Source of the DNA: Vineibacter terrae
GTDB lineage: Bacteria; Pseudomonadota; Alphaproteobacteria; Reyranellales; Reyranellaceae
Direction: 5' to 3'
Assembly (NCBI RefSeq): GCF_008039615.1
Contig: NZ_VDUZ01000004.1
Span: 62,001 to 126,000 of the forward strand
Length of the DNA: 64,000 nucleotides
Part shown: in pieces, positions 1 through 64,000 of the stretch
How positions within the stretch are numbered: the stretch's first letter is position 1
Layout of the letters: each line of letters starts with the position of its first letter
Made by a program: the position numbers and the translations under genes
Notes under the pieces: model-generated
Seen by the model: the letters and a program-made list of their open reading frames with translations, nothing else
What the model was told of the DNA's origin: nothing
Database searches by the model: none

Positions 1-541
1 GCGGCTTGATGATCCAGTCCAGCGCCGTGCGCAGGTCGGTGGGCGTGTAGGCCTCGCCGGAGGGCTTGCGCGCATCGGGCCTGGCCTCGACGGCGAACAT
101 GAAGATCTCGCCCAGGCCGGTCGAGACCGGCCCCATGGACGTCTCGACGCCCGCGGGAAGCTGGTCCTTGACCTGCTGGACACGCTCGTTCACGAGCTGG
201 CGCGCGAAATAGATGTCGGTGCCGTCCTTGAAGACGACCGTGACCTGGCTCAGCCCGTAGCGCGACAGCGAGCGGGTGTATTGCAGGTCGGGCAGGCCGC
301 CCATCCCGGTCTCGATGGGGAAGGTGATGCGCTGCTCGACCTCCAGCGGCGAGTAGCCGGGAGCCTGGGTGTTGATCTGGACCTGCACGTTGGTGATGTC
401 GGGCACGGCGTCGATCGGCAGGCGCATGAAGTTCCACACGCCCAGCGCGGCGATGCCCAGCGCCACCAGCATCACCAGCCAGCGCTGGCGGATCGAGGCG
501 GCGAGGATGCCGTCGATGAAGGACCGGCGCTCAGTGGGCAT
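1..541 (-). CDS. czcA: CzcA/CusA-type heavy-metal RND efflux pump, N-terminal part
   Basis: This is the inner-membrane pump of a tripartite heavy-metal efflux system. Only the first 180 codons are present and the rest lies beyond the left edge. Translation from the ATG gives a short cytoplasmic start, a first membrane span (around residues 18-35), then DAVPDITNVQVQINTQAPGY and the EVEQRIT segment that are hallmarks of the HME-RND (CzcA/CusA/SilA) family. The start overlaps the end of the adaptor gene by 11 bp, so the two are translationally coupled. The substrate (Zn/Co/Cd or Cu/Ag) cannot be read because the TM4 charged motif is outside the window. The neighbouring zinc/cadmium/lead-type ATPase and MerR regulator make a Czc role likelier than a Cus role. 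Confidence 0.93.
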   Translation of the reverse strand, partial: MPTERRSFIDGILAASIRQRWLVMLVALGIAALGVWNFMRLPIDAVPDITNVQVQINTQAPGYSPLEVEQRITFPIETGMGGLPDLQYTRSLSRYGLSQVTVVFKDGTDIYFARQLVNERVQQVKDQLPAGVETSMGPVSTGLGEIFMFAVEARPDARKPSGEAYTPTDLRTALDWIIKP

Positions 542-1502
542 GGGTGGCGCTCCCCTTGGCTAGCTCGGCCTTGATCACGAAGCTGTTCCTGGCGGCGTAG
601 ACGTCGCCCGGCATCAGGCCGAACAGTACCTCGGCATGCTCGCTGTCGCGGTTGCCCAGCTCGACGTCGCGGGCCTCGAAGGCATCGCCGTTGCGCACGA
701 AGACCACCGTGCGGCCCTGGTGCGTCTGCAGCGCATCGAGCCTGACGGCCATCTCGACCGGCCTGGCGGCCAGCAGCAGGCGGCCGGTCGCGAACAGGCC
801 CGGCCGCAGCCGGTCGCTGCCGGCGGTCACGGCCCGCGCCAGCGCGCTCTGCGTGTCGCTGGCGCCCAGCGGCGAGACATAGGAGATGCGCGTCTCGATC
901 GGCGCGCCGCCATCGTCGAGGTCGACCACGACGGTGTCGCCGACCTGCACACGGCTGAAGTCGCGGCGATAGACCGAGAAGTCGATCCACACGCTCGAGA
1001 GGTCGGCGATGACGAATACAGGCTTCTGCTCCGAGACGTACTCGCCCAGCGATGCCTGGCGGTCGATGATGGTGCCGCCGATGGCGGCCCGCAGGTCGTA
1101 GGTCGTGAGGCTCTGGTTGCTCTCGATCGTGGCCAGCACGTCGCCCTTGCTGACCTTGTCGCCCAGCCGCTTGCGCACGTCGCGCACGATTCCGGGGAAG
1201 CGCGGCGTCACCTGCGCCAGCGCTTCCTGGTTGGGCTGGATGATGCCGTTCAGCCGCAGGCTGTCGCGCAGGACGGCGGGGCCGGCCTTGACCAGCTCGA
1301 TCCCCGCCGCGGCCACCTTGGCATCGCTGAGCTCGACGCTGTTGGCGCCGTGCTCGTCCTTGTCGTGGTCGCCGTGCTTCTCGGCTGCCGCTTGCGGCTT
1401 GCTGCCGCCGACACCCGAGGCCGGCAGTAAGTAGAAGCCAGCGCCGGCGACCAGGGCGGCGCAGGCCAGGACGATCAGGCTCGTTCGCACAGCACGTGTC
1501 AT
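531..1502 (-). CDS. czcB: Periplasmic adaptor subunit of heavy-metal RND efflux system (CusB/CzcB family)
   Basis: This membrane-fusion protein links the RND pump to the outer-membrane channel. The 323-residue product starts with an N-terminal membrane anchor or signal (LIVLACAALVAGAGFYLL). A short metal-ligand-rich stretch follows (HGDHDKDEHGANS), then the paired lipoyl/barrel-sandwich halves and beta-barrel region typical of HlyD/CusB adaptors (PRFPGIVRDVRKRLGDKVSKG). The ATG was chosen because it forms an ATGA overlap with the upstream outer-membrane factor gene. Longer in-frame extensions would run through that gene. The His/Asp-rich stretch after the anchor may be a metal-sensing or handover site, as in some CzcB proteins; this is inference. 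Confidence 0.92.
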   Translation of the reverse strand: MTRAVRTSLIVLACAALVAGAGFYLLPASGVGGSKPQAAAEKHGDHDKDEHGANSVELSDAKVAAAGIELVKAGPAVLRDSLRLNGIIQPNQEALAQVTPRFPGIVRDVRKRLGDKVSKGDVLATIESNQSLTTYDLRAAIGGTIIDRQASLGEYVSEQKPVFVIADLSSVWIDFSVYRRDFSRVQVGDTVVVDLDDGGAPIETRISYVSPLGASDTQSALARAVTAGSDRLRPGLFATGRLLLAARPVEMAVRLDALQTHQGRTVVFVRNGDAFEARDVELGNRDSEHAEVLFGLMPGDVYAARNSFVIKAELAKGSATHAH

Positions 1503-2767
1503 GGGGTCCTCCCGCCACCCAGGGTCAGCGGACTCCCGGTCAGGCCTTCGATGGTCGCGACGGCAGTGTGGAAGCTCACCAGCGTCTCCTGCTCGCGCAG
1601 CTCGGCTTCGGCGAGCGCCTTGTAGGCTTCGAGAAGCTCCAGCACGGTGAAACGTCCCTGCGCATAGCCGCTGTTGATGGCGTCGAACGCGGCGCGGGCA
1701 TTGGGCAGCACGGCACGGCGCAGCACGCCGATCTCCTGCAGCGCGCCGGTGGCGGCGTCGTAGGCGCGGCCGACGGTGGAGGTCAGCGCCTGCTTGTTGG
1801 CGGCGCGCTCGGCCTCGGTCCTGCCGATCGCCTCCTGCGCCTCGTAGATCGCGCCGCGGTTGCGGTCCCACACCGGGATCGGGATGGACACGCCGAAGCG
1901 CACCGCGTTGTCGCGCGTGTCGCGGTAGTGGCGCCAGCCGACGCTGGCCTGCACGTCGGGCACCACCTTGAGCCGGGCGGTCAGCAGCTCGGCCTCCTTC
2001 TGCGCCCGCACCGCCGTCCAGCGCATCAGCTGCGGATTGCTCTCGATGGCCTGGAGCAGGGTCTGGAAGGAGGGCGGCGGCGCGATCCGCGCGAGATTGC
2101 CGGTGGTGTAGGTGAAATCCGGCGCCGTCCTGCCCATCAGCAGCGCCAGGTCGCGGCGGGCGCCCTCCAGCGCCTTGCGGGCGCGGTCACGGTCGATGCG
2201 CGTCAGCTCGGTGGCCACCTTGGTGCGCGCCACATCGGCCGGCGAGGAGGCGCCGGCATCGACACGCTGCTGCATCTGCGGCGTCATGCGGTCCAGCGCG
2301 GCGAGCTGGCGGTCGAGCAGCGCGACGCGCTGCTGCGCTCCGAGCACGGCCACGAAGGCCGTGGCGGTCTCGGACAGGATTTCCAGGCGGGCGGCGGCGC
2401 GCTGCCAGCGGGCGCTGTCATGGTCGGCCGAAGCGGCAGCGACGCGGGCGCCGCGCTTGCCGCCCAGCTCGATGAGCTGGCTCAGCTGCAGCGTCGTCTC
2501 GGCCGAGCGCAGTCCGCGATAGTCGCGGGAGCCCAGGGCGTTATCGAGCTCGAAGGAGGCCTCGGGGTTGGGGATGGCCCCGGCCTGCGTGCGCCGGCCT
2601 TCGGCCATGCCGATCTCGCGGTCGGCGACGAAGAGGCGTGCGTTGGCGCTGAGCGCCCGCTGCAAGGCCTGCGCCAGCGTCAGCGGCCCGGGTGCTTGCG
2701 CCGATGCGGCGCCGGGAAGAGCAAGCGCGAGCACCAGCGTGCCCACTGAGATGCAACGGAGAAGCAT
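1499..2767 (-). CDS. czcC: TolC-family outer-membrane efflux channel (CzcC/CusC type)
   Basis: The 422-residue outer-membrane factor is the exit duct of the tripartite efflux system. A signal peptide is visible (LVLALALPGAASAQA, cleavage near residue 24). The body has two long helical repeats characteristic of TolC/OEP proteins, with LTLAQALQRALSANARLFVA opening the first repeat and GYAQGRFTVLELLEAYKALA near the end of the second. The order outer channel, adaptor, pump on the minus strand is the classic CBA order, and each gene overlaps the next. No promoter stands out immediately upstream. A small secreted Cys/His protein gene lies 75 bp before it and may be the first cistron. Confidence 0.92.
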   Translation of the reverse strand: MLLRCISVGTLVLALALPGAASAQAPGPLTLAQALQRALSANARLFVADREIGMAEGRRTQAGAIPNPEASFELDNALGSRDYRGLRSAETTLQLSQLIELGGKRGARVAAASADHDSARWQRAAARLEILSETATAFVAVLGAQQRVALLDRQLAALDRMTPQMQQRVDAGASSPADVARTKVATELTRIDRDRARKALEGARRDLALLMGRTAPDFTYTTGNLARIAPPPSFQTLLQAIESNPQLMRWTAVRAQKEAELLTARLKVVPDVQASVGWRHYRDTRDNAVRFGVSIPIPVWDRNRGAIYEAQEAIGRTEAERAANKQALTSTVGRAYDAATGALQEIGVLRRAVLPNARAAFDAINSGYAQGRFTVLELLEAYKALAEAELREQETLVSFHTAVATIEGLTGSPLTLGGGRTP

Positions 2768-2842
2768 GATCCTGACCTGAAAACGACGCGACGAGGGCCG
2801 TCCGATGCGCTGATGCGCCGAACGACCGGGCGAAGTTGTCGG

Positions 2843-3202
2843 TCAGGTCCTGGGAGGCGGGGATTCGGCGACGTGCCGGTGCGACAGCAGAGGCCGCGCG
2901 ATCCATAGCGGCAGCGTGCGGTCGCTGCTGCGATCGGATCCAGTGATGGAAGCGGGCAGCGCGGCCATGGCGCAGCAATGGCACAGCTCGGTGAGGAGGC
3001 GTTCCTTGGCGGCCGGGTCCTGGCCGTCGTCAGTCGCGTCCATCACGATGGCAGGTGTCGCGGGGCTGGCCGCGAACGCGGCGTGGCTGACATGCGCGAC
3101 ACCGGCCATCACGAGGGCCAGCGTGCACAGGATCGACACAAAGCGCCGCAAGCGCCCCAGGAGGCGCTCGTCCCCGCGAGTCGATTCCTGTCGGCCGATC
3201 AT
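2843..3202 (-). CDS. Small secreted or membrane-anchored Cys/His-containing protein of the metal-efflux locus
   Basis: This is a 119-residue protein of unknown function. It has a basic N-terminus followed by a hydrophobic segment (VSILCTLALVMAGVAHVSHA) that looks like a signal peptide or single anchor. A CHCC motif follows in the mature part, with scattered histidines towards the C-terminus, which is compatible with metal binding. I chose the ATG just before the basic/hydrophobic signal; an upstream in-frame start would add 33 residues with no signal character. It is co-oriented with the efflux operon and directly upstream of it, and small proteins of this kind are common ahead of CzcCBA operons. 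A metal-chaperone role is only an inference. Confidence 0.6.
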   Translation of the reverse strand: MIGRQESTRGDERLLGRLRRFVSILCTLALVMAGVAHVSHAAFAASPATPAIVMDATDDGQDPAAKERLLTELCHCCAMAALPASITGSDRSSDRTLPLWIARPLLSHRHVAESPPPRT

Positions 3203-3267
3203 GCCTGCACCAACGACAGCGAGGGCATCCGAGTCAAGTCGATTCGGCGACGCATGCTGCCTGGTAC

Positions 3268-3412
3268 CGGCTATCGGTGGAAGGTGAGTCGGGACTGCCA
3301 TCCCGAGCGTAGCGAGGGATCTGCTGCGAATGGCGCACTGTGCGTCCCACGCGGGAGATCCCTCGCTGCGCTCGGGATGACGGATGCATTAGCGACCCGC
3401 GATTCCCAGCAC
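3268..3412. repeat. REP-like palindromic element, copy 1 (with extended flanks)
   Basis: The core (about 3298-3382) is an imperfect palindrome with arms CATCCCGAGCGTAGCGAGGG and its complement around a smaller GCGCACTGTGCG stem. The same core recurs near 20.14, 24.45, 32.48, 53.76 and 61.72 kb. The flanks of this copy (CGGCTATCGGTG on the left, GCGACC and GCGATTCC on the right) also match the flanks of the copy at 61.7 kb, so the full unit in these two copies is about 145 bp. It sits upstream of the efflux genes in non-coding DNA. Confidence 0.85.
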
Positions 3413-3424
3413 TAGCTGCGTGTT

Positions 3425-3471
3425 GATATGAAACGTCGGATACAGCAACGTTATATCCGACGTTTCGTATC
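3425..3471. promoter_or_regulatory. Long near-perfect palindrome, possible operator or hairpin
   Basis: Two 18-bp arms (GATATGAAACGTCGGATA and its inverted copy) match at 17 of 18 positions around an 11-nt centre. It lies between the end of the P-type ATPase gene and the efflux operon. There is no T-tract after either arm, so it does not look like an intrinsic terminator. Its size and TATAAC-like centre on the minus strand fit a regulator binding region for the efflux operon, but no cognate regulator can be assigned from sequence. Confidence 0.5.
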
Positions 3472-3496
3472 ATCGGATCGTTGTCCGAATGGACCG

Positions 3497-5524
3497 TCAT
3501 GCATCACTCCGCAGGCCGAAGCGCAGCAGGCGCAAGGCGTTGAGGGTGACGATCACGGTGGCGCCCGTGTCGGCCAGGATGGCCATCCACATCGTCGTCG
3601 TGCCCATCAGCGTCGTCGCCAGGAACACGGCCTTAAGGCCCAGCGAGATGGCGATGTTCTGGTGGATGTTGGCCAGCGTGGTGCGCGACAGCCGGACCAG
3701 CTCGGCGACACCGCGCACGCGGTCACGCAGCAGGGCCGCGTCAGCGGTCTCGAGCGCCACTTGTGTGCCGCCGCCCATCGCGATGCCGACAGTCGCAGCG
3801 GCCAGCGCCGGCGCATCGTTGATGCCGTCGCCGACCATCGCGACGGGGCCGGCCGATTTCAGGGTGGCGATCTCGCCCAGCTTCTCGTCGGGCAGCAGCT
3901 CGGCCTTCACGTCGATGCCCAGGGATTGTCCGATGGTGCCGGCGGTGCGGCGGTTGTCGCCCGACAGCAGCACCGTGGCGACGCCGAGCGCGCGCAGCTC
4001 CGCCAGGCCCTGGCGCGCATCCTCGCGTGGCTCGTCGCGCACCGCGATGACCGCCACGACATCGCGATCCGACAGCACCACCACGGCTGTCTTGCCGCCG
4101 CCCTCCCAGCGCTGGATGGCATCGCGCGCCGCCGCCGGCATCGCCGTGGCTTCGCTGGCTGCGTAGCGGGGCGAGGCGACACAGATGCGCCGCCCGTCGA
4201 CCCTGCCGTGCACGGCCTTGCCGGCGATGGCGGTGACGTCATCGGCCGTGGGGTAGGCGAGGTCGCGCTGCCGGGCTTCTTCGATGATGGCGTGCGCGAT
4301 GGGATGCGTCGAGCCCTGCTCGACGGCGGCGGCCAGGCGCAGGGCGGCGTCCTCGCTGCCGTCGAGCGCGAGCAGGTCGGTCACCTTCGGCCGACCGGCG
4401 GTGAGGGTGCCCGTCTTGTCGAAGGCGATGCCGCGCACCGTGCCCATGGCCTCCAGCGCCGCGCCGCCCTTCATCAGCAGGCCGCGCCGCGCGCCGGCGG
4501 CCAGGCCCGAGGCGATCGCGGCCGGGGTGGACAGCACCAGGGCGCAGGGGCAGGCGATCAGCAGCAGCGACAGGCCGCGATAGGCCCAGACATGCCAGTC
4601 GCCACCGAAGACGAGCGGCGGCAGCAGGATCGTGATCGCTGCCGCCAGCATCGCCGCCGGCGTGTACCAGCGGCTGAAGCGGTCGATGAAGCGCGCGGTC
4701 GGCGCCTTGCTTTCCTGCGCCTCCTCGACGCGCTTGATGATGCGCGCGATCGTGTTGTCCTCGGCATCCTTCTCGACGCGCAGCCGCAGGGTGGCGGTGA
4801 GGTTCACCGTGCCGGCGAGCACGGATGTGCCTTCGGCGCGGAAGACCGGGATGGATTCGCCGGTGACCGGCGATTCGTCCAGCGTTGACTGTCCCGAGAC
4901 GATGACACCGTCGGCCGGGATGCGATCGCCGGGCCGCACGCGCAGGATGTCGCCGACTCGCAGCGCTGCGATGGGCACATCCTCGGTGCCGTCGCCGCGC
5001 TCGCGTGCGGCGGTACGCGGCATCAGATCGGCCAGCGCGCGGATGCCGGCGCGGGCGCGCGCCGCCGAGATGCTTTCGAGCATCTCGCCGACCAGGAAGA
5101 GGATCACGACGACGGCCGCTTCCTCGGCCTCGCCGATCACCAGCGCGCCGGCGACCGCGACCACCATCAGGCTCTCGATGGTGAAGAGCTTGCCTCTGCC
5201 CATGGCGGCGGCGGCGCGCCTGCCGACGGGCCAGGCGCCGACCAGCGCCGATACACCAAAAAGCCATGGACTCCAGGCCGGCCGCGCCAGGCCGATGCCA
5301 TAGGCAATGGCCAGGCCGATCACCGTCGCCAGGACAAACCGGAACTGCTCGCTCTGCCACCAGGCGCCGTCGATGCCATGGTCGTGCGAATCATGGGCCG
5401 CATGGTCATCGTCATGATCGTGGTCATGGTCATGGTTGTGCTTGCGCGTCGGCGCGCTGCAGGAGCAGGGGGCGAGCGCAAGCGGCTGGGGCGCAGGTCG
5501 TGACATCGATGGGCATCTCGCCAT
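3497..5524 (-). CDS. zntA: Heavy-metal translocating P1B-type ATPase (ZntA/CadA-like)
   Basis: This inner-membrane ATPase exports divalent soft metals (Zn/Cd/Pb) from the cytoplasm. It carries all P1B hallmarks: TGES near residue 221, the CPC transmembrane motif at 325-327, the DKTGTLT phosphorylation site (Asp369), the STHPIAHA His-Pro motif at about 406 and GDGINDAPAL near 570. There is no HMA domain. The N-terminus instead has CSC followed by a run of His/Asp residues (HNHDHDHDHDDDH), a common alternative metal-binding tail. An ATG six codons downstream is an equally plausible start. It is divergent from the MerR-type regulator, and the promoter between them has a MerR operator. GC-rich codon use matches its neighbours. 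Confidence 0.95.
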   Translation of the reverse strand: MARCPSMSRPAPQPLALAPCSCSAPTRKHNHDHDHDHDDDHAAHDSHDHGIDGAWWQSEQFRFVLATVIGLAIAYGIGLARPAWSPWLFGVSALVGAWPVGRRAAAAMGRGKLFTIESLMVVAVAGALVIGEAEEAAVVVILFLVGEMLESISAARARAGIRALADLMPRTAARERGDGTEDVPIAALRVGDILRVRPGDRIPADGVIVSGQSTLDESPVTGESIPVFRAEGTSVLAGTVNLTATLRLRVEKDAEDNTIARIIKRVEEAQESKAPTARFIDRFSRWYTPAAMLAAAITILLPPLVFGGDWHVWAYRGLSLLLIACPCALVLSTPAAIASGLAAGARRGLLMKGGAALEAMGTVRGIAFDKTGTLTAGRPKVTDLLALDGSEDAALRLAAAVEQGSTHPIAHAIIEEARQRDLAYPTADDVTAIAGKAVHGRVDGRRICVASPRYAASEATAMPAAARDAIQRWEGGGKTAVVVLSDRDVVAVIAVRDEPREDARQGLAELRALGVATVLLSGDNRRTAGTIGQSLGIDVKAELLPDEKLGEIATLKSAGPVAMVGDGINDAPALAAATVGIAMGGGTQVALETADAALLRDRVRGVAELVRLSRTTLANIHQNIAISLGLKAVFLATTLMGTTTMWMAILADTGATVIVTLNALRLLRFGLRSDA

Positions 5525-5568
5525 GACGGGGGATCGAGCACGGTGGCCCGACTTGACATTGCGAGCCC

Positions 5569-5599
5569 TCCGTAAGACCTCCAGCGACTAGAGCTGCAA
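5569..5599 (-). promoter_or_regulatory. MerR-family promoter/operator of the P-type ATPase gene
   Basis: Read on the minus strand, a -35-like TTGCAG and a -10-like TACGGA are separated by 19 bp, the overlong spacing typical of MerR-activated promoters. The spacer holds the dyad CTCTAG-TCG-CTGGAG (5579-5593), which closely resembles the ZntR/CadR-type operator pattern CTxxAGTCGxCTxxAG. It reads towards the metal ATPase, and the MerR gene starts 30 bp away on the other strand. Confidence 0.8.
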
Positions 5600-5628
5600 G
5601 CGCGAGTGTCGTTACAGGATTACATAAC

Positions 5629-6057
5629 ATGTTGATCGGAGAGCTCGCCCGCCGCACCGGCTGCACCGTGCAGACGGTGCGCTACTACGAGGCCGAGGGC
5701 CTTCTGCCTCCGTCGATGCGCACGGAGGGCAATCAGCGCATCTATGTCGCCGAGCACGAGCGGCGCCTCGGCTTCATCCGCCACGCCCGCGAGCTGGGCT
5801 TTCCGCTCAAGAGCATTCGCACCATGCTGTCGCTCGTCGACCGCAACGACCGTTCATGCGCCGAGATCGACCACATCGCGCGCGAGCATCTGTCCGAGGT
5901 GCTGCAGCGCATCGCGCGGCTCGACGCCCTGAAGCAGGAGCTGGAACGCATGGTCGCGGAATGCCATGGCGGGCAGGCGACGGAATGCCGCATCATCGAG
6001 GCGCTCTCGGACCAGTCACACGAGCATGCGCCGTTCCGCGATGACCGGCCGGGATGA
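5629..6057 (+). CDS. cadR: MerR-family metal-responsive regulator (CadR/PbrR/ZntR type)
   Basis: A 142-residue dimeric transcription activator that senses soft metal ions and underwinds the overlong ATPase promoter. The N-terminal winged helix is clear (IGELARRTGCTVQTVRYYEA). A long dimerisation helix follows, and the metal loop has the expected cysteines: one at DRSCAEID and a pair in the C-terminal CHGGQATEC segment. This three-Cys pattern matches CadR/PbrR rather than copper-type CueR. The gene is divergent from the ATPase, with the operator in the shared intergenic region, the standard arrangement for this regulator and target. Confidence 0.92.
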   Translation: MLIGELARRTGCTVQTVRYYEAEGLLPPSMRTEGNQRIYVAEHERRLGFIRHARELGFPLKSIRTMLSLVDRNDRSCAEIDHIAREHLSEVLQRIARLDALKQELERMVAECHGGQATECRIIEALSDQSHEHAPFRDDRPG

Positions 6058-6097
6058 CATTGAGCGGCGTGCATCGATGCGCGCTGCCCGAACGCAA

Positions 6098-6454
6098 TCA
6101 GTCGGCGCTGCGCAGCTCCGGCATATCCTCGACCTGAGGCGCCGCGCCGATCGGTGCGCACGCCGACAGCTCCTCCAGCCGCCTCAGCAGCAGGCTGTCG
6201 GGCGCGACGACGCCGGTGCACTGTCCGGGGAACTGCGTGTCCTCGAACTGGGAGATGGCGCGATAGAGCGCATCGCTCGATATGCCGGCGACGAGGCGGC
6301 CGTTGATGTTGCCGTCGAGGCTGCCGCCGGCGCCGCCGTCATAGGGCGCGACGCTGTTCAGAAGATCGATCACCGTCAATTGATCGTCGGGCCAGTTCTG
6401 GCAGTGCCGGCCATCTTCGCGCGTGTACCGTCCGACGCATCCACGCAATGACAT
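6098..6454 (-). CDS. Hypothetical protein, 118 residues
   Basis: I do not recognise a family. The start has a good ribosome-binding site (AAGGAGG six bases before the ATG) and the codon use is typical of the region, so the gene is probably real. The protein has no signal peptide or membrane span, is rich in Gly/Ser/Asp in the middle (YDGGAGGSLDGNINGRL) and has four cysteines. It converges with the MerR-type gene. Upstream lies a pair of palindromes that may be its control region. Confidence 0.6.
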   Translation of the reverse strand: MSLRGCVGRYTREDGRHCQNWPDDQLTVIDLLNSVAPYDGGAGGSLDGNINGRLVAGISSDALYRAISQFEDTQFPGQCTGVVAPDSLLLRRLEELSACAPIGAAPQVEDMPELRSAD

Positions 6455-6590
6455 CGCGGCCTCCTTCGTCGGCCTGCTCGTTGTGTCACGGAGTTCCGGG
6501 GCGGCGTGCCGATGTCCGGCCGATGGCGCACGGGATATCGTCAGGCGACGCGTTCAGCGGCCTTGTGCGGACCATGGTAGCCTCCATTCT

Positions 6591-6626
6591 ATGAGTGTAT
6601 GCTCATAATATCTGAGTGTCAACTCA
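6591..6626. promoter_or_regulatory. Two tandem palindromes, TetR-operator-like
   Basis: ATGAG-N6-CTCAT (6591-6606) is followed by TGAGT-N4-ACTCA (6613-6626). The dyad centres are 21 bp apart, two helical turns, so two dimers could bind the same DNA face. The half-site TGAGT and its complement recur in both. This is the layout of many TetR/MarR operators, but no such regulator gene adjoins it. It lies about 140 bp upstream of the 118-residue gene on the minus strand. Confidence 0.5.
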
Positions 6627-6729
6627 CAACAGGTGCGGCAACGGCAGCCCCGGGCGAGGAGGGACGCATGATCCCTGCGTCCTCGCTGCGGTGCGGGTGA
6701 TGGAGCGCGTCACGCCCCGATCGCTGGTG

Positions 6730-7137
6730 CTACACGGCCGACAGGTGGCGCGCGCGCGCTCCTGCCGTATCGCCGCGATGCGTCGCGATGCCGGCAAGGA
6801 CAGATGCCAGCTCGCGCAACGCCAAGGGCTTGGGAAAGAAGTGCTGAGCCCCTTCGGCGCAGATCCGCGAGATTTCGTCCGGCGCGGCGTGTCCGGACAT
6901 CACCAGCATCGCCGGCCGCGGCTCGGGGCGGCCCATGCAGGCGTGCACGACGTCAAAGCCGCTGCCGTCCGGCATGCGCATGTCGGTGATGACGACATCG
7001 AAAGGACCGTCGTCGCTCAGCGCGCGGATCGCGGCGGGGGCACCGTCGGCGGCGGTGACGCCGTGACCGCGACGGTGCAGAAATCCGGACAGCTCCGCGA
7101 CAAGCTCCGCTTCATCATCAACCAGGAGGATCTTCAT
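6730..7137 (-). CDS. Single-domain response regulator (CheY-like receiver)
   Basis: A 135-residue stand-alone receiver domain. The acidic pair is in LLVDDEAE (residues 4-11), the phosphoacceptor Asp is in VVITDMRMPDGSG, the switch Ser/Thr is in MSGHA and the conserved Lys is in FPKPL. It has no output domain, so it would act by protein-protein contact, for example in a phosphorelay or on a kinase encoded elsewhere. It has a weak ribosome site. The next gene on the same strand is a MerR-like regulator ending 36 bp further on, but a functional link is not evident. Confidence 0.85.
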   Translation of the reverse strand: MKILLVDDEAELVAELSGFLHRRGHGVTAADGAPAAIRALSDDGPFDVVITDMRMPDGSGFDVVHACMGRPEPRPAMLVMSGHAAPDEISRICAEGAQHFFPKPLALRELASVLAGIATHRGDTAGARARHLSAV

Positions 7138-7173
7138 TGTTGCTTGTCTCCGTGACAGCTCGGTTCCGTCACG

Positions 7174-7605
7174 TCACTGCAGCGCCTCGCGCAGCAAGGC
7201 CAAGGCCTGCCGCAGGTCGCCCAGCGTGTCCTCGATATCCTGGCGCCGTGCCGCATCGGCGTCGCGCGTCTCGACCTGCAGGTGCGTCTCGGGCTGGCGG
7301 CGCAGGTCCAGCCGGGTCACGGCCCGGCTGCTCTCGTCGTCCAGCAGACGCTGCACGCCCTTGATCGTGAAGCCGTCGTTGTAGAGCAGCGACTGGATGC
7401 GGCGCAGCAGCTCGATATCCTCGGGCCCGTAGTAGCGACGGCCGCCGCCGCGCTTGACCGGCGCGATCTGGTTGAACTTGCGCTCCCAGAAACGCAGCAC
7501 ATGGGCCTCGAGGCCGAGCTCGGCAGCGGCCTCGCCGATGGTGAGCAGCCGGGTGGCCGGTGTCGCGGGCTGCCGGTCGGTCCAGGCCAAGTTGGTGCGG
7601 AGCAT
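7174..7605 (-). CDS. MerR-like winged-helix regulator (alphaproteobacterial type)
   Basis: A 143-residue protein with a MerR-type DNA-binding domain: [20 protein letters not shown], then [12 protein letters not shown] and a helix ([12 protein letters not shown]). It matches the MerR-like proteins usually found beside ihfA/fabH in alphaproteobacteria, which have no metal-binding cysteines and often no known ligand. Here it stands apart from those genes. The C-terminal third is a short predicted coiled coil ([18 protein letters not shown]) that probably mediates dimerisation. A ribosome site (AGAGG) precedes the ATG. Confidence 0.85.
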
Positions 7606-7659
7606 GGTCTACCTCTTTCTTCAGCAATCGGTTGGTTCAGGGAGGTGTCGTGTCGTCCG

Positions 7660-7923
7660 CTAGCGCGTCGCGGCCGCGGGCGTCGTGTCGTCCGCGTCCA
7701 GCGGCTCGCAATCGATCAGATCGACCGACAGGACCGCCGATGAAGGCGCGGCAAGCGATGGTGGCGATGGGGAGGTCTGGACCCACGACGGCAGGCCGGT
7801 GCCGATAGCGAGCGCGGCGCTGCCCAGAAGGGCGGGCACGGTGAACGCGATCAGGATCATCATGCCGCGCGGCATGCGAACGATCGCGCGACCGGCCTGT
7901 GAAGCCAAGTTCGGTCGAGCCAT
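7660..7923 (-). CDS. Small membrane protein
   Basis: An 87-residue hypothetical protein. It has a basic N-terminus (ASQAGRAIVRMPRG) and one hydrophobic segment (MMILIAFTVPALLGSAALA), then a Pro/Ser-rich tail ending with acidic residues. This looks like a single-span membrane protein with its tail outside. The ATG was chosen because GGGGAA lies at a usable distance upstream; a longer in-frame version would add 33 residues without features. No family is recognised and confidence is moderate. Confidence 0.45.
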   Translation of the reverse strand: MARPNLASQAGRAIVRMPRGMMILIAFTVPALLGSAALAIGTGLPSWVQTSPSPPSLAAPSSAVLSVDLIDCEPLDADDTTPAAATR

Positions 7924-8389
7924 GACATTTCCCCGGTTTTGACCCGAGCGCCGCCCAACGGCCGATGGAGACGTTCCCCGGCGCGATGCCCCGTCGCATC
8001 CGTGGGAATGGATCTCCAGCAAGCACGGTGGGCGGATCGCCGCCCGAGCCGGTACAACTGAAACTCTTCTTTTCTCGATCCCTTATGTAGGCACGCCCGC
8101 CGAAAATCAGCCTGACGGAAATTCTCGGTGGCGCTTCGGCAATCGGTTCGTAATGAACAAATTCGTAAAAAATTGGTGCAGGACCGTCAAAGAAATTTCT
8201 AATGCATTGAAATTGCTTGATTTTATTTTCACATAAATTTAACGATCCCAGCGAAAGGGTGGGACATTTCATCGCAATTGCAAGAGCTTAGAAACCACTC
8301 CTCATATAGGGTTGTGCGCTAGAGGCAAACGCTCACTTCCCCGAATGGAACAGTCTTTGCGCACGGCCCGGTTGCGCCTGTGGATGGCG
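7924..8389. other. Intergenic region with an AT-rich island
   Basis: No gene is supported here. About 8090-8300 is conspicuously AT-rich (runs such as GAAATTTCTAATGCATTG and TTTTATTTTCACATAAATTT) in an otherwise very GC-rich window. It lies between the small membrane protein's start and the end of the NarL-type regulator gene. It could hold a promoter for the minus-strand small genes or be a remnant of foreign DNA. I see no convincing RNA fold or reading frame. Confidence 0.5.
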
Positions 8390-9037
8390 TCAGGATTTGC
8401 CGGGCGAGGAGGCGAGATACTCGATCGCGGTGCGGATCAGGTCGGGGAAGTTGCGCGCGCCCAGCTTCACCTTCAGCTGCGAGCACATGTTCACGACGGT
8501 CTTGTAGCTGACGCCCAGCTCGTCGGCGATCTGGCCGTAGGAATGTCCTTCGGCGAGCAGGGCGAGCGCCTGCAGCTCGCGCGGCGTCACGGCGCCGAAG
8601 GCCTGGGAGGGGCTGCGCATGCGCAGCACCGCGACCTGGGTGGCGAGCTGGTGGCTGAGGTAGGGCAGGCCGCGGCCGACCTTGTCGAGCGCCTCGAGAA
8701 GGTCCTCGGGCGCGGTGTCCTTCAGCAGGTAGCCGGTGGCGCCAGCCTCGAGCGCGCGGCTCACGATCACCGGATCGCCGTGCATGCTGAACACCAGGAT
8801 CGGGACGCGCTCGTCGCGCTGGCGCAGCCAGCGGATCAGGTCCAGGCCGCCGAAGCCCTTGCCCTGCATCGCGAGGTCGACGACGACGAGATCGGGGTGA
8901 TGCCGCTGGTACAGTGAACAGGCGGACTCGGGATTGCTGGCCTCCAGGATCTCCTGGGCGCCGGCATCCTCCAGCACGCGCCGGCAGCCCTGCAGGACGA
9001 TCGGATGGTCGTCGACGACCAGCACCCGTGTCATCAT
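8390..9037 (-). CDS. NarL/FixJ-type response regulator
   Basis: A 215-residue two-component response regulator. The receiver domain has the acidic pair in LVVDDHP, the phosphoacceptor Asp in DLVVVDLAM, the switch Ser in FSMHG and Lys in LLKDT. A LuxR-type HTH follows at the C-terminus (TPRELQALALLAEGHSYGQI and ELGVSYKTVVNMCSQLKVKL). Its ATG overlaps the stop of the histidine kinase gene (ATGA), so the two are cotranslated and form a cognate pair. A TonB-dependent receptor gene is divergent from the kinase gene and is a plausible regulatory target, but this is inference. Confidence 0.92.
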   Translation of the reverse strand: MMTRVLVVDDHPIVLQGCRRVLEDAGAQEILEASNPESACSLYQRHHPDLVVVDLAMQGKGFGGLDLIRWLRQRDERVPILVFSMHGDPVIVSRALEAGATGYLLKDTAPEDLLEALDKVGRGLPYLSHQLATQVAVLRMRSPSQAFGAVTPRELQALALLAEGHSYGQIADELGVSYKTVVNMCSQLKVKLGARNFPDLIRTAIEYLASSPGKS

Positions 9038-10665
9038 GGCCGGCCGTGCTCGCTGCTGCCGATGCCGTCGCCGGCGGTGGCATGATCCTTCTCCATGCTC
9101 TCCATCGTATCCGCCGCCTCGATCGGTATGGCGACGTCCAGCCGCGTGCCGCCGTTGGGCTCGCTGACGAGCGTCAGGCGGCCGCCCAGCGCCCGCACCC
9201 GCTCCTCCATGCCACGCCACCCCAGGCCGGGCCGGGCGTCGGGCGCGATGCCGTGGCCGTCGTCGCGCACCGACAGAAGCAGGAGGGCAGGCATGGCATC
9301 ATCGGCGTGCCGCGGCTCGGCCGCCTGCTCCGCCAGCGTCACGGCGATCGTCGCCGCGCCGGCGTGCCGGGCGGCGTTGGTGATGCCCTCCTGCACGCAG
9401 CGGAAGACCGTCAGATCAACACCGTTGCCGTAGCTGTGCGTGACGCGGCCAATCTCGAAGGTGATACACCGATCCGGGACCTTGCCCTCGAAATCGGCGA
9501 CCAGGCTGGCGATGGCGTCGGCCAGCGGCACGTGACCGAGCGCCATGGGCCGCAGCCGCCCGAGAAGATCGCGGTTCAGCACGCGCATGCGGTCGGTGAT
9601 CGTCCCGATCGAGGCGACGCGCTCATGGATGCGCTGCGCCGCGTCCATGGGCAGCTCGCGCGCCAGCCGGTCGATCGAGGCGACGTTCGCCTTCAGGCCG
9701 AACAGGCAGGGTCCCAGCTCGTCGTGCAGCTCCATCGCGATCTGCCGGCGCTCATCGTCCTGGACGGTGACGAGATGCCGGTTCAGCCGTGCATTGTCGG
9801 TCCTGGCCGCGGCGATGCTGTCGGCCAGCGCGTTGAACCTTCCGGCGATGTCGGCCAGCTCGCGCACCGCCGGCCGCCGCAAGCGGTGGCGCAGCTGTCC
9901 TTGCTCGAGCGCGCGCAGGCCGCCAGCAAGGCTTGTGAGCGGATGCAGCACCCGGCCGAGCGCGACATAGAGCACGGCGAAAACGGTCGCGTTGAGGATC
10001 AGGGCCAGCAGCGCCAGGCCGGACGCATCCTGCCAGATCTCGGTGATCTCGTCGGCCGCCTGGCCGACCACGACAATGGTGCCGACATGTTGGCCGCCGA
10101 CCACGACAGGCACGTCGCGGCGCAGATTGTCGACCTGCACGAGCGCCTGGAACCAGGCCGGCGCCGCGGCGTCCTGGGCCGGCCCGGCAGCACCGTCGGC
10201 GTCGTCTCCTGGCGGTGGCGATACCGTGCGGCCATCGGCGTCGATCACCAGGATCCGGACATGGCGCGGGTGGCGCAGGCGAACGGCGAGGTCGTCGAGG
10301 CCCAGCGTGCGGGACGTGTCGCGCGCCAGCCACGAGACGGTGCCGCGCACGAAGCGCTCGGCCACGTCGACCGACGCCGCGAGCTCGGCCTCGATGGCGC
10401 GCTGCCCGTTGTAGATGACGATGACGGCGGCGGCGAAGCCCGCGACGAGGTTGATCACGACGAAGGTGCCGAGAAGCTGGGTGCGGACGGAGCGGTCGTA
10501 CCATAGCCAGCGCGACAAGATGCCGGTGATGGTCCGGCGATGACGCGCTGCTGGCGGCGCTGCGGCATCCGGCGAGTCGCCGTCCTCGTCCCTCAGTGCG
10601 GTGCTCACAGCAGACGCTTCCCCCGCAATCGTTGCCGATCGACGCGGCCGCAAATGCATATCCAT
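9034..10665 (-). CDS. Membrane sensor histidine kinase (NarX/DegS-like, HisKA_3)
   Basis: A sensor kinase of about 543 residues. It has a first membrane span (LLGTFVVINLVAGFAAAVIV), a periplasmic sensor loop of about 150 residues, a second span (ALLALILNATVFAVLYVAL), then HAMP, a HisKA_3 dimerisation/phosphoacceptor region (QDDERRQIAMELHDELGP, phosphorylated His in LHDEL) and a C-terminal ATPase domain (DDGHGI and GLGWRGMEERV as G-boxes). The start is placed at the first ATG outside the control region of the divergent TonB receptor; an ATG two codons later is also possible. Cotranscribed with the NarL-type regulator. Confidence 0.9.
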   Translation of the reverse strand: MDMHLRPRRSATIAGEASAVSTALRDEDGDSPDAAAPPAARHRRTITGILSRWLWYDRSVRTQLLGTFVVINLVAGFAAAVIVIYNGQRAIEAELAASVDVAERFVRGTVSWLARDTSRTLGLDDLAVRLRHPRHVRILVIDADGRTVSPPPGDDADGAAGPAQDAAAPAWFQALVQVDNLRRDVPVVVGGQHVGTIVVVGQAADEITEIWQDASGLALLALILNATVFAVLYVALGRVLHPLTSLAGGLRALEQGQLRHRLRRPAVRELADIAGRFNALADSIAAARTDNARLNRHLVTVQDDERRQIAMELHDELGPCLFGLKANVASIDRLARELPMDAAQRIHERVASIGTITDRMRVLNRDLLGRLRPMALGHVPLADAIASLVADFEGKVPDRCITFEIGRVTHSYGNGVDLTVFRCVQEGITNAARHAGAATIAVTLAEQAAEPRHADDAMPALLLLSVRDDGHGIAPDARPGLGWRGMEERVRALGGRLTLVSEPNGGTRLDVAIPIEAADTMESMEKDHATAGDGIGSSEHGRP

Positions 10666-10781
10666 GCAAGAACGCCGTGTCGCCGGGACCCGGGAACATT
10701 GTGCAATGAATTTTGGAACTTGTCTGCGTACGAGCGGGCCCATGCCTTGGTTAGCATGACTCAAAATATCGGGGGGAAGCC

Positions 10782-13184
10782 ATGGGCAGATCATTCGCGG
10801 GCGCGGCACTTCTTGCGTGGCTGCCGGCCACGGTGCTGGCGCAGACGCCTGCGCCCGACACGCCGCCAGCGGGAAGTCCGCCGGCACCGGCAACGCCGGC
10901 GCCCACACTGCCCGAGATCGTTGTGATCGGCGCGACGCCGATGCTCGGCTCGGGCATCGCGCGCGACAAGGTCCCCGGCGCCAGCTATGTGCTGAAGCGC
11001 GAGGACATGAGGATCACGGGCGGCGTGCCCAACCTGCTCGATGCGCTCGATGCACGTGTCGGCGGCATCTCCCTGAACCAGGCGCAGAACAACCCGTTCC
11101 AGCCCAACCTGCTGTTCCGCGGCTTCGAGGCCTCGCCGCTGGCCGGCAACGCGCAGGGGCTGGCGGTGTACGTCAACGGCGTGCGCTTCAACCAGCCGTT
11201 CGGCGACACCGTGAACTGGGATCTCATCCCCTCGATGGCGATCGACCGCGTCGAGATCCAGGGCTCCAACCCGGTGTACGGCCTGAACGCGCTGGGCGGC
11301 GCCGTAGCGGTGCAGCTCAAGAACGGCTTCACCTACCAGGGCGCCGAGTACGAGGTGATGGGCGGCTCGTTCGGCCGCGTCACCGGCTCGTTCCAGATGG
11401 GCAAGCAATTTGACGGCTTCGCCGTCTACGTCGCCGGCAGCGGCCTGCACGAGTCGGGGTGGCGCGACTTCTCGCCTTCGACGCTGCGCCAGTTCTACGG
11501 CGACCTGGGCTGGCGCGGCAGCAAGGGGCAGGTCAACCTGAGCGTGCTGGCGGCCAACAACAGCCTGGTCGGCAACGGCACCGCGCCGGTCGAGCTGCTG
11601 GCCGCCGACCGCAATTCGGTGTTCACGCATCCCGACAAGACCAAGAACAAGTATCTGCGCGTCAGCCTGGCCGGCCGGTACGAGATCAACGACGAGATCT
11701 CCCTGGACGCCAACGCGTATTACAGCCGCTTCTCGCACCGCACCAAGAACGGCGACGCCTCCGAGGCGGAAGCCTGCGAGGACGATCAGAGCCAGCTGTG
11801 CCTGGAGGAGGACGGTCCCCGGCTGCGGGACCGTTCCGGCAACGTGATCCCCAACGACCTCGTCAGCCCGTTCCTGAGCATCCCAGCCTTTGCCGACCGC
11901 TTCGACGAGGGCGGCCCCTATGCCCAGCTCAACCGCACCAACACCAACACCGAAGGGTTCGGCGCCGCCCTGCAGCTCACGCACCAGGGGCAGCTGTTCG
12001 GGCGGTCCAACCGGTTCATCGTCGGCGCCAGCTATGACGGCGGCCGCACGCGCTTCAAGGCCAGCTCGGAGCTGGGCGCCCTGACGCTGGACCGCGGCGT
12101 CGCCGGATCGGGGCTGATCATCAGCCAGCCCGACGGCTCGATCACGCCGGTGTCGGTGCGGGCCAGCAACGACTATTTCGGCATCTACGTGTCGGACGTG
12201 CTGGACATCACCGATGCGCTGTCGCTGACGCTGGGCGGCCGCTTCAACGTCGCCAAGATCCAGTTGCGCGACCAGATCGGCACCAGCCTCAACGGCAATC
12301 ATACCTTCACGCGGTTCAATCCGGCGGCGGGCGTCACCTACAAGGTCACGCCGGACATCTCGGTCTATGCCGGCTACGCCGAGGCCAGCCGCGCGCCGAC
12401 TCCGGCCGAGCTGTCCTGCGCCGATCCCGCGGCGCCGTGCAGCCTGACCAACTTCTTCGTCGGCGACCCGCCGCTGAAGCAGGTGGTGGCGCGCACGATG
12501 GAGGCCGGCGTGCGCGGGCAGTTCAAGGTGCTCGACACGGCGCGGGTCACCTGGAACCTGGGCCTGTTCCGCACCAACACCGACGACGACATCATGTTCG
12601 TCTCCAGCCCGATCGTGGGCCGCGCCTTCTTCCAGAATGTCGGCGCCACGAGGCGGCAGGGACTGGAGGCGGGCGCCGAGATCCGCGGCAAGCGCTGGGC
12701 CGCCTTCGTCGACTACGCCTTCACCGATGCCACCTTCCGCAAGGCGCTGACGATGAACAGCCCGGAGAATCCGGCGGCCGACGATGACGGCACGATCCAG
12801 GTGCGCCGTGGCGACCGGCTGCCGGGCGTGCCGGCGCATACCCTGAAATTCGGCGGCGCCGTCGGCGTCACCGAGGCCTGGCGGGTCGGCATGACCGGGC
12901 AGTTCGCCAGCGGCCGCTACCTGGTGGGCGACGAGGCCAACCTGAACCGCAGGACCGGCTCGTATGTCGTCGTCGGCCTCAACACCAGCTACGACATCAC
13001 GCCCAACATCCAGGTGTTCGGCCTGATCACCAACCTGTTCAACGCCAAGTACGCGACCTTCGGCACGTTCTCGCCGACATCCTCGGTGCCGATGACGGAA
13101 GCGCCCGACGCCACCAACCCGCGCAGCCTCAGCCCCGGCATGCCGCGCGCCTTCTACGCCGGGCTGCGCATCCGCCTGCCGTAG
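10782..13184 (+). CDS. TonB-dependent outer-membrane receptor
   Basis: An 800-residue outer-membrane active-transport receptor. It has a signal peptide (ALLAWLPATVLAQ, cleavage around residue 20), a Pro-rich linker, a TonB-box-like segment PEIVVIG at residues 44-50, a plug domain (NLLDALDARVGGISLNQAQ, then FRGFEASPLAGNAQGLAVYV) and a 22-strand barrel ending in the usual aromatic-rich tail (FYAGLRIRLP). A GGGGGGAAGCC ribosome site precedes the ATG. Substrate unknown: the plug resembles the general ferric-siderophore/cobalamin class. The divergent two-component pair may regulate it. Confidence 0.93.
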   Translation: MGRSFAGAALLAWLPATVLAQTPAPDTPPAGSPPAPATPAPTLPEIVVIGATPMLGSGIARDKVPGASYVLKREDMRITGGVPNLLDALDARVGGISLNQAQNNPFQPNLLFRGFEASPLAGNAQGLAVYVNGVRFNQPFGDTVNWDLIPSMAIDRVEIQGSNPVYGLNALGGAVAVQLKNGFTYQGAEYEVMGGSFGRVTGSFQMGKQFDGFAVYVAGSGLHESGWRDFSPSTLRQFYGDLGWRGSKGQVNLSVLAANNSLVGNGTAPVELLAADRNSVFTHPDKTKNKYLRVSLAGRYEINDEISLDANAYYSRFSHRTKNGDASEAEACEDDQSQLCLEEDGPRLRDRSGNVIPNDLVSPFLSIPAFADRFDEGGPYAQLNRTNTNTEGFGAALQLTHQGQLFGRSNRFIVGASYDGGRTRFKASSELGALTLDRGVAGSGLIISQPDGSITPVSVRASNDYFGIYVSDVLDITDALSLTLGGRFNVAKIQLRDQIGTSLNGNHTFTRFNPAAGVTYKVTPDISVYAGYAEASRAPTPAELSCADPAAPCSLTNFFVGDPPLKQVVARTMEAGVRGQFKVLDTARVTWNLGLFRTNTDDDIMFVSSPIVGRAFFQNVGATRRQGLEAGAEIRGKRWAAFVDYAFTDATFRKALTMNSPENPAADDDGTIQVRRGDRLPGVPAHTLKFGGAVGVTEAWRVGMTGQFASGRYLVGDEANLNRRTGSYVVVGLNTSYDITPNIQVFGLITNLFNAKYATFGTFSPTSSVPMTEAPDATNPRSLSPGMPRAFYAGLRIRLP

Positions 13185-13205
13185 TGCGCCGGGGAGGGGC
13201 GCCGA

Positions 13206-14201
13206 TCACCCGGCGGCCGGCTTCAGCGAGAGCTCGGCCTGGCCGGGGGCTGCCACCGACAGCGCCCGGGCGCTGACCGGCGTGATCCCCGGCCGGGGCG
13301 GCAGGTTGGCCGGCACCCGGATGTCCCAGGCCAGCCCGAGGAAGGCGAGCAGCTTGATGAACCACCAGCCGAGGTCGATCTGGCCGGGGTAGAGGCCATG
13401 CCGGGCCGAGCCGGGGAAGGCGTGGTGGTTGTTGTGCCAGCTCTCGCCCATGGTGGGGATGGCCAGCAGCGGCACGTTGTGCGCCTGGATCACGGCGCCG
13501 TCGACCGTCCAGTCCTGCGGTCCGCGCGTGTGCGCCAGGTAGGAGATCAGCCAGTGCATCGTGGTGCACAGCGACACGCGTACGAAGACGCCCCAGACGA
13601 CCCAGGGCCACCCGCCCACGGCGTACAGCGCCAGGCCGATGGGGATCTGGTGCAGCATCCAGGTGCGGTCGAGGAAGCGATAGAAGGGATCGTCGCTGAT
13701 GCCGGGGCCGGGCTCGAAATGCGGCGGGTGCCGCAGCTTCAATCTTCCGTGCAGGTAGAGCAACCCGTCGAGCCACATCGCCTTCTTGTGGGCCAGGATG
13801 GCATGGCAGGCGGGCTGCCGCTGCGCCCAGTCGCGGCTGTCGTGCAGCCGGATGGTCCAGATCGGCCCTCCCATGCCGACGGCGATGCCGAGCCAGACCA
13901 GCAACCGCTCCAGCCATTTCGGACATTCGAAGCTGCGGTGGATCAGCCGGCGGTGGAAGCCGACGGAGTGGCCGGCGCACATCGTGATCGCCGACAGCGC
14001 CAGGAAGACGGCGACGGCACCCCAGGTGATGTAGAGCGGCGCCTGCGCCAGCGCCGCCAGCAGCATGCCGGCGTTCCAGAGCGAGCGCAGGGGATCCCAG
14101 ACGACGCGGCCTTCGATCGGGTCGGCGGTATCCAGGCCGGTCAACGACTTGACCTGGTAGGCGCGCTCGTAGGCGAGCTGTCGGCTCGACGTGTCGGTCA
14201 T
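13206..14201 (-). CDS. Acyl-CoA desaturase-like fatty acid desaturase
   Basis: A 331-residue integral membrane di-iron desaturase. The first His box HSVGFHRRLIHR and the third WHNNHH are canonical. The region of the second box reads CHAILAHKK and lacks the usual HRxHH pattern, so it belongs to an atypical subgroup. Several hydrophobic segments flank the boxes. The ATG overlaps the stop of the GbsR-like regulator gene (ATGA), so the two form one operon and the regulator may control membrane-lipid desaturation. It converges with the TonB receptor gene. Confidence 0.85.
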   Translation of the reverse strand: MTDTSSRQLAYERAYQVKSLTGLDTADPIEGRVVWDPLRSLWNAGMLLAALAQAPLYITWGAVAVFLALSAITMCAGHSVGFHRRLIHRSFECPKWLERLLVWLGIAVGMGGPIWTIRLHDSRDWAQRQPACHAILAHKKAMWLDGLLYLHGRLKLRHPPHFEPGPGISDDPFYRFLDRTWMLHQIPIGLALYAVGGWPWVVWGVFVRVSLCTTMHWLISYLAHTRGPQDWTVDGAVIQAHNVPLLAIPTMGESWHNNHHAFPGSARHGLYPGQIDLGWWFIKLLAFLGLAWDIRVPANLPPRPGITPVSARALSVAAPGQAELSLKPAAG

Positions 14202-14746
14202 GATCTGTCTCCCCGGCGTGGACCAAAGGCGCGATCCATGAAGCGGGCGGCGCGGCCGGAGAGGCCGACCATGCGGCGCAGGACCTGGGGCGAGAGGCGT
14301 CGTGCCTGCGCATCGATCGCGGCGAGATCCTCGGCCAGGTCCAGCACGGCGCCGATCCGGCGGGCGATCGACGGGCTGCCGGCATGATCGCGCAGGGCCC
14401 CGGCATGGCAGGCGCGCAGTGTCGCCAGCGCCGGTGCGATCTCGTCGCGGCGGCGCTCGTCGAGGCCCGACATCAGCATCTCCCAGGGATCGCCGCCGAC
14501 CTGCCACTGATCCGGATCAGCCGGCGACGCCATCCGCCAACGCGTGAGATAGGCCAATGCTGCCGCGACGGCATCGACGTCGAGGCCCAGCGCGGCGGCG
14601 ATGTCGGCCTGACGCGCCGGACGTCCCACCAGGTAGAGATATGCATGCACGCGGCAGGGGTCTGCCTGCAGGCCCCAGCGCGGCCCCAGCTCGCCGAGGA
14701 AATCGACGAATTGCCGCATCGTGGGCGACAGGGTGCCGGCGCTCAT
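14198..14746 (-). CDS. GbsR/MarR-like winged-helix regulator
   Basis: A 182-residue DNA-binding protein. The N-terminal half is a winged helix of the GbsR type (FLGELGPRWGLQADPCRVHA, then RQADIAAALGLDVDAVAAAL and YLTRWRMA). The C-terminal half is helical and probably forms the dimer interface. GbsR proteins regulate osmoprotectant or membrane-stress genes. Here the regulator is translationally coupled to a desaturase, suggesting control of membrane fluidity; the link is inferred from context only. Confidence 0.82.
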   Translation of the reverse strand: MSAGTLSPTMRQFVDFLGELGPRWGLQADPCRVHAYLYLVGRPARQADIAAALGLDVDAVAAALAYLTRWRMASPADPDQWQVGGDPWEMLMSGLDERRRDEIAPALATLRACHAGALRDHAGSPSIARRIGAVLDLAEDLAAIDAQARRLSPQVLRRMVGLSGRAARFMDRAFGPRRGDRS

Positions 14747-14902
14747 GGGCGGCGCCCGGCGAGCAGGTTGACGACGACCATCGGCTCACCAGGCTGATCG
14801 CGCGACCGGCAACGTAGGTAACAGCCGCGATGCCGTCGCGCAATGCCGCTGACCGGTGGCGTTGCCATCGATCTGGACGCCGCCGGGATGCTCAGCTCAT
14901 GA

Positions 14903-15220
14903 TCACGCTACCTTCTTGCGAGCGCGCTTCGGTGATGATTTTGCGACCTTCACCTGCAGCCGCATCCCCATGGCCTGCACCAACTTGGCCACGGCGTCGA
15001 AGCTGGGGTTGCCGGCATCGCCCAAAGCCTTGTACAGCCCTTCACGTGTCATGCCGACGTCACGGGCCAGCGCGGTCATGCCCTTGGCTCGGGCTGCTGT
15101 GCGCAGCGCGTGACGGATCAGGGCGGGATCACCATCCTGGAACGCCTCGTCCAGGTAAGCCTCGATCGCCTCGTCGGTATCGAGGTACTCGGCCGCGTCG
15201 AATGGTCTGGTTTCGGCCAC
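14903..15220 (-). CDS. higA: HigA-like antitoxin of a type II toxin-antitoxin module
   Basis: A 105-residue antitoxin of the putative addiction-module antidote family (COG3636). It has an N-terminal toxin-binding segment (RPFDAAEYLDTDEAIEAYLD), then an HTH (GMTALARDVGMTREGLYKAL) and a Lys/Arg-rich tail. The GTG start is chosen for its strong AAGGAGG ribosome site nine bases upstream; there is no ATG in this frame nearby. It is the second gene of the pair, 35 bp after the toxin gene. Its HTH should bind the palindrome at the toxin promoter and repress the operon, the usual behaviour of the family. Confidence 0.88.
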   Translation of the reverse strand: MAETRPFDAAEYLDTDEAIEAYLDEAFQDGDPALIRHALRTAARAKGMTALARDVGMTREGLYKALGDAGNPSFDAVAKLVQAMGMRLQVKVAKSSPKRARKKVA

Positions 15221-15255
15221 GCTCCATGCCCTCCTTGGCCTATGGCGTGTGTGAT

Positions 15256-15549
15256 CTAAGTTCCCGCCAATTTCTTGGCGCGTGCGATGTCCTTGTCTTG
15301 CGTCCGCTTGTCGCCGCCGCACAGCAACAGCAGGATGTCGGCCCCTCGCCGGCAGAAGTACACTCGGTAACCGGGACCGTAGTCGATCCGCAGTGCCGAC
15401 ACGCCGCCCCCGACCGGCTTCACGTCGCCGGGATTGCCGAGCGCGAGACGCTCGGTGCGCAACGCGATCCGTGCCGCCGCTTGACGATCCTTCAGGCTCT
15501 TCATCCAATTGAAGAACTCGTTGGTCTGGATGATCGTCGGCATCATCAT
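15256..15549 (-). CDS. higB: RelE/ParE-superfamily toxin (HigB-like)
   Basis: A 97-residue toxin of the addiction-module killer family (COG3657): NEFFNWMKSLKDRQAAARI at the start, then RIDYGPGYRVYF and a hydrophobic core strand (ILLLLCGGDKRTQDKDI). These match RelE-fold toxins that cleave mRNA or inhibit growth. Three consecutive ATGs open the gene (15549, 15546, 15543), so the exact start is uncertain by two residues. The toxin comes first and the antitoxin second, as in higBA loci. A perfect palindrome overlaps the promoter region just upstream. Confidence 0.88.
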   Translation of the reverse strand: MMMPTIIQTNEFFNWMKSLKDRQAAARIALRTERLALGNPGDVKPVGGGVSALRIDYGPGYRVYFCRRGADILLLLCGGDKRTQDKDIARAKKLAGT

Positions 15550-15552
15550 GAT

Positions 15553-15570
15553 TGTGAACTATAGTTCACA
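15553..15570. promoter_or_regulatory. Perfect 18-bp palindrome, toxin-antitoxin operator
   Basis: TGTGAACTATAGTTCACA is a perfect inverted repeat immediately upstream of the toxin start codons. It contains a TATAGT-like -10 core. Position and symmetry fit an autoregulatory operator for the HTH antitoxin. Confidence 0.8.
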
Positions 15571-15711
15571 TATGGTCAACCAGGAAACTCGCGCTGGTGT
15601 CCGCACCGGCACCGCTGCTGACACGCCGCGTCGCCTCGATCCGCGGCGGCACGGTCGCTTCTCGCCCGTGGGGCGCTGGGCTAGACTGCAGCGCAATGGT
15701 GGGAGATGGCT

Positions 15712-17250
15712 ATGCGGCGCGCTTGCATCGGCATGGTGGCAATGGTGCTGATGACGGTGGCCGCGGCGCCGCTCTCGGCGCAGACGCCGCAGCAGCGCGA
15801 CTGGTGCTTCAAGGGCGGCACCGACGATCAGGCGATCCAGGGCTGCACGGCGGTCCTGCAATCGGCCGGCCTGACGCCGGAGCAGCGCGGCGAGGCCTTC
15901 TTTGCCCGTGCCCTGGCCTATGACCACAAGGCCGACTACGACCGCGCCATCGCCGACTACAGCGAGGCGATCCGGCTGAAGCCCGCGTCGAGCAACACCT
16001 TCCTCAACCGCTGCGGCGCCTATTGGCACAAGGGCGACTACGACCGTGCCATCGCCGACTGCGACCAGGCGATCCGCCTGGATCCCAAGAATGCCATGGC
16101 GTTCAGCAACCGCGGCAACGCCTATGCTCACAAGCGCCAGTATGATCGCGCGCTGGCGGACTACGACCAGGCGCTGAAGCTCAATCCGAAGATGATGGAG
16201 GCCTATGTCAGCCGCGGCGTCTCCTTCATGGACACGAACCAGTACGACCGCGCGCTGGCGGATTTCGATCAGGCCATCCGCCTCGATCCGAAGCAGGTGC
16301 GGGCCTATGTCAACCGTTGCGTCATCCACGTGCTGAGGGGCCAGCCGGCACGGGCGCTGCCCGACTGCAACGAGGCGATCCGCCTCAATCCCAACTATGC
16401 CAATCCGTACCTCGGGCGCTGCAGCGCCTACATGGCCATGGCCGACCACGCACGGGCGTTGGCCGACTGCAACCAAGCCATCCGCCTCGACCCGAACCAG
16501 ATGGCCGGCTATCTCATCCGCGGCAATACCTACGCGATGAAGGGCGACTACGATCTCGCGCTGGCCGATTTCGAGCAGGTGCTGCGGTTCAATCCGAACT
16601 CGCCCGAAGGCCTTGCCGGCCGCGGTGTCGCCTATGTGGGCAAGAGCCAGCCGGATAGGGCGATCGTCGATTTCGATGCCGCCCTGCGCGTGCGCCCCAG
16701 CCTCGAGGATGCCCTGGTCGGTCGCGGCGATGCCTATCGGATGAAGGGGCAGTATGAAAGTGCCCTTGCCGACTACGACCAGGCGCTGCGCACCAACCCG
16801 AGCCAGGCCATGGCATACCGTGGCCGCGCCAGCGCATTCCTGAAGACGGCGCAGTACGATCGCGCCATCGCCGATCTCGACCAGGCCATCCGCCTGGAGC
16901 CGGGCAACGCATCTTCCTACAACAACCGCTGCTGGGCGCGGGCCATCGCCGGGCATCTGCTGCAGGCGGTGACCGATTGCGACGAGGCGCTGCGGCTGCG
17001 GCCGGGCGAGTACGCCGCGCTGGACAGCCGCGGCTTCGCGCAGCTCAAGCTGGGCGACTACAACCGCGCCGTGGCCGACTACGACGCCGCGCTGGGCGTC
17101 AACCCGCGCAGCGCCACGTCGCTGTTCGGGCGCGGCATCGCCAAGCTGCGCAAGGGCGACCGGGCCGGCGGCAGCGCCGACCTCGCCGCCGCCCGCGCCA
17201 TCGAGCCGGGTATCGATGCGCGCTACGCCGGCTACGGCATTCGGCCGTAG
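15712..17250 (+). CDS. Secreted TPR-repeat protein
   Basis: A protein of 512 residues built almost entirely of TPR units after a signal peptide (ACIGMVAMVLMTVAAAPLSA). About 13 repeats of 34 residues carry the TPR signature (for example YDRAIADYSEAIRLKP and YDRALADYDQALKLNP). I chose the second ATG because the GGGAG ribosome site stands six bases before it and abuts the first ATG. The protein is expected in the periplasm as a protein-interaction scaffold; no partner is indicated. It is monocistronic and divergent from the toxin-antitoxin operon. Confidence 0.88.
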   Translation: MRRACIGMVAMVLMTVAAAPLSAQTPQQRDWCFKGGTDDQAIQGCTAVLQSAGLTPEQRGEAFFARALAYDHKADYDRAIADYSEAIRLKPASSNTFLNRCGAYWHKGDYDRAIADCDQAIRLDPKNAMAFSNRGNAYAHKRQYDRALADYDQALKLNPKMMEAYVSRGVSFMDTNQYDRALADFDQAIRLDPKQVRAYVNRCVIHVLRGQPARALPDCNEAIRLNPNYANPYLGRCSAYMAMADHARALADCNQAIRLDPNQMAGYLIRGNTYAMKGDYDLALADFEQVLRFNPNSPEGLAGRGVAYVGKSQPDRAIVDFDAALRVRPSLEDALVGRGDAYRMKGQYESALADYDQALRTNPSQAMAYRGRASAFLKTAQYDRAIADLDQAIRLEPGNASSYNNRCWARAIAGHLLQAVTDCDEALRLRPGEYAALDSRGFAQLKLGDYNRAVADYDAALGVNPRSATSLFGRGIAKLRKGDRAGGSADLAAARAIEPGIDARYAGYGIRP

Positions 17251-17304
17251 GCGGCGGAGACGGGTGGAGGAGAATCGCGGCGCGGCTTGCGACGCCGCGC
17301 CGCC

Positions 17305-18357
17305 TCAAGGCCGCGCTTCCAGGACCATGCTGAACGGCGTCTCGGCGGCGCGACGGATGCGGCTGAAGCCGCCGCTGCCGATGATCTCGCGCAGCTTCGC
17401 CTCGCCGGCCTGGGCACCCAATGCTGCGCCGACCTCCTGCGACAGCGACGTGGGCACGCAGATCATGGTTGAGGCGGCGTAGTAGAGCCGTCCGACCGGG
17501 TTGAGGTTGTGCTCCAGGCGGTCGCCGGCCATCGGCTCGATCACCAGCCAGGTCCCGTCATCCTTCAATGACCGGCGGATATGGGCGGCGGCGCCGGCCG
17601 GGTCGCCCATGTCGTGCAGGCAGTCGAAGCAGGTCACCATATCGAAATCCGCTTCCGGGAAATCCTGCGCGGTGGCGACCTCGAACCGGGCATTGGCCAC
17701 GCCATGGGCGCGGGCGTGGGCACGCGCGTCCTCGATCGACCCGGGGTGGAAATCGTAGCCGACGAACTCGGTGGCCGGGAACGCCTTGGCCATCAGCACC
17801 GTCGACCAGCCATGGCCGCATCCCACGTCCGCCACCTTGGCGCCGCGCTCCAGCCGGGCCGACATGCCGTCCAGCGCCGGCAGCCACTGGCTCACCAGAT
17901 GATTGTGGTAGCCCGGCCGGAAGAAGCGGGCGACGGCGCAGAACAGGCAGCCGGCCTGGTCGCCCCAGGCAACGCCGCCGCCGGTCTTGAAGGCGGCCTG
18001 CACCTTCGCCTGGTTGTCCAGGCTGGCGGCCATCAGGTCGAAGGCGCCCATCAGGTAGACCGGGCTGTCCTCGACGGCGAACACCATCGCCTGCTCGGGC
18101 GGCAGGGCGAACGTCTCGGTGGCCGGATCGTAAGCGAGGTAGTTCGACGCCGCCTGGTGCGACAGCCACTCGCGCAGGTAACGCGGGTGCGCGCCGGTTT
18201 GCGCCGCGAGAGCGGCGCAGGTCATCGCGCCCTTCGCGTGCAGCGTCCGGTAGAGCCCGAGCGCGTCGCCGATGCGCACCAGGGCCACGCTCGAGGCGCC
18301 ACCGAGGTCGCCCAGCATCTGGCCGACGAATTGATTGAGCTTGGCTTCATCCAGCAT
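17305..18357 (-). CDS. Class I SAM-dependent methyltransferase
   Basis: A 350-residue methyltransferase. The N-terminal third is a winged-helix dimerisation domain (GLYRTLHAKGAMTCAALAAQ, then ETFALPPEQAMVFA). The Rossmann domain carries the SAM motif ADVGCGHGWSTVLMAKAFP at about residue 178 and the motif FDMVTCFDCLHDMGDPAGAA further on. This layout resembles the UbiE/ArsM-like family with a winged-helix start. The natural substrate is unknown. The gene is divergent from the winged-helix/TolB/TPR regulator, 162 bp apart. Confidence 0.85.
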   Translation of the reverse strand: MLDEAKLNQFVGQMLGDLGGASSVALVRIGDALGLYRTLHAKGAMTCAALAAQTGAHPRYLREWLSHQAASNYLAYDPATETFALPPEQAMVFAVEDSPVYLMGAFDLMAASLDNQAKVQAAFKTGGGVAWGDQAGCLFCAVARFFRPGYHNHLVSQWLPALDGMSARLERGAKVADVGCGHGWSTVLMAKAFPATEFVGYDFHPGSIEDARAHARAHGVANARFEVATAQDFPEADFDMVTCFDCLHDMGDPAGAAAHIRRSLKDDGTWLVIEPMAGDRLEHNLNPVGRLYYAASTMICVPTSLSQEVGAALGAQAGEAKLREIIGSGGFSRIRRAAETPFSMVLEARP

Positions 18358-18519
18358 GGACGATCTCCAGTCGTGCAGGTGTTCAGGGGGCATGCACGGG
18401 CGCGACCCTATGCCGGGCAGGCGGTGTCTTGCTTGGAGGGGAGCTGCAGCGTGGCTGGTCTTTTCCTTGAGGCGGACACGAATCCGCGAGCAGCGCGCCG
18501 GACGCGGGAAGGATGCGTG

Positions 18520-20067
18520 ATGATCTATCGATTCGGTGACTGCGTGCTCGATCGCCGGCAGCGGGTGCTGCAGCGCGCCGGGCAGGCGCTGGCGATCGAG
18601 CCACAGGTGTTCGACCTGCTGGTGCTGCTGATCGAGAGCCGCGATCGCGTCGTCAGCCGTGACGAGCTGATCGCCGTCATCTGGGATGGCCGGTCCGTCT
18701 CGGACGCCACCGTCGACAGCCGCGTCAGCGCCGCTCGCCGCGCGATCGGCGACAGCGGGGCGGCGCAGGCGATGATCCGCACCCTGCCGCGCCGCGGTTT
18801 CCGCTTCGTGACCGCGGTGATCGCGGAGACACTGTCGGAGGAGCCGCTGCCGATGATGCCGGCGCTGCCGTCGATCGCGGTGCTGCCGTTCGACAACCTG
18901 TCGGACGATCCGCATCTGGGGCTGCTGTCCGACGTGCTGGTCGAGGATGTGACGGCGCGGCTGGCGCGGGTCGCGGGGTTCTTCGTCGTGTCGTCACGCT
19001 CGGCCGGCGTCTATCGCGGCCGCCTGGTCGACCTGCGCGCCGTCGGCCGCGAGCTCGGCGTCAGGTACATCGTCACCGGCAGCCTGCGCGCGGTCGATGA
19101 CCGGGCGCGCATCGCGGTGCAGCTGACCGACGCGGCCAGCGGCATGCAGCGCTGGAGCACGCCGTTCGACGTGGCGCGCACGACGCTGGTCGGCTTGCAG
19201 GGCGACGTCGCGGGTGCCGTCGTGCGGGCGCTGGAGCCGGAGCTGACCCGCGCCGAGCTCGCTGACATCCATCGTCGGGGCTCCGACAGCGTCGATGCCT
19301 GGGCCTGCTTCCGTCAGGCGGTGGGCGCGCTCACGCTCGGCGGCTGGAACGAGGAGACGATCGCGCAGACGCGCAGCCACCTGCAGCGGGCGATCGAGCT
19401 GGATCCCGGCTTCGGGCTGGCGCATGCCTATGCTGGCCTGGTTGCGGCGCTGGCCCAGGTGTTCGGCCTGCTGCCCGACAGCGAGGCCGTGCGCGACGAT
19501 ATCAGGCGCGCGACGATGCTGGCGCTGGACCTCGACCCCGACAATCCCGAGGTCCTGGGATATGCAGGCTGCGCGCTGGCGGATCTCGGCGACTACCGCG
19601 CCGCATTCGATATGATCGAGCGGGCGCTGGAGATCGACCCGAGCAACGCCCAGGCCTGGATGGTGCGCGGCCTGTGCCTGACCTACTACACCGGACGCAC
19701 GACGGACGGCATCGTTGCCTTGCGGCACGGCATGCGGCTCAGCCCCGTCGACCGGCGGCTGGGCATGTGGGGCGCGGCGCTGGCCGGCTGCCTGCTGCAT
19801 GCCGGCCGTCTCGACGAAGCGCTGGAGGAGGCGCGGCTGGCGCAGCGGCGTGACCGCAGCCTCTACGTCGCGGCATTGATCGAGGCGCTGGCGCTGCGCC
19901 GCCTCGGGCGCCTCGACGACGCCCGCGCCGCGCTGGCCGAGGCGCGGCGCATCCGGCCCCGCCTGGTTCTGCAGCGCATGCAGATCTATCTCGGCGCCGA
20001 TGCCGTCGACGAGCTCGAAGGGCTGGGGGCGCAGACGGCGGCGGTCAGGTGCCTGGCCGAAGCGTAG
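18520..20067 (+). CDS. Winged-helix (CadC-type) / TolB-like / TPR protein
   Basis: A 515-residue multi-domain protein. Residues 1-95 are an OmpR/CadC-type winged helix (FGDCVLDRRQRVLQRAGQAL, then TLPRRGFRFVTAV). Residues 115-230 are a TolB-N-like region (LPSIAVLPFDNLSDDP, then VGRELGVRYIVTGSLR). The rest is TPR-like helices (AIELDPGFGLAHAYAGLVAA). No membrane span is visible. Proteins of this layout are abundant in rhizobia and relatives, usually as transcription regulators of unknown signal. A GGAAGGA site precedes the ATG. The class III cyclase at 47.55 kb shares the TolB-TPR part. Confidence 0.85.
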   Translation: MIYRFGDCVLDRRQRVLQRAGQALAIEPQVFDLLVLLIESRDRVVSRDELIAVIWDGRSVSDATVDSRVSAARRAIGDSGAAQAMIRTLPRRGFRFVTAVIAETLSEEPLPMMPALPSIAVLPFDNLSDDPHLGLLSDVLVEDVTARLARVAGFFVVSSRSAGVYRGRLVDLRAVGRELGVRYIVTGSLRAVDDRARIAVQLTDAASGMQRWSTPFDVARTTLVGLQGDVAGAVVRALEPELTRAELADIHRRGSDSVDAWACFRQAVGALTLGGWNEETIAQTRSHLQRAIELDPGFGLAHAYAGLVAALAQVFGLLPDSEAVRDDIRRATMLALDLDPDNPEVLGYAGCALADLGDYRAAFDMIERALEIDPSNAQAWMVRGLCLTYYTGRTTDGIVALRHGMRLSPVDRRLGMWGAALAGCLLHAGRLDEALEEARLAQRRDRSLYVAALIEALALRRLGRLDDARAALAEARRIRPRLVLQRMQIYLGADAVDELEGLGAQTAAVRCLAEA

Positions 20068-20140
20068 CAGGGCAATCGCATATGCTGCCGTTCCCCCCTC
20101 TCCCCGCGGCAGCGGCAGGGCATTCGCGTGTGACCTCGCT

Positions 20141-20226
20141 GTCATCCCGAGCGTAGCGAGGGATCTCCCGCGAATGGCGCACCGTGCGCCTTGCCGCAGG
20201 AGATCCCTCGCTACGCTCGGGATGAC
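20141..20226. repeat. REP-like palindromic element, copy 2
   Basis: Complete copy of the ~85-bp palindrome: GTCATCCCGAGCGTAGCGAG at the left end, a GCGCACCGTGCGC central stem, and the inverted left arm at the right end. It lies in the gap between two convergent genes (the winged-helix/TPR gene and the hydrolase), where it could act as a bidirectional RNA-stabilising or terminating hairpin. Confidence 0.9.
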
Positions 20227-20317
20227 GGTAGGACATATGCGAATGCCCTGGCGGCAGCGGGGCGAGGAGATGGCGCCGGTGCTCCCATATGCGAATCCCC
20301 TGCGAAGCGTAGGGGGC

Positions 20318-21328
20318 TCAATCCAGCCAGCGCCGGACCTGTGTCTTGAGGAAGGCCGCATCTTCCGGGTTCTGGATGGGATTGCCGGCACGATGACCCC
20401 AGATGCTGGGGATGGGGCAGAGCTCGGCCTGCCGCAGGTGCGGCAGCTCGGCTTCGTTGTCGGCGACGCGGAAATAGAGGTCGGTGGAACCCGGCATCAG
20501 CAGCACACGGGCACGGATCGCGCGTAGCGCCGCCGCGAGGTCGCCGCCATAGAGCGGATTGGCGCTGATGTCGCCGGCGGACCAGCAGCGCAGCTGGGCA
20601 TGGTGGTTCTCGGCCGGGCGGCGGGCGAAGCGCTCCTCCCAGTCGGTGCGCAGGAAGGTGTCGAGGTCGGGCGCGCCCAGGGCCGTGAGATGCAGGCCGG
20701 CGCGGTAGAAATCCTGGCTCAGCGCCCAGCCGGCATAGATGCGGCCGAAGGCGCGCATCGCCGCCACCGGCTGCGCCGCGAAGCGGCCATTGCCGAGATG
20801 CTCGGGCGCTGCCTCGAGTGTCGCCATCAGGCTGGCGAGGAAGACCTGGTTGTGCACGGCCGTGCGCGCCGAGCCGCAGTTCACCACGATGCGCTCGACG
20901 GCTTCGGGGAAGATCGCCGCCCAGTGATAGGCCTGCTGCGCGCCCATCGACCAGCCGTAGACGCAGGCCAGCCGCTCGATGCCGAGCTGGTCGCGCAGCA
21001 GGCGCCGCTGCGCCTGCACGTTGTCCCAGGTGGTGACGCGGTCGGGATAGGCCGGCGTGTTGGACGGGCTGGCGGAGAGGCCGTTGCCGAACATGTCGGG
21101 CTGGACGATGAACCAGCGTGCGGGGTCCAGCACGCCGTCGGGCCCGATCAGCCATTCCAGGTCGGGATGCTGCGCGCCATAGCTGGTGGGGTAGAGCACG
21201 ACATTGTCGCGGCGGGGCGCCAGCGTGCCGTGCGTCTTGTAGCTGAGGAAGGCGCCGGGCAGGGTGGCGCCCGACAGCATTGTCATGTCGCCCAGGTCGA
21301 AGCGGCCGGTCTGCTGGGGCCAGGTCAT
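20318..21328 (-). CDS. Alpha/beta hydrolase of the MetX-like family
   Basis: A 336-residue alpha/beta-fold enzyme. The nucleophile elbow is YGWSMGAQQAYHW (Ser in GWSMG), the acid is the Asp of MPGSTDLYF and the catalytic His is in SIWGHRAGNP. The N-terminal LSYKTHGTL and NVVLYPTSYG and overall length are those of homoserine O-acetyltransferase-like hydrolases. Since GWSMG replaces the GGSMGG typical of true MetX, a hydrolase or acyltransferase of unknown substrate is likelier than methionine biosynthesis. The ATG was chosen to exclude an unconserved 28-residue extension. Confidence 0.82.
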   Translation of the reverse strand: MTWPQQTGRFDLGDMTMLSGATLPGAFLSYKTHGTLAPRRDNVVLYPTSYGAQHPDLEWLIGPDGVLDPARWFIVQPDMFGNGLSASPSNTPAYPDRVTTWDNVQAQRRLLRDQLGIERLACVYGWSMGAQQAYHWAAIFPEAVERIVVNCGSARTAVHNQVFLASLMATLEAAPEHLGNGRFAAQPVAAMRAFGRIYAGWALSQDFYRAGLHLTALGAPDLDTFLRTDWEERFARRPAENHHAQLRCWSAGDISANPLYGGDLAAALRAIRARVLLMPGSTDLYFRVADNEAELPHLRQAELCPIPSIWGHRAGNPIQNPEDAAFLKTQVRRWLD

Positions 21329-22059
21329 GACCGCCCCGTGGGCGATGCGGGATGTGGATGCTGCGACATGTCCAGGACTGTCGGCGTGGACCGTTGCATG
21401 CGCAAGCGCCAAAACAGTCTCGGCCTGTACCGTCTAATTGTGCTGTCCACGTTCGGTGTCGTGGGCCGAGCCGCGGTCCTCACGCATCGCGCCGGGGAGG
21501 TGCCGATGGTGCCCCAGGATCGTCTCCCTGCCGCGCGTCCTGCTCGCCCGGTGGGGGCGTATCCGGCGCCCGCCCGCCGGCCGGCTTGTACGGTGTCCTG
21601 GGTGGAATGAGGCGCCGGACGGCCTCGACCAGCTGCCGCATGGCGTCGGTGTCGCGATGGTCGACCATGGGCGACCCGCTCATCGGCGTGCGGCGGCGAG
21701 CCATGCTCGGGCGGTGCGACAGGCGGGAATGGGCGAGCGGCGAGGGGCATTGCTCACGACGACAGGCAGCATCGTTCTTCCCCAACAGGCGGCGTTGTCG
21801 GAGGCCGGCTTCAAGTGGCGCTGCTGGGGCGGCGACCGGATGGTTTCCCCGGCGGCTCCGCCGGGCCGGTTCGCTTTCCGGCCGTCTCGGTCGCCTGATT
21901 ACCCCCCAAGCCGTCGATAGTATCGGCCAGCCGTGCCCGGACGTCGTCATACAACTGGATGACGAAAACGCACTTTGTGGCAGGTAGCCTGGAGTAGGAT
22001 GGCTTGGCGTCAGGCCGTCCGCGGCACTGCCGCTGGTTTGGCTGTCGGGGAGGATGGCC
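21329..22059. other. 730-bp region without a confident gene
   Basis: No reading frame here looks convincingly coding on either strand. One short candidate on the minus strand (21480-21668, 62 residues, starting MVDHRDTDAMRQLVEAVRRL and ending in a Pro/Arg-rich tail) has a plausible amphipathic start but no ribosome site and no recognised family. The right end contains the GGGGAGG ribosome site of the next gene and presumably the promoter of the two-gene LuxR-type operon. Confidence 0.4.
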
Positions 22060-23223
22060 ATGCCCTCCGTGGGCGAGCGCAAGCTTGTCGCCGATCTCTA
22101 CGATGCCGCCCTGGGGCACCGGGCATGGGGCGAGGCTGGCCCGCAGCTCGTGCGCTTCCTGGACGGCCACACTTTGATGCTCTCGGTGCACAATCCCCTG
22201 GGACAGGCGGTCGACCTGGTGTCGACCCTGGGCATGACAGCCGAGGATCTGCGCCAGTACGGCGAGCACTATGCCCGGCACGACCTGTGGGCTCTGGGCG
22301 CCGTCGAGAAACGCCTGTTCGAGCGGCCGGTCACCGGTGCCGAGGCGGTGGATTACCGCGTCCTGGAGCGCAGCCTGATCTACAACGAGTACCTGCGCCC
22401 CAAGCTGGACATGCACTATCTGCTGGGCGCGCTGCTGACGCTGGACAGCGGCCATTCGGTCGTTCTCGGCATCCACCGGCCGCGCGACGCGGCCGACTAC
22501 ACGCCCGACGACGTGCGGCGCCTGGGTCGCATCCTGCCGCATCTGCGACGGGCGCTGGAGGTTCGCCAGCGGCTCAAGCGGGAGACGCAAGCCGGGCGCG
22601 CCACCCTTGCGGTTCTCGACCGGCTGAAGCTGGGCGTCGTCCTGCTGGCGCCGACCGGCGCCCTGGTCCATGCCAACGCCGCGGCGGATGCGGTCCTGCG
22701 CGCCGATGACGGCCTCACGCATGCGCGGGGCAGTCTGCGCGCCGGCAAGGCTGACGACGACCGGCGCCTGCAGGCGCTGATCGCGGGCGCAGCCGGCCTG
22801 GGCCCCGACAGCACGACACCGCCCAGCGGCGGCCATCTGCGGATCAGCCGTCCGTCGGGATACCCGGCCTATGCCGTCATGGTCGCGCCGATGGGCACGG
22901 ACAGCGACATCGCCGTGGCTGGCCAGCCAGCCGTGCTGGTGTTCATCGCCGACCCCCAGGCGCGGCCCGACACCGATCCCGCGGCGCTGATGGCGCTGTT
23001 CGACCTCACCCCGGCCGAAGCCCGGCTGGTGCTGGCCCTGGCCAATGGCGTGACGCTGCCCGCGTTCGCGAGCCAGGCGGGGCTGTCGTACAACACCGTC
23101 CGCACGCTGCTGGCCCGCGCCATGGCGCGCACGCAGACGAGCTCGCAGCTGGAGCTGTCCCGCCGCGTCCTGAGCTCGATCGCCAATGTCCCGGGCGCGC
23201 GCATGGGTGGGCTGTCGTCATGA
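22060..23223 (+). CDS. LuxR-type HTH regulator with PAS-like sensor region, copy A
   Basis: A 387-residue cytoplasmic regulator. The first 170 residues form a sensor-like domain (LYDAALGHRAWGEAGPQLVR, then LIYNEYLRPKLDMHYLLGAL). A PAS-like segment follows (LKLGVVLLAPTGALVHANAA), and a LuxR-type HTH closes the protein (LTPAEARLVLALANGVTLPA, then AGLSYNTVRTLLARAM). The second ATG is preferred because GGGGAGG stands six bases before it. Its stop overlaps the start of a paralogue in ATGA, so the two are made together and may form homo- or heterodimers. Confidence 0.82.
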   Translation: MPSVGERKLVADLYDAALGHRAWGEAGPQLVRFLDGHTLMLSVHNPLGQAVDLVSTLGMTAEDLRQYGEHYARHDLWALGAVEKRLFERPVTGAEAVDYRVLERSLIYNEYLRPKLDMHYLLGALLTLDSGHSVVLGIHRPRDAADYTPDDVRRLGRILPHLRRALEVRQRLKRETQAGRATLAVLDRLKLGVVLLAPTGALVHANAAADAVLRADDGLTHARGSLRAGKADDDRRLQALIAGAAGLGPDSTTPPSGGHLRISRPSGYPAYAVMVAPMGTDSDIAVAGQPAVLVFIADPQARPDTDPAALMALFDLTPAEARLVLALANGVTLPAFASQAGLSYNTVRTLLARAMARTQTSSQLELSRRVLSSIANVPGARMGGLSS

Positions 23224-24407
23224 AGCCCGCAACGGACATGGAGCTGATCACCCGGCTCTACGACGCGGCGCTGGGCCGCGTCGACTGGCAGGACGTCGCG
23301 GACCTGATCACGCAGTCGTTCGATTCGGTGACCCTGACGCTGGCGATCTACAGGCCGACCAGCAGCGTGCCGGACTTCGTCGCCAGCCGAGGGTTCACCC
23401 CGGCGCAGCGCCGGGCCTACCAGGAACATTTCTTCGCGCAGGATCCCGTCGCCGCCGAGGCGATGCGCCGACAGATCTTCAACCGCGCCGTTCTCGGATC
23501 CGACCTGGTCGACGACGACACACTGCGCCGCAGCGCCATCTACAGCGAGTTCCTGCGCCCCGACCTGAAGGCCTTCCACCTGCTGGGCGGGGAGCTGCCG
23601 CTGCCGCATGGCGAGCTCGTGGTCTTCGGCACGCACCGCCCGGAAGAGGCCAGGCCTTTCGTGCATGCCGATGTCCGCCGGCTCGACCGGTTGCTGCCGC
23701 ATCTGCGCCGGGCACTGGAAATGCGCCAGACGCTGCACCTGGCGGAGGCCCACGCACGCCCGCTGCAGGGCACCCTCGACCTGCTGCCATGCGGCGCGGT
23801 GATGGTGGCAGCGGACGGACTGATCACGCATGCCAACGCCGTCGCCGAGCGCCTGATTGCGCACGGCGACGGCCTGGGCCAGCGCGACCAGCGCCTCCAC
23901 GCCGCCCGCGCCGATCAGCACAGCCAGCTGCGGCGTGCCATCGAGCATGCAGGCAGGACCACGTGCCTGCGGGCAGGTGGCGAGGTTGCGGGTCATCTGC
24001 GCATCGACCGCAGCTCGGGGCAGCGCCCGTACCAAGTCATGGTCTGCCCGCTGGGCGGCGACCGCAAGGCCCTGCGCGCCGGTCACGCGGTCGCGGTCGT
24101 GTTCATCAACGACCCCGACGGCGTACCGGGACCGGAGGCCGGCCTGGTCCAGGCGCTCCTCGACCTCACGCCGGCGGAGGCGCGGGTGGTCGCGATGCTG
24201 GCCTCCGGCGTGCCGCTGCCGCAGATCGGCGCCGCGACGGGCACCAGCTACAACACCGTGCGCACGCTGCTGGCGCGTGCCATGACCAAGACGCAAACGA
24301 CCTCGCAGGTCGACCTGGTGCGGCTGACGCTGGCGGTATCGGCGGTCGCCATGCCGGCGCGGTCGCAGGGACCGGGGACGCGTCCCGAGCCACGACCGTC
24401 ATCCTGA
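23220..24407 (+). CDS. LuxR-type HTH regulator with PAS-like sensor region, copy B
   Basis: A 395-residue paralogue of the gene just before it. It has the same order: sensor-like half (LYDAALGRVDWQDVADLITQ, then AIYSEFLRPDLKAFHLLGGE), a PAS-like segment (LLPCGAVMVAADGLITHANA) and the C-terminal LuxR-type HTH (LTPAEARVVAMLASGVPLPQ, then TSYNTVRTLLARAM). The two HTH cores share the SYNTVRTLLARAM segment, showing a tandem duplication whose sensor halves have diverged. No target gene is indicated; the amidohydrolase downstream is separated by a REP-like element. Confidence 0.82.
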   Translation: MKPATDMELITRLYDAALGRVDWQDVADLITQSFDSVTLTLAIYRPTSSVPDFVASRGFTPAQRRAYQEHFFAQDPVAAEAMRRQIFNRAVLGSDLVDDDTLRRSAIYSEFLRPDLKAFHLLGGELPLPHGELVVFGTHRPEEARPFVHADVRRLDRLLPHLRRALEMRQTLHLAEAHARPLQGTLDLLPCGAVMVAADGLITHANAVAERLIAHGDGLGQRDQRLHAARADQHSQLRRAIEHAGRTTCLRAGGEVAGHLRIDRSSGQRPYQVMVCPLGGDRKALRAGHAVAVVFINDPDGVPGPEAGLVQALLDLTPAEARVVAMLASGVPLPQIGAATGTSYNTVRTLLARAMTKTQTTSQVDLVRLTLAVSAVAMPARSQGPGTRPEPRPSS

Positions 24408-24434
24408 ATCCCGGCCATCATCCTGAACCCTACC

Positions 24435-24558
24435 TGTCATCCCGAGAAGCACCGTCATCCCGAGCGCAGCGAGGGATCTCCCGCGAATAGCGCACTGTGC
24501 GCCCTGCCGCAGGAGATCCCTCGCTGCGCCCGGGATGACGGCTGCGCTCGGGATGACG
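24435..24558. repeat. REP-like palindromic elements, copy 3 with flanking partial copies
   Basis: A full copy (24454-24539) is flanked on the left by a 16-bp arm fragment (GTCATCCCGAGAAG) and on the right by another right-arm fragment (CTGCGCTCGGGATGACG). The site has therefore received or rearranged repeat sequence more than once. It lies between the LuxR-type pair and the amidohydrolase gene. Confidence 0.85.
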
Positions 24559-24664
24559 AGAGTGCTCGCGGTCGTGGCTTCCGTCCTGAGACGACAGCCG
24601 CGACTCACCTTTCGGCGGCAGTCGGTACTAACATGGCGGCCCCGGTTGGCGCGAAAGGTCCGTC

Positions 24665-25852
24665 ATGGCTGCAGGCACGAGCACGCTGCATCTTCTCAAC
24701 GCACGGCTTGCCGATGGCGGACGCTGGACGCTGACAGTGCGGGACGGCGTCATCGCCGCGCGCTCGCCTGCGACCGGTGCTGCCGCCGCCGTCGGCGATG
24801 GGACGCGCCTCGACCTTGCCGGCGCCCTGGTGCTGCCGGCGCCGGTCGACGGCCATGTGCATCTCGACAAGACATTCCATGGCGGGCCGTGGGTGCCGCA
24901 TCAGGCCGGCGCATCGGTGCGCGAACGGATCGACTGCGAGCGGCGCCTGCGGCGTGACGCACGTCCGGCGGTCGCCGAGCGGGCGGAAGCCCTGCTGCGC
25001 CGCCTGCTGGCGGCCGGCACGACGGCGCTGCGCACGCATGCCGATGTCGACGAGAAGATCGGCCTGGCGCATGTCGAGATGCTGCTGCGCCTGCGCGACG
25101 CCTATGCCGGCGCCGTCACCATGCAGATCGTGGCGTTTCCGCAAAGCGGGGTGATGCGCCGGCCCGGCGTGGCGGCGCTGCTGGACGACGCCGTGGCGGC
25201 CGGCGCCGATCTGGTCGGCGGCCTGGACCCGCAATCCATCGACGGCGATGCCGCAGGCCAGCTCGATGCCGTGTTCGCGATCGCCCAGCGCCGCGGCGCT
25301 GGCATCGACATCCACCTGCACGACGCCGATGCCGCCGGCAACGCGCAGCTGCGCGACATCGCGGCGCGCACGCACGCCGGGGGGCTTGCGGGCAGGGTGA
25401 CCGTCAGCCACGCCTTCAGCCTCGGCACGCCCGACCGAAGCGACTTCGAGCGCACCGCCGGGGCGCTAGCGCGCGCCGGCGTGAGCATCCTGACGAGCGC
25501 GCCCGGGGCGGCGCCGATGCCGCCGGTCAAGCCGCTCCTGGAGGCTGGTGTGAGCGTCTTCGCAGGATCGGACAACATCCGCGATTCGTGGTCGCCGCTG
25601 GGCAGCGGCGACATGCTCGACCGCGCCATGCTGGTGGCCTGGCGCCAGGGATATCGCAGCGATGCCGACCTGGCCCTGGCCTACGATCTGTGCGCGCGCC
25701 GCGGGGCACAGGCCCTGGGCCTGCCGTCCCGCGGCCTGGACATCGGCGATTGCGCCGATCTCATCGTCGTCGAGGCCGATGCCATGGGCGATGCCATCGC
25801 TCGCCGGCCGCCGCGCAAATACGTGATCCGCGGCGGCGTCTTGGCAGCATGA
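24665..25852 (+). CDS. Amidohydrolase-family deaminase (cytosine-deaminase-like)
   Basis: A 395-residue TIM-barrel metal-dependent hydrolase. The metal ligands are visible: DGHVHLDKTF after the first strand, the His of IDIHLHDAD, the His of VTVSHAFSLG and the catalytic Asp in FAGSDNIRDSWSPLG. The HVHLDK and SDNIRD motifs are those of the CodA/cytosine deaminase branch rather than dihydroorotases. The C-terminal strand returns to the small beta domain (DCADLIVVEADAMGDAIARR). The precise substrate is not determined. Expected to be cytosolic. It converges with the desaturase gene, the two stops being 22 bp apart. Confidence 0.85.
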   Translation: MAAGTSTLHLLNARLADGGRWTLTVRDGVIAARSPATGAAAAVGDGTRLDLAGALVLPAPVDGHVHLDKTFHGGPWVPHQAGASVRERIDCERRLRRDARPAVAERAEALLRRLLAAGTTALRTHADVDEKIGLAHVEMLLRLRDAYAGAVTMQIVAFPQSGVMRRPGVAALLDDAVAAGADLVGGLDPQSIDGDAAGQLDAVFAIAQRRGAGIDIHLHDADAAGNAQLRDIAARTHAGGLAGRVTVSHAFSLGTPDRSDFERTAGALARAGVSILTSAPGAAPMPPVKPLLEAGVSVFAGSDNIRDSWSPLGSGDMLDRAMLVAWRQGYRSDADLALAYDLCARRGAQALGLPSRGLDIGDCADLIVVEADAMGDAIARRPPRKYVIRGGVLAA

Positions 25853-25874
25853 CCCGAGCCGCCGAGGGCTTGCC

Positions 25875-26780
25875 TCACGCCGGGCGCAGCAGGCTCCGCA
25901 GATAGCGCCAATGCCAGCGCGCATAGCCGTGCTCGATCACGCCCAGCCGATCGCGCAGGACCGCGTGCGCATCGGCCAGGCGGTGGAACGGGATGGACGG
26001 ATAGAGATGGTGCTCGGCGTGGAAGCCCATGTTCCACATCAGCAGCCGCACCAGCGGATTGGTGAGCGTGGTGCGCGTGTTGGCGAGGCCGTCGGCATCC
26101 TCGCTGCACCCGGTGTGCTCGGTCAGCAGGTAGAGGCGCAACAGCGGCTGGGCCAGCAGCTGCGGGCCGATCCAGAAGGCAAGCGGCACCCACCAGCCGA
26201 GCAGCACGGCCGAGCCCGACGCCAGCGCGGCGACGAAGACGGTCATCCAGCGCGTGCTCGAGGCAATGCGTGCGCGGGCATGCGGCGCGATGAAGGGATA
26301 GGCTGAAAGATCGCCGCGCCAGGCGTCGGCGATCAGCTTCAGGCGCGCCCGCCAGTAGTTCAGCGCCGCGATGCGCGCCAGGTAGCTGGCCAGCCCGGCT
26401 GGCGGGGGCGGCGTCAGCTCGGGATCGCGCACCGGGTCCTGCGTGAAGCGATGATGCGCCAGATGGAAGGCGCCGTAGAAATGCCAGTTGAGCAGCGACG
26501 GGCAGCCGACCAGCCAACCTACCACGCTGTTGGTGCGACGGCTGGCGAAAGCCGTCAGATGCATTGTCTCGTGCAGGGGCGCGAACAGCGATACCTGCAC
26601 GACGCCCAGCAGCAGCATCGCTGGCAGGATCGTCCAGCCCGGCGCTACAGCCACCAGCCAGCCGGCGCTTGCCATCAGCGCGACATGCAGGCTGATCCGC
26701 GCCGCGCCACGCGCGTCGGAGCGCCCGGAAAGCGCGCGCAGGTCGGGACCCGAGAGGAGGCGAGGCGGCGAAGCACTCAT
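25875..26780 (-). CDS. Membrane fatty acid desaturase / hydroxylase-like protein
   Basis: A 301-residue di-iron membrane enzyme with the three His boxes HETMH, HLAHHRF and HAEHHLYP, in the order and spacing of the FA_desaturase family. Hydrophobic segments lie between boxes one and two and before box three (GSAVLLGWWVPLAFWIGPQL). It differs from the other desaturase in the window in having a canonical second box. The substrate could be an acyl lipid, carotenoid or sterol-like compound and cannot be chosen from sequence. The ATG is preferred over a TTG two codons upstream. Confidence 0.85.
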   Translation of the reverse strand: MSASPPRLLSGPDLRALSGRSDARGAARISLHVALMASAGWLVAVAPGWTILPAMLLLGVVQVSLFAPLHETMHLTAFASRRTNSVVGWLVGCPSLLNWHFYGAFHLAHHRFTQDPVRDPELTPPPPAGLASYLARIAALNYWRARLKLIADAWRGDLSAYPFIAPHARARIASSTRWMTVFVAALASGSAVLLGWWVPLAFWIGPQLLAQPLLRLYLLTEHTGCSEDADGLANTRTTLTNPLVRLLMWNMGFHAEHHLYPSIPFHRLADAHAVLRDRLGVIEHGYARWHWRYLRSLLRPA

Positions 26781-26847
26781 GCGCAAGCCCTGATCGTCCG
26801 GACCCAGTATGAGGCGGACATTGGGAGAGGTCCACCCCAGCGAACGT

Positions 26848-28155
26848 TCATCTTCTGTCGATCAGGTTCAGGCGTTTTTCGAAGCCGGCGACGATGGATG
26901 CCGCCACCTGCTCGGGAAAGCTGCCTGGCAGCGCGGCGATCACGGCTGCGATGGCGGCGGGCGCCTTCTCCCGAAGATCATCGAGTATCGGCTGCACGAC
27001 GGAAGCGCCGACGCCCGAGCGGATGGCGGTCTGCAGGAAGTGCCGCGGCACGATGGTGTCGACCGTGTAATGGCGCCGGTCGCCGATCGCCATGGCAAGC
27101 TTCATTCTGTTGCGTCGCACGTGGCCTGCATCGACGCTGGGCTGCGCCGAGATCACGTCATAGAGCGGCGTCAGGCGAAAGCCGCCGCCGGGCGAAAGAC
27201 GAAGGCTGAAGTTCTTGGCATGACCATCGGTGGCGCCCAGCAGCCAGAAGATGATGACCGCGCGCAGGAACGTGCCGCGATCCTCTGCCGGCTCGTCGCT
27301 GCCCTTCAGCAGGTCGAGCAGGGCACGGATCCCCGGTCCGCCTTCGGACTCGTACTTGAGCGATGGCGCAACGGCGAGCGCCTGGCAGCAATCCTCCTGA
27401 GGCAGGCGCAGCAGGCGCTTGTCGCGCGTCCACAGGCGGTCGAAGCGCTCGACAACCAGCACACGCCTGCCGTCGAACTCCCGCATCTCGACGCCGGCGC
27501 TGGACAGGCCCATCGCCGCGGCCAGCTTGAGGCAGAGGAACTCGTTCTCGACGCTGTGGGACATATCGATCCCGTTGGGCAGCCGCCCGATCGACGGCTT
27601 CAGGATGTGGGTCGTCGCGGTCGTCCCCAGCGGCTTGTGCCAGTGATCTTTCCAGAACAGCAGTGCCGTCTTCTCCTGGACGCCGGCGATTGAGATGCGG
27701 AACTCGTCATCCCTCTCCAGTCCGAGCGGCGCCGGCTGGAGATTGGCGATCAGACGGGCGATGTCGCCGTCGCCGAGGCGCTTGGCGCGCAGCGCGCCGG
27801 CCGGGCCCGGCTCGCTGCCATCGGGCAGGAATTGCAGCGCGCCGACGCAGTCCCGGCCAACGGCCGCCAGCAGATGATAGGTGTCGACGCCACCGGCACC
27901 GACGCGTTCGGCGATGCGGCGGCGGATCGCGTCGCTGTCCGGCAGCAGGTTGTCGAAAACCGCAAACACCGGCGCCCCCGAATAGCGCTCTTCCCGAAGG
28001 GGCAGGGAGAGGGATACGGGAAGCGCGTGTTCCCAATCGAGCCACGACTGGTCGTAGCGGAAAGCGATGCTACCGCTGGCGCCTCGCTCCAGCCGGCCGA
28101 CATGGCGGCTGTTGAGGAAGATGTTGAGCGGCACATGCTGCCGTTGACGGGGCAT
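26848..28155 (-). CDS. hipA: HipA-family serine/threonine kinase toxin
   Basis: A 435-residue toxin kinase of a type II toxin-antitoxin module. HipA proteins phosphorylate glutamyl-tRNA synthetase or related targets and cause growth arrest. Family motifs are clear: VGRLERGASGSIAFRYD and FDNLLPD in the N-terminal subdomain, SIAGVQEKTALLFW (the nucleotide-loop region), ENEFLCLKLAAAMGL, VVERFDR and the catalytic LLGATDGHAKNFSL near residue 310. It begins within the stop codon of the small HTH gene (TGATG), the usual hipBA coupling. Full length, no disabling change seen. Confidence 0.93.
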   Translation of the reverse strand: MPRQRQHVPLNIFLNSRHVGRLERGASGSIAFRYDQSWLDWEHALPVSLSLPLREERYSGAPVFAVFDNLLPDSDAIRRRIAERVGAGGVDTYHLLAAVGRDCVGALQFLPDGSEPGPAGALRAKRLGDGDIARLIANLQPAPLGLERDDEFRISIAGVQEKTALLFWKDHWHKPLGTTATTHILKPSIGRLPNGIDMSHSVENEFLCLKLAAAMGLSSAGVEMREFDGRRVLVVERFDRLWTRDKRLLRLPQEDCCQALAVAPSLKYESEGGPGIRALLDLLKGSDEPAEDRGTFLRAVIIFWLLGATDGHAKNFSLRLSPGGGFRLTPLYDVISAQPSVDAGHVRRNRMKLAMAIGDRRHYTVDTIVPRHFLQTAIRSGVGASVVQPILDDLREKAPAAIAAVIAALPGSFPEQVAASIVAGFEKRLNLIDRR

Positions 28156-28406
28156 CAGAAGATGTCTTCGATCCGGTCAGGAGCAGCCTTGGAGCGAGGA
28201 CGCACGACGAGCTCGAGGTCGAGCGCGGCCATCACGTCGCACAAGGTGCGCAACGCCGTTCCAGGCTGGCCTGCTTCGAGCGTCGAGACCGTGGCTTGCC
28301 GCAGCCCGGTCTTCTCGCCGAGCTGCGTCTGGCTGATGCCGAGGCGACGGCGCTGGCGGCGCAGCACGTCGCCGATCTGCTTGGGTGTTCGCGCGATCTG
28401 GGTCAT
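28155..28406 (-). CDS. hipB: HipB-like XRE-family antitoxin
   Basis: An 83-residue HTH antitoxin. The XRE helix-turn-helix is clear: IGDVLRRQRRRLGISQTQLG, then KTGLRQATVSTLEAG. It is followed by a short tail (LELVVRPRSKAAPDRIEDIF). It should neutralise the HipA kinase and repress the operon. The ATG at the start of the HTH-containing segment is chosen; an in-frame extension would run through AT-rich operator-like DNA. The overlap with hipA supports cotranslation. Confidence 0.9.
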   Translation of the reverse strand: MTQIARTPKQIGDVLRRQRRRLGISQTQLGEKTGLRQATVSTLEAGQPGTALRTLCDVMAALDLELVVRPRSKAAPDRIEDIF

Positions 28407-28439
28407 GCATGCCTTGAGCAGGTTCGACAGGATATACGC

Positions 28440-28525
28440 AACAGCGGATAAATCGTCAATATACGTCATAGAGTATGATGTGAAAATATACATTTATCCG
28501 AATAAGATCCGACGTCCCTTATCCG
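28440..28525. promoter_or_regulatory. Control region of hipBA and the divergent TetR gene
   Basis: This is an AT-rich stretch between divergent genes. It contains CGGATAA and three copies of the complementary ATCCG/TTATCCG word, reminiscent of the TATCC-N8-GGATA half-sites of HipB operators, plus a 13-bp dyad TCATA-GAG-TATGA at 28466-28478. Promoters for both genes must lie here, but exact -35/-10 boxes cannot be fixed. Confidence 0.5.
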
Positions 28526-28585
28526 CCAGACCGGCCGTTCAACCCGCTGCGGCGCGGCACCGGTTCGTGCTATGCCCGGCGCGTC

Positions 28586-29200
28586 ATGTCCAGAGTTCGA
28601 ATCCGCCCCACCCGTGACGAGACGCGACAGCGGCTTTTCGAGGCGGCCGCCGAAGTCTTCGCGGCACGCGGCATCGGGGCCGCCAGCATCGATGCCATCG
28701 CCGCCGCCGCCGGCTTCACGCGCGGCGCGTTCTATTCGAACTTCGAGAGCAAGGACGCGCTCATCATCGCCATGCTCGAGGACCATGTGGAGCGGTCCCT
28801 GGAGCATCACCGCGACCTGCTGGCGCGGCACCGCGATCCGGTGGCCTATGTCGCGGCGCTGCGGGCGTCGGAGCGCAGCCGCCAGGATCCGCTGGGGCGG
28901 GCGCCGCTGCTGCATATGGAGCTGGTCCTGTTCGCCGCCCGCGCCGAGCAGCGCCGTCCGGAGCTGGCCAAGCGCCTGCGCGCCCGCCGGGCGCTGGTCG
29001 CCGAGATCGTCGCGACCACCATGCGCGCCGCCGGGCATGACGTCGATCCCGCCCGGGCCGGCGCCATGCTCTTGGCGTTGGAGGACGGCTTTCGCCTGCA
29101 CCGTCTCATCGATCCGGACACGACGCCGGCCGACAGCTTCCTGCGCGCGGTCAGCGACCTGACCCGCGCCATCGGCCTGGACAAGCCGCGCCAAGCCTGA
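28586..29200 (+). CDS. TetR-family transcriptional regulator
   Basis: A 204-residue regulator with a classic N-terminal TetR HTH (TRQRLFEAAAEVFAARGIGA, then DAIAAAAGFTRGAFYSNF and ESKDALIIAML). The C-terminal ligand domain is helical and typical of the TetR_C class. No metabolic target adjoins it: hipBA is divergent on the left, and a strong hairpin then a kinase gene follow on the right. It may act at a distance. Confidence 0.9.
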   Translation: MSRVRIRPTRDETRQRLFEAAAEVFAARGIGAASIDAIAAAAGFTRGAFYSNFESKDALIIAMLEDHVERSLEHHRDLLARHRDPVAYVAALRASERSRQDPLGRAPLLHMELVLFAARAEQRRPELAKRLRARRALVAEIVATTMRAAGHDVDPARAGAMLLALEDGFRLHRLIDPDTTPADSFLRAVSDLTRAIGLDKPRQA

Positions 29201-29257
29201 GCGCAAGTCAGGACTGTCATCCCTCGCTCCGCTCGGGATGACAGTCCTGACTTGCGC
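29201..29257. repeat. Perfect 23-24 bp inverted repeat containing a collapsed REP-like element
   Basis: Arms GCGCAAGTCAGGACTGTCAT plus CCC are perfectly complementary to the right arm across an 11-nt centre (TCGCTCCGCTC). Only the outer ends of the common REP palindrome are present, and the flanking GCGCAAGTCAGGACT is duplicated in inverted form. It starts directly after the TetR stop codon and should form a very stable hairpin, able to serve as a transcript end. Confidence 0.85.
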
Positions 29258-29422
29258 TTGCTTTCGTCGGACGGCGGGCGGAGACTCAGGACCTGCCGGA
29301 TTGGGCGGCTGGAACGGTCGAGCGTGGCGTCCGTCGTTGCGGGCGTGGCGCCGAATGCCGGCGTGGGGGCGCCGGCAGGCAGGGCGCCGTGCATGCCGCG
29401 GCGGGGCCAGGGGGGGAGCGTC

Positions 29423-31609
29423 TTGGTCGACGACAGCAAAGCAGTCGATGACACGGCGGCCGATGGCAACACGATCGCGCTGCCCGCCGGCAGCCGGGTC
29501 GGCAAGTACCGGACCTTGTCCGTGCTCGGCGTCGGCGGGTTCGGGATCACCTATCGCGCCGTCGACACCCAGCTCGACCGCGAGGTCGCGATCAAGGAAT
29601 ACCTGCCCACCAGCATGGCGGCGCGCCTGCCCGACATGACGGTGCAGCCGCACTCGACGCATCGGGCCGAGGATTTCCGCTGGGGCCGTGACCGCTTCCT
29701 GGCCGAGGCCAGGACGCTGGCGCGGCTGGAGCATGCGCCCGGCATCGTCAACGTGCACGACTTTCTCGAAGCCAACGGCACGGCCTACATGGTGATGGCG
29801 CTGGTGCCGGGCCAGACTCTGGAGACGGTGCTGCAACGCGAGCATCGGCTGACGCAGCCGGCAATCGAGCGCCTGCTGTATCCGCTGCTCGACGGGCTGG
29901 AGAAGGTGCATCACGCCGGCTTCCTGCATCGCGACATCAAGCCGGCCAACATCCTGGTCGATGCCGATGGCGGGCCGTCGCTGATCGATTTCGGCGCCGC
30001 GCGGGAGGCGCTGCAGGGGCGCACCCACGCGATGACCGCGGTCTTCACACCCGGCTATGCCGCCGTCGAGCAGATGACCGCGGCCCCGCAGGGACCATGG
30101 ACCGACATCTACGCCCTGGCCGGCACGCTCTATCACTGCATCGCCGGCACGCCGCCGCCCAGCGCGCTCGATCGCCTGATGGACGATAAGCTGGTGCCCG
30201 CCGCCGAGATCGGCCGTGGACACTATGCGCCCAGCCTGCTGGCCGCGATCGATGCCGGCCTGGCGTTGAAAGGCGGCGACCGCCCGCAATCGATCCCCCA
30301 GTGGCGCCCGTTCTTCGCCGGCATCGCGACATCCTCGCGCGCCCAGCGCGAGGGCGCCGAGACGCGCCTCATGGCCACGCCGCTGCCGCGACGGCGGCGC
30401 TGGCTGTGGCCGGCGGTGGCCGCGGTGGTGCTGTGCGTCGCCGGCGGCGCCGGCGCCTGGGTGGTGGTCGAGGAGCGCGCCCGCACCCTGCAGCGCGAGA
30501 AGGACGAAGCGGCCGCCAAGGCGAAGGCCGAGGCCGATGCCAAGGCGAAGGAAGCCGCGGCCGCGGCCGCCCGCAAGGCGGCAGCCGACAAGGCCCGGGC
30601 GGAAGCCGCGGCGCGCGAAAAGGCGAAGGCCGAGGCGGCGGCGCGCGAGCAGGCCGACCAGGAGGCCAGGGCGCGCAAGGCCGCCGAGGATGAGGTGGCG
30701 CGCAAGGTGGCGGCGGAGAAGGCCCGCGACGCGGCCCGACCGCGCGGCGAGGCGTTCCGCGACTGCGAGCGTTGTCCGGAAGTCGTCATGGTGCCGGCCG
30801 GCACGTTCATGATGGGCACAACGGCGGCGGAGGAGGCGCGCGAGGGCACGCCGCCGAACGCGCGTGAGGTCGCCATGCCCCACCACCAGGTCACGATCGG
30901 CGCGCCGTTCGCGCTCGGCAAATACCCCGTGACGCGCGGCGAGTTTGCTGCCTTCGTGGCCGCGACCGGCCATCAGACCGGAACATCGTGCTCGGTCAAT
31001 GTCGGCGGCGACAGGTGGCAGGACACGGCGGGCCGGAGCTGGCGCAATCCCGGCTACACGCAGACCGACCGCCATCCGGTTGTCTGTGTCTCGTCAGAGG
31101 ATGCGCGGGCCTACGTGGCGTGGCTCAGGCGCATGACCGGCAAGTCCTACCGGCTGCCCACCGAGGCAGAATGGGAGTACGCAGCCCGCGCCGGCACCAC
31201 GACGGCGCGCTTCTGGGGGGATGGCCGCGGCGAGGCCTGCGGCTACGCCAACGTCCATGACCTGACGATCGTCAGCGCCCTGGATATGCCGAAGAGCCAC
31301 CACGTCTTTCCCTGTGCCGATGGGCACGTCTATTCGTCGCCGGTCGATGCGTTCCCGTCCAATCCCTGGGGCTTCAACGACATGCTGGGCAATGTGCGGC
31401 AGTGGGTATCCGACTGCTGGCACACGGGCTACGAGCGTGCGCCGGCGGGTGGCGAGTCATGGGAGGAGGGCGGTGACTGCTCGCGGCGCGTCACCCGCGG
31501 CGGATCGTGGTTCAGCAATGCCTGGGTCACGCGCGCCGCGACCCGTGGCGCCTATACGATCGGTGTGCGCAATTTCACGGTCGGCTTCCGTGTGGCGCGC
31601 GACAATTGA
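29423..31609 (+). CDS. Membrane Ser/Thr kinase fused to FGE/SUMF1-type domain
   Basis: A 728-residue protein. The Hanks-type kinase domain is at about residues 20-290: LGVGGFGITYRAVD glycine loop, Lys58 in VAIKEYLP, LHRDIKPAN (Asp171), DFG at 189-191. It looks catalytically complete. One membrane span (WPAVAAVVLCVAGGAGAWVV, about 327-348) leads to a long Ala/Lys/Arg-rich stalk and a C-terminal FGE-sulfatase domain (about 451-726: MVPAGTFMMG, YRLPTEAEWEYAARAG, GNVRQWVSDCW, RVTRGGSW, GFRVAR). The TTG is chosen because GGGGGGAG stands just upstream; an ATG at 29393 would add ten residues. In the predicted topology the kinase is cytoplasmic and the FGE domain periplasmic. Two degenerate relatives occur at 41.4 and 53.9 kb. 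Confidence 0.9.
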   Translation: MVDDSKAVDDTAADGNTIALPAGSRVGKYRTLSVLGVGGFGITYRAVDTQLDREVAIKEYLPTSMAARLPDMTVQPHSTHRAEDFRWGRDRFLAEARTLARLEHAPGIVNVHDFLEANGTAYMVMALVPGQTLETVLQREHRLTQPAIERLLYPLLDGLEKVHHAGFLHRDIKPANILVDADGGPSLIDFGAAREALQGRTHAMTAVFTPGYAAVEQMTAAPQGPWTDIYALAGTLYHCIAGTPPPSALDRLMDDKLVPAAEIGRGHYAPSLLAAIDAGLALKGGDRPQSIPQWRPFFAGIATSSRAQREGAETRLMATPLPRRRRWLWPAVAAVVLCVAGGAGAWVVVEERARTLQREKDEAAAKAKAEADAKAKEAAAAAARKAAADKARAEAAAREKAKAEAAAREQADQEARARKAAEDEVARKVAAEKARDAARPRGEAFRDCERCPEVVMVPAGTFMMGTTAAEEAREGTPPNAREVAMPHHQVTIGAPFALGKYPVTRGEFAAFVAATGHQTGTSCSVNVGGDRWQDTAGRSWRNPGYTQTDRHPVVCVSSEDARAYVAWLRRMTGKSYRLPTEAEWEYAARAGTTTARFWGDGRGEACGYANVHDLTIVSALDMPKSHHVFPCADGHVYSSPVDAFPSNPWGFNDMLGNVRQWVSDCWHTGYERAPAGGESWEEGGDCSRRVTRGGSWFSNAWVTRAATRGAYTIGVRNFTVGFRVARDN

Positions 31610-31621
31610 GGCGGATCGCTG

Positions 31622-32431
31622 ATGATGGACAGGCCGATCGGACTTGCGGCGCTCACCGTGCTGGACCTGGCGCCACCGGCGCAGGTCGAGGCCGCGGCCG
31701 CTGCCGGCTACAGCCATGTCGGCTTGCGCCTGATCCCGGCCACGCCGCAGGAGGTGCGCCATCCGGTGGTCGGCGACACGCCGATGGTGCGCGAGCTCGC
31801 GCAGCGCCTGTCGGACACCGGCGTCAAGGTGCTGGACGTCGAGATCTTCCGATTGACGCCTGACGTGCGCATTGCCGATTTCGAGCCGGCCATGGCGACC
31901 GCGGCCCGGCTGGGGGCACAGCATATGCTGGTGGCCGGCAACGACCCGGATCCGGCGCGGCTTGCCGACAGCTTCGTGCAGCTCGATGCGGCGGCGCGCG
32001 CCTTCGGCCTGAATGCCTGCCTGGAGCCGATGCCATGGACCGATGTCGCCACCGTGGCGGCGGCGCAGCGCATCGTGGGCGCCGCGACGGGCGGCGGCGT
32101 GCTCATCGATGCGATCCACTTCTTCCGCGCCGACAACAGCCTCGAGGAGGTGGCGGACCTGCCGCGGCGATGGCTGCGCTACATGCAGCTATGCGATGCG
32201 CCGGCGGCGTGTCCGACCGACCGCGCCGAGCTGATCCGCCAGGCGCGCGGCGACCGGCTGTTCCCGGGCGACGGCGGGCTTGATCTGCGGGGCCTGCTGC
32301 GCGCCTTGCCGCCGGATATCCCGGTGAGCCTGGAGATCCCGGTGGCGCGCCGGATGGATCCGCTGGAGCGCGCCCGCCGCGCGCTTGCCGCCGCCCGCCA
32401 GGTCCTGGCGGAGGCTGAGGCCGCGCCGTAG
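31622..32431 (+). CDS. Sugar phosphate isomerase/epimerase-like TIM-barrel protein
   Basis: A 269-residue protein of the xylose isomerase-like AP_endonuc_2 fold. Characteristic points are AAAAAGYSHVGLRLIPATPQ, LDVEIFRLTPD, the metal-ligand Glu in ACLEPMPWTDV, the Asp/His of GVLIDAIHFFRAD and a late Glu in VSLEIPVAR. It would act on a small sugar, inositol or keto acid in the cytosol. It follows the FGE-kinase gene by 12 bp and may be cotranscribed with it, but no functional tie is known. Confidence 0.82.
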   Translation: MMDRPIGLAALTVLDLAPPAQVEAAAAAGYSHVGLRLIPATPQEVRHPVVGDTPMVRELAQRLSDTGVKVLDVEIFRLTPDVRIADFEPAMATAARLGAQHMLVAGNDPDPARLADSFVQLDAAARAFGLNACLEPMPWTDVATVAAAQRIVGAATGGGVLIDAIHFFRADNSLEEVADLPRRWLRYMQLCDAPAACPTDRAELIRQARGDRLFPGDGGLDLRGLLRALPPDIPVSLEIPVARRMDPLERARRALAAARQVLAEAEAAP

Positions 32432-32476
32432 ATCGCGTGGTGCCCACAGCTCTGATAGGTGAGTCACACGCTTTCC

Positions 32477-32562
32477 GTCATCCCGAGCGCAGCGAGGGAT
32501 CTCCCGCGGGAAGACGCACCGTGCGCCATTCGCAGGAGATCCCTCGCTGCGCTCGGGATGAC
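32477..32562. repeat. REP-like palindromic element, copy 4
   Basis: Complete copy: GTCATCCCGAGCGCAGCGAG arm, ACGCACCGTGCGCC centre and the inverted right arm. It lies between two convergent genes, the isomerase-like gene and the SDR gene. Confidence 0.9.
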
Positions 32563-32590
32563 GGTAGTGCGCTGCCAGTGACAGCGGGTG

Positions 32591-33367
32591 CTAACCGTGC
32601 CCGATATAGTCCATGCGCCCGCCGTCGACGACCAGCACCTGGGCCGTGATCCAGCCCGACTCCGGCGCCGACAGGAACGTCACGGCGTGGGCGATATCCT
32701 CCGGCTCGCCGATCCGGCCCATCATCGCCCGCTCGGCCAGCTGGCTCTCCACGCGCGCCCAGTCCGCCTGGCCGCGATTGGCCTGGGTCATGTCGGTGCG
32801 CACGAACCCGGGCGACACGGCATTCACCGTGATGCCGTGCGGCCCCAGCTCGAGCGCGAAACGCCGCGTCAGGGCAACGACCTCGGCCTTGCTCGCGGCG
32901 TAGAAGGCGTTGCCCGGCAGCGACGTGCCGATCGCGGCGATGGACGAGAGGTTGACGATCCGGCCGTAGCGCCGCTCGCGCATGGCGGCCATCACGGCGC
33001 GCGTGGTGTGGATGACGCCATCGGCGTTCACCCGCCGCATGCGTTCGAGCAGCGCCGGATCGTAGGTGTCCAGAGTCGCCTGGCGGCTGACGCCGGCATT
33101 GTTGACCAGGATCGTCACCGGCCCCCATTGCGCCATGACGCGGTCGATCATGTCGCCGACGGCGGCGCTGTCGGCGACATCCGCGCCCACGGCCATCGCG
33201 CGGCCGCCGGCGGCGGTGATGTCATCGACGACCGCCTGGGCGGCATCGGCACGGGCGGCGTAGTTCACGCAGACGGCAGCGCCACGCCGGGCCAGCATCA
33301 GCGCCGTGGCCCGGCCGATCCCGCGTCCACCGCCGGTCACGACGGCTACCTGCTCATGCCATGCCAT
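32591..33367 (-). CDS. SDR-family oxidoreductase (3-oxoacyl-ACP reductase-like)
   Basis: A 258-residue short-chain dehydrogenase/reductase. NAD(P)-binding GGGRGIGRA near residue 12, NNAG, the catalytic Ser in VNLSSIAAIG, Tyr/Lys in AFYAASKAEV and the PGFVRTDM motif are all present. The residues after strand two (NYAARADAA) suggest NADP preference. This is the FabG-like branch, often acetoacetyl-CoA or 3-oxoacyl reductases. The ATG has GGGAGG six bases upstream. It follows the PCMT-like gene on the same strand with a 26-bp gap. Confidence 0.9.
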   Translation of the reverse strand: MAWHEQVAVVTGGGRGIGRATALMLARRGAAVCVNYAARADAAQAVVDDITAAGGRAMAVGADVADSAAVGDMIDRVMAQWGPVTILVNNAGVSRQATLDTYDPALLERMRRVNADGVIHTTRAVMAAMRERRYGRIVNLSSIAAIGTSLPGNAFYAASKAEVVALTRRFALELGPHGITVNAVSPGFVRTDMTQANRGQADWARVESQLAERAMMGRIGEPEDIAHAVTFLSAPESGWITAQVLVVDGGRMDYIGHG

Positions 33368-33393
33368 GGCTGCCTCCCGACGTCGCGCGCCCG

Positions 33394-34284
33394 TCAGGAT
33401 ATACCCTGGGCCGGTTGGCGTTCGAGCCAGAAGCCGGGGGCGTGGTACCAGACCCGGTCGGTGTCCTGGGGGGCGGGATCGCCGCGATGCAGGGCCTGGA
33501 TCGGGATCGGCTGGCGTTGCCAGGGCACGGCCGGCGCCCGCCGCGGCGTCAGCGCCCGCTGCAGGCGTGACGCTGCCGCGGTATCGCGGCCGGCGACGCA
33601 GTGGAAGATGCCGACGCCGCTGATCGCTGCGGCGTCGAACGCCGTGTCGCGACGGGTTGCGCGCAGCATGAAGCCGATGCCGTCGTCGCCGGTCAGCGGC
33701 ATCAGCAGGCGGCCGCCATCGGCGAGGCGGTCGAGCCATAGCGGCGCCGGATGCGTCGAGCCGGCAAAGACCACGACCACATCGACGTCGCCCGGGTCGT
33801 GGGCGCGGCCATCGCCGGCCACGACGTCGACGTTGTCCCAGGGCGCCAGGTTGTCCGCGGCGCGTGCCGCCAGCCCGGGGTCATGCTCGACAGCCGCGAC
33901 ATGGCCCTCGCGGCCGACGATCTGGGCCAGCACGGCGCTGTAGTAGCCGGTGCCGGCGCCGACCTGCAGCACGCGCTCGCCGCGGCGCAGGTCGAGATGG
34001 TCGAAATTGTGGGCCCAGAAGCTGGGCATGCCGTTGTTCAGCCGGCGGGCCGGGTCGATGGCCACGAGCACGTCGTGATAAAGCCAATGCGGCTGGTCGT
34101 CCGGCGTCGTGAACGGATCGTCCGGGCGCTTGTCCGACATGATCTGCCATGGCCCCGGCCCCAGGAAGCGCTCGCGCGGCACCGCCGCGAAGGCGTCGAC
34201 GATCGCAAGGTTGTGCCGTATCGGCGTCGCGAGCAGCAGCCCTTCTGCATACCATTGCCGCAGGGCTGTCGTGTCGTCATGCAT
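33394..34284 (-). CDS. Protein-L-isoaspartate O-methyltransferase-like SAM enzyme
   Basis: A 296-residue methyltransferase of the PCMT family. Features are FAAVPRERFLGPG near the N-terminus, the SAM motif RVLQVGAGTGYYSAVL, AAVEHDPGLAARA for the second strand and VDVVVVFAGSTH as the post-motif region. It is longer than house-keeping PCMT (about 210 residues) with an extra C-terminal segment ending in VWYHAPGFWLERQ. The substrate may be a protein or small molecule. It reads divergently from the sigma-factor gene. Confidence 0.85.
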   Translation of the reverse strand: MHDDTTALRQWYAEGLLLATPIRHNLAIVDAFAAVPRERFLGPGPWQIMSDKRPDDPFTTPDDQPHWLYHDVLVAIDPARRLNNGMPSFWAHNFDHLDLRRGERVLQVGAGTGYYSAVLAQIVGREGHVAAVEHDPGLAARAADNLAPWDNVDVVAGDGRAHDPGDVDVVVVFAGSTHPAPLWLDRLADGGRLLMPLTGDDGIGFMLRATRRDTAFDAAAISGVGIFHCVAGRDTAAASRLQRALTPRRAPAVPWQRQPIPIQALHRGDPAPQDTDRVWYHAPGFWLERQPAQGIS

Positions 34285-34406
34285 GGCGTGCCTCTCGTGC
34301 CCGATTGTCGTTGAGGATGCGGCCGGCAGGGCAGGGCGCGGACGCGGCGAAAAAAATTCTGCCGCCCTGTCCGCGGCCGGCCATGCGGAGCGCATACTGG
34401 AACAGC

Positions 34407-34997
34407 ATGGAACGGTCGACGGAACGCAACCGCCGGGGCGCCGGTGTCAGGGAAGCACCGCCGCGCGATGTCGGCCGTGCCTTGCGTGCGCTGTCGAATG
34501 CCGACCTGGCGCGGCTGAAGGCGCTGGCCCGGCTGTGGAGCCGCGGGCTGCCCGGCGGCGTGGGTTGGGCGGATGTGCTGAACGAGGCCGTCATGCGCGC
34601 CTTGAACGGATCACGGCGCTGGCCAGAGGGCGTGCCGTTGCTGGCATTCCTGTCGGGCGTCATGCGCAGCCTGTGCGACGAGCACTGGCGCCGGGCGCGG
34701 CGCGAGTCGGTGCGGATGGTCCACCAGGATCCCGTGGCGGGCGCCGGCGCCTGGGGCGACGCGGCGACGGCGCCCGATCCCGAGCGGGTGTTGGCCGCCG
34801 CGCAGGCGCTGGCCGCGATCAACCGGATGTTCGCCGACGATCCGGCGGCCCTGAAGATCATCACCGGCCTGGGCGAGGGCATGACCGCGCGCGAGATCTG
34901 CGGGCTCTACGGCATGACGGAGCGCGACTACGATTCGGCACGCAAGCGCATGCGCCGCGCCCTGCTGCGCGGCGGACTGTCATGGAGCCTACGGTGA
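34407..34997 (+). CDS. Compact sigma-70 family (ECF-like) RNA polymerase sigma factor
   Basis: A 196-residue sigma factor. A region-2-like segment is GVGWADVLNEAVMRALNGSR plus FLSGVMRSLCDEHWRRARRE, and a region-4 HTH is AREICGLYGMTERDYDSARK near the C-terminus. An ATG eight codons upstream is an alternative start. Its stop overlaps the start of an 85-residue partner gene, so the two are coexpressed. The partner is a candidate regulator or anti-sigma-like protein. No target promoter can be seen. Confidence 0.8.
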   Translation: MERSTERNRRGAGVREAPPRDVGRALRALSNADLARLKALARLWSRGLPGGVGWADVLNEAVMRALNGSRRWPEGVPLLAFLSGVMRSLCDEHWRRARRESVRMVHQDPVAGAGAWGDAATAPDPERVLAAAQALAAINRMFADDPAALKIITGLGEGMTAREICGLYGMTERDYDSARKRMRRALLRGGLSWSLR

Positions 34998-35239
34998 AGA
35001 ACTGGCGGCCGGATGACGAGCTGCGGCGTCTGCTCGATGCGCTGAGCGCGGAAATTCTCGCCGCGCCGGAGGAGGAGATGCTGCAGGCCGGCAGCACGAC
35101 CGGGCGCACGCTGGCCGTGGCAGTGCGCGATATCCGGGAGCTGATCGCCACGGCGAACGAAGGCCAGGAGGAGACCGACCCCGGCCTGCCGCTGACCGAA
35201 GCCCGGCGCCGGCGCGAGACCTGCCTGCGACAGCACTGA
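34982..35239 (+). CDS. Small protein coupled to the sigma factor
   Basis: An 85-residue protein without recognised domain. It is highly charged and helical (DDELRRLLDALSAEILAAPE, then GRTLAVAVRDIRELIATANE). It starts inside the sigma-factor gene (ATG at 34982; a GTG overlapping the stop as GTGA is an alternative), which argues for translational coupling. Size, charge and position suggest a sigma-interacting or anti-sigma-like protein, but it has no membrane span and no zinc-finger (ZAS) motif, so this is inference. Confidence 0.65.
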   Translation: MEPTVKNWRPDDELRRLLDALSAEILAAPEEEMLQAGSTTGRTLAVAVRDIRELIATANEGQEETDPGLPLTEARRRRETCLRQH

Positions 35240-35255
35240 AGCGCCCCAGCCGTGG

Positions 35256-35436
35256 CTCCTCTCCCCGCGAGCGGGGAGAGGAAGGGGCCCATGCCGAAGG
35301 CATGGGAAGGTGAGGGGTAGGAACGATCAGGCCATGTGGCAAGAAAATTGAGACTGGTCGCTCGTACCCCTCACCCTCCCATCGCTTCGCGACGGGCCTC
35401 TCCCTCTCCCCGCTTCCGCGGGGCGAGGGGTGCCTC
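35256..35436. repeat. Large palindromic element, third repeat family
   Basis: Inverted halves run CTCCTCTCCCCGCGAGCGGG ... GGTGAGGGGTA and TACCCCTCACCCTCC ... CTCTCCCCGCTTCCGCGGGG around an AT-richer centre. Each half holds its own small hairpin (ATGCCGAAGGCAT on the left, CGCTTCGCG on the right). The sequence differs from the other two repeat families in the window. It fills the gap between the sigma-factor operon and the ArsR gene. Confidence 0.8.
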
Positions 35437-35438
35437 TC

Positions 35439-35458
35439 TTGACAAGAAATATTGTCAA
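35439..35458. promoter_or_regulatory. ArsR-type operator
   Basis: Perfect 7-bp arms TTGACAA and TTGTCAA are separated by GAAATA, 14 bp upstream of the ArsR start. The left arm holds a TTGACA -35-like box, so binding would block the promoter. Fits autorepression by the ArsR-like protein. Confidence 0.75.
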
Positions 35459-35472
35459 TGTAGGCTGGCGGC

Positions 35473-36081
35473 ATGCTCGACGTCGACGTCATCGCCGATC
35501 CCGCGGCCGCCGCGGCCGCCCTCGATCCGGTCCGCAGCCGGCTGCTGGCGGAGCTGACAGTGCCGGCATCGGCCGCCGCGCTGGCGGCGCGCATCGGCAT
35601 CGCGCGGCAGAAGGTGAACTATCACCTGCGCGCGCTGGAGGCGCACAAGCTGGTGCATGTCGCCGAGGAGCGGCAATGGGGCGGCCTCACCGAGCGCCTG
35701 CTGGTGGCCACGGCCGCCGCCTATGTCGTGTCGCCCGAGGCGATGGGGCCGGCGGCCGTCGATCCCCGGCACAGCACGGACCGCTTGTCGGCGGGCTATC
35801 TCGTCGCGCTGGGGGCGCGGGTCGTGCGCGAGGTCGGCGACCTGTGGCGCCGGGCGCGGCAGGCCGAGAAGCGCCTCGCCACCCTGGCGATCGATACTGA
35901 GATCCGGTTCCGGTCCGCCGCCGACCGCGCCGCCTTCACATACGATCTCACCCGCGCCGTCGCCGACCTGGTGGCGCGCTACCACGATGCGTCGGCGCCG
36001 GGCGGGCGCCCGCATCGCCTGGTGGTGATGGCGCACCCGACACCCAAAGCCGCCCCGGAAAAGGCGCCATCATGCCCGTGA
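35473..36081 (+). CDS. ArsR-like winged-helix regulator
   Basis: A 202-residue regulator. The N-terminal winged helix is of the ArsR type (LDPVRSRLLAELTVPASAAA, then RIGIARQKVNYHLRALEAHK and LVHVAEERQWGGLTERLL). No metal-binding CxC pattern is present, so it probably responds to another signal. It overlaps the SRPBCC gene by 10 bp, and ArsR-SRPBCC pairs are a frequent operon type in bacteria. A palindromic operator precedes it. Confidence 0.87.
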   Translation: MLDVDVIADPAAAAAALDPVRSRLLAELTVPASAAALAARIGIARQKVNYHLRALEAHKLVHVAEERQWGGLTERLLVATAAAYVVSPEAMGPAAVDPRHSTDRLSAGYLVALGARVVREVGDLWRRARQAEKRLATLAIDTEIRFRSAADRAAFTYDLTRAVADLVARYHDASAPGGRPHRLVVMAHPTPKAAPEKAPSCP

Positions 36082-36872
36082 AGAAGGAGCCTTCGGGCCG
36101 CCGGTCGGTCCAGGCCGAAGTCGAGGTGCCCGGCACACCCGAGGCGGTCTGGCGGGCCATCGCGACCGGGCCGGGGATCTCGTCCTGGTTCGTGCCGACG
36201 GAGGTCGAGACCCAAGTCGGCGGCAAGGCTGTTTCCCATTTCGGGCCGGGTTCCAGCATGGACTCGGTCGCCACGATCACGGCCTGGGAGCCGCCACATC
36301 GCTTTTCCGCCCAGACGACAGAAGGGCCGGGGGCTGTCGCGACGGAATGGATCGTGGAAGCGCGCGGCGGCGGCACCTGCGTCGTGCGCGTGGTCCATAG
36401 CTGGTTCGCCAGCACCGACGACTGGGATGACCAGTTCGAAGGGCACACCCATGGCTGGGCGGCCTTCTTCCGCATCCTGCGGCTGTACCGGATGCATTTC
36501 AGCGGCCAGCGCTGCGCCTCGTTCCAGGTCATGGGGGTGGCGCCGGAGCCGAAGGCGGCGGCATGGGATGCGCTCGTGCGGCCGCTCGGGCTCGCTGGTG
36601 TCGCCGTCGGCGAGCAGGGGCGCACCGTGCCCGGCGCGCCGCCGCTGCGGGGCGTCGTCGAGCGCGCCGGCGAGCCGGCCTGGCCCGAAGATCTGCTGCT
36701 GCGGCTGGACGCGCCGGCGCCCGGCCTGGCGCATCTGGCGTCGTTTGCGATGGGCGGCAAGGTCTACCTGACGATCCGCTGCTTTCTCTATGGCGAGCAG
36801 GCGCCCCAGGCGGCGGCATCGGCGGAGAAGGCGTGGCAGGCTTGGATCAGCCAGCGCTTCGCAGCCAGCTGA
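36072..36872 (+). CDS. SRPBCC / AHSA1-domain protein
   Basis: A 266-residue protein with a START-like ligand-binding fold. Typical points are VEVPGTPEAVWRAIATGPGI, SSWFVPTEVE, ATITAWEPPHRFSAQT, ATEWIVEARGGGTCVVRVVH and GHTHGWAAFFRILRLY. These match the activator of Hsp90 ATPase homologue 1-like family, which binds hydrophobic small molecules. The second half appears to carry an extra shorter domain of unknown role. It is cotranscribed with the ArsR-like regulator and presumably under its control. Confidence 0.85.
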   Translation: MPVKKEPSGRRSVQAEVEVPGTPEAVWRAIATGPGISSWFVPTEVETQVGGKAVSHFGPGSSMDSVATITAWEPPHRFSAQTTEGPGAVATEWIVEARGGGTCVVRVVHSWFASTDDWDDQFEGHTHGWAAFFRILRLYRMHFSGQRCASFQVMGVAPEPKAAAWDALVRPLGLAGVAVGEQGRTVPGAPPLRGVVERAGEPAWPEDLLLRLDAPAPGLAHLASFAMGGKVYLTIRCFLYGEQAPQAAASAEKAWQAWISQRFAAS

Positions 36873-36958
36873 GCAAGCAATACCGCAGCGTTGCATCGCG
36901 CCTGCCGCCGCCGCACAGTCGCGCGGCACGGTGATGGTCTTCTTCTAAGGACAGCACG

Positions 36959-37362
36959 ATGGCGACAGTCCACCTCGAGAATGCCAGCGGCTTCGAGCAG
37001 CGCATCCGGGCGCGCACCCACAGGCTCACGGCCGACGAGCCGACCGATGCCGGCGGCACCGACAGCGGGCGGCGCCCTACGAGCTGCTGCTGGCCAGCCT
37101 GGCGGCCTGCACGGCGCTCACCCTGCGGCTCTACGTGGCCCGCAAGGCATGGGCGCTGGGGCGGATCGAGATCGACGCCCGCTTCGTGCGCGAGGCCGAC
37201 GGCACCGAGCGGATCGAACGCGAGGTGCGGGTCCAATCGACGCTGGACGAGCAGCAGCTGGGCCGCCTTGCCGACATCTGCGAGAAGACACCGGTGACCG
37301 GGACGCTCAAGCGCAGCATGGCGATCGCGACACGGCTCGTCCCGGAGCCATCGTCACCATGA
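36959..37362 (+). pseudogene. OsmC-family protein gene split by a frameshift
   Basis: The 5' part encodes MATVHLENASGFEQRIRART ... DAGGTDSG, then the frame is lost. The second frame resumes with APYELLLASLAACTALTLRL and continues through RIEIDARFVREADGTERIER and TPVTGTLKRSMAIATRL to the stop. Joined, the two parts give one normal OsmC-like protein of about 134 residues (a peroxidase family acting on organic hydroperoxides). A single base is missing near 37067-37072, inside GCGGGCGGCGCCC. Either real inactivation or a sequencing/assembly error. Confidence 0.8.
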
Positions 37363-37518
37363 TTATGCTAGCAGATTCGGTGTCTTAGGCGGCGTCGCAT
37401 GGAATTATCGCGCATCTCAGATGCGGAAAAATTCCAGCTGCCTGAGGAGTTGTCCTGGAGCTGATGCACAGACTCGGCATTGGATGAGCGGGGGCCCGCA
37501 TTCCATGCTTAATCGCGC

Positions 37519-38151
37519 CTATTCCCCCGGCAGCATCGCCAGCGTCGGGGCGGCCCATTCCAGGGCGACGTCCTCGATCATCGGCGCGTTGGAGGACAGC
37601 AGATTGAACTTGCCCGGCGAGTAGCCGCGCTTGACCTGCTTCAGCATCACCGGGCCGTCGGCGATCTTCACGACACAGAGCTTGCCCACGATGGCGGCGA
37701 GGTCGGGCTCGGGGTCGCGGCTGTAGAAGATGATCCAGCCGTCGGTGATCATCGGCGCCTGGCTGTCGCCGCGCACGATGACGGCAACCGTCTTTTTCGG
37801 ATGGGTGCCCGGCGGGCATGGCGCCTCCGAGAGGCCGCCACCTTTTGCGTAAGAGTCCACCAGCTCCACTTCGGCGCCGGCGCCGACATAGCCCACCACC
37901 GGTATCGACTGGCCGCCGCCGACCATCAGGGTCATCGGGTCGACATCGAAGACCGCCGCGAAGCGTTCCGCCCAGCGCCAGCGCAGCAGCTCCGGACGGT
38001 TCTCGTATTTGTGGACATTCGATCGTGCGGTGCCAACGGCGATCCCGACCTGATCGAGCGTCATGCCGCGCGCCAATCGCAGCCGGGCCAGCTCGCTGAC
38101 CGGGCGGCCGGGGTCGCGCTTCCTGCCCCGTCGTTGGATCTCTTTTGCCAT
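37519..38151 (-). CDS. Phage-type CI/LexA-like repressor (XRE + S24 peptidase)
   Basis: A 210-residue repressor. The HTH is at residues 25-50 (LARGMTLDQVGIAVGTARSN). The S24 self-cleavage domain follows, with the Ala-Gly scissile pair in VGYVGAGAEV (residues 91-92), catalytic Ser130 in RGDSQAPMI and Lys171 in VMLKQVKRGY. Such repressors are cleaved when RecA is activated by DNA damage. It is divergent from a LexA-like winged-helix gene across an AT-rich control region, as in phage immunity regions. It is probably the master repressor of the islet to its right. Confidence 0.9.
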   Translation of the reverse strand: MAKEIQRRGRKRDPGRPVSELARLRLARGMTLDQVGIAVGTARSNVHKYENRPELLRWRWAERFAAVFDVDPMTLMVGGGQSIPVVGYVGAGAEVELVDSYAKGGGLSEAPCPPGTHPKKTVAVIVRGDSQAPMITDGWIIFYSRDPEPDLAAIVGKLCVVKIADGPVMLKQVKRGYSPGKFNLLSSNAPMIEDVALEWAAPTLAMLPGE

Positions 38152-38154
38152 GCT

Positions 38155-38240
38155 CTATAATTATCCACAAAAGGAGAAATGTCACTTCTAAAATTGAGAA
38201 TAATTTGTTTTACTTTTGTTCTCTTTTACGGGATAAGGCG
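38155..38240. promoter_or_regulatory. Divergent immunity-type control region
   Basis: AT-rich DNA between the repressor and the winged-helix gene. It contains AGAA-N7-TTCT (in AGGAGAAATGTCACTTCT) and a more widely spaced GAGAA ... TTCTC inverted pair. These repeated half-sites (GGAGAA, GAGAA, TTCTC) are the likely binding sites of the S24 repressor. Exact promoters are not assigned. Confidence 0.5.
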
Positions 38241-38245
38241 AATCC

Positions 38246-38653
38246 ATGAGCCTCACCCCCCAACAGCACCGTCTGCTCGTGTTCATTGCCGATCACCTGC
38301 GGGACACCGGGGTCTGCCCGACCAACAGCGAGATGATGGCGGCGATCGGCACCCGGGCACGCGGCAATGTGCACGCCATGGTCGGCCTGCTCGAGGAGCG
38401 CGGGTATCTACGGCGCCGTTTCCGGCGGCGCTCGCGCTGCATCGAGATCCTGCGCCTGCCCGACGACGTGGCGGCCGGCTGGCTGCGCGCGGTGAGCATC
38501 GACGCGATCGTGCGCGAGCTGATGCGCCGCGGCGGCGAGCCTCCGGCGCGCCTGCTCCTGGCGGCCTGCCCGCGCTGCGGCAACGAGCTGGACGGCGAGG
38601 GAGCCCGCGAATGTATGTCATCAGATCGAGACAAGCAGCTGACGGCGGCATGA
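38246..38653 (+). CDS. LexA-like winged-helix protein with zinc-ribbon-like tail
   Basis: A 135-residue protein. The N-terminal 70 residues match the LexA DNA-binding winged helix (LTPQQHRLLVFIADHLRDTG, then PTNSEMMAAIGTRARGNVHA and LLEERGYLRR). The S24 peptidase domain is absent. The C-terminal part has CPRCGNELDG and a later Cys, a possible zinc site. It is the first gene rightward from the immunity region and overlaps the next by ATGA. A Cro-like or early-gene regulator role is likely but inferred. Confidence 0.8.
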   Translation: MSLTPQQHRLLVFIADHLRDTGVCPTNSEMMAAIGTRARGNVHAMVGLLEERGYLRRRFRRRSRCIEILRLPDDVAAGWLRAVSIDAIVRELMRRGGEPPARLLLAACPRCGNELDGEGARECMSSDRDKQLTAA

Positions 38654-39132
38654 ACGACGACGCGGCGGGCAGTTCACAGATTGCAGTCCAGGAATCGGAT
38701 CAGCGGACGGCCCGGGCCATCTTCGGTCCCGTGCCGACGCTGCTGCCGATGCGCGCCGCGCGCCAGAACATCGCCAGCTACGTGCACCTGTACGGCGCCA
38801 CGGTGACGCGGTTCGGCGAGCCCATCGAGACGATCGCACCGGCGGCGCTGTGCCGCGTCATTCGTGGCGCGCTCGAGAACACGCATGAGGGGCGCCGCGA
38901 GCGGGCCGAAACGCTCGTGCGCGCGCTGGCGCTCGGCATCATCACGGCGGAGCAGCGGCCGCTGGCCGTGCCGCGCACGGCATGGGACCTGCTGCGGCGG
39001 CTGGGGCGCCAGTCGCTGGTGGCACGCCATGTCCGCGAGGCGCCCGGCGCGGCCCGGCGCCACGACGCGTGCCGGCCATCGCCCGGCCGCGGCGAGGATA
39101 CGGCATCGGCTTCGTATGCGGTCGGCCCATGA
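38650..39132 (+). CDS. Hypothetical protein of the phage-like islet
   Basis: A 160-residue protein with no recognised domain. The middle is helical (ENTHEGRRERAETLVRALAL, then LLRRLGRQSLVARHVREAPG), and the last 30 residues are Arg/Ser/Pro-rich. It overlaps the gene before it and the DUF1376 gene after it through ATGA junctions, so it is clearly part of the same transcript. Function unknown. Confidence 0.65.
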   Translation: MNDDAAGSSQIAVQESDQRTARAIFGPVPTLLPMRAARQNIASYVHLYGATVTRFGEPIETIAPAALCRVIRGALENTHEGRRERAETLVRALALGIITAEQRPLAVPRTAWDLLRRLGRQSLVARHVREAPGAARRHDACRPSPGRGEDTASASYAVGP

Positions 39133-40058
39133 CCGCTGATCTGCCGGCGCCGCCGGTGGCTGGCACGGTCGATCTCTCGGCGCTGGGCTACATGCCGCTG
39201 ATGATCGCCGACCTGCTGCGCTCCAATGCCTGGCGGCAGGCGCGGCGGCGGCCGGAGCTGGGCTTCTACCTCGTCAACCTCTGGATGGCGGCGTTCTGGG
39301 GCAAGCCGGCGGGCTCGCTGCCGGATGACGACGATGCCCTGGCCGACCTCGCGAAATGCCCGCTCGAGCGCTGGCCCGAGGTGAAGGACGCGGCCATGCA
39401 CGGCTTTGTGCGCTGCGCCGACGGACACTGGTATCACAGCTATCTGTGCGCCCAGGTGATCCCCGTCGCGGTCGACCGGCGCCTGCGCTGGCGCGAACGC
39501 AAGCAGCGCCAGCGCGCGTCTCTCGCGAAGGTGGCGCCGGCGCATGACGGTCCCGTGGGACACGCAGCGGAGTCCCGTGGGACGGCCGCGCCTGTCCCGC
39601 GGGACGCGCCGTTACGGGACGGGACGAGACGAGACCGGGAAGAAGACTCGACAGCGCCCGCAACGATGCGGTCGCCACACGATGCCGCTGCCACCGATGC
39701 CACGAAGCTGCCGGAGCCGGACGATGCCCAGACCAGCATCAACACCAGCGCCAGCGCCAGCGCCAGCCGCGGCACGCGGCTCGCGCCCGACTGGCGACCC
39801 GCCGCCGCAGAGCAGGCCTTCGCGGCCCGGCTCGGACTTGACGCCGACCGCATCGCCGCCGAGTTCCGCGACTACTGGCACGCCGTGCTCGGGGCCCGCG
39901 GCCGCAAGCTCGACTGGCCCGCGACCTTCCGCAATCGCTGCCGCGTGCTCGCTGGCGGCAGCGGCACGGCAGGCGCGCACCGAGCGGGAGGCACGCCAGG
40001 CGCTGCAGGCATTGCTGGCGCGGCGGCTCGGGTCATCGCCCGCCGTGGTCTTGCATAG
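39129..40058 (+). CDS. DUF1376-type phage replication-associated protein
   Basis: A 309-residue protein. The N-terminal 100 residues match DUF1376 (YLVNLWMAAFWGKPAGSLPD, then LAKCPLERWPEVKDAAMHGF and HSYLCAQVIP), a domain found in phage replication-initiation proteins. A low-complexity Thr/Ala/Arg linker follows, then a segment typical of the C-terminus of these proteins (RIAAEFRDYWHAVLGARGRK, then DWPATFRNRC). The final 30 residues (Gly/Ala-rich) look out of frame: the next frame over this stretch has better codon use and leads into the next gene, so a frameshift near 39950 is possible. Confidence 0.75.
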   Translation: MTADLPAPPVAGTVDLSALGYMPLMIADLLRSNAWRQARRRPELGFYLVNLWMAAFWGKPAGSLPDDDDALADLAKCPLERWPEVKDAAMHGFVRCADGHWYHSYLCAQVIPVAVDRRLRWRERKQRQRASLAKVAPAHDGPVGHAAESRGTAAPVPRDAPLRDGTRRDREEDSTAPATMRSPHDAAATDATKLPEPDDAQTSINTSASASASRGTRLAPDWRPAAAEQAFAARLGLDADRIAAEFRDYWHAVLGARGRKLDWPATFRNRCRVLAGGSGTAGAHRAGGTPGAAGIAGAAARVIARRGLA

Positions 40059-40470
40059 CGCTTTCGCCGACGGCCAGTACGACGGCGACATCGCGCGCAT
40101 CGTGCTGCCGGCCGGCGATGCTCTGACGCTGGCGCAGGCTTGGCGCGAGGTCGAGCCGTTATGCCGGCCGGCCAGCAGCGATCGCGACGCGGAGCGCCGG
40201 ATCATCGAGGAATGGGCCCGCACCGTTGCGGTCACTGCTGGTCGCCCCGGCCACGGCATCGACGACGAGCTGGCGATCGACACGATCGTCGAGGCGCTGA
40301 TCCGCTATCCTGCTGATTGCGTGCTGCGCGCCCTGCAGAACCGGCGCGCGGCGCACAAATGGCGCCCGACGCTGAGCGAGATCCTGGCCGACGTGCAGTG
40401 GCGCGCGCGCTATCGCAGCGCGTTGCGTGATGCGTTCGCGCGGGCAGGGGTGGACACCGGTCCGCGGTGA
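40045..40470 (+). CDS. Hypothetical protein, possibly the continuation of the DUF1376 protein
   Basis: The frame opens far upstream; I place the start at a GTG (VVLHSAFADGQYDGDIARIV), giving 141 residues. Upstream in the same frame, from about 39950, the translation already looks coding (RQARTEREARQALQALLARR). The gene may therefore start earlier with a non-ATG codon, or may be the 3' part of the DUF1376 gene after a one-base shift. The C-terminal half (DDELAIDTIVEALIRYPADC, then RRAAHKWRPTLSEILADVQW) resembles helical phage replication accessory proteins only in general character. Confidence 0.5.
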   Translation: MVLHSAFADGQYDGDIARIVLPAGDALTLAQAWREVEPLCRPASSDRDAERRIIEEWARTVAVTAGRPGHGIDDELAIDTIVEALIRYPADCVLRALQNRRAAHKWRPTLSEILADVQWRARYRSALRDAFARAGVDTGPR

Positions 40471-40519
40471 GCCACGCGCTCGGAGCGCGGGCGCCGCTGA
40501 AATAGCGTCAGTCACGCCC

Positions 40520-40710
40520 GTCATCCCGAGCGTTTGTGATCTTGATCTTCCCCCGGAGGGGGAAGGTGGCGCGAAGCGCCGGAAGGGGGATGTTTGAACG
40601 GATTCGATGTCGCTCAGGACCATCGAATTCGCTCGAGCATCCCCCTTCCGCCCCTTCGGGGCACCTTCCCCCTCCGGGGGAAGGATTAAGTCACACACTT
40701 TCGGGATGAC
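40520..40710. repeat. Composite element: one palindrome family inserted in another
   Basis: Outer ends GTCATCCCGAGCG (40520-40532) and TCGGGATGAC (40701-40710) are the two tips of the common REP palindrome. Between them lies a different palindrome: TTCCCCCGGAGGGGGAAGGT on the left, its inverted copy ACCTTCCCCCTCCGGGGGAA on the right, with inner stems GGCGCGAAGCGCC and CCGCCCCTTCGGGG. The centre has a further imperfect dyad GATTCGATG/CATCGAATTC. The gap between the islet and the TRIC-like gene is filled by it. Confidence 0.85.
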
Positions 40711-40793
40711 GGTGGACCGGCAGGCGCGCCGTCGCGCCTGTGGGCCGGTGCCGGTAGAGTGGCCGCCGTGGCTCGCGGGCGTGGGAGTTCGTC

Positions 40794-41435
40794 ATGGAGG
40801 TGTTGCTGCTGGTGCTGGACCTGATCGGCACCTTCGTGTTCGCGCTCAGCGGCGCGACGGCGGGCGTGCGGCGCCGGCTCGACCTGTTCGGTGTGCTGGT
40901 GCTGTCCTTCGCGGCGGCCAATTCGGGTGGCGTCGTGCGTGACCTGCTGATCGGCGCCGTGCCGCCCGCTGCGGTCAGCGACTGGCGCTATCTGGCGGCG
41001 GCGACGGCCGCCGGGCTGATCACCTTCTACCGGGCGGCGCTGATCGAGCGGCTGCGCAATCCGGTGCGGGTGTTCGATGCCGCCGGCCTGGCGCTGTTCG
41101 CCGTCGCCGGTGCCCACAAGGCGCTGGCTTTCGGCCTCGAGCCGGTGATGGCGGCAGTTCTGGGCATGCTGACGGGGATCGGCGGCGGCATCGCGCGCGA
41201 CCTGCTGCTGGCCGAAGTGCCGCTGGTGCTGCGTGCCGAGCTCTACGCGCTGGCAGCGCTGGCGGGCGCGGCGGTGGTCGTGGCCGGCAGCCTGCTGCAG
41301 GTGCCGCTGCCCCTGACCCTGGGGCTGGGCGCCGGCCTGTGCTTCGGCCTGCGCCTCATGGCGATCCGGCACGGCTGGCGGCTGCCCATCGCGCGGCCGC
41401 CCGGGGCCTCGCCGCAGGATGTGCCGGACGCCTGA
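40794..41435 (+). CDS. TRIC/UPF0126 (YadS-like) membrane channel protein
   Basis: A 213-residue inner-membrane protein with two related three-helix halves, each with the family motif: DLIGTFVFALSGATAGVRRR in the first and DAAGLALFAVAGAHKALAFG in the second, and the Gly-rich helices ANSGGVVRDLLIGAVPP and TGIGGGIARDLLLAEVPL. This is the prokaryotic trimeric intracellular cation channel family. The physiological ion is unknown. It converges with the pseudokinase gene. Confidence 0.9.
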   Translation: MEVLLLVLDLIGTFVFALSGATAGVRRRLDLFGVLVLSFAAANSGGVVRDLLIGAVPPAAVSDWRYLAAATAAGLITFYRAALIERLRNPVRVFDAAGLALFAVAGAHKALAFGLEPVMAAVLGMLTGIGGGIARDLLLAEVPLVLRAELYALAALAGAAVVVAGSLLQVPLPLTLGLGAGLCFGLRLMAIRHGWRLPIARPPGASPQDVPDA

Positions 41436-41445
41436 CGGCCGCGGG

Positions 41446-43233
41446 TCACTGCTGCTGCGGCCTGACGTCTGCGGGCCGGGCCGAGTTGGGCGTGTCGGCG
41501 AGCTCGGCCCGGCGCGGCTTGCGCGTGGCGGCCTCCTCGGCATCATACGCGGCCAGCGCCGCCGTCGCCTGGCGCTGCAGCAGGGCGTACTGCGCGGCCG
41601 TCAGGAAGCCGGTATCGGGCGCGCCCTGCCGCTTCTGCCACAACGCGATCATCTGCCGGGTGCGCGGGCCGAACGCCTCGTCGATGCCCTGGGTGTCGAA
41701 GCCGAGCGCCGTCAGCGCCACCTGCGTGCGGCCGCGGTCGCGGGCCGTCAGGCCGAGGCTGCTTTCGGCCAGCTCGGCCTGGCGCCGGTCGGAGGCCGCC
41801 GACTGTGCCTGCTCCGCGTCGACGCGTGCTTTCGCGTCATCGACCAGGCGAGCCTCTTCGGCGGCGCGCCTGGCTGCCGCCTCTTGCGCTTCCACCGTTG
41901 CGGCGCGGACCAGAAGCGAGATTTCCGCGTCAGCGCGCGCCTCGCTCTCGGCCGCGCGGCGCACGACCGCCATGTCCTGCTGCTGGCGCCGCGCCTGCGT
42001 CTCGGCCCGGACACGGTCGATCTGGCTCTTGCGAGCCGCTTCGGCGCGATCCTGCATCGGCCGCAGCACGTAGCCGCCGGCAAGGCCGATCGCCATGGCC
42101 AGCAGCATCATGCCGGCGAAGGCCGCCGGGGCCGGGTCACGCCGCGTGCGCGCGACCAGGCGCGACACGTGGGAGCGGGAGCGCCGATGACGTGCCGGGC
42201 TCGGCGCTGCGGCGGGCTCGGCCGCGGCCTCGGCTGGCGCCGCTGCCGAAGGGGCGGGCTGCGGTGCCGGCCTCACCGCCGCGAGCAGCCCGGACGCCGC
42301 CATGTCCGCATCGCCGGCCGGCTGGCGCGCATCGAAGGCAGGGCGCCATGCCGCGATCGAGGCCGGCCGGTCCGTCGACCGGAACGCCAGGCCGGTATCG
42401 ATGCCGTTCAGCAGGCCATGCGCATAGCGGCCGGCGGCCCGCTGCGTCGCCGGCGCCAGCTGCTCCGCCAGCCGCTTGATGGCGGGCACCGGCGCCTTGC
42501 CGGTGACGCAGTGATAGAGCGTCGCCGCCAGGCCATAAATATCGGTGAATGCGCCGGTCTGCCCATCCGAGAACTGCTCGACGGCAGCGTAGCGAGTGCC
42601 TTGAAGCATGGTGGGCGCGCCCCGGCGTGCCGCCAGCGCAGCCTGCGTCGCCCCGAAGCCGGTCAAGGTCGGCCGTCCCTCGACGTCGAGCATGATGTTC
42701 GAAGGCTGGATATCGAGATGCAGCAGGCCGCGCTCGTGCATCTTCTCGATGGCGCCCAGCAGCGGCGGGAGCAGGCGGTCGATCGCCTTCGGCGGCAGCG
42801 TGCCCTGTCGCGCCAGCCGTGTCGCGAGGCTCTCGCCGCGCAGTCGGGCGATCACGCGATAGGCCGTGCCGTTGGCTTCCAGGCAATCATGGACATGGGC
42901 GATGCCGGCAGTGCCGGCAAGCCCGGCCAGGGACCGGGCCTCGGCGAGGAAGAAATCCCGGCCCCAGCGGAAATCGTCCATCCATCGCGTCGAGCGCGCC
43001 ACCACCGTCAGGTCGGACGTGCGCATCGCGGCTTCGATCGGCAGGTATTCCGTGACGGTGACATCGCGCTCGGCCACGGTATCGCGCGCGGCATAGGTGA
43101 TGCTGAACGCATCCTGCCCGAGGACCTTGCCGATCCTGTAGATCCAGATGCGCGTGCCCGACTTCAACGCATCGGGCCGCGGCTCAACGGTGGCATGGCC
43201 AGCCGCTGCCGCAAGCGAAGCATCATCAGGCAC
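41446..43233 (-). CDS. Membrane pseudokinase with C-terminal peptidoglycan-binding-like domain
   Basis: A 595-residue relative of the FGE-kinase at 29.4 kb with degraded catalysis. The glycine loop is LGQDAFSITYAARD, the nucleotide Lys is Thr61 (VTVTEYLP), HRD is HLD (172-174) with Gln176 for the following Lys (HLDIQPSN), and DFG is GFG (Gly192). One membrane span (AGMMLLAMAIGLAGGYVL, about 370-390) leads to an Ala/Arg-rich stalk, then a PG_binding_1-like domain (493-551: TQVALTALGFDTQGIDEAFG, PRTRQMIALWQKRQ). The GTG start is supported by GGAGGGG just upstream. Cytoplasmic pseudokinase and periplasmic wall-binding tail are predicted. Confidence 0.88.
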   Translation of the reverse strand: MPDDASLAAAAGHATVEPRPDALKSGTRIWIYRIGKVLGQDAFSITYAARDTVAERDVTVTEYLPIEAAMRTSDLTVVARSTRWMDDFRWGRDFFLAEARSLAGLAGTAGIAHVHDCLEANGTAYRVIARLRGESLATRLARQGTLPPKAIDRLLPPLLGAIEKMHERGLLHLDIQPSNIMLDVEGRPTLTGFGATQAALAARRGAPTMLQGTRYAAVEQFSDGQTGAFTDIYGLAATLYHCVTGKAPVPAIKRLAEQLAPATQRAAGRYAHGLLNGIDTGLAFRSTDRPASIAAWRPAFDARQPAGDADMAASGLLAAVRPAPQPAPSAAAPAEAAAEPAAAPSPARHRRSRSHVSRLVARTRRDPAPAAFAGMMLLAMAIGLAGGYVLRPMQDRAEAARKSQIDRVRAETQARRQQQDMAVVRRAAESEARADAEISLLVRAATVEAQEAAARRAAEEARLVDDAKARVDAEQAQSAASDRRQAELAESSLGLTARDRGRTQVALTALGFDTQGIDEAFGPRTRQMIALWQKRQGAPDTGFLTAAQYALLQRQATAALAAYDAEEAATRKPRRAELADTPNSARPADVRPQQQ

Positions 43234-43527
43234 GCCACCCCTCCGGCGTGAAACCACGCAAGCTGAATCGTCACGCACGTCGCAGGCCCAGGCCGGCCAT
43301 CCCGGAGCGGATCGTCCCCACGACCAACCCGCCAAACCGTCGAGCCCATATGGCCAGTAGAATACCTCGGTTGGGATATTGTGACGAGTCCCGGCGGCAT
43401 CATTTCTTGTGACCGTGACAGGATCGCCATGTTGTGATGACGATCGCGCTGGCCGTATTTCCAGGCGTTGTTCCGTGGATTTCACGGCCGTTGCTATCAT
43501 CCTGGGTCAGCTGATCTTGAAGTAGAA

Positions 43528-44651
43528 ATGGAAGTCATGCGCGTTCTGATCTGTGGTGGCGGCGTCGTCGGCGCCGCAACCGCCTACTTTCTGAGCCGTC
43601 GCGGCGTCGAGGCGATCGTGATCGAGCGGACCGGCCTGGCGTGCGCGGCGTCGGGCAAGTCCGGCGGCTTTCTGGCGCTCGACTGGTGTGACGGCACGCC
43701 GCTGGCCCCCTTGGCGCGGCGCAGCTTCGCGCTGCATGCCGAGTTGGCGCGGACGGTCGACGACGCGTGGGATACCGGCGGCTGGCCACCTATGGCGGCC
43801 TCGCCGAAGCGGCTGGCGGTGCGCCCGCCGCGCGCCGGGACGGCGTGATGGGATGGCTGTCGGCGGATGTGCAGGTGACGCATCGCCTGGGCTCGGCGCA
43901 GACCACGGCCCAGGTCGATCCCGGCGCGTTCACGGCCGCCCTGATGCGCGCGGCCGAAGCGCATGGCGCCACGCTGCGCCGGGGGCAGGTCACCGGCCTG
44001 CTGCGCGGCGCGCAGGCCGCGCGCCTGGATGGCGTGATGGTTGACGACACCCCGGTTTCGGGCGACGCGGTCGTGATCGCCCTGGGGCCGTGGTCGATCC
44101 TGGCCACGCAATGGCTGACGCTGCCCGCCGTCTTCGGGCTGAAGGGCCATAGCCTGGTGTTCGAAACCGGCGCGCAGGTGCCGGCGCAGGCGCTGTTCCT
44201 CGATCTGCAGGAGGCCGACGGCACGGCGCTCACGCCCGAGCTGTTCCCGCGCGCCGACGGCACCACCTATGTCTGCGCCATCTCCAGCGAGGCGCCGCTG
44301 CCGCTCGACCCCGCCGACGTCGCGCCCGATGCCGGCGCGATCGAGCGCCTGGAAGCGATTTGCGGACGGCTGTCGCCGGTGCTGGGGCAGGCGCCGATCC
44401 GGGCCCGCCAGGCGTGCTACCGTCCGGTGACGCGCGACGGGCTGCCGCTGATCGGCCGCGTGCCGGGCATCGCCAATGCCTATGTCGCGACCGGGCACAG
44501 CATCTGGGGCATCCTCAACGCCCCGGCCACCGGCGAGGCGATGGCCGATCTGATCACAACAGGCGCCGCGGTCGCCGTGGACCTGAGGCCCTTCGATCCC
44601 GCCCGGCTGCCTCCGTTCGATCCGGCCCGGCTGCGGCTTGGCGAGCGGTGA
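43528..44651 (+). pseudogene. FAD-dependent oxidoreductase (DAO family) gene split by a frameshift
   Basis: The 5' frame begins MEVMRVLICGGGVVGAATAY, a Rossmann dinucleotide-binding start, and reads through ASGKSGGFLALDWCDGTPL to DDAW. The remainder is in another frame: GYRRLATYGGLAEAAG, GDAVVIALGPWS, RQACYRPVTRDGLPLIGRVP and the C-terminal FAD-binding VATGHSIWGILNAPATGEAM. The parts join exactly as DDAWGYRRLATYGG if one G is restored in the GGG run at 43768-43770. The enzyme would be an amino-acid-oxidase-like flavoprotein of about 374 residues. Real lesion or assembly error cannot be decided here. Confidence 0.82.
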
Positions 44652-44676
44652 GGGCGGCGCCGGCCGTCGTCCAGCG

Positions 44677-45324
44677 CTATCGCGGGAACAGGTGCCGGTA
44701 GGGCTCGGCCTCGGCGAGGACCCGCGCCACCGCCGGGCGCTGCGTCAGGCGGTCGAGATAGGAAGCGGCGTGCCGGTGGCTGCTGCGGAACGGCAGCACC
44801 TCGTTGGCATAGTACAGGGCCGGCAGGGCGGCACAGTCGGCCATGGTGAACATGTCGCCCATCGCCCAGGTGGTGTCGGCCGTCTGCTGGTCGATCACGT
44901 CGTAAGCGGTGCGCAGCTGGGCCTGGGCCTCGGCGACGCCGATCGGGTCGCGGCCGTCGGATGGACGCAGCCGGTTGGCGACGATGCGCTGCATCGGATA
45001 CGCGACATAGTGGTCATAGAAGCGATCGCGCAGGCGCGTCGCGAGGGCGAGGTCCGGATCGGCCGGCAGCAGCGCCGTGGCGCCCGGATAGTGCTGCGCC
45101 AGGTACTCGATGATGATGCTCGACTCGGGGACGGTGCGGTCGCGCGCATCGTCGCGCAGCACCGGCATCTTGCCGATCGGCCATAGCCGCTTGAAGGCCG
45201 CGTTGGCCGCCGGATCGCCGAGGTCGACGATGTGCGGCCTGAACGGCGTGCCGTTCTCGTAGAGGGCGATCAGCACCTTCTGGGCGAAGGCCGCCAGCGG
45301 GTGGCAATGCAGCGTGAGGGACAT
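44677..45324 (-). CDS. Glutathione S-transferase family protein
   Basis: A 215-residue GST. The thioredoxin-like domain is clear (LHCHPLAAFAQKVLIALYEN, cis-Pro in IGKMPVLRD, the Glu-Ser pair in VPESSIIIEYLAQ) and is followed by the all-helical C-terminal domain (MGDMFTMADCAALPALYYAN). The motif resembles the Nu/Beta-type bacterial GSTs that conjugate or reduce electrophiles. It is convergent with the flavoprotein gene (stops 26 bp apart) and follows the frameshifted LysR gene on the same strand, so could be one of its targets. Confidence 0.9.
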   Translation of the reverse strand: MSLTLHCHPLAAFAQKVLIALYENGTPFRPHIVDLGDPAANAAFKRLWPIGKMPVLRDDARDRTVPESSIIIEYLAQHYPGATALLPADPDLALATRLRDRFYDHYVAYPMQRIVANRLRPSDGRDPIGVAEAQAQLRTAYDVIDQQTADTTWAMGDMFTMADCAALPALYYANEVLPFRSSHRHAASYLDRLTQRPAVARVLAEAEPYRHLFPR

Positions 45325-45353
45325 GGCAGGCTCCGTCGATTGCGCTTGCGGCC

Positions 45354-45429
45354 GTCATCCTGAACGCAGCGCGGGATTTTTCAGCAGGGGCGCACGGCGT
45401 GCCTTGCTGGAAGGATCCCGCCCTGCGCT
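45354..45429. repeat. Degenerate REP-like element forming the tail of a LysR frame
   Basis: GTCATCCTGAACGCAGCGCG ... CGCACGGCGTGCC ... GGATCCCGCCCTGCGCT is a diverged version of the common palindrome: one arm word changed (CCTGAACGCAGCGCGGG), central stem kept. The LysR frame on the minus strand runs into it and uses its sequence for its last 20 or so residues and stop. Confidence 0.7.
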
Positions 45430-46373
45430 GGCGGCCGCAGCATCGCGCGCGCTTGCCGGGTGCCGCAACAGGCCGGCATGGATGGCCGGGCCATGCTTGC
45501 GCGCCAGCCGGCAGAAGGCGTCGCCCAGCGGCGCCTCGTCGGCCGGTCGCGCCAGCGCATGGTCGATGGTGTAGGGCACCACCGGCCGGAAGCGGCGCAC
45601 GGCGATGCCGGCGCCGGCCTGGATCGCGGTCATGGCCGTCATGTCGCCGACGATGGTGATGCCGACGCCTTCGGCCGCCAGCATGCAGGCGCTGAGCGCC
45701 GAGGTGGCCTCGGCCACGACCCGTGGCCGGCCGCTGCGGCGCTCGAAGGCACGGTCGATCGAGCGGCGCGCCGAGGGCACGGCGGCGAGGCCGATGAAGG
45801 GCTCGTCGGCGAGATCGTCGGCATGGATGGAGCGGGCGGCGCACAGGCGGTGGCCGGCCGGCAGCACGCAGGCCAGCTCGCCGGTGGCGAAGGGCGTGCT
45901 GACGACGATCGGGCGCGCCGCGCTGGGCGACTGGGTGAGGATCAGCACGTCGATGGCGCCGCTGCGGAAGTTCTCGATCAGCGGCCGCAGGTTGTCGGCG
46001 TCGAGCATGACGACGACGTCAGGTGCGCGGCCCGGAACAGCGCCAGCAGCTGCGGCACGAAGCCCATCGCCAGCATTGGGCTGCAGCCGATCACCAGGCG
46101 TGCCGGCGCGGCGGTGCGCAGCGCCTGCGCCACCGAGGTGAGCCGCTCGATGCCGACCCAGGCGCGCTGGACCTCGCGATGCAGCACGAGGGCGGCGGCG
46201 GTCGGCACGATGCGCCCGGCCGCGCGCTCGAACAGCGCATAGCCCAGCGTGCGCTCCAGCGCGCCGATCAGCTTGCTGATCGTCGGCTGCGACACGCGCA
46301 GGCGCGCGGCGGCGCGGCTGAACGTGCCGGCCTCGATCACGGCCTGGAACGCCTCAATCTGCCGCAGATGCAT
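45355..46373 (-). pseudogene. LysR-family regulator gene split by a frameshift
   Basis: The 5' part encodes the LysR HTH (MHLRQIEAFQAVIEAGTFSR, then RLRVSQPTISKLIGALERTL) to LLALFRAAH. The effector domain continues in another frame (VVVMLDADNLRPLIENFRSG through VVPYTIDHALARP). Restoring one C in CACCTGACGTC joins them as HPDVVVMLDADN. The reconstructed protein is a close paralogue of the intact LysR gene upstream. The C-terminal end is encoded by a degenerate REP element, so the original stop is probably lost. Overlaps the paralogue's 3' end by 20 bp. Confidence 0.8.
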
Positions 46374-47340
46374 GGCGCTGGCCCAGGTCGGGGCTGGTGA
46401 AGGCGATGCCGCCCAGCCAGCGGCGCACGATGGCGTCATGGACGGCAGCGCCGCGCTCCAGCGCCAGGTGCGCCAGGAGCGACGGCAGGGCCTGCTCGTG
46501 CGCCGCCTTGGAGAGCGCATAGCCGATCGTGTAGGGCACGATCGGCCGGAAGGGCCGGGCGACGATGGCGGCGCCGGCCTGCAGGGCGGCGGCGGCCGCG
46601 AGATCCGGCACCAGGCTGACGCCGATGCGCGACGCCGCCAGCATGCAGGCGCCCAGACCCGTGGTGGCCTCGGCGACCAGGCGTGGCCGGCGCGGCTCGC
46701 GGTCGAACAGCAGGTCGACGCCGCGGCGTGTGTCGGCGCCGGACAGCAGGCCGATAAAGGCCTCGTCGGCGAGGTCTTGCGGGCGCAGCACCTCGGCGTT
46801 GCACAAACGGTGGCCGACGGGCAGGACGCAGACGGTCTCGCCGCTGGCGATGGTCGCGCCGGCGCCGGCCGGCGGCGGGTGCAGGTCGTGCAGCGAGCGG
46901 GCCGCGAAGCTGATGTCGACCGCGCCGGCCGACAGCGCCTCAGCCAGGATGCGGTGGTTCTCGGCCTCGAGCGTGAGCTCGATGCCCGGCCGCTGGGCGG
47001 TCAGCAGCGCCAGCAGCTTGGGCACGAAGCCCAGCGACAGCACCGGGTCGGCGCCGACCAGCAGCCGTCCGGCGGCGGGCGCCAGCGGCGATTGCGCCGC
47101 CGACGTCAGCCGGTCGATCCCGCGCCAGGCGCGATGCACCTCGTGATAGAGCACCAGGGCCCGCGGCGTCGGCACGGCCTGGCCGCCGCTGCGCTGGAAC
47201 AGCTTGTAGCCCAGGGCCCGTTCCAGGCTCTGGATCAGCTTGCTGATGGTGGGCTGGGAAACCCTGATGCAGGCGGCCGCCGCGCTGAAGGTTCCCTGCT
47301 CGATCACGGCCTGGAACGCTTCGATCTGGCGCAGGATCAT
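46354..47340 (-). CDS. LysR-family transcriptional regulator
   Basis: A 328-residue LysR regulator with N-terminal HTH (LRQIEAFQAVIEQGTFSAAA, then CIRVSQPTISKLIQSLERAL) and a complete periplasmic-binding-like effector domain (LGFVPKLLALLTAQRPGIEL, ADPVLS, CVLPVGHRLCNAEVLRPQDL, PFRPIVPYTIGYALS). It is the intact tandem paralogue of the frameshifted gene that follows it. The effector and target genes are unknown; the GST gene downstream is a candidate. Confidence 0.88.
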   Translation of the reverse strand: MILRQIEAFQAVIEQGTFSAAAACIRVSQPTISKLIQSLERALGYKLFQRSGGQAVPTPRALVLYHEVHRAWRGIDRLTSAAQSPLAPAAGRLLVGADPVLSLGFVPKLLALLTAQRPGIELTLEAENHRILAEALSAGAVDISFAARSLHDLHPPPAGAGATIASGETVCVLPVGHRLCNAEVLRPQDLADEAFIGLLSGADTRRGVDLLFDREPRRPRLVAEATTGLGACMLAASRIGVSLVPDLAAAAALQAGAAIVARPFRPIVPYTIGYALSKAAHEQALPSLLAHLALERGAAVHDAIVRRWLGGIAFTSPDLGQRHASAAD

Positions 47341-47342
47341 CG

Positions 47343-47465
47343 GCGGCCTCCCCCTCGGCGCCCGGATGGTCGAACCTGGTCATCGACCCGGTCTTCAACG
47401 GCCTGCACGGCGAGCCCGGGTTCCGGCGTCTGGTCGACCGTCTGGGCTTCCGGCTCGCCTTCTGA
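47343..47465 (+). pseudogene. Short relic resembling the C-terminus of a TPR/cyclase-type protein
   Basis: A plus-strand frame reads SNLVIDPVFNGLHGEPGFRR then LVDRLGFRLAF and a stop. The pattern 'DPVF..L...PGFRRLVDRLGF' is like the closing segment of TPR/TolB-cyclase or winged-helix/TPR proteins, where a short 'DPRF..LL.RMG' motif ends the protein. No upstream continuation is present, so it looks like a remnant, possibly from a duplicated copy of the cyclase gene that follows. Low confidence. Confidence 0.3.
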
Positions 47466-47550
47466 CCCGCAGCTGACATTGACCACCATTGCCTCTGATG
47501 CGTCTCGTCCCTACAGTGCAAAAGCACCGGATGCGATTTGGGGGACTGAC

Positions 47551-49308
47551 GTGCCCCGCGAGCTGCGACGACTGGCGGCGATCGTATCAGCCGATGTGGC
47601 AGGGTACTCCCGCCTCATGGGCCGCGATGAGAGCGGCACGCTGGCCGCGCTCAAGGCGCTGCGGCACGACCTGATCGACCCCAGGATCGCCGAGCATGGT
47701 GGCCGGATTGTGAAGACAACCGGCGACGGCCTGCTGCTGGAGTTCGCCAGCGTGGTCGAGGCCGTGCGCTGCGTCGTCGACGTGCAGACGGCCATGGCGA
47801 CGCACAACGCGGACCTGCCGGCGGAGCGACGCATTGAGCTGCGCGTCGGCGTGAATGTCGGCGACATCATCATCGATGGCGACGATATCTTCGGCGACGG
47901 CGTCAACGTGGCGGCGCGGCTGCAGGCGCTGGCGACACCGGGTGGCATCTGCGTCTCGGGCCATGTGCAGGAAGACGTGCGCGGCAAGCTGGACGTCGCC
48001 TTCGAGGATGCCGGCGAGCAGCAGCTCAAGAACATTGCCTGGCCGGTGCGGATCTACAGAACCAGATCAGGCGGCGCGACGCCGGCGACGCCGCAGCCAT
48101 CACTGGCGCAGCCGGACAAGCCGTCGATCGCGGTGCTGCCGTTCCAGAACATGAGCGGCGATGCCGAGCAGGAATACTTCGCCGACGGCATCACCGAGGA
48201 CATCATCGCGGCGTTGTCGCGCATCTCCTCGCTGTTCGTGATCGCCCGCAACTCCAGCTTCGCCTACAAGGGCAAGGCTATCGACATCCGCCAGATCGGC
48301 CGCGAGCTGGGCGTGCGCTACGTGCTTGAGGGCAGCGTGCGCAAGGCTGGCCGGCGGCTGCGCATCAGCGGCCAGCTCGTCGAGGCCGAGACGGGCTCCC
48401 ATCTCTGGGTGGACAGGTTCGACAGCGTCCTGGAGGACGTGTTCGATCTGCAGGATCGGGTGACCATGGCAGTCGCCGGCGCGATCGAGCCTTCGGTGAC
48501 TCAAGCCGAGATCAGGCGCGCGGATCGCAAGCCCACCGAAAACCTGCAAGCCTACGACTTGCTGATGCGCGCGCTTGGCGAGCAGCAGCTCTATTCGCGC
48601 GAAGCCATCGATCGCGCCATGCGGATGGCGCGCCGGGCCGTGGAACTGGATCCGCGCTACGCGCAGGCCTATGCCTGCCTTGCGGGCTGGGCCGGTTTCC
48701 GGAAGATCAACGGCTGGATGGAGGATGATGCCGGGGAGACGGCCGAGGGTGCGCGCTTCGCGCATCAGGCGGTGCAGCTGGCGCCCAACGATTCGATCGC
48801 GCTGACCCTGGCGGCCCTTGGCCTGGCCCATCTCGATCGCGATCTGGCGACGGCCATTGCGTGGCTCGACCGGGCGATCGCGCTCAATCCCAACTGGGCG
48901 CTCGCATACGGCTGGGGCGCGCTCGTGCGGACTTTTGCGGGCGACTACGCCACGGCCATTGTTCATGCCGATCGGGCCATGCGCCTGAGCCCGTTCGATC
49001 CGTTTTCCTTCGCATTCAGCCTGGCGCGAGGAGTCAGCCATTTGTTCCAGGGGCAGGTGCCGGAAGCGGTGGCATGGCTGCGCAAGTCGACGCGGGAAAA
49101 CCCACGCAACATCACGACATTCCTTTGCCTCGCGAGTGCGCTGGCGCGTGCCGGACAGATCGAGGAAGCCCGGGCGGCGATCCGGCGCCTCCTGGAACTG
49201 GACGCGACGGCCATTGCGAGGTGGCGGCGGGACCCCCGTCGGCTCTATCCCGAGGCTGATCACGCGTACCTGATGGAGGGCGCGCGCCTGGCCGGCCTGC
49301 CGGAATGA
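47551..49308 (+). CDS. Class III adenylate/guanylate cyclase with TolB-like and TPR regions
   Basis: A 585-residue cytosolic signalling protein. The cyclase domain fills residues 1-170: AAIVSADVAGYSRLMGRDES carries metal-ligand Asp14, TTGDGLLLEF the second Asp (59), and VGVNVGDIIIDGDDIFGDGV with NVAARLQALA the dimer/substrate part. From about residue 190 a TolB-N-like region begins (KPSIAVLPFQNMSGDAEQEY, then IGRELGVRYVLEGSVRKAGR) and TPR-like helices run to the end. The start is a GTG; no ATG occurs nearby in the frame. This layout is common in rhizobia and relatives. It would make cAMP (or cGMP) from a nucleotide triphosphate. Confidence 0.9.
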   Translation: MPRELRRLAAIVSADVAGYSRLMGRDESGTLAALKALRHDLIDPRIAEHGGRIVKTTGDGLLLEFASVVEAVRCVVDVQTAMATHNADLPAERRIELRVGVNVGDIIIDGDDIFGDGVNVAARLQALATPGGICVSGHVQEDVRGKLDVAFEDAGEQQLKNIAWPVRIYRTRSGGATPATPQPSLAQPDKPSIAVLPFQNMSGDAEQEYFADGITEDIIAALSRISSLFVIARNSSFAYKGKAIDIRQIGRELGVRYVLEGSVRKAGRRLRISGQLVEAETGSHLWVDRFDSVLEDVFDLQDRVTMAVAGAIEPSVTQAEIRRADRKPTENLQAYDLLMRALGEQQLYSREAIDRAMRMARRAVELDPRYAQAYACLAGWAGFRKINGWMEDDAGETAEGARFAHQAVQLAPNDSIALTLAALGLAHLDRDLATAIAWLDRAIALNPNWALAYGWGALVRTFAGDYATAIVHADRAMRLSPFDPFSFAFSLARGVSHLFQGQVPEAVAWLRKSTRENPRNITTFLCLASALARAGQIEEARAAIRRLLELDATAIARWRRDPRRLYPEADHAYLMEGARLAGLPE

Positions 49309-49507
49309 CGACTGCGCCCCAGCGAGATGCGATCTTGGCAGGATACGTCGGCGCCGATCGTTCGGTGGGCCGAAACGCATGGTTCGATAGAAAGCACTCG
49401 TCGGTCGCGAGGTTTGGCGTAGGTTGATCCGGCAGACGCGATCGATCGCGATCCGGCGCTGCAGGCGTATCCCGTCGCCATCACACCACTGAGCTAAGGA
49501 GGCAGCC

Positions 49508-50149
49508 ATGGCCAGCGAGCCCATGCGCGACCCCGTCAAGGATCGTCTTCTGACACCGCAGAATTCGGCCTTCATCATCATCGACTACCAGCCGGTCCAG
49601 GTGAACTCGATCGCCTCGATGGACCGCCAGCTCCTGGTCAACAACATTGTCGGCGCCTGCAAGGCGGCCGTCGCCTACGGCCTGCCGATCGTGCACTCGA
49701 CGGTCAACGTCAAGACCGGCCTGAACAAGCCGCCGATCCCGCAGGTCGCCAAGGCGCTGGCCAAGATCCCGACTTACGACCGCACCACGATCAATTCCTG
49801 GGAGGATGTCGAGTTCCGTCAGGCCGTCGAGAAGACCGGCCGCAAGAAGCTGATCATGACGGCGCTGTGGACCGAGGCCTGCCTGACCTTCCCGGCGATC
49901 GATGCGCTGGCGGAGGGCTACGAGGTCTATGTCGTGGCCGATGCCGTCGGCGGCACATCGGTCGCCGCGCACGAGGCGGCGCTGCGCCGCATCGAGCAGG
50001 CGGGCGGCAGGATGATCAGCGTGCCGCAGCTGTTCTGCGAGCTGCAGCGCGACTGGTCGCGTAAGGAGACGGTGCCGGCCTTCATGAACCTGTTCATCGA
50101 GACCGGCGGCACCGCCGGCATCCAGTTCTCCTACGACCGCACCGAGTGA
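49508..50149 (+). CDS. Isochorismatase-like (cysteine) hydrolase
   Basis: A 213-residue hydrolase of the YcaC/isochorismatase fold. The catalytic Asp is in SAFIIIDYQPVQ, the Lys in the middle region (KALAKIPTYDRTTINSW) and the nucleophile Cys in ALWTEACLTFPAIDAL with VGGTSVAAHEAALRRI following. A very good ribosome site (AAGGAGGCAGCC) precedes the ATG. The substrate is not identified; YcaC-type enzymes are broadly distributed amide or ester hydrolases. Confidence 0.9.
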   Translation: MASEPMRDPVKDRLLTPQNSAFIIIDYQPVQVNSIASMDRQLLVNNIVGACKAAVAYGLPIVHSTVNVKTGLNKPPIPQVAKALAKIPTYDRTTINSWEDVEFRQAVEKTGRKKLIMTALWTEACLTFPAIDALAEGYEVYVVADAVGGTSVAAHEAALRRIEQAGGRMISVPQLFCELQRDWSRKETVPAFMNLFIETGGTAGIQFSYDRTE

Positions 50150-50369
50150 CCGATGGAGCCGGCGCCGCCCGCGCATGGGTGGCGCCGGCCGCAAGGCACA
50201 CAGCGCCGTGTTCCCATGACAGTTGCGGCAACCGGATCACGCCGCAGTGCAATGCAATCCTTATGAAACTTAGGTTTTGGCTCATCTCGAGCACGAGGCA
50301 AGTAGCAGCCGGACGAACAAACGGATACATTGCTCCCACACGGACGGTGTGCCGGGAGCTCCTTAGACG

Positions 50370-51452
50370 ATGTCGTGTCCTATCCGCAACGTGCTCCAGG
50401 CACGGGCCCTGGCGTGGGGTGCCGCCGCCGTCCTGGGGGCATGGGCATGCGCCACCCCGGCCATGGCCCAGCCGGCGCGGCTGGCGCTGGTGATCGCGAA
50501 CGCCACCTACACCACCTTGCCGGCCGTGCCGGTGTGCACGACGGCGGCGCGCTCGGTCGCCGAGAAGCTGCGGGCCGCTTCCTACGACGTCATCGAGCGC
50601 AACGATGTCACGACCGGCGGCTTCGATGGCGCGGTGGCCGACTTCTCCACCCGCCTGACCCAGTCGCCCGGCGCGACGGCGTTCATCTATGTCTGCTCGC
50701 GCGGCGCCAGCCTCAACGACCGGGCCTTCGTCGTCCCGGTCTCGGCGACGCTGGAACGGCCGACGGACCTTTTCACCCAGGGCGTCCTGGCCAAGTCGCT
50801 TTACGATACGGTGCAGCGCGGCCGCGCCGGCACGGCGGTGGTTGCCCTCGACCTGGTGCCGCCGGCGACCGGCCCGCGCCCGACCGGCTTCGACACCATC
50901 GCCGAAGGCATAACCCTGGAAGGCCTGGCCGCGGTCACGGTGATCGAGCCTGCGCCCACCACCGTCTTCACGCGCCTGTCGGAAGCACTGGTGTCGGCGC
51001 TGGGGCGGCCCACCCTGACCAGCGGCGCGTTGCTGGCAGCCGCCCAGGAGCAGCTTGGCGCGGGCTCCGGCAGCGCGACCATCGCGATGCGCCAGCCGAA
51101 GGCGTCCGGGCTCGTCGTCGGCAAGGCCCCGACGCCGCCACCACCGCCACCGCCGCCACCACCACCACCACCGGTCACGACGGTCGAGCCGCCGCCACCG
51201 CCGCCACCCCCGACGACGACAACGACGACGCCGACATCCCCGGGCCTGCCGGAAGAGCACCTGATGACGCTCGATGACCGCCGCCGGGTCCAGGAGGCCT
51301 TGCGTAACCTTGGTTACTATTCGTTACCTGTCGATGGCGTGTTCGGTCCTGAAACCAGGGCGGCCATTCGCAAGTATCAGATGCAGCTCATGGCGGAGCC
51401 CACCGGACGCTTGACCGCCGAGCAGGCCACGCTCCTGGTGTCCCGACGGTAA
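50370..51452 (+). CDS. Secreted caspase-fold pseudoenzyme with Pro-rich linker and peptidoglycan-binding-like tail
   Basis: A 360-residue exported protein. Signal peptide (AWGAAAVLGAWACATPAMA, about residues 15-34), then a caspase-like p20 fold (RLALVIANATYTTLPAVPVC, AARSVAEKLRAASYDVIERN, GATAFIYVCSRGASLNDRAF). At the catalytic-His position, where the family usually has GHG, it reads SRG (around 110-112). The DxC nucleophile position reads ALDLVPPA (about 159-166). So the catalytic pair appears lost. A Pro/Thr-rich linker (about 239-290) leads to a PG_binding_1-like domain (299-355: RRVQEALRNLGYYSLPVDGV, FGPETRAAIRKYQ). First gene of a three-gene operon with a haem sensor and a kinase. Confidence 0.82.
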   Translation: MSCPIRNVLQARALAWGAAAVLGAWACATPAMAQPARLALVIANATYTTLPAVPVCTTAARSVAEKLRAASYDVIERNDVTTGGFDGAVADFSTRLTQSPGATAFIYVCSRGASLNDRAFVVPVSATLERPTDLFTQGVLAKSLYDTVQRGRAGTAVVALDLVPPATGPRPTGFDTIAEGITLEGLAAVTVIEPAPTTVFTRLSEALVSALGRPTLTSGALLAAAQEQLGAGSGSATIAMRQPKASGLVVGKAPTPPPPPPPPPPPPPVTTVEPPPPPPPPTTTTTTPTSPGLPEEHLMTLDDRRRVQEALRNLGYYSLPVDGVFGPETRAAIRKYQMQLMAEPTGRLTAEQATLLVSRR

Positions 51453-51467
51453 GGGAGATTTCGTGTC

Positions 51468-52343
51468 ATGGGGCTGAAGACGAAGTTCAACCTGGGAATG
51501 GGCGTCGCCTTTCTGGTCGGCCTGGGGCTGGCCGCCTTCATGTTCAACCAGGTCCTGCGCGACGGCGCACGGCAGGCGGCCCTGCGCGATGCCGGCATGA
51601 TCCTGGCGCAGGCGGCGGCGGTGCGCGGCTATACCGCCACCGAGGTCGCGCCGCTGCTGCGCGAGCAGCTCAAGACGCGCTTCCTGCCGCATTCGGTGCC
51701 GTCGTGGTCGGCCCAGACCGTATGGCGGGGCATGCAGTCGCAGTTCTCCGACTACAGCTACAAGGAAGCGGCGCTGAACCCGACCAATCCCTCCGACCGC
51801 GCCACCGACTGGGAGGCCGACATCATCGAGCAGTTCCGCCGCGACCCGAAGCTGGCCCAGTTCGCGTCGGTGCGCGACACGCCGACCGGTGCCGTGCTCT
51901 CCCTGTCGCGGCCGCTGCGCATCGCCAACCAGGCCTGCCTGAGCTGCCACACGACGGCGGCCGAGGCGCCGCAGACCATGGTCGACCTGTACGGCCCGGC
52001 CAACGGCTTCGGCTGGAAGCTCAACGAGACGGTCGGGGCCCAGATCGCGTCGGTGCCGCTGGCGGTGACGACCCGTCAGGCTGACGAGCTGCTGAAGCTG
52101 TATATCGGCGGCCTGGTCGCGGTGTTCGCGGTGATCGCCATCCTGCTCAACGTGATGCTGCACTACATCATCGTGAAGCCGGTCCGGCAGATCTCGGCGG
52201 CGGCCAACGACATCAGCATGGGCAACATGAACGCGCCCGAGGTCGAAGCCAGAGGCAGCGACGAGATCGCCTCGCTGACCGAATCGTTCAACCGCATGCG
52301 GCGCAGCCTGGCAAGCGCCATGGGGCTGCTCGGCAGCACGTAG
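51468..52343 (+). CDS. Membrane c-type-haem sensor (DUF3365/Tll0287-like) with HAMP domain
   Basis: A 291-residue membrane sensor. An N-terminal span (residues 9-27) is followed by a periplasmic domain of about 180 residues with one c-haem site CLSCH (Cys157/Cys160/His161). A second span (212-232) leads to a HAMP domain (VKPVRQISAAANDISMGNMN, then GSDEIASLTESFNRMRRSLA). There is no catalytic output domain, so the signal would pass to a partner, presumably the kinase whose gene begins four bases later. Redox or ligand sensing in the periplasm is inferred from the haem. Second gene of the operon, 15 bp after the caspase-fold gene. Confidence 0.88.
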   Translation: MGLKTKFNLGMGVAFLVGLGLAAFMFNQVLRDGARQAALRDAGMILAQAAAVRGYTATEVAPLLREQLKTRFLPHSVPSWSAQTVWRGMQSQFSDYSYKEAALNPTNPSDRATDWEADIIEQFRRDPKLAQFASVRDTPTGAVLSLSRPLRIANQACLSCHTTAAEAPQTMVDLYGPANGFGWKLNETVGAQIASVPLAVTTRQADELLKLYIGGLVAVFAVIAILLNVMLHYIIVKPVRQISAAANDISMGNMNAPEVEARGSDEIASLTESFNRMRRSLASAMGLLGST

Positions 52344-52347
52344 ATCG

Positions 52348-53703
52348 ATGGCGCAGCCTTCCTTGCCGGCGAAGATCGGCCGGTACGTGATCGAAGCGAC
52401 GCTGGGGCGCGGCGCGATGGGCGTGATCTACCGGGCGCATGACCCGGTGATCGACCGGCGCGTGGCGCTGAAGCTGGTGCGCGTCGACCTGCTGGAGGGC
52501 AGCGAGCGCAAGGATTTCATCGACCGCTTCCAGCTCGAGGCCAAGGCCGCGGGCCGCTGCGCGCATGCCAATATCGTCGGGATCTTCGATTACGCCCAGC
52601 ACGAGGACAACCCTTACATCGCGATGGAGTTCGTCGACGGCCAGAACCTGGCGCAGGCGATGCGGGCCAGCCCGCGCCTGCCGGTCGACGCCGCTGCCGG
52701 GATCATCCATCGCATGCTCGATGCGCTGGCCTGCGCCCATGGCCACGGTGTCGTGCACCGCGACATCAAGCCGGCCAACGTCCTGCTCGGCCTCGACGGG
52801 CGCGTCAAGGTGACGGATTTCGGCATCTCGCGCATCGGCGGCTCGTCGCTGACCCAGACCGGGGCGCTGATCGGCACGCCCAACTACATGTCGCCCGAGC
52901 AGCGCCGCGGCGACGTCGTGGATGCGCGCAGCGACCTGTTCTCGACCGCTGCCGTCTTCTACGAGATGCTGACGGGCGAGCTGCCGTTCTCCGGCCGCAA
53001 TTACCACGAGGCCACGCAGCAGCTGCTGTACGGCACCCCGACGCCGCTGGCGCAGCGCCTGCCCGGCGCGTCGCCGGCCTTGTCGGCATTCATGGATATG
53101 GCGCTGGCTCGTGAGGCCTGGCTGCGCTTCGACTCGGCGGCAGCGATGGCGATGGCGCTGGCCGATGCCATGCGCGGCATCGAGCCGCGCCGTCCGGTGG
53201 CGCCGCCGGCGCAGCAGGCCACCGTCCCGCCGGCTGCCGGCGCCGCGCCCGGCGGCGGCGATGCGTTCTTCGTCGCCGAGATCGAGCGTCGGCTGGCGGT
53301 TCATATCGGGCCGATCGCCCGGCACCTGGTGCGGCGCGCCAGCGACAAGACGCAGTCGCTGGAGGAACTCTGCCAGACGTTGAGCGGCAGCATCGACAGG
53401 GCGGAACGGCGCGACGCCTTCCTGCGCGACGTGAGCGACCTGCTGCGCACCAGCGCCAACGGCCGGCTGCGCGCGGCGGCCGGGTTGCCCGCGGCCACGA
53501 TGTCGCGCGCCGCCATCGCCCAGCCCGACCTCGACCTCGTGCAGGCCCATCTCACGCGCTATATCGGGCCGATCGCGCACCTTCTGGTGCGCCGCGAGCT
53601 GAACGGCTCGGCAAGCCTCGATGATCTGTGGCAGCGGCTTGCGGCGCATATCCAGCGCCCCGCCGACCGCGAAGCCTTCCTGCGCCTGCGGCCGAACGTC
53701 TGA
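52348..53703 (+). CDS. Cytosolic Ser/Thr protein kinase with two C-terminal repeat domains
   Basis: A 451-residue Hanks-type kinase with all catalytic motifs: LGRGAMGVIYRA, Lys42 in VALKLVRV, VVHRDIKPAN (Asp139), VTDFGISR (157-159) and GTPNYMSPEQ. Unlike the FGE-kinase it has no membrane span. The C-terminus has two related repeats (RLAVHIGPIARHLVRRASDK and HLTRYIGPIAHLLVRRELNG, about 80 residues apart), a DUF8082-like pair found in other bacterial kinases. Third gene of the operon, starting four bases after the haem sensor; HAMP-to-kinase coupling is the simplest model but is inferred. Confidence 0.93.
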   Translation: MAQPSLPAKIGRYVIEATLGRGAMGVIYRAHDPVIDRRVALKLVRVDLLEGSERKDFIDRFQLEAKAAGRCAHANIVGIFDYAQHEDNPYIAMEFVDGQNLAQAMRASPRLPVDAAAGIIHRMLDALACAHGHGVVHRDIKPANVLLGLDGRVKVTDFGISRIGGSSLTQTGALIGTPNYMSPEQRRGDVVDARSDLFSTAAVFYEMLTGELPFSGRNYHEATQQLLYGTPTPLAQRLPGASPALSAFMDMALAREAWLRFDSAAAMAMALADAMRGIEPRRPVAPPAQQATVPPAAGAAPGGGDAFFVAEIERRLAVHIGPIARHLVRRASDKTQSLEELCQTLSGSIDRAERRDAFLRDVSDLLRTSANGRLRAAAGLPAATMSRAAIAQPDLDLVQAHLTRYIGPIAHLLVRRELNGSASLDDLWQRLAAHIQRPADREAFLRLRPNV

Positions 53704-53758
53704 GCCGCCATATGCGATCGGCTTGCCGCGAAGGCTGCGGGATCCGAAAAATAGGACT

Positions 53759-53845
53759 GTCATCCCGAGCGCCAGCGAGGGATCTCCCGCGAAAGACGCA
53801 CGGTGCGCCATTCGCAGGAGATCCCTCGCTGGCGCTCGGGATGAC
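53759..53845. repeat. REP-like palindromic element, copy 5
   Basis: Complete copy between the convergent kinase operon and pseudokinase genes: GTCATCCCGAGCGCCAGCGA at the left, ACGCACGGTGCGCC centre and inverted right arm. Likely the shared transcript-end hairpin of both units. Confidence 0.9.
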
Positions 53846-53899
53846 AGTGGAGATGTGTGAATGCCGTAGGCCGCGAAGGCGGGGAGCAGGGAGGTGGCT

Positions 53900-55636
53900 T
53901 CATTGGTTGGGCGTGTCGGCCAGGCGCTTCTGCGCCTCCTGGCGGCGCTTCACCTCGAGCGCGACCTGCCGCTCGTATTGCGCCAGCGCCGGAGCTGCCT
54001 GCAGCCAGAGCAGCGCTGCGTCCGACGCGGTCAGGTAGCCGGTGTCGACCTGACCGCGCGCCTTCTGCCAGGCGCTGATCATGGCGCGCGTGCGGCTGCC
54101 GAACAGGCCATCGCTGCCGTAGGTGTCGTGGCCCAGCGCCGTCAAGGCCACCTGTACGCGCCGCTTGTCGCGATCCGACAGCTTGAGCGCCGCCTCGACG
54201 GCGGGCGCGTTCTTGCGTGCCTCTGCCTCTGCCTGGGTTTTCTCGGCCGCCGCCTTGGCAGCCTGGTCCTCGGTGCGGCGTCTGGCCTCGGCCTGTGCTT
54301 GCTGTTCCCGGGCCCGGTGGGCTGCGTCCACCCGCGCTCGGGCCAGTGCTTCGGCACGTGCATCCTCCAGCGCCATCTCGCGATAGGCCGCCGCGGCAGC
54401 TGCCGTCTCGGCCGCCAGGCGGGATGCTTCCTCGGCCTGGCGCCGGGCCTTCGCCTCGGCGGCGGCGCTCCCGGCTGACGGGGCAGCGCCGGCCGGGGGG
54501 CGCTGCGGCCCCTGGGGAAGGCTCGCATAGTAGCCGGCAACGCCGGCCGGGATCGTCGCCACGGCCAAGGTGGCGGCGAGCGCCACCTTCCAGCGGCTCC
54601 GCCAGCCGGCACGCTGCCTGGCAGCGACGACGCGCAGCCGCGCGCGCCGATCGACATGCGTGGATGCCGCAGCGGCGGGCGGCGCGGCGGTGGTCGCCGT
54701 GACGGCCGGTGGGGCCGGCGCGATCGCCGTGTCGGGCAGCAGCACCGACCGCCATGCCGCGATGGATTGAGGCCGGCTCGCGGCGCTGCGCGCCAGCCCC
54801 GCCTGGATGCCGGCCAGCAGGCTGCCTCGATATCCTTTGATGGTCTCATGCAGCGGCGGCAGATGCTCGGCATCGCGCCTGTCCGCCGCCTGGGGCGGAG
54901 CACCCGTGACACAGTGGTGGAGAACTGCCGCGAGCCCATGGATGTCGGTGGCCGGACCGACGGGACCGTGGGTGAGCTGCTCGATCGCGGCGTAGCCCGG
55001 CGTCTGGATGCGCCCGCCCGATCCCATGCGCTCGGTGATCGCCGCGCGGGCGGCGCCGAAGTCGAACAGGATCGGCTGATCCTGCGCATCGAGCGCGATA
55101 TTGGTAGGTCTGATGTCCAGGTGCAGGACATCTCGGTGGTGGGCCTGCTCGAGCGCATCGAGCAGGCGTGGCAGCAGGCGATCGATTGCCGCAGGCGGCA
55201 GGCGCTCCGCGCGCGCCAGCCGCGCGGCCAGCGTGTTGTCCGGCACCGGTGCCATGACCATGTAGGCGGTGCCATTCGCATGCAGATGGTCGCTGACCAC
55301 GACGATGCCCGGGGTGCGGGCGAGCGTTGCGAGCGCTGCGGCTTCGGCCAGGAAGCGGTCGCGGCCCCACAGAAAGTCGTCAGCCTGCTGCGGCGATCGC
55401 GGCAGCACCATCAGGTCGTGATGACGAGCCGCCAGATGGGCCGGCAGGTATTCCCGGACCACGACATCGCTGCCGCGCGCCGTGTCGCGGGCACGGTAGG
55501 TGACGCCGATATGCTCCAGCCGAAAGACCTTGCCGATGAGATACGCACCGACGCGCGTGCCGGGCGGCAGTGTCTGCGGTGGCTTGCGCGCACGCTGCCG
55601 CGCCGACGCTGCCGCGGATCGCCTGTCGCTGGCCAT
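53900..55636 (-). CDS. Membrane pseudokinase with C-terminal peptidoglycan-binding-like domain, second copy
   Basis: A 578-residue relative of the FGE-kinase (29.4 kb) and the pseudokinase at 41.4 kb. The glycine loop is degenerate (FRLEHIGVTYRARD), the nucleotide Lys is Arg61 (VVVREYLP) and HRD is HLD (172-174) with Arg176 for Lys (HLDIRPTN), but DFG (192-194) is kept. A membrane span (VALAATLAVATIPAGVAGYY, about 350-370) leads to an Ala/Arg-rich stalk and a PG_binding_1-like domain (486-543: RRVQVALTALGHDTYGSDGL, FGSRTRAMISAWQK). ATG chosen for GGGAG six bases upstream. It converges with the caspase/haem-sensor/kinase operon. Confidence 0.88.
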   Translation of the reverse strand: MASDRRSAAASARQRARKPPQTLPPGTRVGAYLIGKVFRLEHIGVTYRARDTARGSDVVVREYLPAHLAARHHDLMVLPRSPQQADDFLWGRDRFLAEAAALATLARTPGIVVVSDHLHANGTAYMVMAPVPDNTLAARLARAERLPPAAIDRLLPRLLDALEQAHHRDVLHLDIRPTNIALDAQDQPILFDFGAARAAITERMGSGGRIQTPGYAAIEQLTHGPVGPATDIHGLAAVLHHCVTGAPPQAADRRDAEHLPPLHETIKGYRGSLLAGIQAGLARSAASRPQSIAAWRSVLLPDTAIAPAPPAVTATTAAPPAAAASTHVDRRARLRVVAARQRAGWRSRWKVALAATLAVATIPAGVAGYYASLPQGPQRPPAGAAPSAGSAAAEAKARRQAEEASRLAAETAAAAAAYREMALEDARAEALARARVDAAHRAREQQAQAEARRRTEDQAAKAAAEKTQAEAEARKNAPAVEAALKLSDRDKRRVQVALTALGHDTYGSDGLFGSRTRAMISAWQKARGQVDTGYLTASDAALLWLQAAPALAQYERQVALEVKRRQEAQKRLADTPNQ

Positions 55637-56159
55637 GACATCTCCCGGCAGCACACCCACGCACCGCAGCATTATCGCCGGGGCGTTTTACGCCGTCCGT
55701 GATTTTACGGTGTCCGTTGGCGGCGGTGGCCGCATCGATGGCTCTCGCACACTTGCACCGACCGCTTATTTGAGGCGGTCAGTGAGATGAAAACGCATGA
55801 CAATCATTGATGATCCTGATGTGGAGCTTCAACAACGGCGGAAAATAAAATGACGGCATGCCAACAGGCACCTCAAGAATAGTTGAGCGGTCGGCAGCTG
55901 TTCGCTGCATCCTTGCCGGCCCGTGTATTTCCATATTGCTTGCAACGTCTGCGCTGGTTTCTCGTTTCAATCATGCAGCGATGCACGCGTTATCTTCCCG
56001 CAATGATGGCCTTGTAAGGTCGATGTCGACGCGAGGCGGGAATATCCGGTTGCCAGCTTCTGGCACGCAATGTGCGTCTGTCAGCGCGCGTCCAGCGTGA
56101 ATGTCCCGGTGCCGTCGGGACATGCGTTCTCGATGACCGATCCGTACGTGGGGGACGTG
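55637..56159. other. Divergent intergenic region, ~520 bp
   Basis: Between the pseudokinase start and the response-regulator start. It is less GC-rich than its surroundings, especially 55780-55860, and must hold both promoters. Short frames on either strand (for example minus strand 55779-55970) have no ribosome site or family resemblance and are not called. The right end carries the GGGGGAC ribosome site of the response regulator. Confidence 0.4.
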
Positions 56160-56999
56160 ATGGTGACATCGATGGAAACTGCGCATCGTAGCCGCAGCGA
56201 TATGGACCGCGTCAGGCTCGTCCTGGCCGACAGCGACGGCGCCTACCGCGCCGTCGTCGCCGTCAAGCTCGGGCACCATGGTGTCGATGTCGTGGGCCTG
56301 CCGGACGGGCAGGCGCTGCTGCGGCATTTCGCGGGCGATGCCGGCGCCGACATCATCGGCCTGGAATGGATGCTGCCCGACGTCTCCGGCATGGACATGC
56401 TGGCGCGGCTGCGTCATCGCGGCGTGCGCGTGCCGGTCATCTTCCTGACGATCGACGCATCGGCCCGGCGCGAAAGCCAGGCGTTGGGCCGCGGCGCCAT
56501 CGACTTCGTCGCCAAGTCGCGTGGCCTCGATATCCTGGCGCAACGGGTGCATCGCATCGCGCGCCTGGTCGACCTCGTGCCGGCCGCACCCCAGGAGATG
56601 GTGCTGCGGTTCGGGCTGCTGCAGATCAAGCCGCAGGTCTGCCGGGCCTGTTGGCGGGGCGTGGACCTCAATCTGACCATGAACGAGTTCAAGGTCGTGC
56701 GGTTGTTGACATCACGGATGGAAGAATACGTCTCGCCGCGCGACATCTATGACTGCATGCACTATGCCGGCTTCATCGGCGGCACGGGCGAGGAGGGGTA
56801 TCGCACCAATGTGCGGTCGGCGATCCGCCGGATCCGCCGCAAGTTCCACGCGCTCGATCCCGGCTTCGACGCGATCGCGACGCTGGCGGTCGAGGGCTAC
56901 CAGTGGCGCGACAGCCCGCCACACCGCTCGGTCGACCGCATCGACCGGACGGCCTCATGGCACGATCAAGCCGCCGCCGGCATCAGCGACAGCCTCTGA
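56160..56999 (+). CDS. OmpR-like response regulator with Glu at the phosphoacceptor site
   Basis: A 279-residue winged-helix response regulator. The receiver domain runs VRLVLADSDGAYRAVVAV ... IGLEWMLPDVSGMDMLARLR: Glu69 stands where the phosphorylated Asp belongs, the acidic pair is reduced (ADSD), and after Lys119 comes Ser instead of Pro (FVAKSRG). The C-terminal winged helix is intact (NEFKVVRLLTSRMEEYVSPR, then RTNVRSAIRRIRRKFHALDP). The Glu may mimic phosphorylation and make the protein constitutively active. ATG chosen for its ribosome site; later in-frame ATGs exist. No histidine kinase adjoins it. Confidence 0.85.
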   Translation: MVTSMETAHRSRSDMDRVRLVLADSDGAYRAVVAVKLGHHGVDVVGLPDGQALLRHFAGDAGADIIGLEWMLPDVSGMDMLARLRHRGVRVPVIFLTIDASARRESQALGRGAIDFVAKSRGLDILAQRVHRIARLVDLVPAAPQEMVLRFGLLQIKPQVCRACWRGVDLNLTMNEFKVVRLLTSRMEEYVSPRDIYDCMHYAGFIGGTGEEGYRTNVRSAIRRIRRKFHALDPGFDAIATLAVEGYQWRDSPPHRSVDRIDRTASWHDQAAAGISDSL

Positions 57000-57096
57000 C
57001 TCGGGCATATGCTGTCGAACGCGTGGCGACTCCGCGGCCCGGCGTGGCATAAGAGAAGCTGTTGCCCAGAATGCGATGCATAAGCGGAGCTTTGGC

Positions 57097-57981
57097 ATGC
57101 GCGATCTCAAGCTGGACCAGCTGCATGCCTTTGCCCGGGTTATCGAGCTGGGCAGCTTCTCGGCCGCGGCCGAGCGGCTGCAGCTCAGCCAGCCGGCCGT
57201 CAGCCTTCAGGTGCGCCAGCTCGAGCGCCGGCTGGGCGTTCGCCTGATCGAGCGCATCGGCAAGCGGGCGACACCGACAGCGGCCGGCGCCGTGCTGGTC
57301 GAGCATGCGCGGCGGATCGAGGGCGTGGTGTCGGCGGCGATGGACGACATCGCCACGCATGCCAGCGGCGCGCTGGGGCGGGTGCGCATCGGCACCGGCG
57401 CCACGGCCTGCATCTACCTGCTGCCGCCGGTGCTGCGCGACCTGCGGCGGCGGTTCCCGACCCTGGAGCTCACGGTCACAACGGGCAACACGAGCGATGT
57501 CCTGAAGGCGCTGGAGATCAGCCAGCTCGATGTCGGGCTGGTGACGCTGCCGGCGTCGGGCCGCATGTTCGAGGTGATCCCCGTGCTCGACGATGCCTTC
57601 GTGGCGATCGCGGCGGCGGACGATACCCGGCTGCCGCGTCAGGCGACCCCGGCGGCGCTCGCGAAGCTGCCCCTGGTCCTCTACGAGACCGCGGGCAACA
57701 CGCGGCGCGTGGTCGACGACTGGTTCATGCGCGCCGGCATCCGGATGACGCCGGTGATGGAGCTGGGCAGCGTCGAGGCGATCAAGGAGCTGGTCGCCGC
57801 CGGCCTGGGTTGCGCCGTCCTGCCGGGAACATCGATCCGCCGCAACGGCGAGCGTCTGCCCATCGTCGCGCGCCCCCTGGCGCCCCGGCTGCAGCGCAAG
57901 CTGGCGCTGGTGCTGCGCCGGGACAAGGTCGTCAACCGCGGGCTGCGGGAGGTCATGAGCGCCATCCGGCAGCTTGCATGA
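57097..57981 (+). CDS. LysR-family transcriptional regulator
   Basis: A 294-residue LysR regulator: N-terminal HTH (LDQLHAFARVIELGSFSAAA, then RLQLSQPAVSLQVRQLERRL) and the effector-binding domain (GRVRIGTGATACIYLLPPVL, FPTLELTVTTGNTSDVLKAL, GLGCAVLPGTSIRRNGERLP). I chose the ATG with GGAG eight bases before it; another ATG is seven codons upstream. No divergent target gene is present, since the response-regulator gene before it is on the same strand. Confidence 0.9.
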   Translation: MRDLKLDQLHAFARVIELGSFSAAAERLQLSQPAVSLQVRQLERRLGVRLIERIGKRATPTAAGAVLVEHARRIEGVVSAAMDDIATHASGALGRVRIGTGATACIYLLPPVLRDLRRRFPTLELTVTTGNTSDVLKALEISQLDVGLVTLPASGRMFEVIPVLDDAFVAIAAADDTRLPRQATPAALAKLPLVLYETAGNTRRVVDDWFMRAGIRMTPVMELGSVEAIKELVAAGLGCAVLPGTSIRRNGERLPIVARPLAPRLQRKLALVLRRDKVVNRGLREVMSAIRQLA

Positions 57982-58151
57982 CGACAGGACGATCGTCCGG
58001 CAAGAAGCGGCGCCAGTGGCGACCACGCCAATCTGACCGATTGAAGAAAGCGTAGGGCCAGGACCGGAACCTTCCAACTGCTGCGCCGTCATTAACACCG
58101 GCTGGTGTGCCCAGCGACGACAGCGGGCATTGCGGTGGGAGGCTGCAAGGC

Positions 58152-59561
58152 ATGTGGTCGGGAGATCTCCGGTCGCGCTTATTGCTCGCCGTTGCCGGCT
58201 CGCTGCTGCTGCACGTCATCGTTGTCGGCATGGTGATCGCCGGACGGCTGGGGCCGCGCCAGAGCGCGACGCCTATGGCCACGGGCTACGCCGCCGATGG
58301 TGGGTCGGCGCCGTTGCCGGTCGATCTGCGGTCCTTCGCAGGCCCGCGCTCGCCGGGACGGCCGGCGTCGCAAGAAGCGATGACCGTGACCGCCGCTGCG
58401 CCGCCGGGCGCGCGCGAATCGCAGCGCGGGATTTCCGACCGCGCAATCCTGCCGGTCGAGCTGCCGCCAACGCTGTTCCTCGGCATGCCGGATTCGCATG
58501 TGCTGGATGGCATCCTCGCGGATCTGCGCCCTGTGCCGCCAGCCCTGATGACCTTTGAGCGGGGCATCGCCAGCATTCCGATCCTGCCGGTGGACCTGCC
58601 TCGGACCTTCGCGCTCGGCATGCCGCTGCGGCCAGAGCCGCAGCCGTCGCTGCCTGTGGCGGCAGCCGCGCCGCGCCGGCCGCGCTCCCCGCAGGCGGGG
58701 CCATTCTTGCAGAGCTTCGTGCCTGTGGACATGCCATCGGCGGCGGTGGCCGGCGTGGCGGCACCCGACATGTTCCAGTCGGCGCTGGCAGCGACAGCGC
58801 TGACCGCGCCGCCAGGTCCGGCGTCAGGGCCGGGCATCTCGAACCGCACGACGATACCGGTCGACGTGCTGCCGGCGCCGGCCGCCGCGAAGCCCGGGAC
58901 GGCGCCACCGGCCGCACCGGCAGCGCGAGGCGCTGCTCCGGCGCCGCCGCGACCGCGTGCGGCGCGACCGGCCGTGCCGCCGCCACCACGTCCAGCGCCC
59001 GCCCGCCCGGCACGCGGTGTCGATCCGTTCGCGAGCTACGGCATCTACGGCAGTGGCCCGGTCAGCAGCGTCGAGGGCATCGGCGGTTCCGGCGGCGCCA
59101 CCGTGTCCACCAGCACCGGTGGCGTCTCCGCGAGCGGCGTCGGTGCGGGCGCGGGAGGTGCAGCGGGTCTCGGTTCCGGCAGCAGCGCCTCCAGCGTCGG
59201 CGGTAGTGCTGCATCCGGTGTGGCGGCGGCCGGCGGCGGTTCGGGTACAGGCGGCGGCAGCGGCGGTGGCAACGGCGGCGGGAGTGGCGGTGGCAACGGT
59301 GGCGGGAGCGGTGGCGGCAACGGTGGCGGGAGTGGCGGTGGCAACGGTGGCGGGAGTGGTGGCGGCAACGGTGGCGGGAGTGGCGGTGGCAACGGTGGCG
59401 GGAGTGGCGGTGGCAACGGCGGCGGGAATGGCGGCGGCAACGGCGGCGGAGGCGGTGGCTCCGGCGGGGGTGGAGGCGGTGGTGGCGGGTCCGGCGGCGG
59501 CGGAGGTGGGGGTGGCGGCGGATCTGGCGGCGGTGGAGGGGGCTCTGGCGGCGGCAAGTAG
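58152..59561 (+). CDS. Membrane-anchored Pro-rich protein with glycine-rich repeat tail
   Basis: A 469-residue protein of unknown function. N-terminal anchor (LLLAVAGSLLLHVIVVGMVI) followed by a region with about five degenerate repeats of an 'hPVDLP' core (PLPVDLRSFAG, ILPVELPPTLFLGMP, ILPVDLPRTFALGMP, FVPVDMPSAAVAG, TIPVDVLPAPAAA), a Pro/Ala-rich segment, then a Gly/Ser/Asn-rich tail with GGGSGGGN units. Likely exposed outside the inner membrane. No catalytic motif is visible. The ATG directly before the anchor has GGGAGG upstream; a longer in-frame start adds 15 residues. Confidence 0.7.
   Translation: MWSGDLRSRLLLAVAGSLLLHVIVVGMVIAGRLGPRQSATPMATGYAADGGSAPLPVDLRSFAGPRSPGRPASQEAMTVTAAAPPGARESQRGISDRAILPVELPPTLFLGMPDSHVLDGILADLRPVPPALMTFERGIASIPILPVDLPRTFALGMPLRPEPQPSLPVAAAAPRRPRSPQAGPFLQSFVPVDMPSAAVAGVAAPDMFQSALAATALTAPPGPASGPGISNRTTIPVDVLPAPAAAKPGTAPPAAPAARGAAPAPPRPRAARPAVPPPPRPAPARPARGVDPFASYGIYGSGPVSSVEGIGGSGGATVSTSTGGVSASGVGAGAGGAAGLGSGSSASSVGGSAASGVAAAGGGSGTGGGSGGGNGGGSGGGNGGGSGGGNGGGSGGGNGGGSGGGNGGGSGGGNGGGSGGGNGGGNGGGNGGGGGGSGGGGGGGGGSGGGGGGGGGGSGGGGGGSGGGK
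59257..59448 (+). repeat. Tandem 24-bp repeats encoding GGGSGGGN units
   Basis: At least seven near-identical copies of GGCGGGAGTGGCGGTGGCAA plus CGGT, encoding (GGGSGGGN)n in the glycine-rich protein. Copies differ mostly at third codon positions, so the array is older than a very recent slippage but prone to length change. Confidence 0.85.
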
Positions 59562-59688
59562 TCTGCAGGGTCGGTCCTGCCATGGATCGCTGCGTCTGGT
59601 GCCGGTGCCGCGAAATCAGCAGTGTCATAGTCTCTCCGGGCGTCGTTGTTCTGCACGCGCTTCGCACGCCATGGGTTAATCTGGCGCC

Positions 59689-60633
59689 ATGGCGACCCCT
59701 GCTGTCTCCAAGAAGGCGATCTACGCGGCTCTGGTCGGCAACCTGCTGATCGCGGTGACCAAGTTCGCGGCCGCCTGGGTCACCGGCAGCTCGGCGATGC
59801 TGAGCGAGGCCGTGCATTCCCTGGTCGATACCGGCAACGAGGTGCTGCTGCTCCACGGCATCCGCCGCTCGCGGCTGCCGCCCGACCGGGCTCATCCGCT
59901 AGGCCACGGCCGCGAGCTCTATTTCTGGAGCTTCATCGTGGCGCTGCTGGTGTTCGCGCTGGGCGCCGGCGTGTCGTTCTACGAGGGCGTCACGCACATC
60001 CTGGCGCCGGAGCCGATCCGCAACGTCATGGTCACCTATGTCGTGCTCGGCCTGTCGGTCGTGTTCGAGGGCGGGTCGTGGTGGGTGGCGCTGCGCGAGT
60101 TCGGGGCCCGCAAGGGGCGCCTGGGCTATCTCGACGCCGTGCGCCAGAGCAAGGACCCCACGACATTCACCGTTCTGTTCGAGGACAGCGCCGCCCTGCT
60201 GGGCCTTCTCATCGCGCTCGTCGGCATCGCGGCGTCGCAATATACGGAAAATCCGGCGTTCGACGGCGTCGCCTCGATCGGCATCGGCCTGGTGCTGGCG
60301 ATGACGGCGGTCTTCCTCGCCCGCGAGTGCAAGGGGCTGCTGCTGGGCGAGCAGGCCGCGCCGGGGCTGCAGGCCGTCATCCTGAAGATCGTGGACGAGG
60401 ACCCGGCCGTGCACCGTGCCAACGGGGTGATCACCGTGCATCTGGCCCCGGACCAGATCGTCGCCGCTCTCAGCGCCGAGTTCGAGGATCGGATGACGAC
60501 GCCGCAGATCGAGGCCTGCGTCGAGCGCATCGAGGCGCGTCTGAAGGCCGAGCTGCCGGAGGTCACGGCCTTGTTCGTCAAGCCGCAGACAGCGACCCGA
60601 TGGTCCGCCCGCCAACAGGCGCTGGAGCCATGA
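59689..60633 (+). CDS. Cation diffusion facilitator family transporter
   Basis: A 314-residue inner-membrane antiporter of the CDF family, exporting Zn or similar divalent metals. The first two spans carry the family pattern (FAAAWVTGSSAMLSEAVHSL, with HSLVDTGNEVLL), HPLGHGRELYFWS is the short loop motif, and a second half HD-type site is in FEDSAALLGLLIALVGI. It resembles the SLC30A9-like branch rather than the metal-tolerance operon at the left end of the window. No regulator or metal locus adjoins it here. Confidence 0.92.
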   Translation: MATPAVSKKAIYAALVGNLLIAVTKFAAAWVTGSSAMLSEAVHSLVDTGNEVLLLHGIRRSRLPPDRAHPLGHGRELYFWSFIVALLVFALGAGVSFYEGVTHILAPEPIRNVMVTYVVLGLSVVFEGGSWWVALREFGARKGRLGYLDAVRQSKDPTTFTVLFEDSAALLGLLIALVGIAASQYTENPAFDGVASIGIGLVLAMTAVFLARECKGLLLGEQAAPGLQAVILKIVDEDPAVHRANGVITVHLAPDQIVAALSAEFEDRMTTPQIEACVERIEARLKAELPEVTALFVKPQTATRWSARQQALEP

Positions 60634-60685
60634 CGGCGCAGGACGCTACAAGGGCAGTCGTGAACCGCCGCGACGTGGAGCGAGT

Positions 60686-61690
60686 ATGATGTTGCGATTG
60701 CCGATGGCGGCCGTGCTGGCAGGGATGCTTCTCGTGGGGGCGGCATCGTGGAAGGTGGCGGCCGCCGAGCCGGATCGCCCGCTGGTGCTGGAACGCACGA
60801 TCCGCCTGCGGGACATCGGCGGCCGGATCGGGCATATCGCCGTCGACGTCGCGCGCAAGCGGCTGTTCGTCGCCGAACTCGGCAACGACACCGTTGCTGT
60901 GGTCGATCTCGAGCGGGGCCGTGTCACCCATCGCATCGACGGCATGCGGGCGCCGCAGGGCATCGCCTACGCGCCGCGCGCCGACGTGCTGGCGATCACC
61001 AACGGCGGCGACGGCTCGGTGCGGCTGTTCCATGGTGCCGACCTGACATCAATGGCCACGGTGGCGCTGGAGAACAATGCCGACGCGATCCGGGTCGATC
61101 CCGGCAGTGGCCGCCTGATCGTGGGCTACGGCCGCGGCGGGCTGGCGGTGATCGACCCGTCCAAGGGAACGCTCGTGTCCACGATCAAGCTGCCGGCCCA
61201 TCCGGAAGGCTTTCAGATCGATCCGGGGACGGGGCGCCTGTTCGCCAATCTGCCCGACAGGCGCGAGATCGCCATCGTCGACCTGGCGGCAGGCAGGCAG
61301 GTCGGGTCATGGCCGGTCAAGGCGCAGGCCAATTTTGCGATGGCGATCGATCCGGCCGGATCGCGGTTGATCATCACGTCGCGGCGGCCGGCGCGCTTCG
61401 TCGTGCTCGACGCCAAGACCGGCGCCAGCCTGGTCAGCCAGCAGACATGCCGCGATTCCGACGATGTGTCCTTCGACGCCAAGCGCCAGCTCGCCTATGT
61501 CAGCTGCGGCGATGGCAGGCTCGACGTGTTCGCGATGGGCAATGGCTATCCCCGGCTGGCGCAGCTCACGACGCGGGCGGACGCACGCACCTCGCTGTTC
61601 GTGCCCGAGCTCGACCGCCTGTTCGTCGGCGCCCGTGCCGCGTTGCTGGGGACGAACGCGGCGGTCCTGGTGTTCCGGACGGGGTCGTAG
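60686..61690 (+). CDS. YncE/NHL-like beta-propeller secreted protein
   Basis: A 334-residue protein with a signal peptide (MAAVLAGMLLVGAASWKVAA) and a repeat structure typical of seven-bladed propellers: IGHIAVDVARKRLFVAELGN, APQGIAYAPRADVLAITNGG, ADAIRVDPGSGRLIVGYGRG, HPEGFQIDPGTGRLFANLPD, ANFAMAIDPAGSRLIITSRR, DDVSFDAKRQLAYVSCGDGR. These match YncE-like proteins of unknown role. The start codon has GGAG five bases upstream. Follows the CDF gene by 52 bp and may be cotranscribed with it. Confidence 0.88.
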   Translation: MMLRLPMAAVLAGMLLVGAASWKVAAAEPDRPLVLERTIRLRDIGGRIGHIAVDVARKRLFVAELGNDTVAVVDLERGRVTHRIDGMRAPQGIAYAPRADVLAITNGGDGSVRLFHGADLTSMATVALENNADAIRVDPGSGRLIVGYGRGGLAVIDPSKGTLVSTIKLPAHPEGFQIDPGTGRLFANLPDRREIAIVDLAAGRQVGSWPVKAQANFAMAIDPAGSRLIITSRRPARFVVLDAKTGASLVSQQTCRDSDDVSFDAKRQLAYVSCGDGRLDVFAMGNGYPRLAQLTTRADARTSLFVPELDRLFVGARAALLGTNAAVLVFRTGS

Positions 61691-61691
61691 G

Positions 61692-61840
61692 GAACGGCTA
61701 TCGGTGAAGATGAGTCGCGACTGTCATCCCGAGCGTAGCGAGGGATCTCCCGCGAATGACGCACCGTGCGTCGCTCGCAGGAGATCCCTCGCTGCGCTCG
61801 GGATGACGGGTGTGTGTCAGCGACCAGCGATTCCAGGTGC
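61692..61840. repeat. REP-like palindromic element, copy 6 (with extended flanks)
   Basis: Core 61723-61807 matches the other copies (GTCATCCCGAGCGTAGCGAG, ACGCACCGTGCGTC, inverted right arm). Its flanks CGGCTATCGGTG...TGAGTCG and AGCGACC...GCGATTCC match those of copy 1 at 3.3 kb, defining the extended ~145-bp unit. It separates the beta-propeller gene from the convergent autotransporter gene. Confidence 0.85.
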
Positions 61841-61882
61841 CAGGGATGGCGTGCGGGCGCCCGGAGGGCGCCCGCGGCGTGC

Positions 61883-64000
61883 TCAGAACCGTAGCGAGAC
61901 GGATCCCTTGACGGCGTGCTCGTAGGCCTTCGAGGCGAACTGCCCGCTGTAGGAGATGCCGAGCCTGGCGTAGGAAGCGACGTCGATGTCGACGCCGGCT
62001 TCGGTGATGAAGCTGTCACGGGCGATGGGCGCGCCGGCGGTGGTGAAGGGGTTGCCGCCGGTGCGGAAGGCGAGCCTGGTCTCGGGCGTGACGTCGCCGA
62101 AGGCATGGCGCCAGCCCAGGGTGGCGCGCAGGGTGACCGGTGTCTTGTCGCCGGCGTTGAAGGTCGTGGCGGCGCGCAGGCCGAGGGTCGAGAAGCCCAT
62201 GTCGAAGGACTGGCGACCGCCGGTGAGGGCGGCGACGGTGCCGGATTCGCTGATGCGTCCGGTGTGGTGGTTGAGCCAGGCGAGGCCGGCGAAGGGCTCG
62301 ACGGCGGCGCGGTCGAAGGCAAGGGCGTATCCGGCCTCGGCGAAGAGCTGGGCGGTGCGGGCGCTGTAGTCGGCCTTGAGGGTGTCGGCGACGCCGGGGA
62401 AGGCGACGCGGCGGCTGGTGTCGATGCTGTGCCAGGTCATGCTGGCGCCGGCGCGCAGGCCGATGGCGCCGAGCTGGCCGCCGCCGTAGAGCGCGAGGTG
62501 GTAATTGTCGCTGGTGCCGTTGGAGGAGCGCGCGTTGCTGTCGAAGGAGGAGCGGGTGTAGCCGGCGGCGAGGCCGACGCGCCAGGTCTGGTCGAAGGTG
62601 GCATCGACGCCGATGAGGAAGCCGCCCAGGGAGCGGCTGACGGCGGCGGCGTTGCCGTCGGCGCGCTGCTTGCCCCAGGCGCCGATGGCCTGGGTCCAGG
62701 CGGCCACCACGGTGTCGGTGGCCTGGGACTGGCCGGTGAGGTTGGCGCTCGGCGCGGCGGCGGTGAGGGAGGCGAGCGCGACGGCGCTGCCGTATCCCTG
62801 GCGCAGGCGGCCGGTGACGGCATCACGCAGGTGGTGGGACTCCTCGACGAGTGTTGAGGCGGCGCTGGCATGGATCTCGCCGGAGACGAGGTCGAAGGCC
62901 TGGCGCACGCTTTGCTGGTCGGGCAGGCTGGCGATGGCGTCGTGGACCGGGTTGCCGGCACCGAGGCTTTCGGCGGCGCGGCCGGCGGCGCACTGGTTGC
63001 GGGTAGCGGCGACGTCGCAGAAGGAGACGGCGTTGCGTGTGATGTCGAGATAGACGTTGTTGTTGTCGTAGGCGAGCGCCAGGTTGAGCAGCGGTGTGCT
63101 CTGGGTCATGTCGGCGAAGGTGCCGGTGATGCCGGTGTTGGCGGTGAGGATGGTGTAGCGGCTGCCGGCGGTGTAGACGCCGCCGGCCTTCTCGACACGC
63201 ACCGTGCCGTCCAGGGCAGCGGTGCCTGTGGCGATGATGCGGTCGGCGTTGTTGGCGGGATCGATCTCGACGAGGTAGGTCGAGCCGGCGGCGAAGGTGG
63301 CATTGCCGGCGACGTTGAGGGTGCCGATGGAGTTGCCGGGCGCAACGATGCCGCCCGACGCGGCGATGAATCCACCGATGGTGCCGGTGCCGCCCAGCGT
63401 GCCGCCGGCATTCACGGTGACGGTGCTGGCGATCGACCCGTTCACGGCCAGGCGTCCGCCGTCGACCGTGGTCGGGCCGCCATAGGTGCTGCTGCCGGTG
63501 AGGACCAGGGTGCCGGCGCCGGACTTGGTGAGCGAGCCGATGCCGCTGATCGGGGCCGCCAGGGTCAGGGTGTCGGTGAAGTTGGCGACGATCTGGCCGT
63601 CGTTGGTGATCTGCGGCGTGACGATCGTGCCGCCCAGTCCGCCGCTGCCGAGGTTGAGCGTGCTGCCGGCGAAGATCGTCGTGCCGCCGGTGGCGCTGAC
63701 GCTGCCGCCATCGGCCACCGTGACGACACCGGGTGTGATCAGTGGGCCGGGCTCGAGTATCATCGGCATGAGGCCGGCGCCGATGGCGAGCTCGCCCGTG
63801 ATGGCCCAGGTCGAGCCTTGCCCGGTCACTGTCGCGACCGGCAGCCCGTCAAAGCCGCCGACGGAAGCGCCACCGTTGCTGGCGAGCGTCGCACGGTTGG
63901 TGATGGTGAGCCCGCCGGCGACGCTGGTCGAGCCGGTTGCCGTCACGCTTGAGCCGGGTCCGTCGATGGCCATCGTGCCATTCACGGACAACTCACCGGT
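61883..64000 (-). CDS. Autotransporter with C-terminal beta-barrel, N-terminal part outside the window
   Basis: A type V secretion protein whose start lies beyond the right edge; 705 codons are visible. The passenger is made of repetitive beta-helix units (GSLTKSGAGTLVLTGSSTYG, then GGRLAVNGSIASTVTVNAGG and GGIVAPGNSIGTLNVAGNAT, the PATR-type pattern), then a linker region and an autotransporter barrel of about 270 residues (AWTQAIGAWGKQRADGNAAA, GVDATFDQTWRVGLAAGYTR, ending AVKGSVSLRF with terminal Phe). The passenger end may act as an adhesin or enzyme-free surface protein. It converges with the beta-propeller gene. Confidence 0.93.
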   Translation of the reverse strand, partial: TGELSVNGTMAIDGPGSSVTATGSTSVAGGLTITNRATLASNGGASVGGFDGLPVATVTGQGSTWAITGELAIGAGLMPMILEPGPLITPGVVTVADGGSVSATGGTTIFAGSTLNLGSGGLGGTIVTPQITNDGQIVANFTDTLTLAAPISGIGSLTKSGAGTLVLTGSSTYGGPTTVDGGRLAVNGSIASTVTVNAGGTLGGTGTIGGFIAASGGIVAPGNSIGTLNVAGNATFAAGSTYLVEIDPANNADRIIATGTAALDGTVRVEKAGGVYTAGSRYTILTANTGITGTFADMTQSTPLLNLALAYDNNNVYLDITRNAVSFCDVAATRNQCAAGRAAESLGAGNPVHDAIASLPDQQSVRQAFDLVSGEIHASAASTLVEESHHLRDAVTGRLRQGYGSAVALASLTAAAPSANLTGQSQATDTVVAAWTQAIGAWGKQRADGNAAAVSRSLGGFLIGVDATFDQTWRVGLAAGYTRSSFDSNARSSNGTSDNYHLALYGGGQLGAIGLRAGASMTWHSIDTSRRVAFPGVADTLKADYSARTAQLFAEAGYALAFDRAAVEPFAGLAWLNHHTGRISESGTVAALTGGRQSFDMGFSTLGLRAATTFNAGDKTPVTLRATLGWRHAFGDVTPETRLAFRTGGNPFTTAGAPIARDSFITEAGVDIDVASYARLGISYSGQFASKAYEHAVKGSVSLRF

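Follow-up and report, generated by a model that had tools for sequence, protein, structure and literature searches.

Three closely spaced genes in the 64,000-nucleotide stretch of Vineibacter terrae DNA analysed here (the window) raise the question of whether an apparently secreted caspase-like protein, a haem-binding membrane protein and a protein kinase form one signalling line and, if so, what that line senses and controls. The open reading frames of the original prediction, which had described the three as tightly packed, were confirmed with intergenic gaps of 15 bp (pseudocaspase to sensor) and 4 bp (sensor to kinase):

50370..51452, + strand: pseudocaspase gene (ORF; Pfam, AlphaFold2/Foldseek and catalytic columns; signal-peptide-like N-terminus read by eye)
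51468..52343, + strand: gene for an output-less transmembrane receptor (ORF; Pfam and HAMP profile; transmembrane helices read by eye)
52348..53703, + strand: gene for a Hanks-type Ser/Thr kinase with two C-terminal STAC-like repeats (ORF; Pfam Pkinase, motifs by eye)
53266..53700, + strand: the two kinase repeats, ~55 amino acids each, with an [IVLM]GPxA-type motif (alignments, model and Foldseek)

A promoter scan found 0 sites, a terminator scan returned 2 sites against 2.1 expected, and none of the three products matched an NCBIfam model above its curated cut-off. The comparison of gene neighbourhoods by which the original prediction was to be judged came out in its favour, as the caspase gene lies directly 5' of the sensor gene in 15 of 16 Reyranellaceae loci and the kinase gene 3' of it in all 16, the full trio order being present in the window and in 13 of the 16 relative loci.

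The second gene product matches the Tll0287-like family (formerly DUF3365; 117.5 bits) and HAMP (46.9 bits) in Pfam, and is laid out as a transmembrane helix, a periplasmic c-type haem Cache (Tll0287-like) domain with a CLSCH site, a second transmembrane helix and HAMP, the helices having been read by eye. It has one CLSCH and no further cysteine, and ~10 residues remain after HAMP, in agreement with the predicted sensor bearing a single haem site and HAMP with no output domain. The PF11845 match together with the CXXCH motif identifies it as an sCache_heme protein, of which the genome encodes at least one copy, this being the only Tll0287-like match among the best-scored candidates. In profile comparison its HAMP is closest in the PDB to the HAMP of Af1503, a protein over-represented among HAMP structures, and the match is weakly specific. 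The available part of a 2026 preprint reports tight binding and slow release of nitric oxide (NO) for the output-less haem Cache-HAMP architecture, and slow NO release with no stable oxygen complex for its Cluster 2 sCache_heme NO sensors (PMC12889525). The window sensor agrees with Cluster 2 in architecture and in the missing axial Cys and may, by analogy, be a candidate NO sensor.

The first gene product has a signal-peptide-like N-terminus (by eye), a caspase-fold domain (Peptidase_C14, 33.1 bits; cut-off 21.4), a proline-rich linker and a PG_binding_1 tail (52.9 bits; cut-off 23). An AlphaFold2 model built from 14 sequences (pLDDT 73.6) gave 76 PDB matches in Foldseek at E <=0.001, the best 50 of which are MALT1 or caspases (E 5.5e-7), so that the caspase fold proposed in the original prediction, a caspase-like alpha/beta fold, is also the predicted one. 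With L001, an intact C14 paralogue in Vineibacter, as column control (AGHG and DACR), the window protein has R in the His column and V in the Cys column, bearing out the earlier observation of SRG in place of GHG and no DxC cysteine. The catalytic Cys is absent from all 35 aligned members and the His from 32 of them, indicating that this is a pseudocaspase without the His-Cys dyad, outside the active C14 peptidases. It is a conserved pseudocaspase with a candidate periplasmic role that can be put to the test. Cysteines 56 and 109 co-occur and may form a disulfide.

The third gene product (451 amino acids) has Pkinase-type matches alone in Pfam (Pkinase, 151.6 bits), the motifs GRGAMG, VALK, HRDIKPAN and DFG (by eye) and no hydrophobic segment apparent by eye, as expected of the complete cytosolic Hanks kinase that had been predicted. 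Of the two DUF8082-like C-terminal repeats also predicted, the repeats themselves were confirmed by alignment and the label was not, since the tail of the window protein has no DUF8082 match at E <=10, in a Pfam copy possibly without that family. Among the families listed at E <=1, none is common to more than six of 41 repeat stretches and none is DUF8082; Pfam and NCBIfam offer no convincing family for the repeats. The repeat model (pLDDT 88.1) has three helices per repeat by DSSP, and its best Foldseek match is Af1502, with a probability of 0.94 but an E-value of 1.6. The repeat profile against STAC, a four-helix bundle with an LGPx(x)A motif, gave non-significant E-values of 0.45 to 0.8, and a GPxA-type motif is present. 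The modelled repeats bear a weak likeness to the Af1502 STAC fold, and such STAC-like modules are candidate HAMP readers. The repeats occur in both the kinase and the nucleotidyl cyclase versions of the unit, and among the best 150 of 289 candidates in the Vineibacter genome they are found in at least two places, both in kinases adjoining this caspase gene.

We infer from these features, at about an even chance of being right, that the three genes together encode the sensing head of a transmembrane Ser/Thr kinase system in split form, whose likely targets in Reyranellaceae are type VI secretion system (T6SS) proteins. The periplasmic c-type haem Cache domain would sense NO or a related redox signal, which would cross the two transmembrane helices to HAMP. 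Lacking an output domain, HAMP would then act on the C-terminal STAC-like repeats of the next-encoded kinase and switch it. The secreted pseudocaspase, possibly kept near peptidoglycan by its PG_binding_1 tail, would serve as an exchangeable periplasmic co-receptor tuning the receptor, in a role analogous to that of TagQ/TagR or RtkS toward PpkA. The Reyranellaceae kinase would act on T6SS proteins such as TssL and the FHA protein TagH, in the manner of the threonine phosphorylation pathway, which the available parts of two sources describe as comprising PpkA, PppA and Fha with TagQRST or RtkS (PMC10482370; PMC12607579).

The proposed targets bring in the strongest competitor, a split haem receptor and kinase serving a general NO or redox response through other targets, with the T6SS linkage reflecting later recruitment or genome size and lifestyle. 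Co-occurrence in Reyranellaceae argues against it, T6SS being present in 13 of 15 genomes with the trio versus 8 of the 46 lacking it (p 2.3e-6), and inside genus g3 alone in 7 of 9 versus 5 of 42 (p 2.0e-4). Like the p-value for Burkholderiales below, these are uncorrected for shared ancestry. Outside the family, T6SS is present in 41 of 50 genomes with the unit, and VipB in 19 of the 20 carrying its caspase version. T6SS genes surround or adjoin the unit in G005, on three plasmids, in 5 of 80 loci and in 3 of 19 Burkholderiales loci, and T6SS clusters with FHA, TagF and PP2C genes enclose it in G005, Skermanella, Caballeronia and G269. On the other side, nine of the 50 genomes with the unit are without VipB, three genomes (G019, G020 and G068) have sensor and kinase with VipB not found, most of the 80 loci have no T6SS gene in a flank of up to 7 kb, and cyclase versions of the unit exist. 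In Burkholderiales, VipB is present in 6 of the 17 genomes carrying the repeats (called among the best 26 candidates at most per genome) versus 30 of 133 without (p 0.24), and a universal T6SS role was given up because this co-occurrence is not significant. The window has no T6SS gene, and tssK, tssL, tssM, tagF and PP2C were not found in the 40 kb examined at the genome's own T6SS locus. Weighing both sides, we regard the general response as somewhat unlikely, and control of T6SS by the trio as likely in Reyranellaceae and not universal; judged from linkage and from a co-occurrence that is not significant in the Burkholderiales sample, the trio kinase may phosphorylate TagH/Fha or TssL. Tae4-like and glucosaminidase genes adjoin the trio in G005.

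The sensing head itself can be judged from the 80 sensor loci, where the gene after the sensor encodes a Ser/Thr kinase in 77 cases and a nucleotidyl cyclase in two, which upholds sensor and kinase as a conserved side-by-side pair. In 46 of these loci other families take the place of the caspase gene or no caspase gene is recognised; the first gene of the unit is, on this gene content, exchangeable and the sensor-kinase pair the constant part. This pattern makes improbable a core pair of caspase-fold protein and kinase with the haem protein as a redox modulator, a reading favoured by the C41 locus of the Vineibacter genome, where a caspase gene (62% identical) and a repeat kinase lie 86 bp apart without a sensor. 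The repeat-bearing kinases with no adjacent sensor, at C41 and in L251 and L254, count against the split system proposed above. Still less probable is the simplest reading of the original prediction, a wall-state line with the caspase-fold protein as reader of peptidoglycan and the haem/HAMP protein as relay: the PG_binding_1 tail is kept in all 34 caspase genes among the 80 loci and the wall-related genes beside the G005 trio would fit, but families that have no PG-binding match can stand in for the first gene. Small intergenic gaps are common in bacteria and would by themselves allow three unrelated chance neighbours, an explanation refuted by the gene order shared across 14 loci of a single family and by the sensor-kinase adjacency.

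A further gene converges on the trio:

53900..55672, - strand: convergent neighbour, with a degenerate protein kinase domain, a TM-like segment and PG_binding_1 (Pkinase 74.8 bits, PG_binding_1 27.8 bits in Pfam)

Its relatives with intact kinase motifs adjoin tssH within the G005 and G054 T6SS clusters, and none of the 16 relative loci (L036-L051) showed such a neighbour; it is possibly related in function to the trio.

Beyond the original prediction, the analysis adds that the first gene can be exchanged, that kinase and cyclase are swapped while the repeats stay in common, that the repeats have a STAC-like predicted fold, that NO binding has been published for receptors of this architecture, and that the unit is linked to T6SS. 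Tentatively, and with less than even confidence, we propose that split transmembrane kinases of this kind make up an undescribed class, widespread and mainly proteobacterial, in which an output-less haem Cache-HAMP receptor would act through STAC-like repeats on a separate kinase or cyclase with an exchangeable periplasmic co-receptor (here a pseudoenzyme), NO gating type VI secretion in several lineages. Among open-access full texts, with subscription literature mostly outside this scope, we found no paper linking DUF3365 with type VI secretion, none that brings caspase-like and peptidoglycan-binding together with a Ser/Thr kinase and type VI secretion, and none that does so for a HAMP domain, a Ser/Thr protein kinase, NO and type VI secretion. 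The trio raises the testable question of whether nitric oxide gates the firing of a bacterial weapon.

Compared with known systems, the pseudocaspase shares its predicted fold and Pfam C14 domain with MALT1, caspases and L001, and its members differ from them in the lost catalytic residues. The sensor resembles Target 2 of Pseudomonas azotoformans in its c-type haem Cache domain, two transmembrane helices and HAMP, and in having neither an output domain nor an axial Cys (PMC12889525, available part). That part of the preprint names no partner gene for Target 2, and NO binding by the window sensor is putative by analogy; in the trio, haem Cache receptors ending after HAMP, whose NO binding was measured there with no partner named, would gain an output partner. 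Af1503/Af1502 of Archaeoglobus fulgidus is alike in that a receptor ending in HAMP is followed by a gene for a small helical GPxA-type domain (PMC4834066, accessible part), whereas in the trio the STAC-like part is repeated and fused to a kinase or cyclase, the receptor carries haem, and the sequence and fold matches to Af1502 are weak. The unit has in common with the PpkA pathway, as set out in the available parts of its descriptions (PMC10482370; PMC12607579), a Ser/Thr kinase gene among FHA, TagF and PP2C T6SS genes and a periplasmic partner. PpkA joins kinase, transmembrane segment and periplasmic domain in one chain, whereas the trio kinase is a separate protein and so not of the PpkA type; its receptor is a haem Cache-HAMP protein, and its periplasmic partner a pseudocaspase, a FecR-type or an unnamed protein.

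The packed three-gene set of the original prediction is borne out: its open reading frames lie on one strand, 15 and 4 bp apart, on contig C4 of the 8.76 Mb Vineibacter terrae genome. Together with the convergent gene that follows, the set reads as below (domains from Pfam).

50370-51452, + strand: gene 1, Peptidase_C14 and PG_binding_1 (caspase-PG protein)
51468-52343, + strand: gene 2, Tll0287-like and HAMP (sensor)
52348-53703, + strand: gene 3, Pkinase (kinase)
53900-55672, - strand: convergent gene, kinase domain and PG_binding_1, with a transmembrane-like segment by eye

As predicted, the sensor combines HAMP with one CLSCH motif, which holds its only cysteines, and the kinase carries intact motifs (glycine loop, VALK, HRDIKPAN and DFG, read by eye) and two C-terminal repeats. 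Each repeat is ~55 residues long and has a GPxA-type motif. The kinase domain of the convergent gene looks degenerate by eye, arginine replacing the VAIK lysine and HLD replacing HRD. Between the convergent kinase genes lies a long near-perfect inverted repeat (53757-53850) in which an exact 23-base sequence occurs twice, in opposite orientations (53763-53785 and 53819-53841); the segment 53695-53910, which spans it, has a fold z-score of -9.2, and the repeat may be a bidirectional terminator or a mobile palindrome. Elsewhere in the window, a protein with an adenylate/guanylate cyclase domain and then TPR repeats (47500-49308) is encoded 5' of an isochorismatase-like gene (Pfam).

The trio is a real, conserved system. 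Full-length sensors (>280 bits) were found in 16 genomes when V. terrae and 100 relatives were searched, 15 of them in the family of the window, taken as Reyranellaceae by inference; the remaining matches span mainly HAMP. Conservation in relatives had been proposed as a check, and the order caspase-sensor-kinase is kept in 13 of the 16 relative loci fetched for comparison, as in the window. The contig of L038 begins within the caspase gene, and a caspase match is absent from L045, a second copy in genome G054, and from L050 of another family (genome G068), whose kinase is closer to the kind of the convergent gene. Of the 16 loci within the family, 15 have the caspase gene 5' of the sensor (one of these cut by the contig start) and all 16 have a kinase 3' of the sensor. 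A wider contig scan returned at least 583 relatives of the sensor; we analysed the best 80, a set biased to close relatives with 13 on the same contigs as loci above; by title, L140 is from Anaerolineae and all others are proteobacterial. The kinase comes next after the sensor in 77 of these best 80 (76 scored by script, plus L097, whose open frame begins too far upstream to pass the script's filter). A nucleotidyl cyclase bearing these repeats takes its position in L123 and L151, and in L135 the kinase precedes the sensor. Repeats and kinase occupy separate frames in L117 and L131, and L144 encodes a single chain with a kinase plus a cyclase match, the latter below the cut-off. The parts are known domains; no description of their arrangement was found in the open-access library searched, in keeping with the earlier statement that no described system with this exact make-up was known.

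The first gene is exchangeable. Among the best 80 loci, a caspase-PG protein adjoins the sensor in 34 (33 upstream on the same strand, one divergent, L083), a secreted-looking family replaces it in 21, another family stands instead in 7, and no partner was recognised in 18, among them L077 and L080, both truncated at contig ends. Neither of the two secreted-looking members scanned has a Pfam match, and one of two members scanned of the other family passed the FecR cut-off. An AlphaFold2 model of the caspase protein, built from 14 sequences, has a mean pLDDT of 73.6 that falls below 50 at residues 118-137. Its best PDB matches are MALT1 and caspases (E 5.5e-7, TM 0.44) and 76 matches have E no higher than 0.001, so that structure prediction supports the proposed caspase fold. 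The catalytic cysteine, rightly predicted to be absent, is missing in all 35 aligned members (the window and 34 relatives) and the catalytic histidine in 32, being kept in L089, L121 and L149; judged by these columns, the domain is dead. L083 has DAAR at the position of DACR in the intact V. terrae paralogue L001. Cysteines 56 and 109 occur together in 32 of the 35 members and are both absent from 3, and this pairing suggests a possible disulfide. L001 (contig C43) is caspase-like, with GHG and DACR intact and a PG-binding-like C-terminal stretch by eye, and is possibly an active cousin of the pseudocaspase.

The kinase repeats usually accompany the sensor. They were found in 17 of 150 Burkholderiales genomes, in four of these at two places, and 16 of the 19 loci fetched (from 21 listed) have a sensor match nearby (weak in L257). 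L241 is truncated at a contig end; because no sensor match was found near L251 and L254 the association is not invariable. Single-repeat forms occur in L092, L111, L118 and L123. In V. terrae a profile search (150 of 289 candidates scored) placed the repeats in the window kinase and a paralogous kinase on contig C41. In eight other genomes they were found at one place each, with a second, weaker place in G101. On C41 a second caspase-kinase pair (L072:7828-10874) has no sensor gene between, so these two genes can persist together alone; the pair may share the one sensor or have another input. Further along C41 lie OmpA, hemerythrin and HemN-type genes. The repeat model (pLDDT 88.1, pTM 0.46) is matched best by Af1502 in Foldseek (prob 0.94, E 1.6; none at E up to 0.001), and Af1502 ranks second in PDB-sequence profile searches with the repeats (E 0.8 and 0.45). 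The sensor profile best matches the HAMP of Af1503 (E 1.1e-7), which occupies much of the HAMP list. Taken singly these matches are weak or unspecific, and we draw the likeness because both partners lead to one archaeal pair. Passages of PMC4834066 describe Af1502 as a STAC partner whose translation is coupled to that of Af1503, a receptor with no output domain, and parts of a CbrA preprint (PMC13022988) treat STAC as a probable coupling element beneath a membrane domain.

The DUF3365/Tll0287 domain has been reclassified as a haem Cache domain in a 2026 preprint, parts of which describe a Pseudomonas azotoformans protein with two transmembrane helices and HAMP, no axial cysteine, slow NO release (koff 6.25e-4 per s) and no stable oxygen complex (PMC12889525). 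Its main text contains none of the words serine, threonine, operon or caspase, and no partner of the receptor was found named in those parts. From the shared architecture we infer that the ligand of the window sensor would be NO.

Several loci place the sensor-kinase unit among type VI secretion (T6SS) genes. Nine plasmid records match the sensor, and five were examined: the unit lies between tagF and tssH on Skermanella rosea pSR-2, adjoins tssB, tssC, hcp and tssE together with an unnamed gene on Paraburkholderia aromaticivorans pBN1, and stands in the row FecR, sensor, kinase, PP2C, tagF, tssM on Caballeronia zhejiangensis p3; no T6SS gene was found in the Rhodovulum and Rippkaea stretches viewed, nor a kinase in the latter. 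In G005 the trio is followed by tagH, tssK, tssL, tssM, tagF and PP2C; beyond these lie tssI to tssH and a convergent-kinase relative. Such relatives with intact motifs adjoin tssH in the T6SS clusters of both G005 and G054. The trio-to-tagH interval of G005 (C1, L181:2918-5556) holds a Tae4-like gene, an unmatched gene and a glucosaminidase gene, and probably encodes wall-degrading T6SS cargo. In flanks reaching up to 7 kb, 5 of the best 80 loci carry T6SS genes, with L151 a weak sixth, as do 3 of the 19 Burkholderiales loci (L240, L244 and L248); the window has none. V. terrae has VipB, our T6SS marker, twice on contig C9 (L180), as tandem VipB/TssC-type genes, a tandem common to most T6SS-bearing genomes of the family. 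The 40 kb examined there have matches to tssB, tssC, tssE, tssF, tssG, FHA, tssI and tssH; tssK, tssL, tssM, tagF and PP2C were not found in this stretch.

Across genomes, treated as independent and their assemblies as complete, VipB occurs in 13 of 15 family members with the sensor unit versus 8 of the 46 that lack it (Fisher p 2.3e-6, kinship ignored), and in one genus, g3, in 7 of 9 versus 5 of 42 (p 2.0e-4, kinship ignored). From 64 loci taken as outside the family, the genomes of 50 were searched, and 41 have VipB (hand count), 19 of the 20 that have the caspase version and 22 of the other 30 (hand count), compared with 10 of 40 relatives outside the family. VipB was not found in G068, which has sensor and kinase. 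Against the link, its frequency in Burkholderiales (150 genomes, the order of Roseateles) is 6 of 17 with repeats versus 30 of 133 without (p 0.24, kinship ignored).

The signal would pass from the haem Cache domain through the membrane segment and HAMP to the STAC-like repeats and the kinase, and the pseudocaspase may be a co-receptor in the periplasm. The models for this are TagQ/TagR and RtkS, which act on PpkA according to passages of PMC10482370, and the TssW-PpkA-Fha axis described in parts of PMC12607579. The chances appear evenly balanced that the trio is a split haem-sensor kinase with a pseudocaspase co-receptor and T6SS proteins as its likely targets in Reyranellaceae. A wider class of split kinases, with haem Cache-HAMP sensors, STAC-like repeats and an exchangeable periplasmic partner, in which NO gates T6SS in several lineages, is a more doubtful proposition. 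Both estimates were lowered because some loci lack the sensor, some kinases have a single repeat and the V. terrae T6SS locus has gaps. By its architecture the kinase is not a PpkA; in its working mode, the trio may resemble a split PpkA-like pathway.
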